A stretch of DNA of 42,573 nt from Limnochordia bacterium (GTDB taxonomy: Bacteria > Bacillota > Limnochordia > Darwinibacteriales > DTU012), in assembly GCA_007116145.1 (NCBI GenBank), contig SKJB01000030.1:1-42573 (forward strand). Direction: 5' to 3'. This document shows, in pieces, positions 1 to 42,573 of this stretch (its first letter is position 1; the number at the start of each line of letters is the position of its first letter). Under the pieces are notes generated by a model, which ran no database searches, had not been told where the DNA came from, and saw nothing but the letters and a program-made list of their open reading frames with translations. The translations under genes and the position numbers were made by a program.

Positions 1-1
1 A

Positions 2-610
2 ACGATCCTCGATGGTTGTTGCCAATGGATGACAGCGGGTGGAGGAATACTTCATCAGGAAATGCCTCAAGTGAGTAAACGAATGCTTGGTATCCAACTC
101 TGGCTTAATTTGCCTGCAAAGAATAAAATGACCGCACCGCAATATAGAGAGATTACCCCAGATATGGTGCCAACGGTAAATGAGGATGGGATCATAATCA
201 AGGTTGTATCCGAACACTACAGAGGAATTCCAGGAGCAGTGAAGAGCGACTTTGTTAAACTAACCTTACTAGATGTTACGCTCAATGCAGGTGCAAACTG
301 GGAATACAACTTGAGCAAGGAGCATACACTATTTGTCTATATTGTGGAGGGTGCAGGCTGGTTTGAGGCATCAGATCATCCGCTCATTAGCTGTAAAAGC
401 GCAGTTCTCTTTAACCAGGGTGAGGAGTTCTTAGCTAGAGCTTCCGACCAGGGAATGAGATTTTTGTTGTTTGCAGGAGAACCTATCGGTGAGCCAATAT
501 CCTGGGGCGGTCCGATTGTGATGAATACCCAAGCAGAACTGAAACAAGCTTTTCGAGATCTTGAGGAGGGAACTTTCGTTTTAAATTTCCTGCCGAATCT
601 CAAAAATTAA
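2..610 (+). CDS. Pirin family protein, 5' end cut by window edge
   Basis: The open frame runs in from the left edge, so the N-terminal part of the gene lies outside the window. The visible start reads QWMTAGGGILHQEMP, the conserved pirin segment that follows the metal-binding His residues of the first cupin domain. The remainder (about 190 residues) is the second cupin half, including a GAxWEY-like strand and a C-terminal GEPIGEPISWGGPIVMNT stretch typical of the pirin C-terminal domain. Pirins are cupin-fold proteins; some act as quercetinases or redox-sensitive cofactors, but substrate cannot be told from sequence. The ATG at 29 is an internal Met, because the motif continues upstream of it. 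The next gene, desulfoferrodoxin, lies 120 bases downstream on the same strand; a shared redox-stress role is only a guess. Confidence 0.85.
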   Translation, partial: TILDGCCQWMTAGGGILHQEMPQVSKRMLGIQLWLNLPAKNKMTAPQYREITPDMVPTVNEDGIIIKVVSEHYRGIPGAVKSDFVKLTLLDVTLNAGANWEYNLSKEHTLFVYIVEGAGWFEASDHPLISCKSAVLFNQGEEFLARASDQGMRFLLFAGEPIGEPISWGGPIVMNTQAELKQAFRDLEEGTFVLNFLPNLKN

Positions 611-730
611 AGACAAGAATGAAGTATTTTTGCAATAAGTTGATTAAAAGGGGAGGAAATAGTAGATACTCTCTCGAATACTATAAAATTAAGAAAAGGA
701 ATAGTTACTATATGACTAGGAGGTCTGTTG

Positions 731-1117
731 ATGATTAACAGAGATCAAGTGTACATTTGTGAAATTTGCGGTAATATTGTGCAAGTACTAAGGGCTGGCG
801 GGGGTGAACTCGTTTGTTGCGATCAGCCTATGAGTTTGCTTACAGCCAATACAGAAGATGCAGCCCAAGAGAAGCATGTGCCACTCATTGAAAAAACGGA
901 GCATGGTATTAAAGTATCTGTCGGTAGTACTCTACACCCTATGGATGAGAAGCACTATATTCAGTGGATTGAGCTTATTGCCGATGGTAAGGTCTATCGT
1001 AAATTCCTCAAGCCAGGGGATGTACCTGTTGCAGAATTTTGCTGTGTGGATGCAAAGCAACTGACGGCTCGAGAGTACTGTAATTTACATGGGTTGTGGC
1101 AAGCGGAATTAAGTTAG
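731..1117 (+). CDS. dfx: Desulfoferrodoxin (2Fe superoxide reductase)
   Basis: This 128-residue protein reduces superoxide to hydrogen peroxide in the cytoplasm of anaerobes without releasing oxygen. The N-terminal desulforedoxin-like domain shows CxxC (C10, C13) and the adjacent pair CC (C29, C30) that bind the FeCys4 centre. The C-terminal neelaredoxin domain has the His4-Cys active site: H49 in EKHVP, H69 in LHP, H75 in EKHY, and C117/H120 in CNLHG. Length is typical for a class I enzyme. A TTG at 728 is in frame, but AGGAGG at 718-723 is only 4 bases from it and 7 from the ATG at 731, so ATG is preferred. The gene ends just before a bidirectional terminator. It points to an anaerobic or microaerophilic host. 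Confidence 0.95.
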
Positions 1118-1133
1118 TCGAGGAATGTTGTAA

Positions 1134-1173
1134 TAAAAAAACCTACCGATGTCCATGTCGGTAGGTTTTTTAT
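1134..1173. terminator. Bidirectional intrinsic terminator
   Basis: A 9-bp perfect stem, ACCTACCGA (1141-1149) with TCGGTAGGT (1158-1166), has an 8-base loop. It is followed by a T run on the plus strand and preceded by an A run that acts as a T run on the minus strand. It serves the convergent desulfoferrodoxin and hydroxyacid dehydrogenase transcripts. Confidence 0.9.
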
Positions 1174-1217
1174 CACAACGTTCTTGCGGGTTCGTTGCTG
1201 TAGACGTCGATATCTAA

Positions 1218-2207
1218 TTATGCGAGTAAAGCTGCTTGTGCTTGCGATATTTCCCACTCAAGCGGTTTATTAGCGAGAAAGAGCTGTAATTCGTTGACCA
1301 TATAGCGACCCATGCGTTCACATTCTCTGTTCATGGATCCTGCAATATGTGGTGTTATAATTACATTGGGTAATGTGTACAATGGAGAATCGGGTACCGG
1401 CGGCTCAGGGTAGGTTACATCCAATACAGCATACAGATCTGGACGCTTTTTGAGCACTTCAATCATCTCCGTTTCATTGACAACCGCCCCACGAGCAGTG
1501 TTGATAAATGTGGCTTCATTTTTCATGGATGCGAATAATTCGCCTGTGATCATATTCTCCGTTTCCTTTAACCAAGGTGTATGTAGAGAAACAACGTCAG
1601 ACTGTTGGAATACCTCTGGTAATGTGCAAAGGGTTACACCTAGATCGGCTGCTACTTCTTTGCTGATAAAAGGATCATACGCTATAATGTTAACATCAAG
1701 GCACTTAAGTAATTTACAGACATAGCGACCAATCATACCTAAGGAGATAAGCCCTACTGTAGTACCAAAAGCACCTGGTACTGCTCCTTTTTTGAAATAT
1801 TTGCCTTCACGCTTAATGGAGAATGCGTAATGCCACCCTCGTTTCAGTGAGAAGATAATCTCTGCTAAGGTAAATTCAGCGACTGGAATAGCGTTTGCTG
1901 CATAAGCGCTGGTAATAGGAATATTTTTTTGCCAGAACTCCTCTGTCACTAAACGCTTAATAGTACCTGAGCCGTAGAAAACCGCCTTCAAGTTCGGTGC
2001 AGCAGCAAGGAATTCTTCGTCTAATTTAGGTCCACCCCAGCCTGAGAAAATAAAATCGACATCAGCTAACAACGCAAGATTGGCTTGAATAGCACTCGCA
2101 TCGTACTGTCCTTTTATCTGCACGAGGGCGGAAATGTCGTCACGTTCTGCTTGACCATAAATTTTATTGTAGCTTGCCTCGCCTAAAATATAGATTCCTG
2201 TTAACAT
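1218..2207 (-). CDS. D-2-hydroxyacid dehydrogenase family protein
   Basis: This 329-residue NAD(P)-dependent enzyme of the phosphoglycerate/hydroxypyruvate dehydrogenase family interconverts a 2-hydroxy acid and a 2-keto acid in the cytosol. The catalytic set is visible: Arg239 in NTARG, Glu268 in YPEPP and His287 in TPHIAG. The Rossmann region reads GLISLGMIG (about 152-160), a GxxxLGxIG form of the usual GxGxxG, followed by AYDP with an Asp that favours NAD. The start ATG is preceded by AAAGGAGA. It is the second gene of a leftward pair with the SDR gene (29-base gap). Pairs of this type commonly belong to sugar-acid or carbohydrate catabolism, but no transporter or regulator is adjacent, so the substrate is unknown. 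Confidence 0.88.
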   Translation of the reverse strand: MLTGIYILGEASYNKIYGQAERDDISALVQIKGQYDASAIQANLALLADVDFIFSGWGGPKLDEEFLAAAPNLKAVFYGSGTIKRLVTEEFWQKNIPITSAYAANAIPVAEFTLAEIIFSLKRGWHYAFSIKREGKYFKKGAVPGAFGTTVGLISLGMIGRYVCKLLKCLDVNIIAYDPFISKEVAADLGVTLCTLPEVFQQSDVVSLHTPWLKETENMITGELFASMKNEATFINTARGAVVNETEMIEVLKKRPDLYAVLDVTYPEPPVPDSPLYTLPNVIITPHIAGSMNRECERMGRYMVNELQLFLANKPLEWEISQAQAALLA

Positions 2208-2236
2208 GTGTAGTTCTCCTTTCGCTTGAAAAGCTT

Positions 2237-3013
2237 TTATAAGCGTCTTAAGTGAAATCCTCCATCAACATTGATGACATCGCCAGTGGAAAAGCTCAAT
2301 TTTCCTGAACAAAAAACGGATACGGCATTGGCAATATCTGCAGGGTGTCCCCAACTCTTAATGGGTGTAATTCCTTCAGCGATGAGTTTGTCGTATTTTT
2401 CTGTTACACCCTTGGTCATATCTGTCTGGATAATGCCTGGCCGAATTTCATATACTCTGATCCCGAGTTCAGCTAAGCGATCAGCAAATAACTTCGTCAC
2501 CATGGTGATTCCAGCTTTTGAGATACAATACTCGCCTCGCGAAGGAGAGGATGTATACGCTGATAAAGATCCAATGTTAATGATTATTGGTCGCAGCTCA
2601 GGATTACTCTCAACACACCTAATCATTTCATTGGCCACCGTTTGAGTTAGAAAGAATGTCCCTTTTAAATTGATATTCATTACAAAATCAAAACTCTCTT
2701 CGGTGGTTGAGAGTATGTCTAATCGTTCTCTTGGTGCAACTCCTGCATTATTTATTAACATATCGATGCGTCCAAACTTGGCTAACACTTCTTGTACGAA
2801 GCAACTTCGATCTTCGTTCTTTGTGAGATTACCTTGGAAGTAGAAGACAGGTTGGCCTTCGTTTTCAATCTCTTGAAGTCCTTGTGCAATTTGGTTTGGA
2901 TCGCTTAAATCCATGATCGCTATAGCACAGCCATCCTGGGCTAGCTGTAGTGCAATACCATGTCCAATGCCGCGGCCTGCACCAGTAATAATGGCTACCT
3001 TTTGATTAATCAT
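2237..3013 (-). CDS. Short-chain dehydrogenase/reductase (FabG-like)
   Basis: This 258-residue classical SDR has the cofactor loop TGAGRGIG (residues 10-17), NNAG (88-91), catalytic Ser149 and the YxxxK pair Tyr162/Lys166. The C-terminal VINVDGGFHLRRL is typical of the family. It should oxidise or reduce a hydroxyl/keto group with NAD(P)(H). Asp at the end of strand 2 (IMDLSD) suggests NAD preference, although this is not decisive. The start is supported by AGGAGG seven bases upstream (read on the minus strand). It heads a two-gene leftward unit with the D-2-hydroxyacid dehydrogenase. Two dehydrogenases in one unit suggest a short catabolic route for a hydroxylated carbon compound; nothing in the sequence identifies it. 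Confidence 0.88.
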   Translation of the reverse strand: MINQKVAIITGAGRGIGHGIALQLAQDGCAIAIMDLSDPNQIAQGLQEIENEGQPVFYFQGNLTKNEDRSCFVQEVLAKFGRIDMLINNAGVAPRERLDILSTTEESFDFVMNINLKGTFFLTQTVANEMIRCVESNPELRPIIINIGSLSAYTSSPSRGEYCISKAGITMVTKLFADRLAELGIRVYEIRPGIIQTDMTKGVTEKYDKLIAEGITPIKSWGHPADIANAVSVFCSGKLSFSTGDVINVDGGFHLRRL

Positions 3014-3085
3014 AAAAAAACCTCCTAAATTTGCTTAATGTAGAGTAATTCGGTATACAAGGTCACATTTCCTATACAAGAACTA

Positions 3086-3115
3086 TATATAATTATTTTG
3101 CGAAAATTCTTGCAA
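3086..3115 (-). promoter_or_regulatory. Possible promoter of the SDR/dehydrogenase pair
   Basis: Read on the minus strand, TTGCAA (3115-3110) is followed after 18 bases by TATATA (3091-3086), about 70 bases upstream of the SDR start. The -10 box matches consensus at four of six positions, so the call is tentative. Confidence 0.35.
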
Positions 3116-3132
3116 GATATGAGTCTCCCTCC

Positions 3133-4719
3133 TTAATTGAAGAAGACGATAAACAGCGTTAGAATGATAGCAGTTATGGACACTAATAATGAGGGTGCAT
3201 TAGCTAGAGACGTCAATTGATCCTCTAGTTTGCTGATGGCATTTATTAGGTAGTCGCGCATGCTAATCGTTTTGGCAACAGTCAGACTTGCTGTGCGTGT
3301 ATCATGGTGATTAGCCGGATCAAGCAAGGGTCTAACGAACAGGAAGATCACAAATCCTAGTGCTGCTATTTGCAGGCTAGCGCTAATAGCCTTAAACGAA
3401 TATGGTGATAAAAAAGGATAAGGAAGCAACGCACTAATCAGATTCATGTTTACGCCAAAAGCGATAGTTAGTCCCGCAAGCAGAGTCATAGCGACTACTG
3501 CAGTATTCGGTAATCGTTTATCTACTTCTTTGATTAGCGGTTGTGAGAGTGCATCTCGCAGAAAACCGAAGTAGAGGAATTTAGCAAACGATAATGCGGT
3601 TCCGACACTTGCAATAGATACGATCAGCTGGAGAAACATACCAGACGTCGCATATTTAATGAGTGATTTACTAATGAAACCGTTTAGTGGAGGTAAACCA
3701 ATAATAGCAAATGATGCAATGAGAGCCATGATCACAAGCCACCAAGGTTTTCTTTGTCTAATACAAAGATTATCTGATCCATAGAGATAAATAACAGCAG
3801 CAGCAATCATTAATAATAGTGTTTTATACACCATATGATTTAGTAAGTGTAACAGCCCGCCGTTCATTCCTATTTCACTGCCTATGCTGATACTTGCAAT
3901 CATATAACCTAACTGGCTTATAATATGGTAACAAAGTAGTGAACGCATAGTTGTTTGCTGCAATGCTCGATAGACACCATATAATGCCATTATACCGCCA
4001 ATATAGGCCACAATCTCCATTGGAGGCAGTATTCGTGCTAGGGCAAATATCCCAGCTTTCGTTGTGAAAATCGAGAGGGCGATAGTAGCACCAGGGCTAA
4101 CCTTAGGGTATGTGTTCGGCAACCAAAAATGTAAAGGAATAAAGGCTGCTTTTGTGCCGATTCCAAGAATGAAAAACACTGTGCCAGCAACAGGAGGTAC
4201 TATCTCTAAGCTACCTGCTACATTGAAGTGTAAAAGAATCCCGAATAAAAGGGATAATCCTGCTACAAGATGGGTGATGAGAAATACGGTTCCAAGAGCA
4301 TTTTTGTGGGTACGATCGGTAAAAATGATCAAAGCTGTTGCAACTGTTAGTAGTTCCCAGGACAGAATGAAAGTGATATAGCTATTCGCAAAGGTGATAC
4401 CTAAGGTACTTGAGATAGCAAAACCGATAACCATCAGTTGCTGCTTATCCATCAGGCTATCATTAAAGATGATAACAATTCCACCAAGTAGTAGGAACGC
4501 GCAAGTTGTAACAAGTGTATAGGGATGATAAGCCCAACTTGCTTCAAAAAGTACAGGCAAAACAACCACAGGTTTCACAGCATAGTTTGCTAAAATGGAT
4601 AGTGGATAGATAAGTGAAATAAACAGCAGAGCACCCAAGATTGTTCGATAGTTTTGTTTCCCAGTTCCGATGATTAGACTGATCAAGAAGGGGCTTGATA
4701 ACAGTAATAGTAAATACAA
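3133..4719 (-). CDS. Orphan NuoM/NuoN/MrpD-like proton-antiporter subunit
   Basis: This 528-residue, very hydrophobic protein has about 14 predicted membrane helices and belongs to the proton-conducting antiporter family of complex I, Mrp antiporters and membrane hydrogenases. The conserved charged residues of the channel are present: Glu122 in SWELLT (helix 5), Lys190 in GTKAAFIPLHFWLP (helix 7), Lys221 in TKAG (helix 8), and His291, His295 and Lys299 in HLLNHMVYK. A polar tail of about 30 residues (DPANHHDTRTAS) precedes the last helix. The start is TTG at 4719-4717, backed by GGGAG eight bases upstream; no nearby ATG fits. No other nuo, mrp or hydrogenase subunit is in the window, so partner proteins, if any, are elsewhere. 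It could also be the membrane half of a DabB-like system, but no DabA-like gene is present. Confidence 0.85.
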   Translation of the reverse strand: MYLLLLLSSPFLISLIIGTGKQNYRTILGALLFISLIYPLSILANYAVKPVVVLPVLFEASWAYHPYTLVTTCAFLLLGGIVIIFNDSLMDKQQLMVIGFAISSTLGITFANSYITFILSWELLTVATALIIFTDRTHKNALGTVFLITHLVAGLSLLFGILLHFNVAGSLEIVPPVAGTVFFILGIGTKAAFIPLHFWLPNTYPKVSPGATIALSIFTTKAGIFALARILPPMEIVAYIGGIMALYGVYRALQQTTMRSLLCYHIISQLGYMIASISIGSEIGMNGGLLHLLNHMVYKTLLLMIAAAVIYLYGSDNLCIRQRKPWWLVIMALIASFAIIGLPPLNGFISKSLIKYATSGMFLQLIVSIASVGTALSFAKFLYFGFLRDALSQPLIKEVDKRLPNTAVVAMTLLAGLTIAFGVNMNLISALLPYPFLSPYSFKAISASLQIAALGFVIFLFVRPLLDPANHHDTRTASLTVAKTISMRDYLINAISKLEDQLTSLANAPSLLVSITAIILTLFIVFFN

Positions 4720-4820
4720 GTAATGATCTCCCTTCGAGTAGTGGTGCTTTTATTATACAACAAAACGAACGAAATGCAACGTAATTCGATAAACAAACAA
4801 GTGAGTACTCGTTTAGGAAT

Positions 4821-6011
4821 TCAACGACCTAACGCTTCGAAAAACATGCGAAGCACATCGGCACCACCAATAAATGTACCTATAGTACTACCGATATTTG
4901 TAAGGACGACGACTAATAGCACACGAGTCAGTTTGTTTCTCCAAAAACCCTTAAGAGTGGTTATATCGTCAGACAGGCTTTCAAAATGCTCTACGTTTGG
5001 ACGCCGCACAAACGTTTCGACGAGACCAGATACCCAACCCGCTGCTAGGAAGGGATTCATCGAGCTTAATGGTGCTGCTAAGAAAGCTGCAATAATGGTA
5101 AAAGGATGTCCCCAAGCTAATATTGCACCAATAGCCGAGAAACTACCATTCCACAGGATCCAATTGATGGATTGTTGCATGCCCACATCCTTATTTAAGA
5201 AAAATGTGTAGGCAATTACCCCCAAAATTAGAGCAGGAATTAACCACGGAATGATACGAGGCCAACGAGACTTGGTTGGGATTTGGGCAAGTGCTGTTAG
5301 GTCATGATCATTGTAAATCTCTTTGGTGATTCCTGGTATATGGGCGGCACCTAAAACAGCGACAATTTTCTCTCCTGGTGCATCTTTAATTTTTTGGGAT
5401 AGATATTGATCCCGCTCATCAATTAGGGGAACTTTTAATTGTGGAAAGGCATCAGTGAATTCGTCAAGCATAGCTCCTAGCATATCTTTGGATTTCAGTT
5501 TTTCCATATCTTCTTCGGTGATATCGCCACCACCAAATAAACTCATCATAATCTGGACAATCAGTTGCATTTTGGCTATTAGGCCAATACCGTGCCAAAC
5601 TCGCTGAAAGGTGACCTGAATGTCACGATCTGCCAAGACCAATGTAGCTGTGTGCTCGCGGGCTGAAGTGATGCCTTGAATCATCTCTTGTCCTGGTGTT
5701 ACCCCAAATTGTTTTGCTAGGCGCCGTTGAAATGAGGAGATTATTAGATTCACTAATAGGAGCGTAGCCTTCTTGTCTTTAATAATCTTAAAGATATCCG
5801 TTTCTTTCCATTTTTGGCCAGCGACGATGGACTGGTACCGTTGTTGATCCAATTCTACGCACACGGCGTCAGGTTGTTCCTGTTCAATGACTTCTTTAAC
5901 CTGATCCGCACTACGTTTGGAAACATGAGCGGTGCCTATAAGAATGATCGTCTTACCATTACACTGCAGTCGCGTGATGTTCTCTTCTCCGTTATGTTGA
6001 TCGTGTTCCAT
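4821..6011 (-). CDS. TraB/PrgY family membrane protein
   Basis: This 396-residue protein has an N-terminal TraB domain (about 1-245) with the family signatures GTAHVS (27-32), an ERD triad near 200 and GAAHIPG near 225. The GxxH and ERD motifs are the proposed metalloprotease-like residues of the TIKI/TraB/PrgY superfamily. The C-terminal part carries three to four hydrophobic segments (about 255-275, 290-320, 365-395), so it is anchored in the membrane. PrgY limits pheromone activity in Enterococcus, but most bacterial members have no assigned role. The ATG is preceded by a GGGTGG-type ribosome site. The antiporter-like gene follows 101 bases downstream on the same strand and could be co-transcribed. 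Confidence 0.85.
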   Translation of the reverse strand: MEHDQHNGEENITRLQCNGKTIILIGTAHVSKRSADQVKEVIEQEQPDAVCVELDQQRYQSIVAGQKWKETDIFKIIKDKKATLLLVNLIISSFQRRLAKQFGVTPGQEMIQGITSAREHTATLVLADRDIQVTFQRVWHGIGLIAKMQLIVQIMMSLFGGGDITEEDMEKLKSKDMLGAMLDEFTDAFPQLKVPLIDERDQYLSQKIKDAPGEKIVAVLGAAHIPGITKEIYNDHDLTALAQIPTKSRWPRIIPWLIPALILGVIAYTFFLNKDVGMQQSINWILWNGSFSAIGAILAWGHPFTIIAAFLAAPLSSMNPFLAAGWVSGLVETFVRRPNVEHFESLSDDITTLKGFWRNKLTRVLLVVVLTNIGSTIGTFIGGADVLRMFFEALGR

Positions 6012-6116
6012 CGATTACCACCCTTTGTCTTAAATGATAGGGCTAAAAACCCTCTATCTATTGTAGCATAAAGCTTGTCGAAGATCTCGATAAATAATAA
6101 AAAGTTGGCATGGAAC

Positions 6117-6146
6117 TTGACGAACGGTTTTTCAGGGCGGTATAAT
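6117..6146 (+). promoter_or_regulatory. Strong sigma-A type promoter before the SNF2 operon
   Basis: TTGACG (6117-6122) and a perfect TATAAT (6141-6146) are separated by 18 bases, 36 bases before the SNF2 start codon. This is one of the best promoter matches in the window and is likely to drive the 6.2-12.8 kb unit. Confidence 0.8.
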
Positions 6147-6181
6147 GAATAGAATCGTCTAGAGTATGAGGGGAAGAGACT

Positions 6182-8833
6182 ATGAGCAAAAAAATATATG
6201 CGAAGCAACTGATAGCTTGTTTTCGAGAAGATGGATTTCAGCTAGACTTTGATATAGTCGAGAGAACATCAGTTACTACTGCTAACGAAGAATCGGAACA
6301 GAAAATCTATGAAGAATCTTTGGCAGACCCATATAGAATGCTCTTTTATCTTGGGTGTACGGAGGATGGAATCGAGTGGTCTGCTTCTTTGGCATTTCTA
6401 CATAAGATTGCAGTTAGATTTATACAAGGGCTAGCGAAAACACCAGATATTGAGGAAATCCGCGAGGAGACACGGATTTCGCCGACTGAGCCTGAAATTA
6501 TCGATATTTTAGCGAGTGTTCCCTATGCGATTGGAATTGAATATATCGACGCGAATTGGATCAAACGGATCTATAAGCATTTGTCTACTGTGTTTACAGT
6601 GGAAATTAGGAGCTTTTCAGGGACTGTCAGTGAGTTTTTATTGCAGCATAACGCAAAAATTAACATTTTCGGTAAGGTCTTCTTCCATTTAGTTGAGAAT
6701 AAGTCGGATAGCTATCCGTTTGCATTTTTGGCAACCTACAGCACGGGAAAACTTCAAGACAAAAAAGCTGTTCATACACCGCTTAAAAATGCACTGCTTG
6801 AATTTAAAGGCCGGCATGATTTATTATTACAGTTACTATCCACTGTGAGCAAGGCAGCCCAAACGAGTGAGTTTATCTCGGAGTTCGTTGAGAGTGGTGA
6901 ATTGTTTAGTCCACTAAAGTTTACAAGTCGCGAAGCGTATACGTTTCTTAAAGAGATACCGCTTTATGAACAATGTGGTATTCTTTGCCGTATGCCTGAC
7001 TGGTGGAAAAAAAGTAGCCATTCGTTTAGACTCTCCGTCAAGGTCGGCGATAGAGAACCATCAAGGGTGGGTATGGATGCACTGCTTAGTTTCAGTCCAG
7101 AATTGTATTTTGGTGAAGAGAAAATTACGGAAGAGGAGTTCCGATCGTTAGTAGCGCAAACAAGTGGTCTGTCGTTTATTAAAGGTAAATGGGTCGAGGT
7201 GGATCATGAAAAGCTACAAGCAACACTAGAAGCGTATGAAAATGCTAAGAAGTTATCAGATAACGGCGAATACAGTATTGCAGAGGCGATGCGTATCCAG
7301 CTAAATGCTGCTACACTGCTTGGCGTAAACGAAGACGCTGTTAACTTGGAGGTTTCTAATGGGGAGTGGTTAAATACGGTTACTGCAAAACTCACTAACC
7401 CCACCTTAATTGCGAATACTGCAACGAGCGATGACTTTCGAGCAACTTTACGTGCATACCAGCAAAAAGGCTTTGATTGGCTAAATTATATGAAGACTCT
7501 CGGTTTTGGAGCCTGCCTTGCTGACGATATGGGACTTGGGAAAACGGTGCAAATTATTGCGCTGCTAGAACATATGAGGGTTCAGGCAAGTAATAGATCG
7601 CTGTTAATTATTCCTGCGTCATTAATGGGTAATTGGCAAAAAGAACTAGAAAAGTTTGCGCCAATGCTAAACTACAAGCTTGTTTTTAGTAGCAAGGATA
7701 AGCTGGATTTGAGCAGAGTTGAGGGTACAGACTTGTATATAACAACATACGGAATGGTAGCACGACTTGATGCGCTTAGAACCGTAGAGTGGGATTTAGT
7801 AATTCTCGATGAAGCGCAGGCTGTCAAAAATCCAGGTACGAAGCAAACTAAAGCGGTGAAGCAACTACATGCACGGGCAAGGATAGCGATGACAGGGACA
7901 CCTATTGAGAATAGTTTGTCGGATTTGTGGTCACTTTTTGATTTCCTTAATACAGGGCTACTTGGCTCTGCAAAAGAGTTTAAGCTGTTTACCAAAGGTT
8001 TAAAAGAGAGCAAATCCGATTATGCAAAGCTGCGGAGTGTTGTTAGTCCATTTATTTTGCGGCGATTAAAAACGGATAAAACAGTAATCGCTGATCTACC
8101 GGAAAAAATGGAAATGAAAGCATATGCAACCCTTACAAAGAAGCAAGTTGTATTATATACTAGCTTGGTCAAGGAGTTAAAAAAGAAATTAGAAGTCGCT
8201 GAAGGCATTGAACGCAAAGGACTGGTTTTGGCTAGTATTATGAAATTCAAACAGATTTGTAATCATCCTGACCAATATTTAGGTCAATCTGAATTCCTAT
8301 ATCAACATAGCGGTAAGTATGAACGATTGTCTCATATTTGTGAAACCATCTACAAAAAGCGAGAGCGAGTGCTTGTCTTTACGCAGTTTAAGGAAATGAC
8401 CAAACCGCTATCCGACTTTCTTACGCAGATTTTTAAGCGTGAAGGACTTATTTTACATGGACAAACACCAGTGAAGAAGCGAGCAGAACTTGTGGATAGA
8501 TTTTGTGGCGAAGAATATGTTCCCTATATGGTTCTATCGTTAAAAGCTGGTGGGGTCGGACTAAATTTAACGGCTGCAAATCATGTAATCCATTTTGATC
8601 GTTGGTGGAATCCTGCTGTTGAGAATCAAGCGACTGACCGGGCTTTTCGGATTGGCCAACAAAAAAATGTGATGGTGCACAAATTCATTACCTCTGGTAC
8701 AATTGAGGAGAAAATTGATATGATGATTGAGGACAAAAGTAAGCTAGCTAGTGACATCATCGCGTCGTCAAAAGAGAATTGGATCACTGAACTTGATAAT
8801 AACCAGTTATTAGAGTTGTTTACATTGGTATAG
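6182..8833 (+). CDS. SNF2-family DNA-dependent ATPase/helicase (YwqA-like)
   Basis: This 883-residue protein has an N-terminal region of about 420 residues containing the SNF2-associated domain (DUF3670 type; ALLSFSPELYFGEE and GKWVEVD near 300-342). The SNF2 ATPase core follows: motif I DDMGLGKT (448-455), motif II DEAQ (543-546), motif III MTGTPIENS, and motifs V-VI GGVGLNLTAANHVIHFDRWW followed by ENQATDRAFRIGQ. All ATPase motifs are intact. Such proteins translocate on DNA and remodel protein-DNA complexes; the bacterial role is poorly known. The next gene encodes a SWIM zinc-finger protein 13 bases downstream, the same pairing as B. subtilis ywqA-ywqB. Start ATG follows GGGGAAG. Confidence 0.93.
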   Translation: MSKKIYAKQLIACFREDGFQLDFDIVERTSVTTANEESEQKIYEESLADPYRMLFYLGCTEDGIEWSASLAFLHKIAVRFIQGLAKTPDIEEIREETRISPTEPEIIDILASVPYAIGIEYIDANWIKRIYKHLSTVFTVEIRSFSGTVSEFLLQHNAKINIFGKVFFHLVENKSDSYPFAFLATYSTGKLQDKKAVHTPLKNALLEFKGRHDLLLQLLSTVSKAAQTSEFISEFVESGELFSPLKFTSREAYTFLKEIPLYEQCGILCRMPDWWKKSSHSFRLSVKVGDREPSRVGMDALLSFSPELYFGEEKITEEEFRSLVAQTSGLSFIKGKWVEVDHEKLQATLEAYENAKKLSDNGEYSIAEAMRIQLNAATLLGVNEDAVNLEVSNGEWLNTVTAKLTNPTLIANTATSDDFRATLRAYQQKGFDWLNYMKTLGFGACLADDMGLGKTVQIIALLEHMRVQASNRSLLIIPASLMGNWQKELEKFAPMLNYKLVFSSKDKLDLSRVEGTDLYITTYGMVARLDALRTVEWDLVILDEAQAVKNPGTKQTKAVKQLHARARIAMTGTPIENSLSDLWSLFDFLNTGLLGSAKEFKLFTKGLKESKSDYAKLRSVVSPFILRRLKTDKTVIADLPEKMEMKAYATLTKKQVVLYTSLVKELKKKLEVAEGIERKGLVLASIMKFKQICNHPDQYLGQSEFLYQHSGKYERLSHICETIYKKRERVLVFTQFKEMTKPLSDFLTQIFKREGLILHGQTPVKKRAELVDRFCGEEYVPYMVLSLKAGGVGLNLTAANHVIHFDRWWNPAVENQATDRAFRIGQQKNVMVHKFITSGTIEEKIDMMIEDKSKLASDIIASSKENWITELDNNQLLELFTLV

Positions 8834-8846
8834 GCGGTGGGAATGA

Positions 8847-9557
8847 ATGGCATACTTTCCAAAATATGTGCCTGTTGCAAAAAGGAAGAAAAAAGCACAA
8901 GCGCTAGTCTCGAAGCTAAAAAAGAAAAATCCAGATTTAGCACCGATTATAATAACGGGAAATAGCATTGCGACCATGTGGTGGGGTAAAGCATGGAATA
9001 AGAATCTGGAGATTTATGCTGATTACTCGAATAGAATTTCGCGCGGGCGGAGTTATGTAAGAAATGGCGCTGTCATTGATTTGCAGATTAAAACAGGAAT
9101 TGTGCAGGCTCTTGTGCAAGGAAGTGAGGGGGAACCGTATAGAATAGAAATAAAAATAGCGCCGCTTTCAAAGGAGAAGTGGGATAGTCTATTAGCGTTA
9201 TCTAATCAGAAAATAGATAGCATTGCAGAACTTCTTGAGGGAAAATTCCCTCGGGAACTTGAAGAAATTTTTTTGCTGAAAGGAAGAGGTTTATTCCCCA
9301 CACGTAAAGAAATAGAGTTTAACTGTAGTTGTTATGATTGGGCGAATATGTGTAAGCATGTGACCGCTGCCTTATATGGGATTGGTGCGCGGTTCGATGA
9401 AGACCCCACGTTGTTTTTTACACTACGTAGTATTGAATTCGAGGCATTAGTGAAGAAAACAATTGAGCAAAAAATGCAGAGTATGCTTAAGAATTCGGGT
9501 AAAAAGAGTTGTCGTGTGCTTGATGATACGGATGTTTTTGAGTTGTTTGGAGTGTAG
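8847..9557 (+). CDS. SWIM zinc-finger protein (YwqB-like)
   Basis: This 236-residue protein starts with a basic segment (AKRKKKAQALVSKLKKK). It carries a SWIM-type zinc motif CxCx6CxH with C160, C162, C169 and H171 in the context FNCSCYDWANMCKH. SWIM domains are thought to mediate DNA or protein contacts. In many bacteria a SWIM protein is encoded beside an SNF2 ATPase, and the two are presumed to act together. Here the spacing is only 13 bases, so co-translation is likely. An overlapping ATG at 8843 is in another frame and opens nothing. A small ORF with an excellent ribosome binding site follows 23 bases downstream without an intervening terminator. Confidence 0.88.
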   Translation: MAYFPKYVPVAKRKKKAQALVSKLKKKNPDLAPIIITGNSIATMWWGKAWNKNLEIYADYSNRISRGRSYVRNGAVIDLQIKTGIVQALVQGSEGEPYRIEIKIAPLSKEKWDSLLALSNQKIDSIAELLEGKFPRELEEIFLLKGRGLFPTRKEIEFNCSCYDWANMCKHVTAALYGIGARFDEDPTLFFTLRSIEFEALVKKTIEQKMQSMLKNSGKKSCRVLDDTDVFELFGV

Positions 9558-9580
9558 AAGTGTACGAGGAGGCGTGTTAG

Positions 9581-9685
9581 ATGACCCAACGAGTACTATC
9601 CAATGGTGAAGAAGGGAACTGCCTTACATGTGTAGTTGCAAGCGATCACCAGTCTAACGATTTTGCGGTTCAGCGTTATGGATAA
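9581..9685 (+). CDS. 34-residue small ORF, translationally coupled leader of the next gene
   Basis: ATG at 9581 follows AGGAGG (9567-9572) with 8-base spacing, the best ribosome site in this stretch. The frame encodes 34 residues (start MTQRVLSNGEE, with a CLTC motif at 14-17) and stops at TAA 9683-9685. The stop overlaps the ATG (9678) of the solute-binding-like gene in the arrangement ATGGATAA, as expected for translational coupling. The downstream gene has no good ribosome site of its own, so the small frame probably delivers ribosomes to it. I do not recognise the peptide. It could be functional, or could be the remnant N-terminus of a formerly longer gene after a frameshift. Confidence 0.6.
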   Translation: MTQRVLSNGEEGNCLTCVVASDHQSNDFAVQRYG

Positions 9686-10931
9686 GCAAAGGCTAAAGAT
9701 TTGGATGATTGTTTCAACGAATGTCGATGAGCGCTCGTTTTTTCGTCAAGAGTTTCAGCAATTAGAACGCTTGCTTGGTCTAAGGATTGAGTTACGGTTT
9801 TTAAGTTGGAGACGAGCTTATGGTAGTCTCGTTAAAGCATACAAAGAGAATGAAACACCTGATATTTTTGGGTTAGGAAGCACTTGGGTTCATCCCTTTG
9901 CTTATCTTGGATATTTAGATCCTGTACCCCAGTCTTTTCGAATGCAGCAAGTGTTGGCTCCGTGGATTACTAAGTGCATCTTTTACCAGAATCGTCAATA
10001 TGCAGTGCCTTTAACGGCTGAATCCATGGCGCTAATGGCAAGGGCTGATGTATTAGATGCACTCAACGTGAACGCACAAGATTTAAGACATTGGAGTGGG
10101 CTTTTGGATACTTGTAAATACCTAGCTTCTCTTCCTGAAACGGATCGAGAGAAACTCAATTTTCAAACTCCTATGGCTTTTCCTATTCGGCCAGAGATAG
10201 GTACATTTCATCGCTGTGCTGCTTGGATGATGAGAGAAGGGTGGCAGTTTCCAGATCTATCGTCACTACCCTCTACCCTCTTTGCTGATCAGGTTTGTCT
10301 CAACGTGTTTCAGCAGATTGGTTTGCTATTTCAAGCGTGCCACTCAACGGTGGATGAAGCTCGACTCCATCCACTAATGATGTACGAACGGTCTTTACCC
10401 ACCAATCAATATGTATTTTATTTAGGTAATGGTTCAGAAATTGTGGTAGATACCTTAGATAAAGATAACCTGAACCATGGGGATTTGATTGCACTTCCAC
10501 TTCCAAGTTTGTCGGGTAGTCAGGGTGGCTACGGTGGAGGTACAGTTCTATGTGTTTCAGCACGATCAAAAATTAAGAACATTGCTTGGCAAGGGATTGA
10601 ATATATGCAAAGCGATAGGTTCATCAGTAAACTAGCAGAGGTTTCTGGGCTTCTTCCTGCCTATAAATGCAAATTTTGGGAACGGAATCGCTCCAATCCA
10701 CAAATTAGTTTTTTAGAGTCGCAGATTCGCGAAAGTGTCTCTTACTCATTTCATCCTATCTGGAGAGCTGTAGAGGATGCACTTGGGACACAAGTGTCTC
10801 AATTATTATGGAATCTCTTACAATCGCCATCATCCTTTGATAAACGGAATTTATCTGATGCTCTTGTGCAATTTGATGAGCATATTCAGTATGTACTTCG
10901 TATGGCTTGGGAGTTGTATGACCATGACTAA
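9678..10931 (+). CDS. Solute-binding-protein-like protein without signal peptide
   Basis: This 417-residue protein resembles family 1 extracellular solute-binding proteins of carbohydrate ABC transporters. It opens directly with the first mature beta strand (LKIWMIVSTN), then shows PDIFGLGSTWVHPFAYLGYL (61-80), the family hallmark near the hinge, and later a VSGLLPAYK segment also typical of the family. No hydrophobic leader or lipobox precedes it, and no permease or ABC ATPase gene is nearby, so it should be cytoplasmic and act as a ligand sensor, not a transporter part. The ATG at 9678 overlaps the stop of the small ORF; an alternative TTG at 9636 lacks a ribosome site. Its end overlaps the GGDEF/HD-GYP gene by 14 bases. 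Confidence 0.75.
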   Translation: MDKQRLKIWMIVSTNVDERSFFRQEFQQLERLLGLRIELRFLSWRRAYGSLVKAYKENETPDIFGLGSTWVHPFAYLGYLDPVPQSFRMQQVLAPWITKCIFYQNRQYAVPLTAESMALMARADVLDALNVNAQDLRHWSGLLDTCKYLASLPETDREKLNFQTPMAFPIRPEIGTFHRCAAWMMREGWQFPDLSSLPSTLFADQVCLNVFQQIGLLFQACHSTVDEARLHPLMMYERSLPTNQYVFYLGNGSEIVVDTLDKDNLNHGDLIALPLPSLSGSQGGYGGGTVLCVSARSKIKNIAWQGIEYMQSDRFISKLAEVSGLLPAYKCKFWERNRSNPQISFLESQIRESVSYSFHPIWRAVEDALGTQVSQLLWNLLQSPSSFDKRNLSDALVQFDEHIQYVLRMAWELYDHD

Positions 10932-12843
10932 TGCTTTAGGTAGCCAAAAAGCACTACAGATATGCGTGAAAACCAGTGAGATTTTCTCTAATCTAAATTC
11001 TTTGAATGTAAGCTATGAGGAACTTGGGTTATTTCTCTTTCAACAGTTACGATCCTGCTGTGAGCAACTTCGGTTATATGTAGTCAATAATCACGGGGAA
11101 TACCAAGAGGAAGTAGTATGTAGTGATAGCGGTGTTTACCAGGGTTTTGATATTATACCTAAGTATCAATTGCCGGATCAGCTTCTAGAACACCAAGAGC
11201 CTGTCTATCATACCCGGAATAATCTTCACCTTACAGTTGTTCCTTTAACTTTAGCCTCTGATAGTATGCTTGTGGGTTTTATCGAGTTGCGTAGTCATAA
11301 TCCGTGGAACAAGCGTACTGTAGCTACAATTCAAAGGGTTGGACAGACCATAGCTTTAGGGATTTCCTATGGCAAATTAATTCGAGATGATCAGAAAATC
11401 AGGCGTTTTATTAGTAGAACCGCGTTATTAACAGAGCACTTACATCATAATCAGACAGTCGATGAATTGGTCAATGTTTTCTTGAGTGAGACGGTTAATC
11501 ATCTAGAGTTTGATCGGGTAACTATACATATCTATGGTGATCGACCAGGTGAAAACTTAATTAGCCGTTGTGCAATATCTACAGGGCAGATGTTTGATCT
11601 ACATAAGCATCCACTACATGCATTTAGTGAATCGAAGAGTGTATCCAGCGAGAAAGCCCTCTTTTTTCACTTAGCGACTCATTCTAGTGTAATCGGAGAA
11701 GTATTGTTTGACAATTTGTATTCCCAATTTATGATTCCGAATAATTATCGGGAAATGCTTATCCCATTATGCAATAGTTTTGCGGCCACTATTGATAACA
11801 TTCGACTGCTAAAGAACGCTGAACGCTCAGCGCAAATCGATGGTTTAACGAGCCTTTATAACAGAACCTATTTTGAAACACAGCTATCTCGCGTTGCGAC
11901 GGAGGGAATTTTACCGTTTTCAATTATTATTGGTGATGTAAATGGTTTAAAAATTACAAATGACGTTTTTGGTCATTTAGAAGGCGATAAGATACTATTA
12001 GCGATTAGTAAAATTCTTAGATCGAGTTGCAGTGATTCCGACGTCGTTGCGCGTTGGGGTGGTGATGAATTTATTATTTTATTACCTGGTTCCACCTGTG
12101 ACCAAGCCCAAATAATATGTGATGCTATTCAAGAAAAGTGTACACAAGTAAACTTGGATACAGTCCGATTATCTCTCTCGCTAGGATGTGCTACACAGTA
12201 CGAACGAGAGGATGATGTTAGTGCGACAATTAAGCGAGCGGAGAGTTTAATGTACCACAATAAAATGCAGGATCGTGAGGGTTTTCGTAAGTCTTTTTTA
12301 CTATCGTTACAAAGGAAGTTACACGAGAAATGCTTCGAATCGATGGATCACATTAGACGTATGGATACTCTAGCTACAGAGCTTGGACGATTCCTCCGGT
12401 TGAGCCTGGCGCAAATCAAGGACTTACAACTTTTGGTAATGCTACATGATATTGGCAAGGTGACGATTAGCCAGGATATTTTGGGGAAACCAGCAGATTT
12501 ATGCGAGGAGGAATGGATTGAAGTTCGCAAGCATCCAGAGTTTGGCTATCGTATTGCTCAGACTTCGGCTGAACTAGCGCCCGTTGCCAATGATATTCTC
12601 TGTCACCATGAGTATTGGAATGGAGAAGGGTATCCTTTTGGTAAGAAAGGAACAGAGATTCCACTTTTGGCGCGGATTGTGGCGATTATTGATGCATACG
12701 ATGCCATGACGAACGATCGACCCTATCGAGAGGCGATTTCGCATGAAGAAGCACTCTTAGAACTAATTCGCTGCTCGGGATCTCAGTTTGATCCTAATTT
12801 CGTCAATGCTTTTTGTGTTTTGTTTAAAGAGTCACCTTTTTAG
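10918..12843 (+). CDS. GAF-GAF-GGDEF-HD-GYP dual cyclic-di-GMP enzyme
   Basis: The protein has 641 residues. Two GAF-like segments (about 15-150 and 165-300) precede a GGDEF domain with the intact signature RWGGDEF (GGDEF 381-385). An HD-GYP domain follows with HD at 510-511 (MLHDIGK), HHEYWNGEGYP (563-573) and DAYDAMTNDRPYR. Both catalytic motifs look intact, so it could make and degrade c-di-GMP. The RxxD inhibitory site expected five residues before GGDEF reads SDSD, so product inhibition is probably absent. No membrane helix is seen. The start is ATG 10918 or 10924, because GGGAG lies just upstream; frames opening further upstream overlap the previous gene heavily. The overlap with the solute-binding-like gene implies the two proteins work together. 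Confidence 0.92.
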   Translation: MTMTNALGSQKALQICVKTSEIFSNLNSLNVSYEELGLFLFQQLRSCCEQLRLYVVNNHGEYQEEVVCSDSGVYQGFDIIPKYQLPDQLLEHQEPVYHTRNNLHLTVVPLTLASDSMLVGFIELRSHNPWNKRTVATIQRVGQTIALGISYGKLIRDDQKIRRFISRTALLTEHLHHNQTVDELVNVFLSETVNHLEFDRVTIHIYGDRPGENLISRCAISTGQMFDLHKHPLHAFSESKSVSSEKALFFHLATHSSVIGEVLFDNLYSQFMIPNNYREMLIPLCNSFAATIDNIRLLKNAERSAQIDGLTSLYNRTYFETQLSRVATEGILPFSIIIGDVNGLKITNDVFGHLEGDKILLAISKILRSSCSDSDVVARWGGDEFIILLPGSTCDQAQIICDAIQEKCTQVNLDTVRLSLSLGCATQYEREDDVSATIKRAESLMYHNKMQDREGFRKSFLLSLQRKLHEKCFESMDHIRRMDTLATELGRFLRLSLAQIKDLQLLVMLHDIGKVTISQDILGKPADLCEEEWIEVRKHPEFGYRIAQTSAELAPVANDILCHHEYWNGEGYPFGKKGTEIPLLARIVAIIDAYDAMTNDRPYREAISHEEALLELIRCSGSQFDPNFVNAFCVLFKESPF

Positions 12844-12918
12844 AAGGAATATGTGGCGTGGTTTAGCAATATATATATGTATGTACTAAGGTATCTATCA
12901 AGATAAATTGAATTAGAC

Positions 12919-12948
12919 TTGACAAAGAAACATTTATTATAATATGAT
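12919..12948 (+). promoter_or_regulatory. Acetate kinase promoter
   Basis: TTGACA (12919-12924) and TATGAT (12943-12948) are 18 bases apart, about 50 bases before the ackA start. A perfect TATAAT at 12938 overlaps but would leave a 13-base spacer, so TATGAT is the more likely -10. Confidence 0.78.
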
Positions 12949-12998
12949 AGCAATAATGTGGGTATTATTTATGGGTCGCTTATAAAGGAGAGATTATA

Positions 12999-14198
12999 GT
13001 GAAAATTCTAGTACTTAATAGTGGAAGTTCTTCCATTAAGTATCAGCTTTTTAGAATGACAGATGAAGCGGTATTAGCAAAGGGCATGGTACAACGGATT
13101 GGTATTCAAAACTCATTTCTGGATCACAAAACAATTAGTGGGGAAGAAATCCATATAGACCAAGCGATTTCTGATCATAACAAGGGCATTCAACTAGTTA
13201 TGGAAACATTATTACATCGAGATTATGGTGTCCTCCAAGATATTACAGAGATTAGTGCAATTGGGCACCGTGTTGTTCACGGCGGAGAGAAGTTTAAGGT
13301 GTCCACACTAATTAACGATGAAGTGATTGCTCATATCGAAAGCGTTTCTGATCTAGCTCCGCTACATAATCCGCATAACTTATCGGGTATTCGTATTTGT
13401 AGTGAATTATTGCAAGGTAAACCTCAAGTAGCAGTTTTTGATACGGTTTTTCATCAAACAATGGAAAAAGAGGCGTACATGTATGCGCTTCCCTATAAAT
13501 ACTATACAGACTATGGAATTCGTAAATATGGCTTTCATGGTACATCTCATAAATATGTGGCCAATCGTTGTGCAGTCGTTCTCGGTAAGCCATTATCTGA
13601 TCTAAAACTTATTAGTTGTCATCTAGGTAACGGAGCTAGTGTAACGGCGATTCGCGCAGGAAAATCGATTGATACTAGCATGGGACTTACTCCCTTAGAA
13701 GGTTTAGTAATGGGTACTCGTTGTGGAGATCTCGATCCTGCAATCATTCCGTATATCATGGAAAAAGAGAATTTAACCTCTAGTAAACTAGATAGTCTCT
13801 TGAATAAGGAAAGTGGTTTACTAGGACTTTCGGGGATCAGTAATGATGTTCGTGATATTGAAGAAGCAGCCCAAGCAGGCGATGAACGGGCTATAATCGC
13901 CTTAAACAGCTTTATCTACCGTATACAAAAGTATATCGGAGCGTATATTGTTGCAATGGGTGGTATAGATGCCATTATATTTACCGCTGGTGTGGGAGAA
14001 AACCAAAGTTATTCCCGTAAATTGATATGTGATGGGCTAGCATTTTTAGGCGTGGATCTAGATAGCGAAAGAAATACGGTAAAAGGAGAGGAACAAGTAA
14101 TCACAACGAGTGACTCTCTGATTAAGGTGCTCGTCGTCCCCACTGATGAAGAGCTGATGATTGCCAAGGATACTGCAGATCTGGTGGAAAAGCACTAG
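12999..14198 (+). CDS. ackA: Acetate kinase
   Basis: This 399-residue enzyme interconverts acetyl phosphate plus ADP with acetate plus ATP in the cytosol, giving ATP in fermentation. Signatures are complete: LVLNSGSSSIKYQLF at the N-terminus (Asn7), GHRVVHGGE with the active-site Arg near 91, KYGFHGTSHKYV, HLGNGAS, and GENQ near the C-terminus. Length matches the family. The start is GTG at 12999, supported by AAAGGAGA at 12985-12992. It is a single-gene unit with its own promoter and terminator. A phosphotransacetylase gene, its usual partner, is not in the window. Confidence 0.97.
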   Translation: MKILVLNSGSSSIKYQLFRMTDEAVLAKGMVQRIGIQNSFLDHKTISGEEIHIDQAISDHNKGIQLVMETLLHRDYGVLQDITEISAIGHRVVHGGEKFKVSTLINDEVIAHIESVSDLAPLHNPHNLSGIRICSELLQGKPQVAVFDTVFHQTMEKEAYMYALPYKYYTDYGIRKYGFHGTSHKYVANRCAVVLGKPLSDLKLISCHLGNGASVTAIRAGKSIDTSMGLTPLEGLVMGTRCGDLDPAIIPYIMEKENLTSSKLDSLLNKESGLLGLSGISNDVRDIEEAAQAGDERAIIALNSFIYRIQKYIGAYIVAMGGIDAIIFTAGVGENQSYSRKLICDGLAFLGVDLDSERNTVKGEEQVITTSDSLIKVLVVPTDEELMIAKDTADLVEKH

Positions 14199-14211
14199 TT
14201 AATTGCCTTGT

Positions 14212-14249
14212 AAACACTCCTTTTGAACAGAAAGGGGTGTTTTTTTTTA
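14212..14249 (+). terminator. Intrinsic terminator after ackA
   Basis: The stem AAACACTCCTTT / AAAGGGGTGTTT (one G-T pair) with a 7-base loop is followed by a run of nine or more T. It separates ackA from the pilus cluster. Confidence 0.9.
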
Positions 14250-14331
14250 TGCAGTGAAGTTGATTTGCAGGTGATAGTACTTAGATGACGAAGTTAATAT
14301 GATAAGATTCAGGAATTTAAGGAGGATTCTC

Positions 14332-16029
14332 ATGCCACCTAGAAAACGTTTAGGCGACATTCTCCAGGATAATGGTTTGCTTGATGAACAACAATTACAA
14401 AAAGGTCTAGAAATGCAACGTAATTCAGGAGAAAAACTTGGGGAAGCGCTAGTAAAACTAAAGATTGTCACATCGGAACAGATAGCCAATGCTTTAAGCG
14501 AGCATTTAGGTGTAGAACGTGTTAATTTTGCAAGAAGATATATACCCAGTGAAACAGTTAAGTTGGTGCCAGAAGAAATACTAAAAGAATTTAAGATAAT
14601 GCCGATTGAGCTGAACGGCAGCAATTTAACTGTGGCTATGGTCGATCCTTTGAATATATTGATTATTGATCGTTTACAAGAGATAACTGGTTTTTCAATA
14701 ACTCCTTTAATAGCAACTTCATCCGAAATTGATGAGGCGATACAACGAACTCGAGACATTGGCATTTCTGCTAATAAGGTGTTTGCAGAATTTGGTCACG
14801 ACGAGATTCTCGATGACAAACAGGACACGGAGCAATTAATTGGTGATGCCCCTGGAGTTAAATTGGCTAATATGATACTCCAACAAGCCATTCGCCAAAA
14901 AGCTAGCGATATCCACTTTGAACCACGGGAAGAGGATTTGCGAGTGCGGTTTCGTGTGGATGGAATTATGCAGGATATTATGGTGGTTCCAAAATCCTTA
15001 CGGACTGATGTTAATTCTCGCATAAAAATTATGTCCAATCTTGATATTACAGAACGCCGTAAGCCTCAAGATGGACGGATCCAAGTCGCCCTTGAGGGTG
15101 GCGAGGTCGATATGCGGATTTCCACATTACCAACCATGTATGGAGAGAAAATTGTAGCTAGAGTACTAAATAAATCTGATCAGATGTTAACCATTGAGGA
15201 TTTTGGCTTTGAGGATAGCTCAAAAGAAAAATTGTATCGGATATTGCGGCAAAATCAAGGATTAATTCTTGTAACAGGTCCTACAGGTAGTGGTAAAACC
15301 ACGACTCTTTATGGCTTTCTCGCACATTTAAATACACCAGAGAAGAATATTATTACTGTCGAAGATCCTGTTGAATATCGCTTAGATGGAATTAGTCAGG
15401 TACAAACGAATGCAAAAGTAGGGCTAAGTTTTTCTGTCGGACTGCGTTCGGTACTCCGCCAAGATCCAGATACGATCATGGTGGGTGAGATACGCGACGG
15501 CGAAACTGCTGAAATTGCGATTCGTGCAGCACTAACGGGACATTTAGTTTTAAGCACTTTACATACAAATAGTGCAGTTGCATGTATTGCTCGGTTGAGC
15601 GATATGGGAATCGAACCCTATATGCTAAGCTCAACGATTACCGGAGTAATAGCGCAGCGTTTAGTTCGGACGATATGCAGCGAGTGTAAGGAATCCGTTC
15701 CCTTAACAGACCCTATCATGATTCGCTTCATTCAATCGTTACATGTTCCAGTCCCTGACCATGTGTACCAAGGACGTGGATGCCCAGTTTGTAACAATAC
15801 TGGTTATCGTGGTCGAGCAGCACTTGAGGAAGTCTTATTGCTAAATCGCGAATTGCGGCAAGCGATCGATCAACGAGCAACCGAGCTAGAAATGGAGGAT
15901 ATCGCAATCAAGTCCGGGTTTGTTAGCTTACAAACCAATGCTGTCCGGAAATTAATTGCAGGTATTACTTCGGTTGCTGAGATAATCCGAACAGTGTATA
16001 GTGTAGACGAAGAGGAGGCGTTTTTGTGA
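14332..16029 (+). CDS. pilB: Type IV pilus assembly ATPase PilB
   Basis: This 565-residue hexameric ATPase drives pilus extension at the inner face of the membrane. An MshEN-type N-terminal domain (about 5-62) has two related halves starting RLGDIL and KLGEAL, the pattern linked to c-di-GMP binding in MshE/PilB proteins. The secretion ATPase core has ASDIHFEP (201-208), Walker A GPTGSGKTT (326-334), an Asp box and Walker B MVGEIRD (393-399). A zinc site has four Cys at 459, 462, 494 and 497. ATG 14332 follows AAGGAGG by 6 bases; an upstream in-frame start at 14299 has no such site. The end overlaps pilT by 4 bases (GTGA). Confidence 0.96.
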   Translation: MPPRKRLGDILQDNGLLDEQQLQKGLEMQRNSGEKLGEALVKLKIVTSEQIANALSEHLGVERVNFARRYIPSETVKLVPEEILKEFKIMPIELNGSNLTVAMVDPLNILIIDRLQEITGFSITPLIATSSEIDEAIQRTRDIGISANKVFAEFGHDEILDDKQDTEQLIGDAPGVKLANMILQQAIRQKASDIHFEPREEDLRVRFRVDGIMQDIMVVPKSLRTDVNSRIKIMSNLDITERRKPQDGRIQVALEGGEVDMRISTLPTMYGEKIVARVLNKSDQMLTIEDFGFEDSSKEKLYRILRQNQGLILVTGPTGSGKTTTLYGFLAHLNTPEKNIITVEDPVEYRLDGISQVQTNAKVGLSFSVGLRSVLRQDPDTIMVGEIRDGETAEIAIRAALTGHLVLSTLHTNSAVACIARLSDMGIEPYMLSSTITGVIAQRLVRTICSECKESVPLTDPIMIRFIQSLHVPVPDHVYQGRGCPVCNNTGYRGRAALEEVLLLNRELRQAIDQRATELEMEDIAIKSGFVSLQTNAVRKLIAGITSVAEIIRTVYSVDEEEAFL

Positions 16030-17066
16030 AAGTAGCTGATAGTATTCAACTTTTACTAGAGATTGCTGTTGACCAAAGGGCATCCGATCTACATTTATCC
16101 CCAGCTGTACCACCGAGTTTACGCATATATGGGGAGATGGCTCCCATTGAAGGTATAGAGCCATTGCGACCGATTGTGATTGAAAATCTCATCAAAACGA
16201 TTGTCTCCGATCCAAACTGGCAGCAATATCAAGCGACAGGCGAAGTGGACTTTTCCTATGGTATTCCTGGACTTGGTCGTTTTCGTTGTAACGTCTATCG
16301 CCAACGTGGTTCTATTTCCGCAGCAATCCGTGTGATCAATTCGACTGTATTATCCTTTGATCAGCTAGGTCTACCCGATGTTTTGGAGGAATTGTGCCAG
16401 AAGCGGGATGGATTGGTGCTAGTAACTGGACCGACTGGCAGTGGTAAGTCAACAACTCTTGCTTCCATGATTGACTTGATTAACAAGAAACGGCGCGGTG
16501 TTATAGTAACGCTAGAAGATCCGATTGAATACTTACATCAACACAATCGTTGTATTGTCAATCAGAGAGAAATCGGATCAGACACGAATTCTTTTGCAAA
16601 TGGATTGCGTGCAGCTCTACGAGGAGACCCTGACGTTATATTAGTAGGAGAAATGCGCGATTTAGAAACGATTCAAACTGCCATTACCGCAGCAGAAACT
16701 GGTCACTTGGTATTTTCAACACTACATACTCGCAGTGCTGCGAAAACTATTGATCGAATCGTCGATGTCTTCCCAACCCAAAATCAACAACAAATTCGAA
16801 TTCAATTAGCTTCGGTATTAGAGGCTGTAATATCACAACAGCTGATCCCTCGTAAGACGAGTAAGGGAATGGTCCCAGCAATTGAGGTTATGATTGGTAC
16901 TCCAGCGATTCGCAATATGATTCGAGATGCCAAGACACATCAAATACCCAGTGTGATTGAAACTGGGTCGCGATTTGGAATGCAAACAATGAATTCGGCC
17001 TTAGATGGTCTCGTTATGCTTGGGCATATTGATCCAACGGAAGCGGAGTTACGCCGAAACGTTTAA
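16026..17066 (+). CDS. pilT: Type IV pilus retraction ATPase PilT
   Basis: This 346-residue ATPase powers pilus disassembly and twitching. It shows RASDLHLS (18-25), Walker A GPTGSGKST (135-143), VTLEDPIEY (Asp box), RGDPDVILVGEMRD (Walker B) and HTRSA (His box). AIRNMIRD near the C-terminus corresponds to the AIRAGE-region helix of PilT. The start is GTG at 16026, overlapping the pilB stop, so the two are translationally coupled. The PilB-PilT-PilC order is standard for Bacillota pilus clusters. Presence of a retraction motor argues for dynamic pili, not only a DNA-uptake pseudopilus. Confidence 0.95.
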   Translation: MKVADSIQLLLEIAVDQRASDLHLSPAVPPSLRIYGEMAPIEGIEPLRPIVIENLIKTIVSDPNWQQYQATGEVDFSYGIPGLGRFRCNVYRQRGSISAAIRVINSTVLSFDQLGLPDVLEELCQKRDGLVLVTGPTGSGKSTTLASMIDLINKKRRGVIVTLEDPIEYLHQHNRCIVNQREIGSDTNSFANGLRAALRGDPDVILVGEMRDLETIQTAITAAETGHLVFSTLHTRSAAKTIDRIVDVFPTQNQQQIRIQLASVLEAVISQQLIPRKTSKGMVPAIEVMIGTPAIRNMIRDAKTHQIPSVIETGSRFGMQTMNSALDGLVMLGHIDPTEAELRRNV

Positions 17067-17085
17067 GAGTAGGGTGGTTGGTTGT

Positions 17086-18291
17086 ATGAGGAAATTCCAG
17101 TACAAAGCAAAAAATCGTTTAGGACAAGCTGTCTCAGGTGTCTACGAAGCCGAATCACGAGAAATAGCAGTTGATAATCTGCGTCAGCAAGGTTTTTTTA
17201 TTACTGTCATTAAGGAAGCGGCGCAACCTGCAACGGCTAATTTATTTGGAGCACGCGGAAAACTAAAAGCAAAATTTCTTGCTTTGTTTTGTCGTCAATT
17301 TGCGTTACAACTTGGAGTCGGTTTATCATTGGTCCGTAGTTTACAATTACAGCAAGAACAAGCACCGGATATCCGTTTAAAAAAGGCCTTAGAGCAGATT
17401 CGCTTAGAAGTCTCTAGTGGAACGCCATTCACGAAAAGCTTGGAGAAGCACAAAAGTCTTTTTCCTCACGTCTTTATTCACTTAGTCGAAGCAGGGGAAA
17501 TTGCTGGAGCATTACCGGAAGTACTCGATCGCCTAGCCATCTACTATGAGCGTGAGGATGAGTTACGGAAAAAAGTATCAGAAGCTTTAATGTATCCTGC
17601 AATCATCTCGACGGTAGCAGTAATAATGGTATTTTTGCTCGTTTTTTTCGTGCTACCGATGTTAATTGGTAATTTCGCAAGTTTTGGGGTTCAACCACCA
17701 CCCCTAACGCAAGCTGTGCTTGATGCTCGTTTGGTTTTAATCCAATACTGGTATGTTTTTCTTGCTAGCATTGTTGGTTTCGTCTTTCTGATAAAATGGT
17801 ACATTAATACCGCGAGTGGTAAACTGAAGATACATCGACTCACTTTGATTTTACCTATCCTAGGTGCGCTCCAAAAAATGGTGATTTACTCACGGTTTTG
17901 CCGTACACTTAGTCTGATGCTCAGTAGCGGTATCTCTATGATCCAATCGCTGCAAATCCTAGAACGGCTAATTGATAATAAAGTGATTCAAATCGCCATT
18001 AGTGAAGCAAGGCATGGCGTGGAAAAAGGACAAGGTCTCAGTGGTCCATTAGCAAATCATAGAGCATTTACACCGATGTTGGTACAAATGTTTGCGATTG
18101 GCGAAGAAACAGGGAGTTTAGAGGACGTCCTTGTGCAACTAGCTGACTATTATGATCGAGAAGTTAACTATGCGGTGTCCAGTTTTACAAAGCTGCTAGA
18201 GCCTATCGTTATGATAGTTCTTGCTGTTGTGGTATTGTTTATTTTATTATCGGTTTACTTACCAATGATGCAGATGGTAACTGCTTTGTAA
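17086..18291 (+). CDS. pilC: Type IV pilus inner-membrane platform protein PilC
   Basis: This 401-residue polytopic protein anchors the PilB/PilT motors. It opens with FQYKAKNRLGQAVSG and a short N-terminal domain, then two T2SSF repeats (about 65-190 and 270-395). Each repeat ends in hydrophobic helices (190-215, 228-250, 370-395). Motifs include the conserved EAGE-type VEAGEIAGALPEVLDRL and IGEETGSLEDVL. ATG 17086 follows AGGGTGG by 8 bases and lies 19 bases after pilT; the longer frame from 17005 would overlap pilT and lacks a ribosome site. Confidence 0.94.
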   Translation: MRKFQYKAKNRLGQAVSGVYEAESREIAVDNLRQQGFFITVIKEAAQPATANLFGARGKLKAKFLALFCRQFALQLGVGLSLVRSLQLQQEQAPDIRLKKALEQIRLEVSSGTPFTKSLEKHKSLFPHVFIHLVEAGEIAGALPEVLDRLAIYYEREDELRKKVSEALMYPAIISTVAVIMVFLLVFFVLPMLIGNFASFGVQPPPLTQAVLDARLVLIQYWYVFLASIVGFVFLIKWYINTASGKLKIHRLTLILPILGALQKMVIYSRFCRTLSLMLSSGISMIQSLQILERLIDNKVIQIAISEARHGVEKGQGLSGPLANHRAFTPMLVQMFAIGEETGSLEDVLVQLADYYDREVNYAVSSFTKLLEPIVMIVLAVVVLFILLSVYLPMMQMVTAL

Positions 18292-18303
18292 AGGAGTGAT
18301 ATT

Positions 18304-19335
18304 ATGGTAAAAAGTTGCTTAGGACTCGACATTGGTCATGCAACCATTAAGCTAGTTGAGGCCCAGCGAAAGGGCAAAGGCGTGGTCATAACTCGCTACG
18401 GTTCAATACCTACACCAGAAAAATCGTACCTAAAAAGTAAAATCCTAAACGTCGACGGTATTGCACAAAGCGTACGGACGCTTGTGAAGAATATGGGTAC
18501 GACGACGAAATCGGTATGTCTAGGTTTAACAAGTTCAGAGATTGTTATTAAAACAATTACTATGCCTAATATGCAAACGAAGGAATTAGAGCAAGCCTTG
18601 GAATTTGAGTTACACGACCATGTCGGTTTTGCTTATAACAGTCCGAAGGAAGTAGCGTTTAGTTATGATGTGATGCATAAAGATGCAACCCAACAAACTA
18701 TCTTACTCGTGGCTTGTAAACGTGAAGTCATTGAGCCTTATATGAGTATTGTTGATAAAGCTGGATTGGATCTAGCCATCATAGATATTCAAGCTTTAGC
18801 ATTACCGCGGGTCAGTCCTCAAATAAGAAGTAGTTGCTTTATTGACATTGGGAGCTTACAAACTACGATTTACATTCAACAAAATGACGAGTTCAAAGTG
18901 TATCGGATACTCCCCCTTGGTATGGAGCACCTAATCAACGGACTATCGGAGGCATACTCGGAGCAGTATGCGCAAAGTAAAGCCTTGTTATTTAAGGAGG
19001 ATATCTCTGACTTAATGACCAATGGTACTGGTACAAAAGGTACACTCAGAGCCTTTATTGGCCAGCTAGTCGGTGGAGTGCTCCAAACTCTTGATTTCTT
19101 TCGAGCTCAAGAACGAGCTAGTAATATTGATGAAGTGCTAGATAGTGTGTGCTTAGTAGGTGGTGTTGCCCATGTCAAAGGCATAGACAAATTATTAAAC
19201 GAAGAAGTGGATATTAGCGTAGAGGTGTTAAATCCATTTACTGTAGTTGGTTGCACCCCAGACATGGTTGCACCTCTCGACTACGCAACCTATGCATCAG
19301 CTACTGGGTTGGCTATTAGGGGGTTAGAGCAATGA
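18304..19335 (+). CDS. pilM: Type IV pilus actin-like protein PilM
   Basis: This 343-residue cytoplasmic protein has an actin-like fold. It begins with the nucleotide-binding loop LGLDIGHATIKLVE and later has FIDIGS and CLVGGVAHVKGI (second phosphate and adenosine segments). PilM docks on the short N-terminal tail of PilN and links the alignment complex to the motors. ATG follows AAGGAGTG by 5 bases. The stop overlaps the pilN start (ATGA). Confidence 0.93.
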   Translation: MVKSCLGLDIGHATIKLVEAQRKGKGVVITRYGSIPTPEKSYLKSKILNVDGIAQSVRTLVKNMGTTTKSVCLGLTSSEIVIKTITMPNMQTKELEQALEFELHDHVGFAYNSPKEVAFSYDVMHKDATQQTILLVACKREVIEPYMSIVDKAGLDLAIIDIQALALPRVSPQIRSSCFIDIGSLQTTIYIQQNDEFKVYRILPLGMEHLINGLSEAYSEQYAQSKALLFKEDISDLMTNGTGTKGTLRAFIGQLVGGVLQTLDFFRAQERASNIDEVLDSVCLVGGVAHVKGIDKLLNEEVDISVEVLNPFTVVGCTPDMVAPLDYATYASATGLAIRGLEQ

Positions 19336-19862
19336 AGATCAATCTTCTCCCTGCTGAAAAACGACCGTTGCGTTCGAATCAAATTCGATGGGAATTTGTG
19401 ATACTGCTGATTACATTTTTAGGGTTTACTGCCATCACCGCTTTTAGCTTCCTTGAACGATCCAATCTAGACTCTCTTCAACATGAATTCGATGGACTGG
19501 TGCAGTATCGGAGTATTCTCCAATTGCAGAGAGCCAGGGCTGAAGAAATGCAGGCCGAAGTTAGCGCCATTAAAGCAGAACATGCACGGATGACCAAAAT
19601 CTTAAAAAAATCCGAGGATGGATTTACAATTTCGTTGTTAGACCAAATCCAAGCTAGTGTTATGCAAGATATTTATTTTGAGCGATTTGTTAAGAGTACT
19701 TCAGTCGTTGAGTTGCGTGGATACACGGAAAATTTGACATCACTTACACAATTTATTCAGCGTCTTGAGGATTTTGGTAATGGAACACGCATCCGCGATC
19801 TTCGTCATGACGAACGTCATCCATTTTTGCGTTTCTATCTAGAAATTGAAAGGAGACGCTGA
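19332..19862 (+). CDS. pilN: Type IV pilus alignment protein PilN
   Basis: This 176-residue protein begins MKINLLP, matching the INLLP motif that in PilN binds PilM. A single membrane helix (about 21-43) is followed by a coiled segment (50-95) and a periplasm-type ferredoxin-like domain. It overlaps pilM by 4 bases and lies 2 bases ahead of the next gene. Fold, size and position support the call; sequence conservation beyond the first residues is low, as usual for the family. Confidence 0.88.
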   Translation: MKINLLPAEKRPLRSNQIRWEFVILLITFLGFTAITAFSFLERSNLDSLQHEFDGLVQYRSILQLQRARAEEMQAEVSAIKAEHARMTKILKKSEDGFTISLLDQIQASVMQDIYFERFVKSTSVVELRGYTENLTSLTQFIQRLEDFGNGTRIRDLRHDERHPFLRFYLEIERRR

Positions 19863-19864
19863 GC

Positions 19865-20704
19865 ATGCAGATCATTTCACAAATAAAGGTATTAAACGAG
19901 CGGATCAGTGTCCTAGTTCTATTTTCTGCGTTCTTGTTTTTATTGTTAACGGTGATCAGTTTTTTTGCATTGTACATGCCGGCCAAAGAGCAAGCAAGTT
20001 TGTTGCAAGAAGGAATCGATCAAGAGCAACGAACCCATGAAATGCTATTGCGTTTACCTGTAAGCACTCCACTGGATTCCAGTGTGCTAAGGGATATAGA
20101 GCAGTATAGACTTCTATTTCCGCAAGTAACGGATTTTCCACTCGTTGTTGCATGGATCAATGATTTCATAAAAACAGGTTTCTTGGAGGGTTTCTTAGAA
20201 TATACACCATTAAGGGTTGACCAGGATTACTTTACGTCTAATCTTAAGTTGCGATTTCATGGCGAGTATGAGCAGTTCCTGCTGTTCGTCAATACATTAG
20301 AGCAGAATTTGCCAAATCTTGCTATCACCTATGTCTCGCTAGAAGTAGATGAAGAGCGTAGACTAGCTGGCTTGGTAGAAATGACTTTGTCTGTATTGCC
20401 CAATTCCAAGCAGTCGAAGCAGGCTTGGCAAGCACGGAAAAATGTGGATTTGACTGATCTTGTTGTCGTTGATAATTTTGGCTATCCTTTCTATATGATT
20501 GAAGACTTTTATAGTAATTCGATTAAAGTTTTAGGGGTCGTCACAGAGGAGAGAACTGCAAGAGTTCTTATTTCTAACGGAAGCCAACAGAACTGGATGC
20601 AAATAGGTGACACACTACGTGGAGGCACAATATCCGAGATTAGTGGGCAAGGCGTATCCGTGCAATTTGGTGGAATTATTATCATGTTACGTATTGGAGG
20701 GTAA
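19865..20704 (+). CDS. pilO: PilO-like protein with PilP-like C-terminal domain
   Basis: This 279-residue protein has one membrane helix near the N-terminus (about 17-40), a coiled segment and a ferredoxin-like PilO domain (to about 180). The last 80 residues add a beta-rich segment (IKVLGVVTEERTARVLISNG, then WMQIGDTLRGGTISEISGQG) resembling the PilP domain, which is a separate lipoprotein in Gram-negative systems. It would form the alignment complex with PilN. AAAGGAG inside the end of pilN serves as ribosome site. The PilP-like assignment rests on pattern (short beta strands, GD plus GxIxxI) and is an inference. Confidence 0.82.
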   Translation: MQIISQIKVLNERISVLVLFSAFLFLLLTVISFFALYMPAKEQASLLQEGIDQEQRTHEMLLRLPVSTPLDSSVLRDIEQYRLLFPQVTDFPLVVAWINDFIKTGFLEGFLEYTPLRVDQDYFTSNLKLRFHGEYEQFLLFVNTLEQNLPNLAITYVSLEVDEERRLAGLVEMTLSVLPNSKQSKQAWQARKNVDLTDLVVVDNFGYPFYMIEDFYSNSIKVLGVVTEERTARVLISNGSQQNWMQIGDTLRGGTISEISGQGVSVQFGGIIIMLRIGG

Positions 20705-20818
20705 GAACATGCATTGGTTCAGCAACTAAGGTGGAGTAACAAGGCGTATCATGATAATGTTAAATCCAGCGTAGAAGTGAGAGTTAAGTTCTGGTAGATT
20801 ACGAAGGAGATGGTATAT

Positions 20819-21364
20819 ATGAAGGCTGGTTCCACAGAATATCAGGTTCACAATTATATGGAAGATATTGTTAAAGAAATTCTCCAGAAGCTGATTAAGA
20901 AAGAGACAGATATTTGCACCTGCACACATTGTCTGGCAGATATGACAGCAAGTGCACTAAATACAGTGACTCCTAAATACGAGACGAGTGGACCTGATAT
21001 GTCTCAACTTGATGAAGACGCTCTGTATGAAGTGATGTCGAAGGTGTATGCAGCTATGGTTAGAGTTAGCAAAAATCCAAGACATGATCAAAATACGTTT
21101 GATCCAGAGGCAGTCCATTTGTATAACCTCAGTGAGGTTTTAGTTAATAACGTGCTTAGTGAGACACTGGCGTCGGATACTAGTGGGCCGACAGACTCTG
21201 AGTATCTAGCAAAGATAGCGTCTATCTGTCTTAACGAGGTCAAACCTCGCTATGCCTTGACAAGAAAGGGTGTATCTTTTCAGCGGTTAGCACAACTCGA
21301 ACATCAGCATTTACCGGATCTCTTAGTTATCATCCATAACGCAATAAAAGCAGTATCGAAGTAA
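20819..21364 (+). CDS. Tandem ComFB-domain protein
   Basis: This 181-residue protein has a first ComFB (late competence development) domain at about 9-85: VHNYMEDIV, the cysteine cluster CTCTHC (C33, C35, C38), then ADMTASALN and TPKY. A second, degenerate copy at about 98-178 keeps LYNLSEVLVNNVL and ICLNEVKPRYALTRKG but has lost the Cys cluster. ComFB proteins are reported as cyclic dinucleotide receptors linked to pili or competence; I recall this from recent work and cannot check it here. The start ATG 20819 follows AAGGAG by 9 bases; the ATG at 20810 sits on the ribosome site itself. The gene lies between pilO and pilD and ends before an 11-bp hairpin. Confidence 0.85.
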   Translation: MKAGSTEYQVHNYMEDIVKEILQKLIKKETDICTCTHCLADMTASALNTVTPKYETSGPDMSQLDEDALYEVMSKVYAAMVRVSKNPRHDQNTFDPEAVHLYNLSEVLVNNVLSETLASDTSGPTDSEYLAKIASICLNEVKPRYALTRKGVSFQRLAQLEHQHLPDLLVIIHNAIKAVSK

Positions 21365-21373
21365 TTTCATGTT

Positions 21374-21404
21374 AAAGCTAGAGCCCGTGAGCTCTAGCTT
21401 TCTA
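21374..21404 (+). terminator. Hairpin between comFB-like gene and pilD
   Basis: A perfect 11-bp stem, AAAGCTAGAGC (21374-21384) with GCTCTAGCTTT (21391-21401), has a 6-base loop. The T tract after it is short (CTTTCT), so it is probably a partial terminator or attenuator that sets pilD expression. It would lie inside pilD if the upstream ATG at 21369 were used, which argues for the start at 21426. Confidence 0.6.
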
Positions 21405-21425
21405 ACTATATGGGAGTTGATTCTG

Positions 21426-22145
21426 ATGGTAACTGCAGCAGTTGCCTTGTTGTTCGGATTTGTTTTAGGTAGTTTCTATAACGTGGTCATTTGGCGGCTT
21501 CCTCGAGGAGAATCGATAATTTATCCTGCTTCTCATTGTTCTAGCTGTCAAACACAATTACAGCCTATTGATCTCATTCCAGTTCTTAGTTTTCTAATGC
21601 AGAGAGGTCGCTGCCGATACTGCCAAAGAGCAATTAGTTGGCAATACCCCGCAGTTGAATTAATGACAGCCACTGGTTTTGCTATTTTTGCTTACTATAC
21701 TAGCGGGTGGCAGATTCTAGTAGGCCTTACCTTGTTTTCCCTTCTCTTTGTGGGATCCGTCATTGATTTACAGCATAAAATAATCCCAAACGTGCTTACT
21801 CTCACTGGAGTGGTTTTAGGTATTTCATTTGCTCTCTTTGGCATTTATATACCTATCATGGATAGTCTCTGGGGTGTGGTTACTGGTGGTGGTATTCTAC
21901 TTTTGGTATCCATCCTATCCGGTGGAGGAATGGGAATGGGTGATGTAAAGTTGTTAGCTATGATTGGTAGCTTTTTGGGTCCGATGGGCAGTTTAATATC
22001 TTTGTTTGTGGGTTCATTAATTGGTAGTATTGTGGGGCTAGTTTATTTAAAAGTGACAAACCAAGACCGGAAGACAGTGATTCCATTCGGACCATTTTTA
22101 AGTATTGGTGGACTCGTTAGCTTTTGGTGGATACTGATTCGCTAA
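21426..22145 (+). CDS. pilD: Prepilin peptidase / N-methyltransferase PilD
   Basis: This 239-residue membrane aspartic protease (A24 family) cleaves and N-methylates type IV prepilins. The N-terminal cytoplasmic loop carries two CxxC pairs (C38/C41 and C63/C66) flanking the methylase-linked domain. The catalytic Asp residues are D114 in SVIDLQHKIIPN and D173 in GMGMGDVKLL. About seven or eight membrane helices are visible. GGGAG at 21412-21416 supports ATG 21426; the in-frame ATG at 21369 lacks a ribosome site and would include the hairpin. No prepilin gene is in the window, so its substrates are encoded elsewhere. Confidence 0.93.
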   Translation: MVTAAVALLFGFVLGSFYNVVIWRLPRGESIIYPASHCSSCQTQLQPIDLIPVLSFLMQRGRCRYCQRAISWQYPAVELMTATGFAIFAYYTSGWQILVGLTLFSLLFVGSVIDLQHKIIPNVLTLTGVVLGISFALFGIYIPIMDSLWGVVTGGGILLLVSILSGGGMGMGDVKLLAMIGSFLGPMGSLISLFVGSLIGSIVGLVYLKVTNQDRKTVIPFGPFLSIGGLVSFWWILIR

Positions 22146-22244
22146 AACTCATAAACCACCGTCGCTAAATGGCAAAAAAAAAAGCAGTGTATGTGCAGGA
22201 ATCACAGACTTAATATGGAATTAACAAACAAGGAGGTGATACCT

Positions 22245-22451
22245 ATGAATGTAATGTTTGAAGCTGCAAATTATTTTGTTCGTATTCGAGAGGATAGAGG
22301 TCGCTTAAAGCTAACTGTATGGAGTCAAAAAGGGGATAAGGTTGTTAGTGAATATGTAAGCGCTGCATCACTAGATAATGTCTGGCAAAACATTGCTACT
22401 CTAAGCTCCTTGGATGTTGTACAATTGGTTAAGGAGCGCTTAGTAGGCTAA
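22245..22451 (+). CDS. Small hypothetical protein (68 residues)
   Basis: The ATG at 22245 follows AAGGAGGTGAT (22230-22240), an 11-base complement of the 16S 3' end, so strong translation is expected. The product is a soluble 68-residue protein of mixed charge, with a beta-like first half (NYFVRIREDRGRLKLTVW) and a helical end (VVQLVKERLVG). I do not recognise the family. It sits 99 bases after pilD and may be the last gene of the pilus cluster, or a separate unit. The gap between them holds a stretch of ten A residues but no clear promoter. Confidence 0.7.
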   Translation: MNVMFEAANYFVRIREDRGRLKLTVWSQKGDKVVSEYVSAASLDNVWQNIATLSSLDVVQLVKERLVG

Positions 22452-22486
22452 GTTTGTTAATATACAAAAAATTATTACAATTTATC

Positions 22487-22515
22487 TTGACGATCAAGTT
22501 GGATTGTAGTACATT
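22487..22515 (+). promoter_or_regulatory. Promoter-like sequence with no gene behind it
   Basis: TTGACG (22487-22492) and TACATT (22510-22515) are 17 bases apart. The only thing downstream before the terminator at 22558-22589 is about 40 bases of AT-rich sequence, so it would make a short RNA. Confidence 0.45.
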
Positions 22516-22521
22516 ATATAC

Positions 22522-22589
22522 AGATAGATTTGCTGCTAGATGGTAACGAAAATTGTTAAAAACCCTGAAGCGATTGCTTCAGGGTTTTT
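22522..22589 (+). ncRNA. Candidate short RNA of about 70 nt
   Basis: The span lies between a promoter-like element (22487-22515) and a strong 14-bp terminator hairpin, and contains no reading frame with a ribosome site. If transcribed, the RNA would have about 36 single-stranded bases followed by the terminator stem. I recognise no known RNA family. The alternative is that the terminator simply ends the pilus transcript and the promoter match is chance. Confidence 0.3.
22558..22589. terminator. Strong bidirectional terminator
   Basis: A perfect 14-bp stem, AAAAACCCTGAAGC (22558-22571) with GCTTCAGGGTTTTT (22576-22589), has loop GATT. A and T runs on the two sides make it work for the rightward gene at 22245 and for leftward pdxT, whose stop codon touches the stem. 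Confidence 0.93.
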
Positions 22590-23166
22590 AGTTACGTTTA
22601 ATCATATCGATAAAGTATTGATGAAATCGTTGGTCCGTTGTTAATTCTGGATGAAAAGCAGTGACGAGGATATTAGCTTGTGTCGCTGCCACGAGCTTAT
22701 CTTTAACATAAATCCAGGGTTTTACCTTGGATCCATACTCCGTAATAATAGGAGCACGAATAAAAACTAATTGAATCGGGGGATCACTAAGGGCAACAAT
22801 ATTCTCGTAGGTAATGAAGCTTGCTAATTGGCTACCATATGCGTTACGTTGCACTGTAATGTCCATTAGACCTAGATGGTTGGAACTCTCTCCTACAATC
22901 TGTTTAGCCAAGAGGATTAAACCTGCACAGGTTCCCCAAAGGGGTATTCCTAGTTTCGCTAGTTCAAGAATTGGCTCTACAAGTTCAAACTCATGTAGTA
23001 GTTTTCCTATGGTGGTACTCTCACCACCAGGTAAGATGAGTCCATCTAGTCCCCTGAGCTGTTTTGGTTTCTTTATCGCAATCGGTTGTACTTGGGGTAG
23101 TGTAGCTAAGAGCTCAAGATGCTCGCTAACGCCTCCTTGTAATGCGAGGACACCAACATGTAACAC
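22588..23166 (-). CDS. pdxT: Pyridoxal 5'-phosphate synthase, glutaminase subunit PdxT
   Basis: This 192-residue class I glutamine amidotransferase hydrolyses glutamine and passes ammonia to PdxS. The triad is Cys80 in GTCAGL with His172 and Glu174 in FHPELT. LPGGEST (45-51) and VQRNAYGSQLASF are family hallmarks. It lies one base after the pdxS stop, so the two are translationally linked. It makes vitamin B6 by the DXP-independent route. Confidence 0.97.
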   Translation of the reverse strand: MLHVGVLALQGGVSEHLELLATLPQVQPIAIKKPKQLRGLDGLILPGGESTTIGKLLHEFELVEPILELAKLGIPLWGTCAGLILLAKQIVGESSNHLGLMDITVQRNAYGSQLASFITYENIVALSDPPIQLVFIRAPIITEYGSKVKPWIYVKDKLVAATQANILVTAFHPELTTDQRFHQYFIDMIKRN

Positions 23167-23167
23167 A

Positions 23168-24055
23168 TTACCACCCGCGCTCTGCTAGGCGTTGCTCAGT
23201 GGGGATAGAGCTGATATCTAGACCAGACATAGGCTCACCGAGATCTTCAGATACGCGAGCAATAATATCAGCATCATCAAAGTGCGTCGTTGCTTGTACA
23301 ATTGCTTTCGCACGCTTAGCAGGATTTCCACTGCGGAAAATTCCCGATCCAACAAAGACACCATCGCAACCGAGTTGCATCATTAAAGCAGCATCAGCAG
23401 GTGTGGCTAAGCCACCAGCTGCAAAGTTAACGACGCTAAGTTTACCATGTTCAGCAACATACTTGACAAGATCATAGGGGGCTTGGAGGTTTTTTGCCTC
23501 GGTCATTAATTCTTCACTTCCTAATGTTGTAAGCCGACGGATATGGGAATTGACGGTGCGAATGTGGCGAACTGCTTCAACCACATTACCTGTTCCTGCT
23601 TCACCTTTTGTGCGAATCATAGAGGCTCCTTCACCAATGCGTCGTAATGCTTCTCCAAGGTTTTTGGCTCCACAGACAAAGGGAATTCGAAACTGATGTT
23701 TGTCGATATGAAATTCATCATCGGCAGGGGTTAAAACTTCACTTTCATCAATGTAATCAATACCTAGTGCTTCGAGAATTTGTGCTTCAACGTAATGACC
23801 GATCCGCACTTTGGCCATAACTGGAATGGAAACAGCAGCTACTATTTCCTTAATCATCTTGGGATCGCTCATACGTGCCACGCCACCGTCTTTGCGAATA
23901 TCTGAGGGTACACGCTCGAGAGCCATTACTGCAACAGCGCCAGCTTCTTCAGCTATCTTTGCTTCATCGGCTGTGGTTACATCCATAATCACCCCACCTT
24001 TTAGCATTTGAGCGAGGTTTTTGTTTAAACCATATTGTTGATCATTTACACTCAT
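23168..24055 (-). CDS. pdxS: Pyridoxal 5'-phosphate synthase, synthase subunit PdxS
   Basis: This 295-residue TIM-barrel enzyme forms PLP from ribose 5-phosphate, glyceraldehyde 3-phosphate and ammonia as a dodecamer with PdxT. The two reactive lysines are present: Lys82 in MAKVRIGH and Lys150 in TKGEAGTGN. Asp25 lies in GVIMDV. Sequence is highly conserved over the full length. AAGGAGG precedes the ATG by 8 bases on the minus strand. Confidence 0.98.
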
Positions 24056-24099
24056 TTAGTAAATCCTCCTTATAACCAGTTGTTTCCTGTATTCGTATG

Positions 24100-24129
24100 T
24101 ATTGTGACACAAAGCATGTTTATTGTCAA
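24100..24129 (-). promoter_or_regulatory. Likely pdxS-pdxT promoter
   Basis: On the minus strand a perfect TTGACA (24129-24124) is followed after 18 bases by CACAAT (24105-24100), 45 bases upstream of pdxS. The -10 matches at four of six positions. Confidence 0.55.
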
Positions 24130-24152
24130 TATGGTATGGGTAAGTACACCGT

Positions 24153-25022
24153 TTAAGGTTGAGTAGTCTCTTGCGTCAATAACTCGGTAAACTGACTACG
24201 GGGGTGAGGGCTTGTAATCGTCAACTGCTCCCTACTTTTCGGATGGAGAATTGTCAACGAACTAGCATGTAATGCAAGTCTTCGTGCTGCAAGGTGGCTC
24301 TTTTTATTATACAAGGCATCGCCGACTATCGGATAGTTAATCGAACTGAGATGAACTCGAATCTGGTGGGTGCGTCCCGTTTGGATTGCCACCCGTAGTT
24401 CGCTGACACCTGCATATTGGTTGAGGGGAAAATACGTGGTTCGAGCACTTTTACCCCTGATTGCAGTGCTAATCTCGCCGTTGCTTGTGACAGCTCCCTC
24501 GACTAAGGCCCAATATTCCTTTATAATCTTATCGGTATGCCAGAGGGTACTGAGTTCGGTCTGAACCGCACTGGACTTTGCAAAGAGCACCACTCCCGAT
24601 GTATCTCTGTCAAGGCGATGTACTGGCCGGGGAGTAATGTAGAGATCCTTACTGATGAAATAATCCGCAACCCCGCCAATTAGAGATGGTGCTGATTTTG
24701 ATTTGGTATGGTGTACCACAAGGCCAGCAGGCTTATTAACAGCTAGCAGCCAGGGGTCCTCAAAGAGAACTTCTAGCTGTATTGGAGTAGGTGTTACTCG
24801 AATTTGTTCTTGAACGGGGAGTAATACTTTTAAGTATTGTCCTGCCTTAACCTTGGTTTTTGAGTGCACAGCACGTTCATCGAGGAATAATCCCTTTGTG
24901 CGAATTATTTTTTGAATTTGGCGATTACCTAGTTTGAGCTCCTCTTTTAGCACTGTTATGACGGGCATTGCTTGTTGCTTTTCGGTTATTACAAGACTAG
25001 CTACTGTTTTTTTTGATCCCAA
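24153..25022 (-). CDS. RluA-family pseudouridine synthase with S4 domain
   Basis: This 289-residue enzyme isomerises uridine in rRNA or tRNA. An S4-like RNA-binding domain (about 25-70; LGNRQIQKIIRTKGLFLDE) precedes the catalytic domain. That domain has VVNKPAGLVVH-type LAVNKPAGLVVHH and the signature HRLDRDTSGVVLFAKS with the catalytic Asp, then GRTHQIRVHL and GDALY. It resembles the RluD/YjbO/YlyB group; exact target is not predictable. The preferred start is TTG at 25022-25020, because AAGGAG lies 9 bases before it. A longer frame from another TTG at 25052 has no ribosome site. It is upstream of pdxS on the same strand but separated by a promoter. Confidence 0.9.
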   Translation of the reverse strand: MGSKKTVASLVITEKQQAMPVITVLKEELKLGNRQIQKIIRTKGLFLDERAVHSKTKVKAGQYLKVLLPVQEQIRVTPTPIQLEVLFEDPWLLAVNKPAGLVVHHTKSKSAPSLIGGVADYFISKDLYITPRPVHRLDRDTSGVVLFAKSSAVQTELSTLWHTDKIIKEYWALVEGAVTSNGEISTAIRGKSARTTYFPLNQYAGVSELRVAIQTGRTHQIRVHLSSINYPIVGDALYNKKSHLAARRLALHASSLTILHPKSREQLTITSPHPRSQFTELLTQETTQP

Positions 25023-25183
25023 TGAAATTCTCTCCTTCGTATAGGCCAGCAAGACTTGCTACATTTTGCCAAGCAGAGACTGCTACCATTTTTAAATATA
25101 TCTCTTTTTCAGCGAATGTCAAGATGTATTTTGCATAAAACGCTAAAAATGGTGCAGAATGGTATAAAAAGGGGGGGATAGCT

Positions 25184-26809
25184 ATGGAATTTCAAGGCTG
25201 CTACTTGGAGTACGAGAACGAACTAGATCGTTTTTTGATTGTTAAGAAGTTAGGACAAGGAGGATTCGGGCGCGTATATCAAGGTTGGGATGAGAAATTG
25301 CAACGTGATGTATCCATTAAAATATTGCCTCGCACTAAAGAAGCTCTCAAAGAAGCGAAAATTCTAGCTCAACTTGATCATCCTAACATCGTTCCGATTT
25401 ATGATGTGTTAGAAGGAGAACAATTGAATTACTTAATTATGAAACATGTTACTGGAACAGCGATTTATCAGCATACTCTTGATCTACAGCAAATTCTCTC
25501 CGTGGGTATACAGGTGTGTGATGGACTCACAGCCGCTCATAAAATTGGGATCACGCATCAAGATATTAAACCTCCTAATTTACTGTGGGACCCCAAAGAG
25601 GGTCAATGTATGATAACCGACTTTGGTACAGCTGCAATAAAGGCAATTACTAACTATAAGGATATCGTTGGTACACCAAGATTTATGGCCCCTGAGCAAC
25701 ATAAAGGGCAAGAAGCTGATGCTAGGGCTGATATCTATAGTGTGGGAAAAGTAATTCTTGCATTAGTACAAACGAACAAGATTCCTGCAATTCCGGCAAA
25801 GTTGAGGCAAGTATTGCAAAAAGCGACACATAAACAGAAGAGTCTGCGATTTAGTGATGCCGAGCAATTGGCTCATGCACTAATGGATGTACAACAATCG
25901 CTTCCGACCTGGACTGTCATGGAGCAAGTTGTCCCTGAATTCGGTGATGGATGGAATTACTTACGGGAGGTATTACCGATGATCATATCACTACCAACAG
26001 GGTTGCTACGCGCGCTAGTTGCAAGTGCAGCGACGTGGATTATGATGCAATCGTCTCTATTGGGCCAAGAATTCTATCAAGCAGAGTTTCAACAAATCTA
26101 TGGACCCCTACTTGCTGGTGGAATTGCTATTTTGTCATTACCCTTAGCTTCCTTACTTGTTTTTCTACTGGCATTTCCACCGATCTTTGTGAATTGGGCA
26201 AGCATGGGTATACTATACGGAATCTTTCTACTTAGTTGCACACCACTGATCCTTTGCTATCCAGGCATATTTATCGCAATTGTGTTCTTTGTATTATGGG
26301 ACGTACCCTTACTACTCTTACTACTATCATTAATGGCTGGATATTACTATGGTATGAAAGGAGGGCTACTAGCTGGTATTTTATTGCCACTAATAAGTTT
26401 TACACTGAGTAAGATCCCTCTGACCGCTAGTTATCAAGAGGTTGTGAACACTCCGATCTACGTTGGTAGTAATTGGTTTATCCATGGAATGCAAGCAATC
26501 GTTTGGGATCACACGCTCGAATTACTGTTATTGCTTGTGAACTGGTTTCGTTCTGATTTGTTTCAAATCGCATTGGTGGCTATGAGCTTGGGATTCTGTG
26601 CGGGTTGGTTTGGGCAGCGCAAACGCATGGGAATGGTCTTACTAGTACTAACTTGTAGTGCTGTGACTGCCCTCCTTCATCCATTAATGCTACAACCACT
26701 AGTCTTTGCTTTCTTGATATTCTTTTCATGGATTTGGTTATGGTCAAGATTGCAGACAGGTGGATTAGAGACTGTAACGGATACGCATCTCATTCAAAAA
26801 AATTGTTGA
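25184..26809 (+). CDS. Membrane-anchored Ser/Thr protein kinase
   Basis: This 541-residue protein has a compact Hanks-type kinase domain (about 15-245): glycine loop GQGGFG (24-29), VSIK Lys46, catalytic loop HQDIKPPN (125-132), DFG (146-148), APE (169-171) and DIYSVG (193-198). HRD is HQD, so the RD-type arginine is missing and control by activation-loop phosphorylation may differ. Residues 265-520 form roughly eight membrane helices with no recognisable extracellular sensor such as PASTA repeats. It differs from PrkC, and no PrpC-type phosphatase gene is adjacent. The start is supported by the G-rich ribosome site GGGGGGG. It is divergent from the pseudouridine synthase gene. Confidence 0.88.
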   Translation: MEFQGCYLEYENELDRFLIVKKLGQGGFGRVYQGWDEKLQRDVSIKILPRTKEALKEAKILAQLDHPNIVPIYDVLEGEQLNYLIMKHVTGTAIYQHTLDLQQILSVGIQVCDGLTAAHKIGITHQDIKPPNLLWDPKEGQCMITDFGTAAIKAITNYKDIVGTPRFMAPEQHKGQEADARADIYSVGKVILALVQTNKIPAIPAKLRQVLQKATHKQKSLRFSDAEQLAHALMDVQQSLPTWTVMEQVVPEFGDGWNYLREVLPMIISLPTGLLRALVASAATWIMMQSSLLGQEFYQAEFQQIYGPLLAGGIAILSLPLASLLVFLLAFPPIFVNWASMGILYGIFLLSCTPLILCYPGIFIAIVFFVLWDVPLLLLLLSLMAGYYYGMKGGLLAGILLPLISFTLSKIPLTASYQEVVNTPIYVGSNWFIHGMQAIVWDHTLELLLLLVNWFRSDLFQIALVAMSLGFCAGWFGQRKRMGMVLLVLTCSAVTALLHPLMLQPLVFAFLIFFSWIWLWSRLQTGGLETVTDTHLIQKNC

Positions 26810-26820
26810 AAACCCCCATT

Positions 26821-26868
26821 GGGGCCTGAAATCACTAGGCTTATAGGCCTTTCCTTTTTGTTTTTTTC
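26821..26868 (+). terminator. Possible terminator after the kinase gene
   Basis: GGCCT (26823-26827) can pair with AGGCC (26845-26849), or AGGC with GCCT in a smaller stem, followed by TTCC and a long T-rich run. The stem is weak, so this is tentative. Confidence 0.4.
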
Positions 26869-26979
26869 TATAGCGAACATTTTCTGATTCTTAGCAGGGA
26901 ATACACGGATTTAGTCGAATATTACCAATGAAATATATCTGGTCAGGATTTATTTTCAAAAAAAAAGGAGGAAATAACT

Positions 26980-28314
26980 ATGAGTAAGGCTGTACAAGGC
27001 CAAACTGGTGGTCTTCTGGAACAGTTTTTCAAGTTGCAGGAGAACAAAACTACAGTTAGAACAGAGATTGTTGCTGGTATTACTACGTTTATGACCATGG
27101 TTTACATTATCTTTGTTAATCCCAGTACGTTAGCAGCTGCTGGAATGAATTGGAATGGAGTATTTATTGCAACTGTTTTGGCAAGTGTCGTAGGTACATT
27201 ATTAATGGCGTTTCTCGCTAATTATCCTTTTGCATTAGCTCCAGGTATGGGGTTAAATGCCTTTTTCGCCTATGTAATCGCATCACAAGTGGGATGGCAA
27301 ATCGCTTTGGGTTTGGTTTTCTTGGAAGGTATATTATTTATTGTTTTAAGCGCAACGTCATTTCGGGCAGCTCTTGTAAATAGTATTCCCTTATCACTTA
27401 AAGCTGCTATTAGTGCAGGAATTGGTTTATTTATTGCTTTGATTGGTTTTAAAAACGCTGGGATTATTGTTCCTTACGAAGTTACATTAGTATCTCTTGG
27501 TGATCTTACAGCCCCTGGACCATTAACAGCTATTTTTGGTCTCTTTGTTGCTGGTATTTTGTATGCTCTTAAAGTAAAAGGCGCGTTGTTATGGAGTATT
27601 TTAGGTGCAACCTTATTTGGTATGCTTCCTGGAATTGGGGTAACGGGAGCCTTTGAGGGCTTCGTCGCGTGGCCGGCTTTAGGTGATTTCGCTGAGGTTG
27701 CTTTCCAATTGGATATTGCTGGTGCCTTGAGTTTTAGTTTAATCGGGATTGTGTTATCCCTCTTAATTGTCGATCTGTTTGATACTGCTGGGACTTTAGT
27801 CGGTGTGGCTACACGGGCAGGTTACTTAGATAAGAACGGAAACTTACCCAGAGCAAACCAGGCATTGATGGCAGACTCCATTGCCACAACAACTGGTGCT
27901 TTATTTGGGACAAGTACGACTACCACATATATTGAAAGTGCAGCAGGGGTTTCCGCTGGTGGTCGCACAGGGTTAACTGGGGTGGTTGTCGCAGCTCTAT
28001 TTTTCCTTTCGCTGTTCTTTATGCCGTTAGTTGGCATGGTGCCAGCAGCGGCTACTGCTCCTGCTCTAATCGTTGTCGGTATTCTTATGATGGGTAGTGT
28101 TGCAAAAATTGACTGGGAAGATATCACACAATCGTTTCCTGCTTTCCTTTGTATTGTAGGGATGCCATTTACATTCAGTATTGCTGACGGCATTGCTTTT
28201 GGCTTTATCTCTTACGCAATTCTCAATAACATTGTATCTAAAGATGGAAAGCGACCAAGCTGGATTGTAAATATTGTTGCCCTCGTATTTGTACTATTCT
28301 TTGTCTTTTTATAG
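26980..28314 (+). CDS. NCS2-family purine permease (AzgA/PbuG type)
   Basis: This 444-residue membrane protein belongs to the AzgA/PbuG branch that imports adenine, guanine or hypoxanthine with protons. It shows VAGITTFMTMVYIIFVNP near the N-terminus, the conserved ALAPGMGLNAFFAY (83-96), DLFDTAGTLVGVA and GTSTTTTYIESAAGV with TM10 binding residues. About 13-14 helices are present. AAAGGAGG precedes the start. The purB-purH genes are close by, in keeping with purine salvage and synthesis. No purine riboswitch is visible in the 170-base leader. Confidence 0.92.
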   Translation: MSKAVQGQTGGLLEQFFKLQENKTTVRTEIVAGITTFMTMVYIIFVNPSTLAAAGMNWNGVFIATVLASVVGTLLMAFLANYPFALAPGMGLNAFFAYVIASQVGWQIALGLVFLEGILFIVLSATSFRAALVNSIPLSLKAAISAGIGLFIALIGFKNAGIIVPYEVTLVSLGDLTAPGPLTAIFGLFVAGILYALKVKGALLWSILGATLFGMLPGIGVTGAFEGFVAWPALGDFAEVAFQLDIAGALSFSLIGIVLSLLIVDLFDTAGTLVGVATRAGYLDKNGNLPRANQALMADSIATTTGALFGTSTTTTYIESAAGVSAGGRTGLTGVVVAALFFLSLFFMPLVGMVPAAATAPALIVVGILMMGSVAKIDWEDITQSFPAFLCIVGMPFTFSIADGIAFGFISYAILNNIVSKDGKRPSWIVNIVALVFVLFFVFL

Positions 28315-28342
28315 AGAATAGGAGTTTGAATTACGCACAGAT

Positions 28343-28377
28343 GGGATCGACTGTATTTAAAGTCGGTCTCTTTTTAA
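28343..28377 (+). terminator. Intrinsic terminator after the purine permease
   Basis: A 10-bp stem with two G-T pairs, GGGATCGACT (28343-28352) and AGTCGGTCTC (28361-28370), is followed by TTTTTAAT. Confidence 0.75.
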
Positions 28378-28432
28378 TCGTAGTTGATGAGGTGGAAGAA
28401 CCATCTCATCAACCTGACTATACGGTGTGCTA

Positions 28433-29137
28433 TTAGTCTGTACGTTCAAATGATAGTTCTAAAACATTGCCCCATTTGTCTAGGGTTGTTTTCATTTGTT
28501 GCTTAAAATCACCCAAACTCATAATTTGGGATATACTAGCCATATTGGTAAACATGTCGTAGATTCCTAGTGCATCATCATAGGACTGTTGGACTTGTTC
28601 AAGTTTGGACTGTAGCTCTTTATTTTGTTGCTCTAACTCCTTGATTTTTGCGGTCAAGTTCGCTAAATTTTGTTTCGTTCCATCGTTTTGTTGGTAACCA
28701 TTGACCAACTCTATTAGCGATTGAATTACGCATTCGCTGCTTGGATTCGTTATCTGCGTTTCTAATCCGTCTATCCGTTTATGCAGTTGGGTGATATACT
28801 CTGGTAGACCTTGAAATGCTTCAATTAAGTCTGTGTCAAGTCTAAAGTCTCTCTTCAGTTTCATTGATGCTCTTGACTCTAATCGCTTCTTAGTTTCACT
28901 GGCTGATTGCTCTTCTGTATTGCGCTCATGACGCAAAACATTGTAGTACAGCATTCCAATAGCTGCTTCGCTGCGATGAGGCAATAATTTTGTTATTTGA
29001 CGAAAGCACTCTGTTAGGGGTATGCTATTTACTTTGGCTTGACATACTTGCTCCCAAACGAGGTCTCGTTCTTGTTCTGTCCAATTACGCCCTGAGCTTT
29101 TTTCTGGCTTATCAATTATTTGGGTGTTCTCTGACAT
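28433..29137 (-). CDS. RsfA-like Myb-type DNA-binding protein
   Basis: This 234-residue protein has an N-terminal Myb/SANT-like domain (about 15-70; RNWTEQERDLVWEQV and AAIGMLYYNVLRHE), a linker, and a long coiled coil (about 150-195; AKIKELEQQNKELQSKLEQ). The layout matches the RsfA/YlbO family of prespore-specific regulators in Bacillus, which act under sigma F and adjust sigma-F-dependent genes. The second half differs from RsfA, so orthology is not certain. The ATG is preceded by GGAGGAGGG. It is monocistronic and divergent from purB. If the assignment holds, the host makes endospores. Confidence 0.75.
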   Translation of the reverse strand: MSENTQIIDKPEKSSGRNWTEQERDLVWEQVCQAKVNSIPLTECFRQITKLLPHRSEAAIGMLYYNVLRHERNTEEQSASETKKRLESRASMKLKRDFRLDTDLIEAFQGLPEYITQLHKRIDGLETQITNPSSECVIQSLIELVNGYQQNDGTKQNLANLTAKIKELEQQNKELQSKLEQVQQSYDDALGIYDMFTNMASISQIMSLGDFKQQMKTTLDKWGNVLELSFERTD

Positions 29138-29238
29138 GATTTGTCCCTCCTCCGACCAGATATATAAAGTAGTATAACCTGGTTATTCTGGATTATTCTC
29201 CCACACGGAAATTACATCAATTGAAAGGAAGTGCATCA

Positions 29239-30630
29239 ATGGGTATATTTAATAATATTAGTCCACTAGATCATCGATATCGGGTATCAGAGCCGAATCT
29301 GTGGGATGAACTAGCGAACATTCTTTCTGAAGAAGGGTACCTACGCTATCAGTTACAGGTAGAAGCAGCGTTAGTTCAAGCTTTTGCCAACCGCGGGATG
29401 TGTAGCCAAGCAGTAGCTCAAGAGGTTGCACAAGCCTGCGAAAGTATCACCTGCAGTGAGGTGCAAGTTGAGGAGGAGATAACGAAGCATAATATTCGCG
29501 CGTTAGTTAACTGTATTCGCGAGCGCGTTAGCGATGAAGCAAAGCCTTTTGTCCATCTTACAGCTACGAGTGTAGATATTCTCGATACGGGTCGAGCATT
29601 ACAAATTCGTGATGTGACAGAAAGGATAGTATTACCAAAGTTAAGGAATTTAATGCGTGTATGGATTAGGATTACACGAGCTGAAGCTCACACTCCGCAA
29701 ATCGGACGTACTCACGGACAACACGGCGTCCCCATTACCTTTGGCTTCGCACTTAGTGAATATGTTAGCCGTTTAGGGTCACGATTAGTCCAAATTGAGG
29801 CAGCAGTGGGCAATCTTCGCGGTAAAATGGCAGGCGCTGTTGGAGCGTATAATGCTAGTTCACTGTTTTTTGGCGATCCGATGTCGTTTGAAGAAGAGGT
29901 ACTTAGCCTACTACAATTGAAACCAGCACAGCATTCGACCCAAATAGTGGAACCAGAATATGTGACAGACCTAATTCATAGTGTAGTCACTGCCTTTGGT
30001 GTGTTGGCTAATTTTGCTGACGACATTCGTCATCTGCAACGGACAGAAATTAGCGAGGTGGGAGAAGAATTTACCAGTGGGCAAGTGGGTTCTTCGACCA
30101 TGCCACACAAACGAAACCCATGGAACTACGAGAATGTTAAGAGTATGTGGAAGGAATTTATGCCGCGTATGGTTACGGTTTATCTCGACCAAGTCTCTGA
30201 ACATCAGAGGGATTTAACAAATTCTGCATCTGCTCGTTTTATAACGGAAATATTTGCAGCAATTGCCCTAACAACACAGCGTTTGATTCGTGTAACGAGT
30301 AAGCTTGCAGTCCACGAGCAAAAGATGCTGGAAAATCTAAATATGCATGGACAATTAATTGCCGCTGAACCAATGTATATTATCCTGGCATCGCTGGGGC
30401 ACCCTGATGCCCATGAGTATGTTCGACAGTTAACGCTAGAATTTGAGCGCACTGGAAAATCCCTAGGCGAATTAGCACAACTCGATGAAGCGATACAGCC
30501 CTATCTGGAGCGAATGAATGAGAAGCAACGTGAGATTATCCTCAATCCAGCTAGTTATCAGGGAGTAGCAGCGCAAAAGGCCCTATCTATCTGCGATTAT
30601 TGGGAACCGCGCATTCAAGGAGGAGAGTAA
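29239..30630 (+). CDS. purB: Adenylosuccinate lyase
   Basis: This 463-residue enzyme of the fumarase/aspartase superfamily splits SAICAR to AICAR plus fumarate and adenylosuccinate to AMP plus fumarate. Family motifs are HLTATSVDILDTGRA, RTHGQHGVPITFG (catalytic His) and the superfamily signature SSTMPHKRNPWNYE. The start ATG 29239 follows AAAGGAAG; an in-frame TTG at 29221 precedes that site and is rejected. It is followed after 2 bases by purH, which uses its AICAR product, so the pair covers the last three reactions to IMP. Length is at the upper end for the family. Confidence 0.93.
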   Translation: MGIFNNISPLDHRYRVSEPNLWDELANILSEEGYLRYQLQVEAALVQAFANRGMCSQAVAQEVAQACESITCSEVQVEEEITKHNIRALVNCIRERVSDEAKPFVHLTATSVDILDTGRALQIRDVTERIVLPKLRNLMRVWIRITRAEAHTPQIGRTHGQHGVPITFGFALSEYVSRLGSRLVQIEAAVGNLRGKMAGAVGAYNASSLFFGDPMSFEEEVLSLLQLKPAQHSTQIVEPEYVTDLIHSVVTAFGVLANFADDIRHLQRTEISEVGEEFTSGQVGSSTMPHKRNPWNYENVKSMWKEFMPRMVTVYLDQVSEHQRDLTNSASARFITEIFAAIALTTQRLIRVTSKLAVHEQKMLENLNMHGQLIAAEPMYIILASLGHPDAHEYVRQLTLEFERTGKSLGELAQLDEAIQPYLERMNEKQREIILNPASYQGVAAQKALSICDYWEPRIQGGE

Positions 30631-30632
30631 CT

Positions 30633-32141
30633 ATGAAACGAGCTTTATTAAGTGTGTATGACAAAGTTGGGATCGTAGAATTTGCAGATGAATTGGTAAA
30701 GCGAAAGTATGAGATAGTCTCCACAGGTGGGACATACCGTACTCTTAAGGACAAGGGAATACCTGTCACATATATTTCTGAGGTCACTGATTTTCCAGAA
30801 ATTCTCGACGGGCGCGTAAAGACACTACACCCGAAGATTCACGGCGGGATCCTCGCTAAAGATACCTCTGCCCATGTTGATCAACTAACGGAGATAGGAG
30901 GTCGCTTGATTGATATAGTTGCTGTTAATCTTTACCCATTTGAAGCGGTTTCGCAAAATCCTGACTCTACGTTTGATGAGGTCTTAGAGAATATTGATAT
31001 CGGTGGACCTTGTATGTTGCGAGCAGCCGCCAAGAATCATCCTCGTGTGGTTGTGGCTTGTGATCCGCGTGATTATTCGGCGATAATTGATCAATTACAG
31101 TCAGGAGAGGTTGCGCAGGCCTTTAGACGCACATTAGCAGCGAAAGCGTTTGCACATACAGCCTACTATGATACTTTGATTACACAGTATTTGGATCAAC
31201 CCAAATTTCCTCACCGAATGACGATTGCATTACAAAAATCAGGTGAATTGCGCTATGGTGAAAACCCTCATCAGTCTGGTGCGTTTTATCAGCAAGTTCC
31301 AGTTTCTGGTGGAGTAGCTGTGGCGAAACAATTGCAAGGGAAAGCGCTCTCTTTTAACAACATTATGGATGCAGACGCGGCGTGGCAAATGGTTTCCAAT
31401 TTTGAGGAGCCCTGTGCTGTAGCTGTAAAGCATAATAACCCCTGTGGGCTTGGTGTGGCAGAGAATCTGCTTCATGCTTACCAAAAAGCATATGAAGGTG
31501 ATACGGTTTCGATTTTTGGTGGAATTGTCGCTTGTAACCAGACAATGGATAAACAAACAGCACTGGCGATGAAAAACGTATTTTTGGAGGTGGTCATTGC
31601 ACCTGATTTTACGGAGGATGCATTGGCAATCCTTAAAAAGAAACCAAATTTAAGAGTATTAAAGCTAGCCCCAATGGTTAATCAAGGAGACGAATGGAAG
31701 AAGGTAACTGGAGGCGTATTGATTCAAGAAGGTAACACTCTGGACGTAATGGAGGATCAACTGCAAGTAGTTACGAAACGACAACCTACGGATACAGAGT
31801 GGGAGGATCTCCGCTTTGCTTGGAAAACTGTAAAGTTTGTTAAATCTAACGGAATTGTGTTGTGTAAAGATAATCAGTTAATTGGGGTGGGTACAGGACA
31901 ACTCAATCGATTGCAGTCTGTTAAACTTAGTCTAGAGCAAGCAGGCCAAAGGGCTGAGGGTGCAGCCCTAGCTTCAGATGCATTCTTTCCGTTTGCTGAC
32001 AATATCGAAGCTGCAGCGAGTTCAGGCGTAACAGCGATTATCCAACCAGGTGGTTCGATTCGCGATTCTGAGGTTATCGAACTCTGTGATCAGTTCAATA
32101 TGACTATGATTTTCACCGGAATTCGACATTTTCGTCACTAA
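30633..32141 (+). CDS. purH: Bifunctional AICAR transformylase / IMP cyclohydrolase
   Basis: This 502-residue protein carries out the two last steps of IMP synthesis. The N-terminal MGS-like cyclohydrolase domain (about 1-195) has LLSVYDKVGIVEFA, STGGT and VKTLHPKIHGGIL. The C-terminal transformylase domain has LRYGENPHQ, KHNNPCGLGVA (catalytic Lys-His) and AGQRAEGAALASDAFFPF. ATG 30633 follows AAGGAGGAG. It forms a two-gene unit with purB; other pur genes (purE to purD) are not in the window, unlike the long operon of Bacillus. Confidence 0.97.
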   Translation: MKRALLSVYDKVGIVEFADELVKRKYEIVSTGGTYRTLKDKGIPVTYISEVTDFPEILDGRVKTLHPKIHGGILAKDTSAHVDQLTEIGGRLIDIVAVNLYPFEAVSQNPDSTFDEVLENIDIGGPCMLRAAAKNHPRVVVACDPRDYSAIIDQLQSGEVAQAFRRTLAAKAFAHTAYYDTLITQYLDQPKFPHRMTIALQKSGELRYGENPHQSGAFYQQVPVSGGVAVAKQLQGKALSFNNIMDADAAWQMVSNFEEPCAVAVKHNNPCGLGVAENLLHAYQKAYEGDTVSIFGGIVACNQTMDKQTALAMKNVFLEVVIAPDFTEDALAILKKKPNLRVLKLAPMVNQGDEWKKVTGGVLIQEGNTLDVMEDQLQVVTKRQPTDTEWEDLRFAWKTVKFVKSNGIVLCKDNQLIGVGTGQLNRLQSVKLSLEQAGQRAEGAALASDAFFPFADNIEAAASSGVTAIIQPGGSIRDSEVIELCDQFNMTMIFTGIRHFRH

Positions 32142-32216
32142 ACGTAAAAATAGTAAGGAATAAAAGAGGAATTTTACTTTGTACACAGAATAAACATAAC
32201 TAATTACCCAAAAAGT

Positions 32217-32244
32217 TTCTGCTAGAACTGTTATTCTAGCAGAA
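32217..32244 (-). terminator. 11-bp hairpin between purH and rqcH
   Basis: TTCTGCTAGAA (32217-32227) pairs perfectly with TTCTAGCAGAA (32234-32244) around a 6-base loop. On the minus strand it is followed by ACTTTTT, so it probably ends the leftward rqcH transcript. On the plus strand there is no T run. Confidence 0.6.
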
Positions 32245-32256
32245 CTACACATTTAA

Positions 32257-32309
32257 GACAGGGGGCAGGTGCAGACGGCCCGGGAAGGTGAACTCGCTTG
32301 CTTCCTGTC
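32257..32309. other. GC-rich structured block of unknown role
   Basis: In an otherwise AT-rich gap, this block is unusually GC-rich. GACAGG (32257-32262) can pair with CCTGTC (32304-32309), enclosing GGGC (32263-32266) with GCCC (32278-32281) and an alternative GGAAG/CTTCC pairing. No reading frame with a ribosome site runs through it. It could be the body of a small RNA ending at the terminator at 32321, or part of the purH 3' end. I recognise no known riboswitch or RNA family. Confidence 0.35.
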
Positions 32310-32320
32310 AGCAAACATCG

Positions 32321-32343
32321 AAGGCCACTATGGCCTTTTTTTC
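32321..32343 (+). terminator. Intrinsic terminator for the rightward transcript
   Basis: AAGGCCA (32321-32327), loop CTA and TGGCCTT (32331-32337) are followed by a run of T. It overlaps the end of rqcH by a few codons and ends transcription from the purB-purH side or from the GC-rich block. Confidence 0.8.
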
Positions 32344-34073
32344 TTGGGTAACGTAGTATCATCAGTAGGATTAACGAGGATTGTAGAAAAACTCTCATAA
32401 ATGACAAAGCCAGGTTTCGATCCGTTGGGTTTACGAACGTGCCTACGTTCGGTATAGTCCACAAACACCTTAGGAGAGGTACGAGCCTTAGAGTAATACG
32501 CAGCTAAGGTTGCTGCTTCTTCAAGAGTTTTTGAAGGTACTGCCCCATCAAAACGAATAATTACATGACTGCCAGGTATCTTTTGCGAATGCAACCACGT
32601 ATCACTAGGTTTTGCAACTTTAAAGGTGAGCTCATCATTTTGGCGATTATTACGTCCTACATACATAGGTATTCCGTCGGCGGAGAGGTATTCATCATAC
32701 CCTTTATTTTTTATAGTCTTGGATTTTTTCGATGGTTTTCCTCTTTGCTTCACATAATCTAAGCGGATTAATTCATCACGGATCTCATCGATTGTTTCTA
32801 AGGAATCGGCTAATTCTATATGAACTAATACTTCCGCAATATAGTTTCGCTCGCTGATTGTTTTTTGTAACTGTTCTTGGACAAATTTTTTGCTATTTCT
32901 TGCTTTAATATACTTTTTGTAGTAACGTTGCGCATTCTCGCTAGGCGAAAAAGCAAGATCGAGAGGAATGGTAATTACTGGTTGGCTTTCTTCGTAGTAA
33001 TCAACTACCTCTAGCTGTTTGTCACCCTTTTTGATCTGATAGATATTGCTAGTTACAAGTTCGCCTAGTTTTTGCCACTGCTTCGCATTCTCTGCTGCTT
33101 CTAAGGTGGCTAATAGGACCTCTTCTTTGCGCAATAACCGTGCAAGCAGAGTTTTAAGACCTTTTTGTAACTCATTGGCCTTTTGCTGCACCCGTTCATT
33201 TTTAATGCGCGAAGAATAGAAGTCGTTAAGCAAAGAATCGAAATCAGCATATGATTTTTGCTGGGGGTGATTGGTTAGAGTGTAGGCATAGAATTCGAGC
33301 TTTCCATTCTCCCGTTCAACAATGACTGGAGTTTGGGACATCGTCAAGAATTCCTCGAACGATTCCCATAAGGTTTGCCAGTCTTTAGGAGTAGCATCTT
33401 GCTTCGCTTTGAGTCCATCAAGTGCTGCCCGGCGGACAACTTCTCTTGCTGTTTCTGGCCCTAATCCTTGATACAATTGCTGTAAACCCTTAGATAGAGT
33501 AACATTGGCTGGTAACAACCGAATATCTGTAATAAACTGTTCGTTAGTGACCGTTAAAGGGTTCGTTTTACCCTGGTTAGGGGGGTAGGTAAACACCTCT
33601 CCCGGCATTACGATGCGCACAGAACTTTGTTCTGCTGAAACACGATGAATTCCATCGAGAATTGTATTGTCTTGATTAACAAGTATCAAATTACTGTGGC
33701 GGCCCATCAATTCAAAGATGAGGGTTTTCTCAGTCAGACCCATCCGTTCATCATATGTTTCAAAGCGAATAAGCATTAATCGCTCTAGTTCGTGTTGCCG
33801 CACCCCTAAGAGGCGGCTTGGTTCTAAGTGTTTGCGTAATAACATACAAAAAGCGGGTGGGTTTAGTGGGTTTTTCCAATCCTCCGTCGTTGTATGAATC
33901 CGAGGTTGTGTAGGATGGGCTGAAATCAGCAATTTTGTGGATTCACCTGGTAAACGTAGATGAAGCACAACACTGTGTTTATCTGCTTGATAAATTTTCA
34001 TTACCCGTGCATTCTGTAGTCTAGTCGCTAGTTCTTTAGCAATAACTGATACTGCTATTCCATCAAATGCCAT
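32328..34073 (-). CDS. rqcH: Ribosome quality control protein RqcH (NFACT family)
   Basis: This 581-residue protein belongs to the Rqc2/NEMF family, which binds stalled 50S subunits and recruits tRNA-Ala to add poly-alanine tails as a degradation tag. Order of parts: NFACT-N (about 1-180), helix-hairpin-helix region, a coiled-coil middle (about 275-440) and NFACT-R (about 455-560) with YVGRNNRQNDELTFKVA and DTWLHSQKIPGSHVII. Older annotations call it fibronectin-binding protein A. The DR pair that contacts tRNA in B. subtilis (D97/R98) appears here as E97/R98. AAAGGAG precedes the ATG. The neighbourhood matches the yloA-yloB region of Bacillus, although here it is divergent from the Ca-ATPase gene. 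Confidence 0.94.
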   Translation of the reverse strand: MAFDGIAVSVIAKELATRLQNARVMKIYQADKHSVVLHLRLPGESTKLLISAHPTQPRIHTTTEDWKNPLNPPAFCMLLRKHLEPSRLLGVRQHELERLMLIRFETYDERMGLTEKTLIFELMGRHSNLILVNQDNTILDGIHRVSAEQSSVRIVMPGEVFTYPPNQGKTNPLTVTNEQFITDIRLLPANVTLSKGLQQLYQGLGPETAREVVRRAALDGLKAKQDATPKDWQTLWESFEEFLTMSQTPVIVERENGKLEFYAYTLTNHPQQKSYADFDSLLNDFYSSRIKNERVQQKANELQKGLKTLLARLLRKEEVLLATLEAAENAKQWQKLGELVTSNIYQIKKGDKQLEVVDYYEESQPVITIPLDLAFSPSENAQRYYKKYIKARNSKKFVQEQLQKTISERNYIAEVLVHIELADSLETIDEIRDELIRLDYVKQRGKPSKKSKTIKNKGYDEYLSADGIPMYVGRNNRQNDELTFKVAKPSDTWLHSQKIPGSHVIIRFDGAVPSKTLEEAATLAAYYSKARTSPKVFVDYTERRHVRKPNGSKPGFVIYESFSTILVNPTDDTTLPKKKRP

Positions 34074-34094
34074 TAGTATCTCTCCTTTAGATCT

Positions 34095-34123
34095 AGTATA
34101 TCAGACTAAAAAAGAAGGGACAA
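34095..34123 (-). promoter_or_regulatory. rqcH promoter
   Basis: On the minus strand TTGTCC (34123-34118) and TATACT (34100-34095) are 17 bases apart, about 20 bases before the rqcH start. The -10 matches at five of six positions. Confidence 0.65.
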
Positions 34124-34182
34124 GGATAGGTAATGTCTAATATAAATATCATGCAATCAATAATAGGAGTTGTGGATAAATT

Positions 34183-34839
34183 ATGAAGAAATATATGCGC
34201 TTAACCGTAGTTGTAATAGTCATCTTCCTGACTGGTCTCACTGTGCAAGCGACAACTACTCCATCATTTTTTGAAGGTGGTCTAGCTGTTAATCAAGACA
34301 TTGACGACTCGTTACTTATGTTAGCATTAGTGTATCAAACGCAGGGAGAAATGGATGCGGCCTTGGAACAATACCAAAAGTACCTAAAACGTAACCCAGA
34401 GGAAGTATGGGTTCAGGTTCTCATTGGTGATATTCAAAAGGAGCGTGGGTATTTTGAGGAAGCGGCGCTTGCTTATCAAACTGCGCTAGAATCTGGTGAT
34501 TATGCCAAGGGTTTCTATGGTATGGCTCGAATTCTATTCGTGAAAGCGCAATATGAAGAGGCTATAGTCGCTCTAAAAACCAGTCTAGAAATAGCGCCGA
34601 ATTATGTTAAAGCTCGCCTTTTATTAGGACAACTATACTATCTATTCCAAGACTATGATGAGGCGTATGAAGAGTTATCGTTAGCCTTACAGTATAATCC
34701 ATTTGTTCCTATGACCCATTACTATCTAGGACTCGTTTATGAGCAACAAGGAGAAATGGAAAGAGCGGTTCATGCGTGGGAACGCGCGCTACAGCTCGAT
34801 CCCCACTACCAGAGGGCTGTAAGGAAGTTAGACCACTAA
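34183..34839 (+). CDS. Exported tetratricopeptide-repeat protein
   Basis: This 218-residue protein has an N-terminal signal or anchor segment (MKKYMRLTVVVIVIFLTGL, then VQATTT with a possible AxA-like cleavage site). About five TPR units follow (roughly residues 43-76, 77-108, 109-142, 143-176 and 177-210), with LGLVYEQQGEMERAVHAWERA near the end being a textbook unit. TPRs mediate protein contacts. No lipobox Cys is seen. AGGAG at 34165-34169 is 13 bases from the ATG, longer than ideal. It lies between rqcH and the Ca-ATPase, a spot where B. subtilis has no such gene; a perfect 12-bp terminator separates it from the ATPase. Confidence 0.82.
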   Translation: MKKYMRLTVVVIVIFLTGLTVQATTTPSFFEGGLAVNQDIDDSLLMLALVYQTQGEMDAALEQYQKYLKRNPEEVWVQVLIGDIQKERGYFEEAALAYQTALESGDYAKGFYGMARILFVKAQYEEAIVALKTSLEIAPNYVKARLLLGQLYYLFQDYDEAYEELSLALQYNPFVPMTHYYLGLVYEQQGEMERAVHAWERALQLDPHYQRAVRKLDH

Positions 34840-34860
34840 GTGCTGCATGGTTTTCCTTGA

Positions 34861-34898
34861 CCGGAGTTATCCGATGGAAGTTTGGATAACTCCGGTTT
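34861..34898 (+). terminator. Terminator after the TPR gene
   Basis: A perfect 12-bp stem, CCGGAGTTATCC (34861-34872) with GGATAACTCCGG (34884-34895), has an 11-base loop and is followed by TTTCACTCT. The T run is short, but the stem is strong. Confidence 0.75.
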
Positions 34899-34975
34899 CA
34901 CTCTAACTGCCTGGCATTTTTAGTCATACCAAAGAATAGGTATGGAGAGAGCAGGTAGAAAAGGGGGGGATGATT

Positions 34976-37654
34976 ATGCAGGTACAATGGTTTATGAAGA
35001 ATCGTGAAATGCTAATCAAGGAACTTGGGGTGGATGTTAGAGCGGGCTTGTCCGCAAGAGACGTCACCAAGCGTTTTACAGACTATGGCGAAAATAAACT
35101 CCAAGAAGAAGAACGAGACTCCGTGCTAGCTATTTTTTTTCGGCAATTTCAGGACTTTATGGTTATGGTATTAATGGCAACAACAGCTATCTCTCTTTTG
35201 TTAGGGGAAATTGTCGATGCTCTTGCAATTCTCGCTATCATCGTTATGAATGCTATGTTAGGATTCATTCAAGAGTATCGAGCGGAAAAATCATTAGATG
35301 CTCTAAAACAACTAACTGCACCGATGTGTAAAGTGCTGCGCGATGGTAAATGCCAGCAAATCAATACTACCCTCCTTGTCCCTGGTGATGTCATTATTCT
35401 AGAAGTGGGAGACCGCATTCCCGCTGATGCCCGAATACTGGAAGTGAGCTCTTTACTTGTTAATGAAGCAGCGTTAACTGGAGAATCTCTTCCAGTCGAA
35501 AAAGATGCAGAATTTCTCACAAACCGAGATGTTCCACTTGGTGATCAGATCAATATGGTTTTTATGGGGACGCTTGTCACCCGGGGACGAGGGAAGGCGT
35601 TGGTAGTAGCTACCGGAATGGATACAGAAATCGGCAAGATAGCTGGAATGATTGCTAATAGTATTACCATGGACACCCCTTTACAAGCCCGGTTAGCCAA
35701 ACTCGGAAAAGTTTTGGTGATGGCCTGTATCGTCATTGTGGGTATTGTTTTTGTTGCAGGCGTTATCCAAGGTTTTCCTATTTACAAAATGTTTTTAGTG
35801 GGTGTTAGTTTAGCTGTTGCAGCCATACCAGAAGGACTACCAGCAGTAGTCACCATTGCATTAGCCGTGGGAGTACAACGGATGATCCGTGCTCAGGCAA
35901 TTGTTCGCCAATTGCCGGCAGTTGAAACGTTAGGCTGCGCAACCGTTATCTGTTCGGATAAAACAGGGACATTAACCCAAAATCAGATGCAAGTTCAGAA
36001 ATTTTGGTTAGATGGCAAAGAAATACTTGTTACGCAGGATCCCATTAAAGCTCAGGTTCTACAAGAAACGCCTTTGTTGCACGCAGCGTTAGTCATTGGT
36101 GCTGTCTGTAATAATGCACAATTAGAGAAAAAAGGCTCTCAGATTTCGATTGTTGGTGATCCCACAGAAGGAGCCCTACTCCAAGTTGCAGCACTAGCAA
36201 AACTAGATAAAGAGCGATTGGGTCAGGATTATCTAAAACTTAAGGAACTACCGTTTGATTCAGAACGCAAACGGATGAGTGTGCTGATCAGTCATGATGA
36301 ACAATATACCTCCTATGTCAAGGGGGCACCAGATGTGGTGCTCGACTGTTGTCACATGGTTGCGCACCATGATGGAGTTGTAAAACTATCGCTGACGGAA
36401 AAACAGAGGATAACACGTGCTATTGAGGATCTATCCAGCCAAGCATTGCGAGTTCTGGCTTTAGCCTATCGTCCCTTAAGCCCTGCTGCGACAGAGGCTT
36501 CAATGGAAAGTCAATTAGTATTTTTGGGGTTGGTGGGGATGATTGACCCCCCAAGAGTAGAAGCGAAAAAAGCGATTAAAGAAGCACGGCGGGCGGGCAT
36601 CCGCACTATTATGATTACAGGAGATCATAAGCTTACAGCATCAGCCATTGCCAATCAATTAGGCTTAGCCATTGGCAATGTGAGAGTAATGACTGGCCAA
36701 GAGTGGTGTAAACTAGCTGATCAAGCGAAACGAAAGTCGGTAAGAAATATTGATGTTTTCGCTCGTGTGGCACCCCAAGATAAGCTAAGTATTGTGAGAG
36801 CACTACAAGCAAATGGCGAGATAGTAGGGATGACTGGCGACGGAGTTAACGATGCTCCAGCTGTGAAAGAAGCAGATATTGGGATTAGTATGGGGATAAC
36901 AGGTACGGATGTAACCAAGGAAGCTTCAAGTATGATCTTAGCAGACGATAACTTTCAAACAATTATTGCTGCTATTCGCGAAGGGCGAGGAATCTATGAT
37001 AATATCCGTAAATTTATTCGCTACTTGCTAGCTTGTAATGTAGGAGAAGTTCTTACCATGTTTATCGCAACAATTGCTGGATTACCTCTACCTTTATTAC
37101 CAATTCAAATACTGTGGATGAACTTGGTAACCGATGGACTGCCAGCGATTGCATTAGGTGTAGATCCAGGTGATGACGATATTATGGAGCGTCCGCCGCG
37201 TAATCCCCGAGAAGGTATTTTTGCACGCAGACTTCACCTAAAAATTGGCTTTACAGGATTTCTCATCAGTGTTTGCGCAATCACCGTCTTTGTGTTCGCA
37301 TTGTGGATGAATCCAAGTGATGTGAACAAAGCACGAACCCTTGCATTTACCACGTTGGTTATGGCTCAATTAATTTTCGTTTTTCAATGCCGAAGCGAAT
37401 ATCACTCCATATTTGACATTGGTTTCTTCACCAATTTGTATTTGGTTGTCGCTGTGGCAATTTCTGGTATTATGCATGGAATTGTCATATACCACCCATG
37501 GTTTCAAGGCATCTTTCGCACAGTCTCGCTCACGTTTGATGATTGGTTATTAGTATTTTTATGCTCAGGCGTCTCTTTAGTACTCGATACAGTTGTCCGG
37601 ATGGTAAATACGCAAGTACGTCGTCGCATTTCCTTGCTAAAAGTTCGAATATGA
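34976..37654 (+). CDS. Calcium-transporting P-type ATPase (YloB/LMCA1-like)
   Basis: This 892-residue P2A-type ATPase probably exports Ca2+. It has an N-terminal cation-ATPase domain, TGES (actuator), PEGLP in helix 4, SDKTGTLTQNQM (phosphorylated Asp), KGAP in the nucleotide domain, TGDH and GDGVNDAPA. The Ca-site residues of SERCA are matched: Glu in PEGLP, Asn and Glu in CNVGEVL (helix 5), and Asn, Thr and Asp in WMNLVTDGLPAIALG (helix 6). Ten helices fit. ATG 34976 is 6 bases after AAGGGGGGG; the ATG at 34970 touches that site, so 34976 is preferred. The synteny equals B. subtilis yloB. Confidence 0.94.
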   Translation: MQVQWFMKNREMLIKELGVDVRAGLSARDVTKRFTDYGENKLQEEERDSVLAIFFRQFQDFMVMVLMATTAISLLLGEIVDALAILAIIVMNAMLGFIQEYRAEKSLDALKQLTAPMCKVLRDGKCQQINTTLLVPGDVIILEVGDRIPADARILEVSSLLVNEAALTGESLPVEKDAEFLTNRDVPLGDQINMVFMGTLVTRGRGKALVVATGMDTEIGKIAGMIANSITMDTPLQARLAKLGKVLVMACIVIVGIVFVAGVIQGFPIYKMFLVGVSLAVAAIPEGLPAVVTIALAVGVQRMIRAQAIVRQLPAVETLGCATVICSDKTGTLTQNQMQVQKFWLDGKEILVTQDPIKAQVLQETPLLHAALVIGAVCNNAQLEKKGSQISIVGDPTEGALLQVAALAKLDKERLGQDYLKLKELPFDSERKRMSVLISHDEQYTSYVKGAPDVVLDCCHMVAHHDGVVKLSLTEKQRITRAIEDLSSQALRVLALAYRPLSPAATEASMESQLVFLGLVGMIDPPRVEAKKAIKEARRAGIRTIMITGDHKLTASAIANQLGLAIGNVRVMTGQEWCKLADQAKRKSVRNIDVFARVAPQDKLSIVRALQANGEIVGMTGDGVNDAPAVKEADIGISMGITGTDVTKEASSMILADDNFQTIIAAIREGRGIYDNIRKFIRYLLACNVGEVLTMFIATIAGLPLPLLPIQILWMNLVTDGLPAIALGVDPGDDDIMERPPRNPREGIFARRLHLKIGFTGFLISVCAITVFVFALWMNPSDVNKARTLAFTTLVMAQLIFVFQCRSEYHSIFDIGFFTNLYLVVAVAISGIMHGIVIYHPWFQGIFRTVSLTFDDWLLVFLCSGVSLVLDTVVRMVNTQVRRRISLLKVRI

Positions 37655-37658
37655 ACAG

Positions 37659-37685
37659 GAAATTCCTGTTCGAAGCAGGAATTTC
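37659..37685 (+). terminator. Hairpin after the Ca-ATPase gene
   Basis: GAAATTCCTG (37659-37668) pairs perfectly with CAGGAATTTC (37676-37685). It is followed by ATATATTT and not a clean T run, so it may be a weak terminator or an mRNA 3' end stabiliser. Confidence 0.5.
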
Positions 37686-37698
37686 ATATATTTAGATG

Positions 37699-37718
37699 AA
37701 TGGTATATTAATACCATT
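37699..37718. promoter_or_regulatory. 20-bp palindrome, possible operator before yicC
   Basis: AATGGTAT and ATACCATT form a perfect 8+8 inverted repeat around ATTA. It lies 40 bases upstream of the yicC start, where a repressor could block transcription of the yicC-to-priA unit. The TGGTAT/ATACCA half sites recall operators of GntR-type regulators, but the regulator is unknown. Confidence 0.45.
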
Positions 37719-37757
37719 GTATCAAGTAATTAGCATGTGATTATGGGAGGATGCGTT

Positions 37758-38633
37758 ATGCCAGTTAGTATGACCGGATTTGGACGATCGGAATGTGCTA
37801 AAAATCAGTGGAGTGTCAAACTAGAGATGAAATCAGTAAATCACCGGTACTTAGATGTGGTGATCCGCCTCCCAAAATCGTATCATTGCTTAGAAGAGCC
37901 CATGCGGAATCGGATTCAAGAGAAAATAACCCGCGGACGGGTAGAAATTTTTGCCACTATAGAGGAATTAGGCGAAAGAGATAGAATGGTGAAGATAGAT
38001 AGAGGATTACTCAGAGGTTTTCTTGCGGAGTGGGAACACTTACAGGATGATCTACCTCTACCAGATCCTACGCTCGAACACCTGCTTCTGCTTCCAGACA
38101 TGGTTTCTGTTTTGGACCCAGACATTGATTGGGAGGAGTTAACAGAATTAATAATGAAGACCTTAGATCACGGTATTGCAGAGTTAGTCCAAATGCGTAA
38201 CGAAGAAGGATTGCGGCTAACCTCTGATATTTTGCAGAAGCTAACAAATATAGAGCAGCAAGTTACCTATATTGAGAACGAGGCTCCTAAGGTTGTACTG
38301 CATTATAGTACACGCCTTAAAGAGCGTCTACAGGAGTTATTAGAAGGGACAACCCTAACTGAAGAACGGTTCAATACAGAAGTTGCCATTTTTGCCGACC
38401 GCTGTAGTATTGATGAAGAAATCGTGCGCTTACGTTGTCATACTCAACAATTTCACCAGAGTTTAGCTCAAAATGTTCCTATCGGCAGAAAGTTGGATTT
38501 TTTAATTCAAGAAATGAATCGTGAAGTTAATACTATCGGCTCTAAAGCCAATAATTCCGTCATTGCAGCTCATGCTGTAGAATTAAAGAGTGAACTGGAA
38601 CGTTTACGTGAACAGATCCAAAACCTAGAGTAG
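37758..38633 (+). CDS. YicC/YloC family endoribonuclease
   Basis: This 291-residue protein starts with the family signature SMTGFGRSE and continues with EMKSVNHRYLDVVIRLP. The C-terminal DUF1732 region has EEIVRLRCHTQQF and GRKLDFLIQEMNREVNTIGSKA. E. coli YicC is reported as an endoribonuclease involved in small-RNA turnover; the B. subtilis YloC role is related. ATG 37758 is 7 bases after GGGAGG. The longer frame from 37737 begins before that site and is rejected. It is first in the run yicC, mihF-like, remA, gmk, rpoZ, priA. Confidence 0.92.
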   Translation: MPVSMTGFGRSECAKNQWSVKLEMKSVNHRYLDVVIRLPKSYHCLEEPMRNRIQEKITRGRVEIFATIEELGERDRMVKIDRGLLRGFLAEWEHLQDDLPLPDPTLEHLLLLPDMVSVLDPDIDWEELTELIMKTLDHGIAELVQMRNEEGLRLTSDILQKLTNIEQQVTYIENEAPKVVLHYSTRLKERLQELLEGTTLTEERFNTEVAIFADRCSIDEEIVRLRCHTQQFHQSLAQNVPIGRKLDFLIQEMNREVNTIGSKANNSVIAAHAVELKSELERLREQIQNLE

Positions 38634-38714
38634 TTAACTCTATCGTTAACAAGTATGGGATCGACTGCCTAGTTTAGGAGTGTAAAACCTTGGTGAAAGA
38701 GGAGGTGACAATGG

Positions 38715-39035
38715 ATGGTTGTACCAGCAAAACCACCGCAGCTTAGTGCAGATGAAAAGCGAGACGCCCTTCTTAAGGCGCAAGAAATGCGAAGCAAACG
38801 GGCAGAATTACGCGGACGATTAAAGAAGGGTTCTGTCTCGCTGCATGAAGTTCTTGATGCTTGCGGCGATGAAGTCGTTGCAAAGATGCGTGTAGCGTAT
38901 TTAATTCAATCCTTACCTCAAGTAGGTAAAGTAACATCGAAGAAGATTATGGAAGAGATTGGGATTAATGAAAATCGTCGTGTTCAAGGTCTCGGAAAAC
39001 GGCAGATAAGTGCTTTGTTAGAAAGATTAGGGTAA
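38715..39035 (+). CDS. Actinobacterial-type integration host factor (MihF-like)
   Basis: This 106-residue basic DNA-binding protein matches the mihF family: [20 protein letters not shown], a [20 protein letters not shown] helix, and the helix-two-turn-helix segment [18 protein letters not shown] followed by [20 protein letters not shown]. In Mycobacterium and Streptomyces this nucleoid protein is encoded directly upstream of gmk. It is unrelated to the HU/IHF fold. ATG 38715 follows GGAGGTGA by 6 bases; an overlapping ATG at 38711 is out of frame. It is 35 bases upstream of remA. Confidence 0.9.
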
Positions 39036-39070
39036 TGTTGTTTTTACATGGTAGCAAGGAGGATACAGCA

Positions 39071-39337
39071 GTGGAAATTAGATTAATCAATATTGGGTTT
39101 GGTAACATCGTTGCTGCCAACCGTATCGTTAGTATTGTTAGCCCCGAATCAGCGCCGATTAAGAGAATTATTCAAGAAGCTAGAGATCGAGGAATGCTTA
39201 TAGATGCCACCTATGGTCGCCGAACAAGAGCTGTCATCATTACCGATAGTGATCATATTATCTTGTCTGCGGTGCAACCCGAAACCGTAGCGCACCGTTT
39301 GATTCTTAAAGATAGTATTGAACCCCAAGATCACTAG
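39071..39337 (+). CDS. remA: RemA-family DNA-binding regulator
   Basis: This 88-residue protein is nearly identical in pattern to B. subtilis Rem[45 protein letters not shown] and [16 protein letters not shown]. RemA oligomers wrap DNA and activate matrix and osmoprotection operons. The start is GTG at 39071, 7 to 8 bases after AAGGAGG; frames opening upstream overlap nothing conserved. It precedes gmk as in Bacillus. Confidence 0.96.
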
Positions 39338-39382
39338 GAGGCTTCTGACTGAATGGATTTAATGAGCAAGGGGGTATATAGG

Positions 39383-40000
39383 ATGGATTTGAAAGGTTTT
39401 TTAATTGTATTGTCAGGACCTAGTGGTGCTGGTAAGAATACACTAATGAATGCAGTTATTCCTAGTATCCCCAATCTACAGTATTCTGTTAGTGCGACAA
39501 CCAGGAAACCACGTAGCGGTGAGCGAAATGCTGTTGATTACTTTTTTGTTTCAGACCAAGAATTTGATCGGATGATTGCAAATGACGAGTTACTAGAGTG
39601 GGCTGAATTTTGTGGGAGTCGTTATGGAACGCCAAAATTTTTTGTGAAAGACAGGATTAATCAAGGAAAAACTGTTATAATGGATGTAGATATTCAAGGT
39701 GCATTGCAAATTCGTCAAAAGATAGAAGAAACAGTATTGGTGTTTCTTTTGCCACCAACATGGGATGAATTAAGGAATCGTTTGACAAAAAGAGGGAAAG
39801 ATCCCAAAGAAGCAATTCATCAACGCTTAGAACGTTCCTTCGAAGAACTTAAGTTTATTGTCGATTACGATTACTTTATCATCAATGATAAGCTGGAGAA
39901 AGCCGCCGAAAGATTGAGTACGATTATTAACGCGGAGTGGTGTCGGGTCAACAGAGCCGATTTAGCAGAAATCCAGCAATTATGGCACAGGGGGGTTTAG
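39383..40000 (+). CDS. gmk: Guanylate kinase
   Basis: This 205-residue enzyme phosphorylates GMP to GDP with ATP. P-loop GPSGAGKNT (12-20), SATTRKPRSGERNAVDYFFV, EWAEFCGSRYGTP and VIMDVDIQGALQIR are all in place. The residue after the P-loop Lys is Asn19, where Ser or Gly is more usual. Two starts are possible: ATG 39353 with AGGAGG 11 bases upstream, or ATG 39383 with AAGGGGG 10 bases upstream. The second gives the standard MxLKGFLIVLSGPSG opening and is chosen. It is followed without a gap by rpoZ. Confidence 0.96.
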   Translation: MDLKGFLIVLSGPSGAGKNTLMNAVIPSIPNLQYSVSATTRKPRSGERNAVDYFFVSDQEFDRMIANDELLEWAEFCGSRYGTPKFFVKDRINQGKTVIMDVDIQGALQIRQKIEETVLVFLLPPTWDELRNRLTKRGKDPKEAIHQRLERSFEELKFIVDYDYFIINDKLEKAAERLSTIINAEWCRVNRADLAEIQQLWHRGV

Positions 40001-40207
40001 ATGAATCCGATTATCGCAGACGATTTAGTTGAAATTAAAGAGAGCCGTTACACGCTAGTTGTAGCCTCAGCAAAACGAGCCCGGCAACTTCTTATGGGCG
40101 CAACTCCTTTAGTCCAGGGTGAGTGTACGAAACCAGTTACTATCGCCTTGGAAGAACTACGAACTGGCAAAGTTAAATGGGTGCGTACCAAAGAAGGAAT
40201 TAAATAG
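40001..40207 (+). CDS. rpoZ: RNA polymerase omega subunit
   Basis: This 68-residue protein has the omega signature: ESRYTLVVASAKRARQL followed by KPVTIALEELRTGKVKW. Omega helps fold and assemble the beta-prime subunit. The ATG immediately follows the gmk TAG, with AGGGGGG in the end of gmk as ribosome site, so the two are tightly coupled. In most Bacillota coaBC follows; here a hairpin and priA follow directly. Confidence 0.93.
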   Translation: MNPIIADDLVEIKESRYTLVVASAKRARQLLMGATPLVQGECTKPVTIALEELRTGKVKWVRTKEGIK

Positions 40208-40214
40208 TTGCTGG

Positions 40215-40232
40215 CCTGTGGACATCCACAGG
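40215..40232 (+). terminator. Small hairpin between rpoZ and priA
   Basis: CCTGTGG (40215-40221) pairs with CCACAGG (40226-40232) around ACAT, followed by TCGTTCCTTTTG. It may be a weak attenuator; the 60-base gap has no promoter that I can see. Confidence 0.4.
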
Positions 40233-40267
40233 TCGTTCCTTTTGTATTTAGAGAAAGGGGAAGTACG

Positions 40268-42466
40268 ATGGGGGAGTATGCGGGAGTCATTGTTGATATC
40301 AAAGCGAGTGCGGTGGATCGTATCTTTTATTATAGAATTCCTGCTGATCTATTAGCTCTAGAAATCGGCCACCGAGTTCTAGTGCCCTTTGGAACGCGCA
40401 AGATTGAAGGTTATGTGCTAGAGACCACAGATACTATTTCCATTCCAGAGAGCAAAATCAAATCGATTCTTCGACTCCTTGATTCAAAACCAGTATTAAG
40501 CAAAGAACAAATTGCAGTGGCAAAATGGATGACCCAGTATTACATTGGTGGGCTTTCTCAAGCACTGCAAAGTTTTTTGCCTATTGGTTCCCGTTATGGA
40601 AAAGAGCGAGTCGGTGCTAAACACAGATTAATGGTGTCACTGACGACCACGTGCACGCAAGAATGGATACACAAGTTGCCAAAGAATGCTCCGAAGCAAC
40701 GACAAGTAATCGAATTACTAATGAGCAAGGAGTCCATATTAGCATCGGATGTTTGTACGCAGACAGGTGCTTCCTATAGCACGTTGGCTACATTAAGAGA
40801 TAAGGGCTATATTCGTATGGAAATGGAGCATATTCTACGTAATCCAGAGCTTGAAACAGAGGGTAAATCGAATCTAACACTCAATAGTGAACAAGCTAAC
40901 GCTTACCAGGCTATCCAATCAGAGATGTCAGGGGTAGGTACTCCAATCCTACTGCATGGTGTAACAGGTAGTGGTAAAACAGAAGTATATTTGCGGGCTA
41001 TTGCAGATTGTTTAGAAAAAGGTCAACAGGCTCTCATGCTTGTTCCAGAGATTGCACTCACAACACAAACAATTGCTCGCTTCACTCAGCGTTTTCCAGG
41101 CTGTGTTGCCGTTATTCACAGTGCACTCTCTGCTGGAGAACGTTATGATCAATGGCATCGCATTTATAATGGAGAACTACCTATTGTTATTGGTGCTCGT
41201 TCTGCTATCTTTGCACCCGTTCACAATCCTGGTGTAATGATCCTCGATGAAGAGCACGAAACAACCTATAAGCAAGAGGAAGGTACATTAAAATACCATG
41301 CTCGTGAAGTAGCGCTTGAGCTTGGCAAACAGTATGGAGCAGTGGTAGTTCTTGGTAGTGCAACCCCCTCGCTTGAGAGTTATCATCATGCTGTGCGTGG
41401 TGATTACCGTCTTGTTGAATTAACAAAGCGAGTCGCAGACCGACCATTGCCAGAAATCTGTTTAGTGGATATGCGCCAAGAGTTTCAAAATGGAAACCGC
41501 AGTATGTTTAGTCAAGAGTTAACAAAACAGCTAAACCAAACACTAGAACGCAATGAACAGGCGATTATTTTTTTAAACCGGCGTGGATTTGCCTCTTTTT
41601 TGCTATGTAGGGATTGTGGATATGTTGTAGAATGTACGAATTGCCAAGTGTCATTGACATATCATCAGACAGATGAAAGACTACATTGCCATTACTGTAA
41701 TGCTATGGAACGTGTTCCAACGAGTTGTCCTAAGTGTGCGTCAAAGTATTTACGGCAGTTTGGGAGCGGTACCCAACAAGTGGAAGAGTATGTTCGGTTA
41801 TGCTTCCCACAAGCAAAACCTGTGCGTTTTGATACCGATACAACGACACGTAAGGGATCTCATCAAGCGTTACTTGCTGAGTTTCGTTCAAAGCGTGCGA
41901 ATGTATTGATTGGAACTCAAATGATTGCTAAAGGCTTAGACTTCCCTGGTATAACATTAGTTGGTGTTCTTAGTGCAGATCTATCCTTAAATTTTCCTGA
42001 TTTCCGAGCAGCTGAGCGAACGTTTCATCTACTAACACAGGTGGGTGGTCGCGCAGGTCGTGATATTAAGCAAGGGAGGGTGATTATTCAGTGTTATGAT
42101 CCAACCCATTATGCTTTGCAAGCTGTAAAGAACAATGACTACTTAGGGATGTATCGCCAGGAGATTACCTTTCGACGGCAACTTGAGTATCCACCTTTTG
42201 GTCATTTGATTCGTATCCTCATTCAAGGGAGTGAGCACGAAAGTGAAACGTATGCGCGGGAAGTGTATCGTTACTTGCGAGAACAATTGCCTACAACTGA
42301 AGTGTATGGTGCAGTACCTGCACCTGTTGCACGTATAAAAGGCAGGTTTCGATGGCATATCTTAATTAAAACAGTGGATGGTATTCATAGTGTGCTCTGG
42401 ACAATTCCACAACCAAAGAATAGGGTTAGTGTCTCGATTGACGTAGAACCGCAATTTTTTCTGTAA
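40268..42466 (+). CDS. priA: Primosomal protein N' (replication restart helicase PriA)
   Basis: This 732-residue 3'-5' helicase reloads the replisome at collapsed forks. It has an N-terminal 3'-DNA-binding domain (about 5-105), winged helix, Walker A GVTGSGKTE (231-239), DEEH (327-330) and GSATPSLES. Zinc-binding cysteines occur in pairs (LCRDCGYVVECTNC, HCHYC and CPKC), and GTQMIAKGLDFPGITLVGVL and QVGGRAGRD complete the C-terminal helicase lobe. ATG 40268 follows AAAGGGGAAG; a longer TTG frame from 40208 starts inside the intergenic hairpin and is rejected. Confidence 0.96.
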   Translation: MGEYAGVIVDIKASAVDRIFYYRIPADLLALEIGHRVLVPFGTRKIEGYVLETTDTISIPESKIKSILRLLDSKPVLSKEQIAVAKWMTQYYIGGLSQALQSFLPIGSRYGKERVGAKHRLMVSLTTTCTQEWIHKLPKNAPKQRQVIELLMSKESILASDVCTQTGASYSTLATLRDKGYIRMEMEHILRNPELETEGKSNLTLNSEQANAYQAIQSEMSGVGTPILLHGVTGSGKTEVYLRAIADCLEKGQQALMLVPEIALTTQTIARFTQRFPGCVAVIHSALSAGERYDQWHRIYNGELPIVIGARSAIFAPVHNPGVMILDEEHETTYKQEEGTLKYHAREVALELGKQYGAVVVLGSATPSLESYHHAVRGDYRLVELTKRVADRPLPEICLVDMRQEFQNGNRSMFSQELTKQLNQTLERNEQAIIFLNRRGFASFLLCRDCGYVVECTNCQVSLTYHQTDERLHCHYCNAMERVPTSCPKCASKYLRQFGSGTQQVEEYVRLCFPQAKPVRFDTDTTTRKGSHQALLAEFRSKRANVLIGTQMIAKGLDFPGITLVGVLSADLSLNFPDFRAAERTFHLLTQVGGRAGRDIKQGRVIIQCYDPTHYALQAVKNNDYLGMYRQEITFRRQLEYPPFGHLIRILIQGSEHESETYAREVYRYLREQLPTTEVYGAVPAPVARIKGRFRWHILIKTVDGIHSVLWTIPQPKNRVSVSIDVEPQFFL

Positions 42467-42503
42467 GAAGTTGGAATTAGCAATGACTACATTCTTGAAG
42501 GTA

Positions 42504-42512
42504 TGCTATAAT
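42504..42512 (+). promoter_or_regulatory. Extended -10 promoter before def
   Basis: TGC followed by a perfect TATAAT (42507-42512) forms an extended -10 element; the -35 region is poor. Transcription would start near 42519, making the TTG at 42546 the usable start of def. Confidence 0.5.
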
Positions 42513-42545
42513 ATGGATAAATACTTAAAGAGAGGAGGGACGGAT

Positions 42546-42573
42546 TTGGCTGTCTTAGAAATTGTTAAAGTCG
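42546..42573 (+). CDS. def: Peptide deformylase, first codons only
   Basis: The last 28 bases encode MAVLEIVKV, the typical beginning of peptide deformylase, which removes the formyl group from new proteins. The TTG start follows GAGGAGGG. The position after priA equals the Bacillus order priA-def-fmt, which supports the call despite the short stretch. An in-frame ATG at 42513 overlaps the promoter -10 and is unlikely to be used. The gene is cut by the window edge. Confidence 0.65.

Follow-up and report, generated by a model that had tools for sequence, protein, structure and literature searches.

Why would a bacterium encode a sugar-type solute-binding protein (SBP) that lacks an export leader, in a gene that runs into the gene of a c-di-GMP enzyme? 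This question is raised by the window studied here, the whole 42,573-nt contig SKJB01000030.1 of a Limnochordia bacterium, for which a sequence-only reading had proposed that a binding protein was turned into a cytoplasmic sensor. The features concerned are:

9678..10931, plus strand: leaderless family-1 SBP of 417 aa, the proposed cytosolic ligand sensor
10924..10931, plus strand: 8-nt SBP/effector gene overlap, ATGACTAA (SBP stop, effector start)
10924..12843, plus strand: soluble GAF-like/signalling helix/GAF/GGDEF/HD-GYP protein of 639 aa, the proposed effector; c-di-GMP synthase and phosphodiesterase by motif
10924..11400, plus strand: N-terminal GAF-like domain of the effector, the proposed docking domain, found only beside leaderless SBPs

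The overlap of the two genes is as that reading described it, and translational coupling through it is probable. The SBP reading frame is intact from the ATG at 9678 to the stop at 10931. Its Pfam match is weak (SBP_bac_1, E=0.003, under the curated cut-off), and five SBP relatives match SBP_bac_1/SBP_bac_8 above the cut-offs. The window protein itself matches PDB 7c6f (phmmer, E=1e-13), and a profile of the leaderless family matches solved beta-glucoside/cellodextrin-binding proteins with E=8.5e-49. The AlphaFold model (mean pLDDT 88.3, pTM 0.88) is an intact SBP fold, a complete two-lobe flytrap, and the solved structures nearest to it are the Thermus beta-glucoside-binding protein and Clostridium thermocellum CbpB (Foldseek; E ~3e-22, TM ~0.85), in keeping with the sugar-type fold proposed earlier. 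Thus, although weak by Pfam alone, membership of the SBPs is certain by profile and predicted fold, which both place the protein in family 1 (sugar type). The first beta strand of the model spans residues 5-11, so that only four residues precede it and the earlier remark that the protein begins at its first mature strand is correct. We found no second copy of this SBP in the genome of the window.

The start of the protein shows no sign of export. Leaders were called by simple hydropathy measures (best 12 residues in the first 40 aa) and by inspection for a lipobox. The window SBP reaches 0.82 and has no lipobox, as the sequence-only reading had held. The same measure gives 2.2-3.6 for leader-bearing transport SBPs of relatives and 2.9-3.4 for SBP_bac_1-matching proteins of the window's genome, all of which have leaders; both sets were limited to proteins whose start is clear. 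An alternative in-frame TTG at 9636, 42 nt upstream of the ATG, would add LQAITSLTILRFSV; it has no Shine-Dalgarno site, and the extension occurs in no relative. As a signal peptide this extension is ruled out, its hydropathy being 1.5. A further feature lies just upstream:

9581..9685, plus strand: 34-codon ORF encoding the peptide MTQRVLSNGEEGNCLTCVVASDHQSNDFAVQRYG, with a strong Shine-Dalgarno site (GGAGG)

The stop of this ORF overlaps the SBP start by 8 nt (ATGGATAA), with the same spacing as the SBP/enzyme overlap, and the ORF may, and probably does, couple its translation to that of the SBP. Its peptide matched no Pfam family. We rejected it as a displaced leader, as it has no hydrophobic core and lies in another frame than the SBP; a Shine-Dalgarno site directly before the SBP start of a relative, RSA5 (described below), also counts against that reading.

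A missing leader might result from pseudogenization or a sequencing frameshift in what was once a transporter gene, and the absence of the leader, with nothing further, speaks for such damage. We looked to homologues, in a phylum-wide search (one genome per species, a sample of the phylum) and in a search of the class of genome G403, probably Halanaerobiia. We identified ten complete leaderless SBPs in six genomes and, with one more cut by a contig end, the module occurs in seven genomes of four families, which excludes chance; its carriers are several anaerobic bacteria. None of the ten complete SBPs has a leader, a lipobox or a hydrophobic start (hydropathy, first 40 aa). All begin at the same leaderless start with intact frames, so a frameshift in the window is excluded, and a broken transporter gene is refuted to the point of having next to no chance. 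Leader-bearing close homologues, which the earlier reading had named as evidence against itself, were not found.

The MAG Clostridia bacterium isolate RSA5 (G041), from the same class as the window, encodes a full-length leaderless homologue of 26% identity whose gene overlaps a GAF-GGDEF gene by GTGA; identity of the window SBP to the other leaderless SBPs is 26-29%. A pattern scan of genome contigs with the window protein alone found no relative, with a two-row alignment it found RSA5 only, and a search of plasmid records for the module found none. The eight further complete copies are in G403, G477, G466 and G468. G403 has four SBP copies at three loci, one of which (L049:4735-7265) places two tandem leaderless SBPs ahead of a single GAF-GGDEF-HD-GYP gene, an arrangement in which a single enzyme could respond to two ligands. 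In G468, two complete modules follow one another. G464 adds an enzyme next to a contig end, where the final bases still code for the C-terminus of an SBP (INQEVRYL, as in G466). The module is absent from 8 other genomes of the window's family and from 36 others of its order, and is thus patchy and not essential.

The SBPs also lack the partners of an importer. The sequence-only reading had seen no ABC permease nearby, and this extends to the entire contig: none of the genome's 20 BPD_transp_1 matches falls on these 42.6 kb. A transporter co-encoded in relatives would have spoken against a sensor, and we saw no importer permease genes at or near any of the relatives' loci. Instead, every leaderless SBP adjoins a GAF-GGDEF(-HD-GYP) gene at a spacing of ~+7 to -19 nt, and most pairs overlap by 4-19 nt. 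The other neighbours vary by locus and include flagellin, a methyl-accepting chemotaxis protein, gamma-glutamyltranspeptidase, a polysaccharide deacetylase and SfsA. At L066:3616-9184 (G477), the module is flanked by a flagellin gene on one side and a second enzyme gene, PAS-GGDEF-HD-GYP, on the other.

In a maximum-likelihood tree, the ten leaderless SBPs form one clade with 100/100 support against 19 leader-bearing transport SBPs. The same separation appears in the scores, with E <=1e-149 for the leaderless SBPs and 2e-55 for the best transport SBP. The link to the enzyme holds in the other direction as well: a profile of the partner's N-terminal domain gave ten matches in 132 genomes, all ten beside a leaderless SBP, the tenth at the contig end that retains the SBP's last codons. 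The SBP is therefore genetically tied to a c-di-GMP enzyme in every copy. Compact operons often have overlapping genes, and the two proteins might merely share a transcript and act independently. We consider this very unlikely given the reciprocal and exclusive linkage across four families in unrelated surroundings. SBP divergence also mirrors that of the partner's N-terminal domain (r=0.83, permutation p=0.0002, nine pairs) and, to a lesser degree, that of GAF2 (r=0.73) and GGDEF (r=0.57); with nine pairs and a signal that is partly shared ancestry, this co-divergence is suggestive only.

The enzyme of the window has intact GGDEF, HD and GYP motifs; the HD-GYP domain is an addition to the earlier reading. 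Two GAF-like domains and long signalling helices precede GGDEF and HD-GYP in the predicted model, which is of moderate quality overall (pLDDT 77) and poor in its HD-GYP part, and the nearest folds are phytochrome-regulated diguanylate cyclases. The RSA5 enzyme (L002:2733-4151) has no HD-GYP and carries an RxxD product-inhibition site; the window enzyme and seven other complete copies have HD-GYP and no RxxD site. That c-di-GMP is limited by two distinct means would be consistent with an SBP that moves the set point of the enzyme.

No transmembrane segment is predicted in the partner. With the SBP lacking a leader and the enzyme lacking a predicted membrane segment, both proteins should be cytoplasmic. 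Alternatively, the SBP might be exported without a leader or by some uncharacterised route and report outside conditions. Almost every characterised SBP works outside the membrane, and a 2022 census of c-di-GMP sensors calls the SBP clan periplasmic, naming SBP_bac_3 as its sole studied member (PMC8846402). However, leaders, lipoboxes and hydrophobic starts are missing throughout the family, the partner lacks a membrane segment with which to take up an outside signal, and the 34-aa upstream ORF ends at the SBP start in another frame, with no hydrophobic core. We regard export as highly improbable. Since no copy has an export signal and all lie beside a c-di-GMP enzyme, the SBP is most likely an intracellular, detachable sensor of that enzyme.

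The binding site can be compared with that of the Thermus beta-glucoside-binding protein (7c63-7c71) and CbpB (7x0i-7x0n), which belong to the same SBP subfamily by profile and fold but serve ABC importers and share ~15-19% identity with the window SBP (Foldseek alignments). Three codons of the window gene correspond to Thermus residues that have been mutated:

9807..9809, plus strand: Trp44, equivalent of Thermus Trp41 (W41A structures 7c6x/7c6y); Trp in 10/10 leaderless SBPs
9885..9887, plus strand: Trp70, equivalent of Thermus Trp67 (W67A structures 7c6z/7c70); Trp in 10/10 leaderless SBPs
10020..10022, plus strand: Glu115, equivalent of Thermus Glu117 (E117A structure 7c71); Asp or Glu in 10/10

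The mutant residues were taken from PDB titles, whose numbering differs by one from that of the construct sequence. We take W41, W67 and E117 to contact the sugar because each has been a target of mutation. CbpB has two tryptophans that stack on glucose units, and its first three subsites are common to the Thermus protein (PMC9601137). The kept W, W, D/E residues, read by analogy with this stacking, make a sugar-type ligand likely for the leaderless SBP. The equivalent of Thermus W177 is not kept, so that the ligand may differ from beta-glucoside. Alternatively, the SBP may be degenerate, having lost ligand binding to become a structural scaffold or protein-interaction adaptor for the enzyme. 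The loss of the leader, the low identity and weak Pfam match of the window copy and the unconserved W177 equivalent all agree with this. We nevertheless think it unlikely, as the two pocket tryptophans and the acidic residue persist in all ten copies and the cleft architecture of the model is complete and of high confidence.

The nearest working analogue is NspS-MbaA of Vibrio cholerae and Sinorhizobium meliloti, in which an SBP homologue signals ligand binding in trans to a c-di-GMP enzyme and does so independently of transport (PMC9993111). The window pair likewise encodes an SBP homologue beside a c-di-GMP enzyme, and trans signalling, known there, is proposed here. NspS, however, is periplasmic and PotD-like (polyamines), whereas the window SBP is leaderless and of the sugar type (family 1); MbaA is membrane-bound, having a periplasmic domain and GGDEF-EAL, whereas the window enzyme is predicted to be soluble, with no membrane segment, and has HD-GYP. 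By this analogy, the window pair would be a soluble counterpart. In the SgrR/DsvR transcription factors, an SBP domain inside the cell is a probable sensor (PMC13060122), a use of the fold that the window SBP may share. There, SBP_bac_5 is fused to a DNA-binding HTH; the window SBP is a separate protein of the SBP_bac_1/8 type, has no HTH and is paired with a second-messenger enzyme.

An SBP fold also provides the input to c-di-GMP output in CdgH and RmcA (PMC5431781, PMC8846402), which belong to the diguanylate cyclases or phosphodiesterases with a fused SBP domain; there the domain is periplasmic and in the same polypeptide as the enzyme, unlike the separate SBP of the window. Control of a c-di-GMP enzyme in trans by a soluble cytosolic protein that reports sugar status is exemplified by EIIA(Glc)-PdeS of V. 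cholerae (PMC8846402), but EIIA(Glc) is a phosphotransfer protein and the window SBP has a ligand-binding flytrap fold. Searches of open-access papers, among them searches for cytoplasmic SBPs paired with cyclases and for Halanaerobium c-di-GMP systems, turned up no account of a module of this kind.

Given the above, we consider it probable that the two proteins are a cytosolic signalling pair, in which the leaderless SBP senses a sugar-like ligand and switches the GGDEF/HD-GYP enzyme in trans. The SBP would stay in the cytosol, where its Venus-flytrap cleft would bind and close on a sugar-like ligand. This ligand is most likely a gluco-oligosaccharide or disaccharide that the cell imports or produces itself. 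One conformer of the SBP may then dock on the partner's N-terminal GAF-like domain. The signalling helices and the second GAF domain would relay the change, which might shift the balance between c-di-GMP synthesis by GGDEF and c-di-GMP breakdown by HD-GYP. In the genome of the window, a possible target of the c-di-GMP output is the type IV pilus machinery encoded downstream.

This pilus operon (window 14299-22145) follows an acetate kinase gene and encodes PilB with an MshEN domain, PilT, PilC, PilM, PilN, ComFB and a prepilin peptidase. It thus carries two kinds of cyclic-dinucleotide receptor, MshEN and ComFB, just downstream of the c-di-GMP enzyme. MshEN domains bind c-di-GMP via two 24-residue motifs (PMC5013675). 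The MshEN domain of the window PilB is recognized with E=5.5e-19; its first motif, RLGDILQDNGLLDEQQLQKGLEMQ, fits except at one position, and its second motif is degenerate. Cyanobacterial ComFB binds c-di-AMP and c-di-GMP (PMC12313861). The acetate kinase gene has a promoter-like site in front and a terminator-like site behind, neither kind exceeding its frequency in shuffles. These sites suggest that the pilus operon has a separate transcript, so that the link to the pilus comes from proximity only; as a lead, a type IV pilus output of c-di-GMP is plausible. A promoter scan of the module region found no more sites than in shuffles, and Rfam gave no match over the window, which therefore has no annotated c-di-GMP riboswitch. 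Directly upstream of the module (window 6182-9557) are a SNF2-family helicase gene and, after it, a gene whose small product has a SWIM-like CxC...CxH motif.

SBPs are generally assumed to work outside the membrane, and genome annotation tends to label any SBP as part of a transporter. If the proposed pairing is true, the flytrap fold has found a second use, as a separate sensor subunit within the cell, and the conserved leaderless clade gives a GAF-like input domain a candidate protein partner. Both proteins are predicted to be soluble, which would make ligand, contact and enzyme activity measurable in vitro. With somewhat less assurance than for the pairing itself, we favor the view that these modules represent a new class of two-protein cytosolic chemosensor, in which the leaderless SBP would be an exchangeable ligand-reading subunit and the intracellular level of oligosaccharides would set c-di-GMP and, with it, surface behavior.
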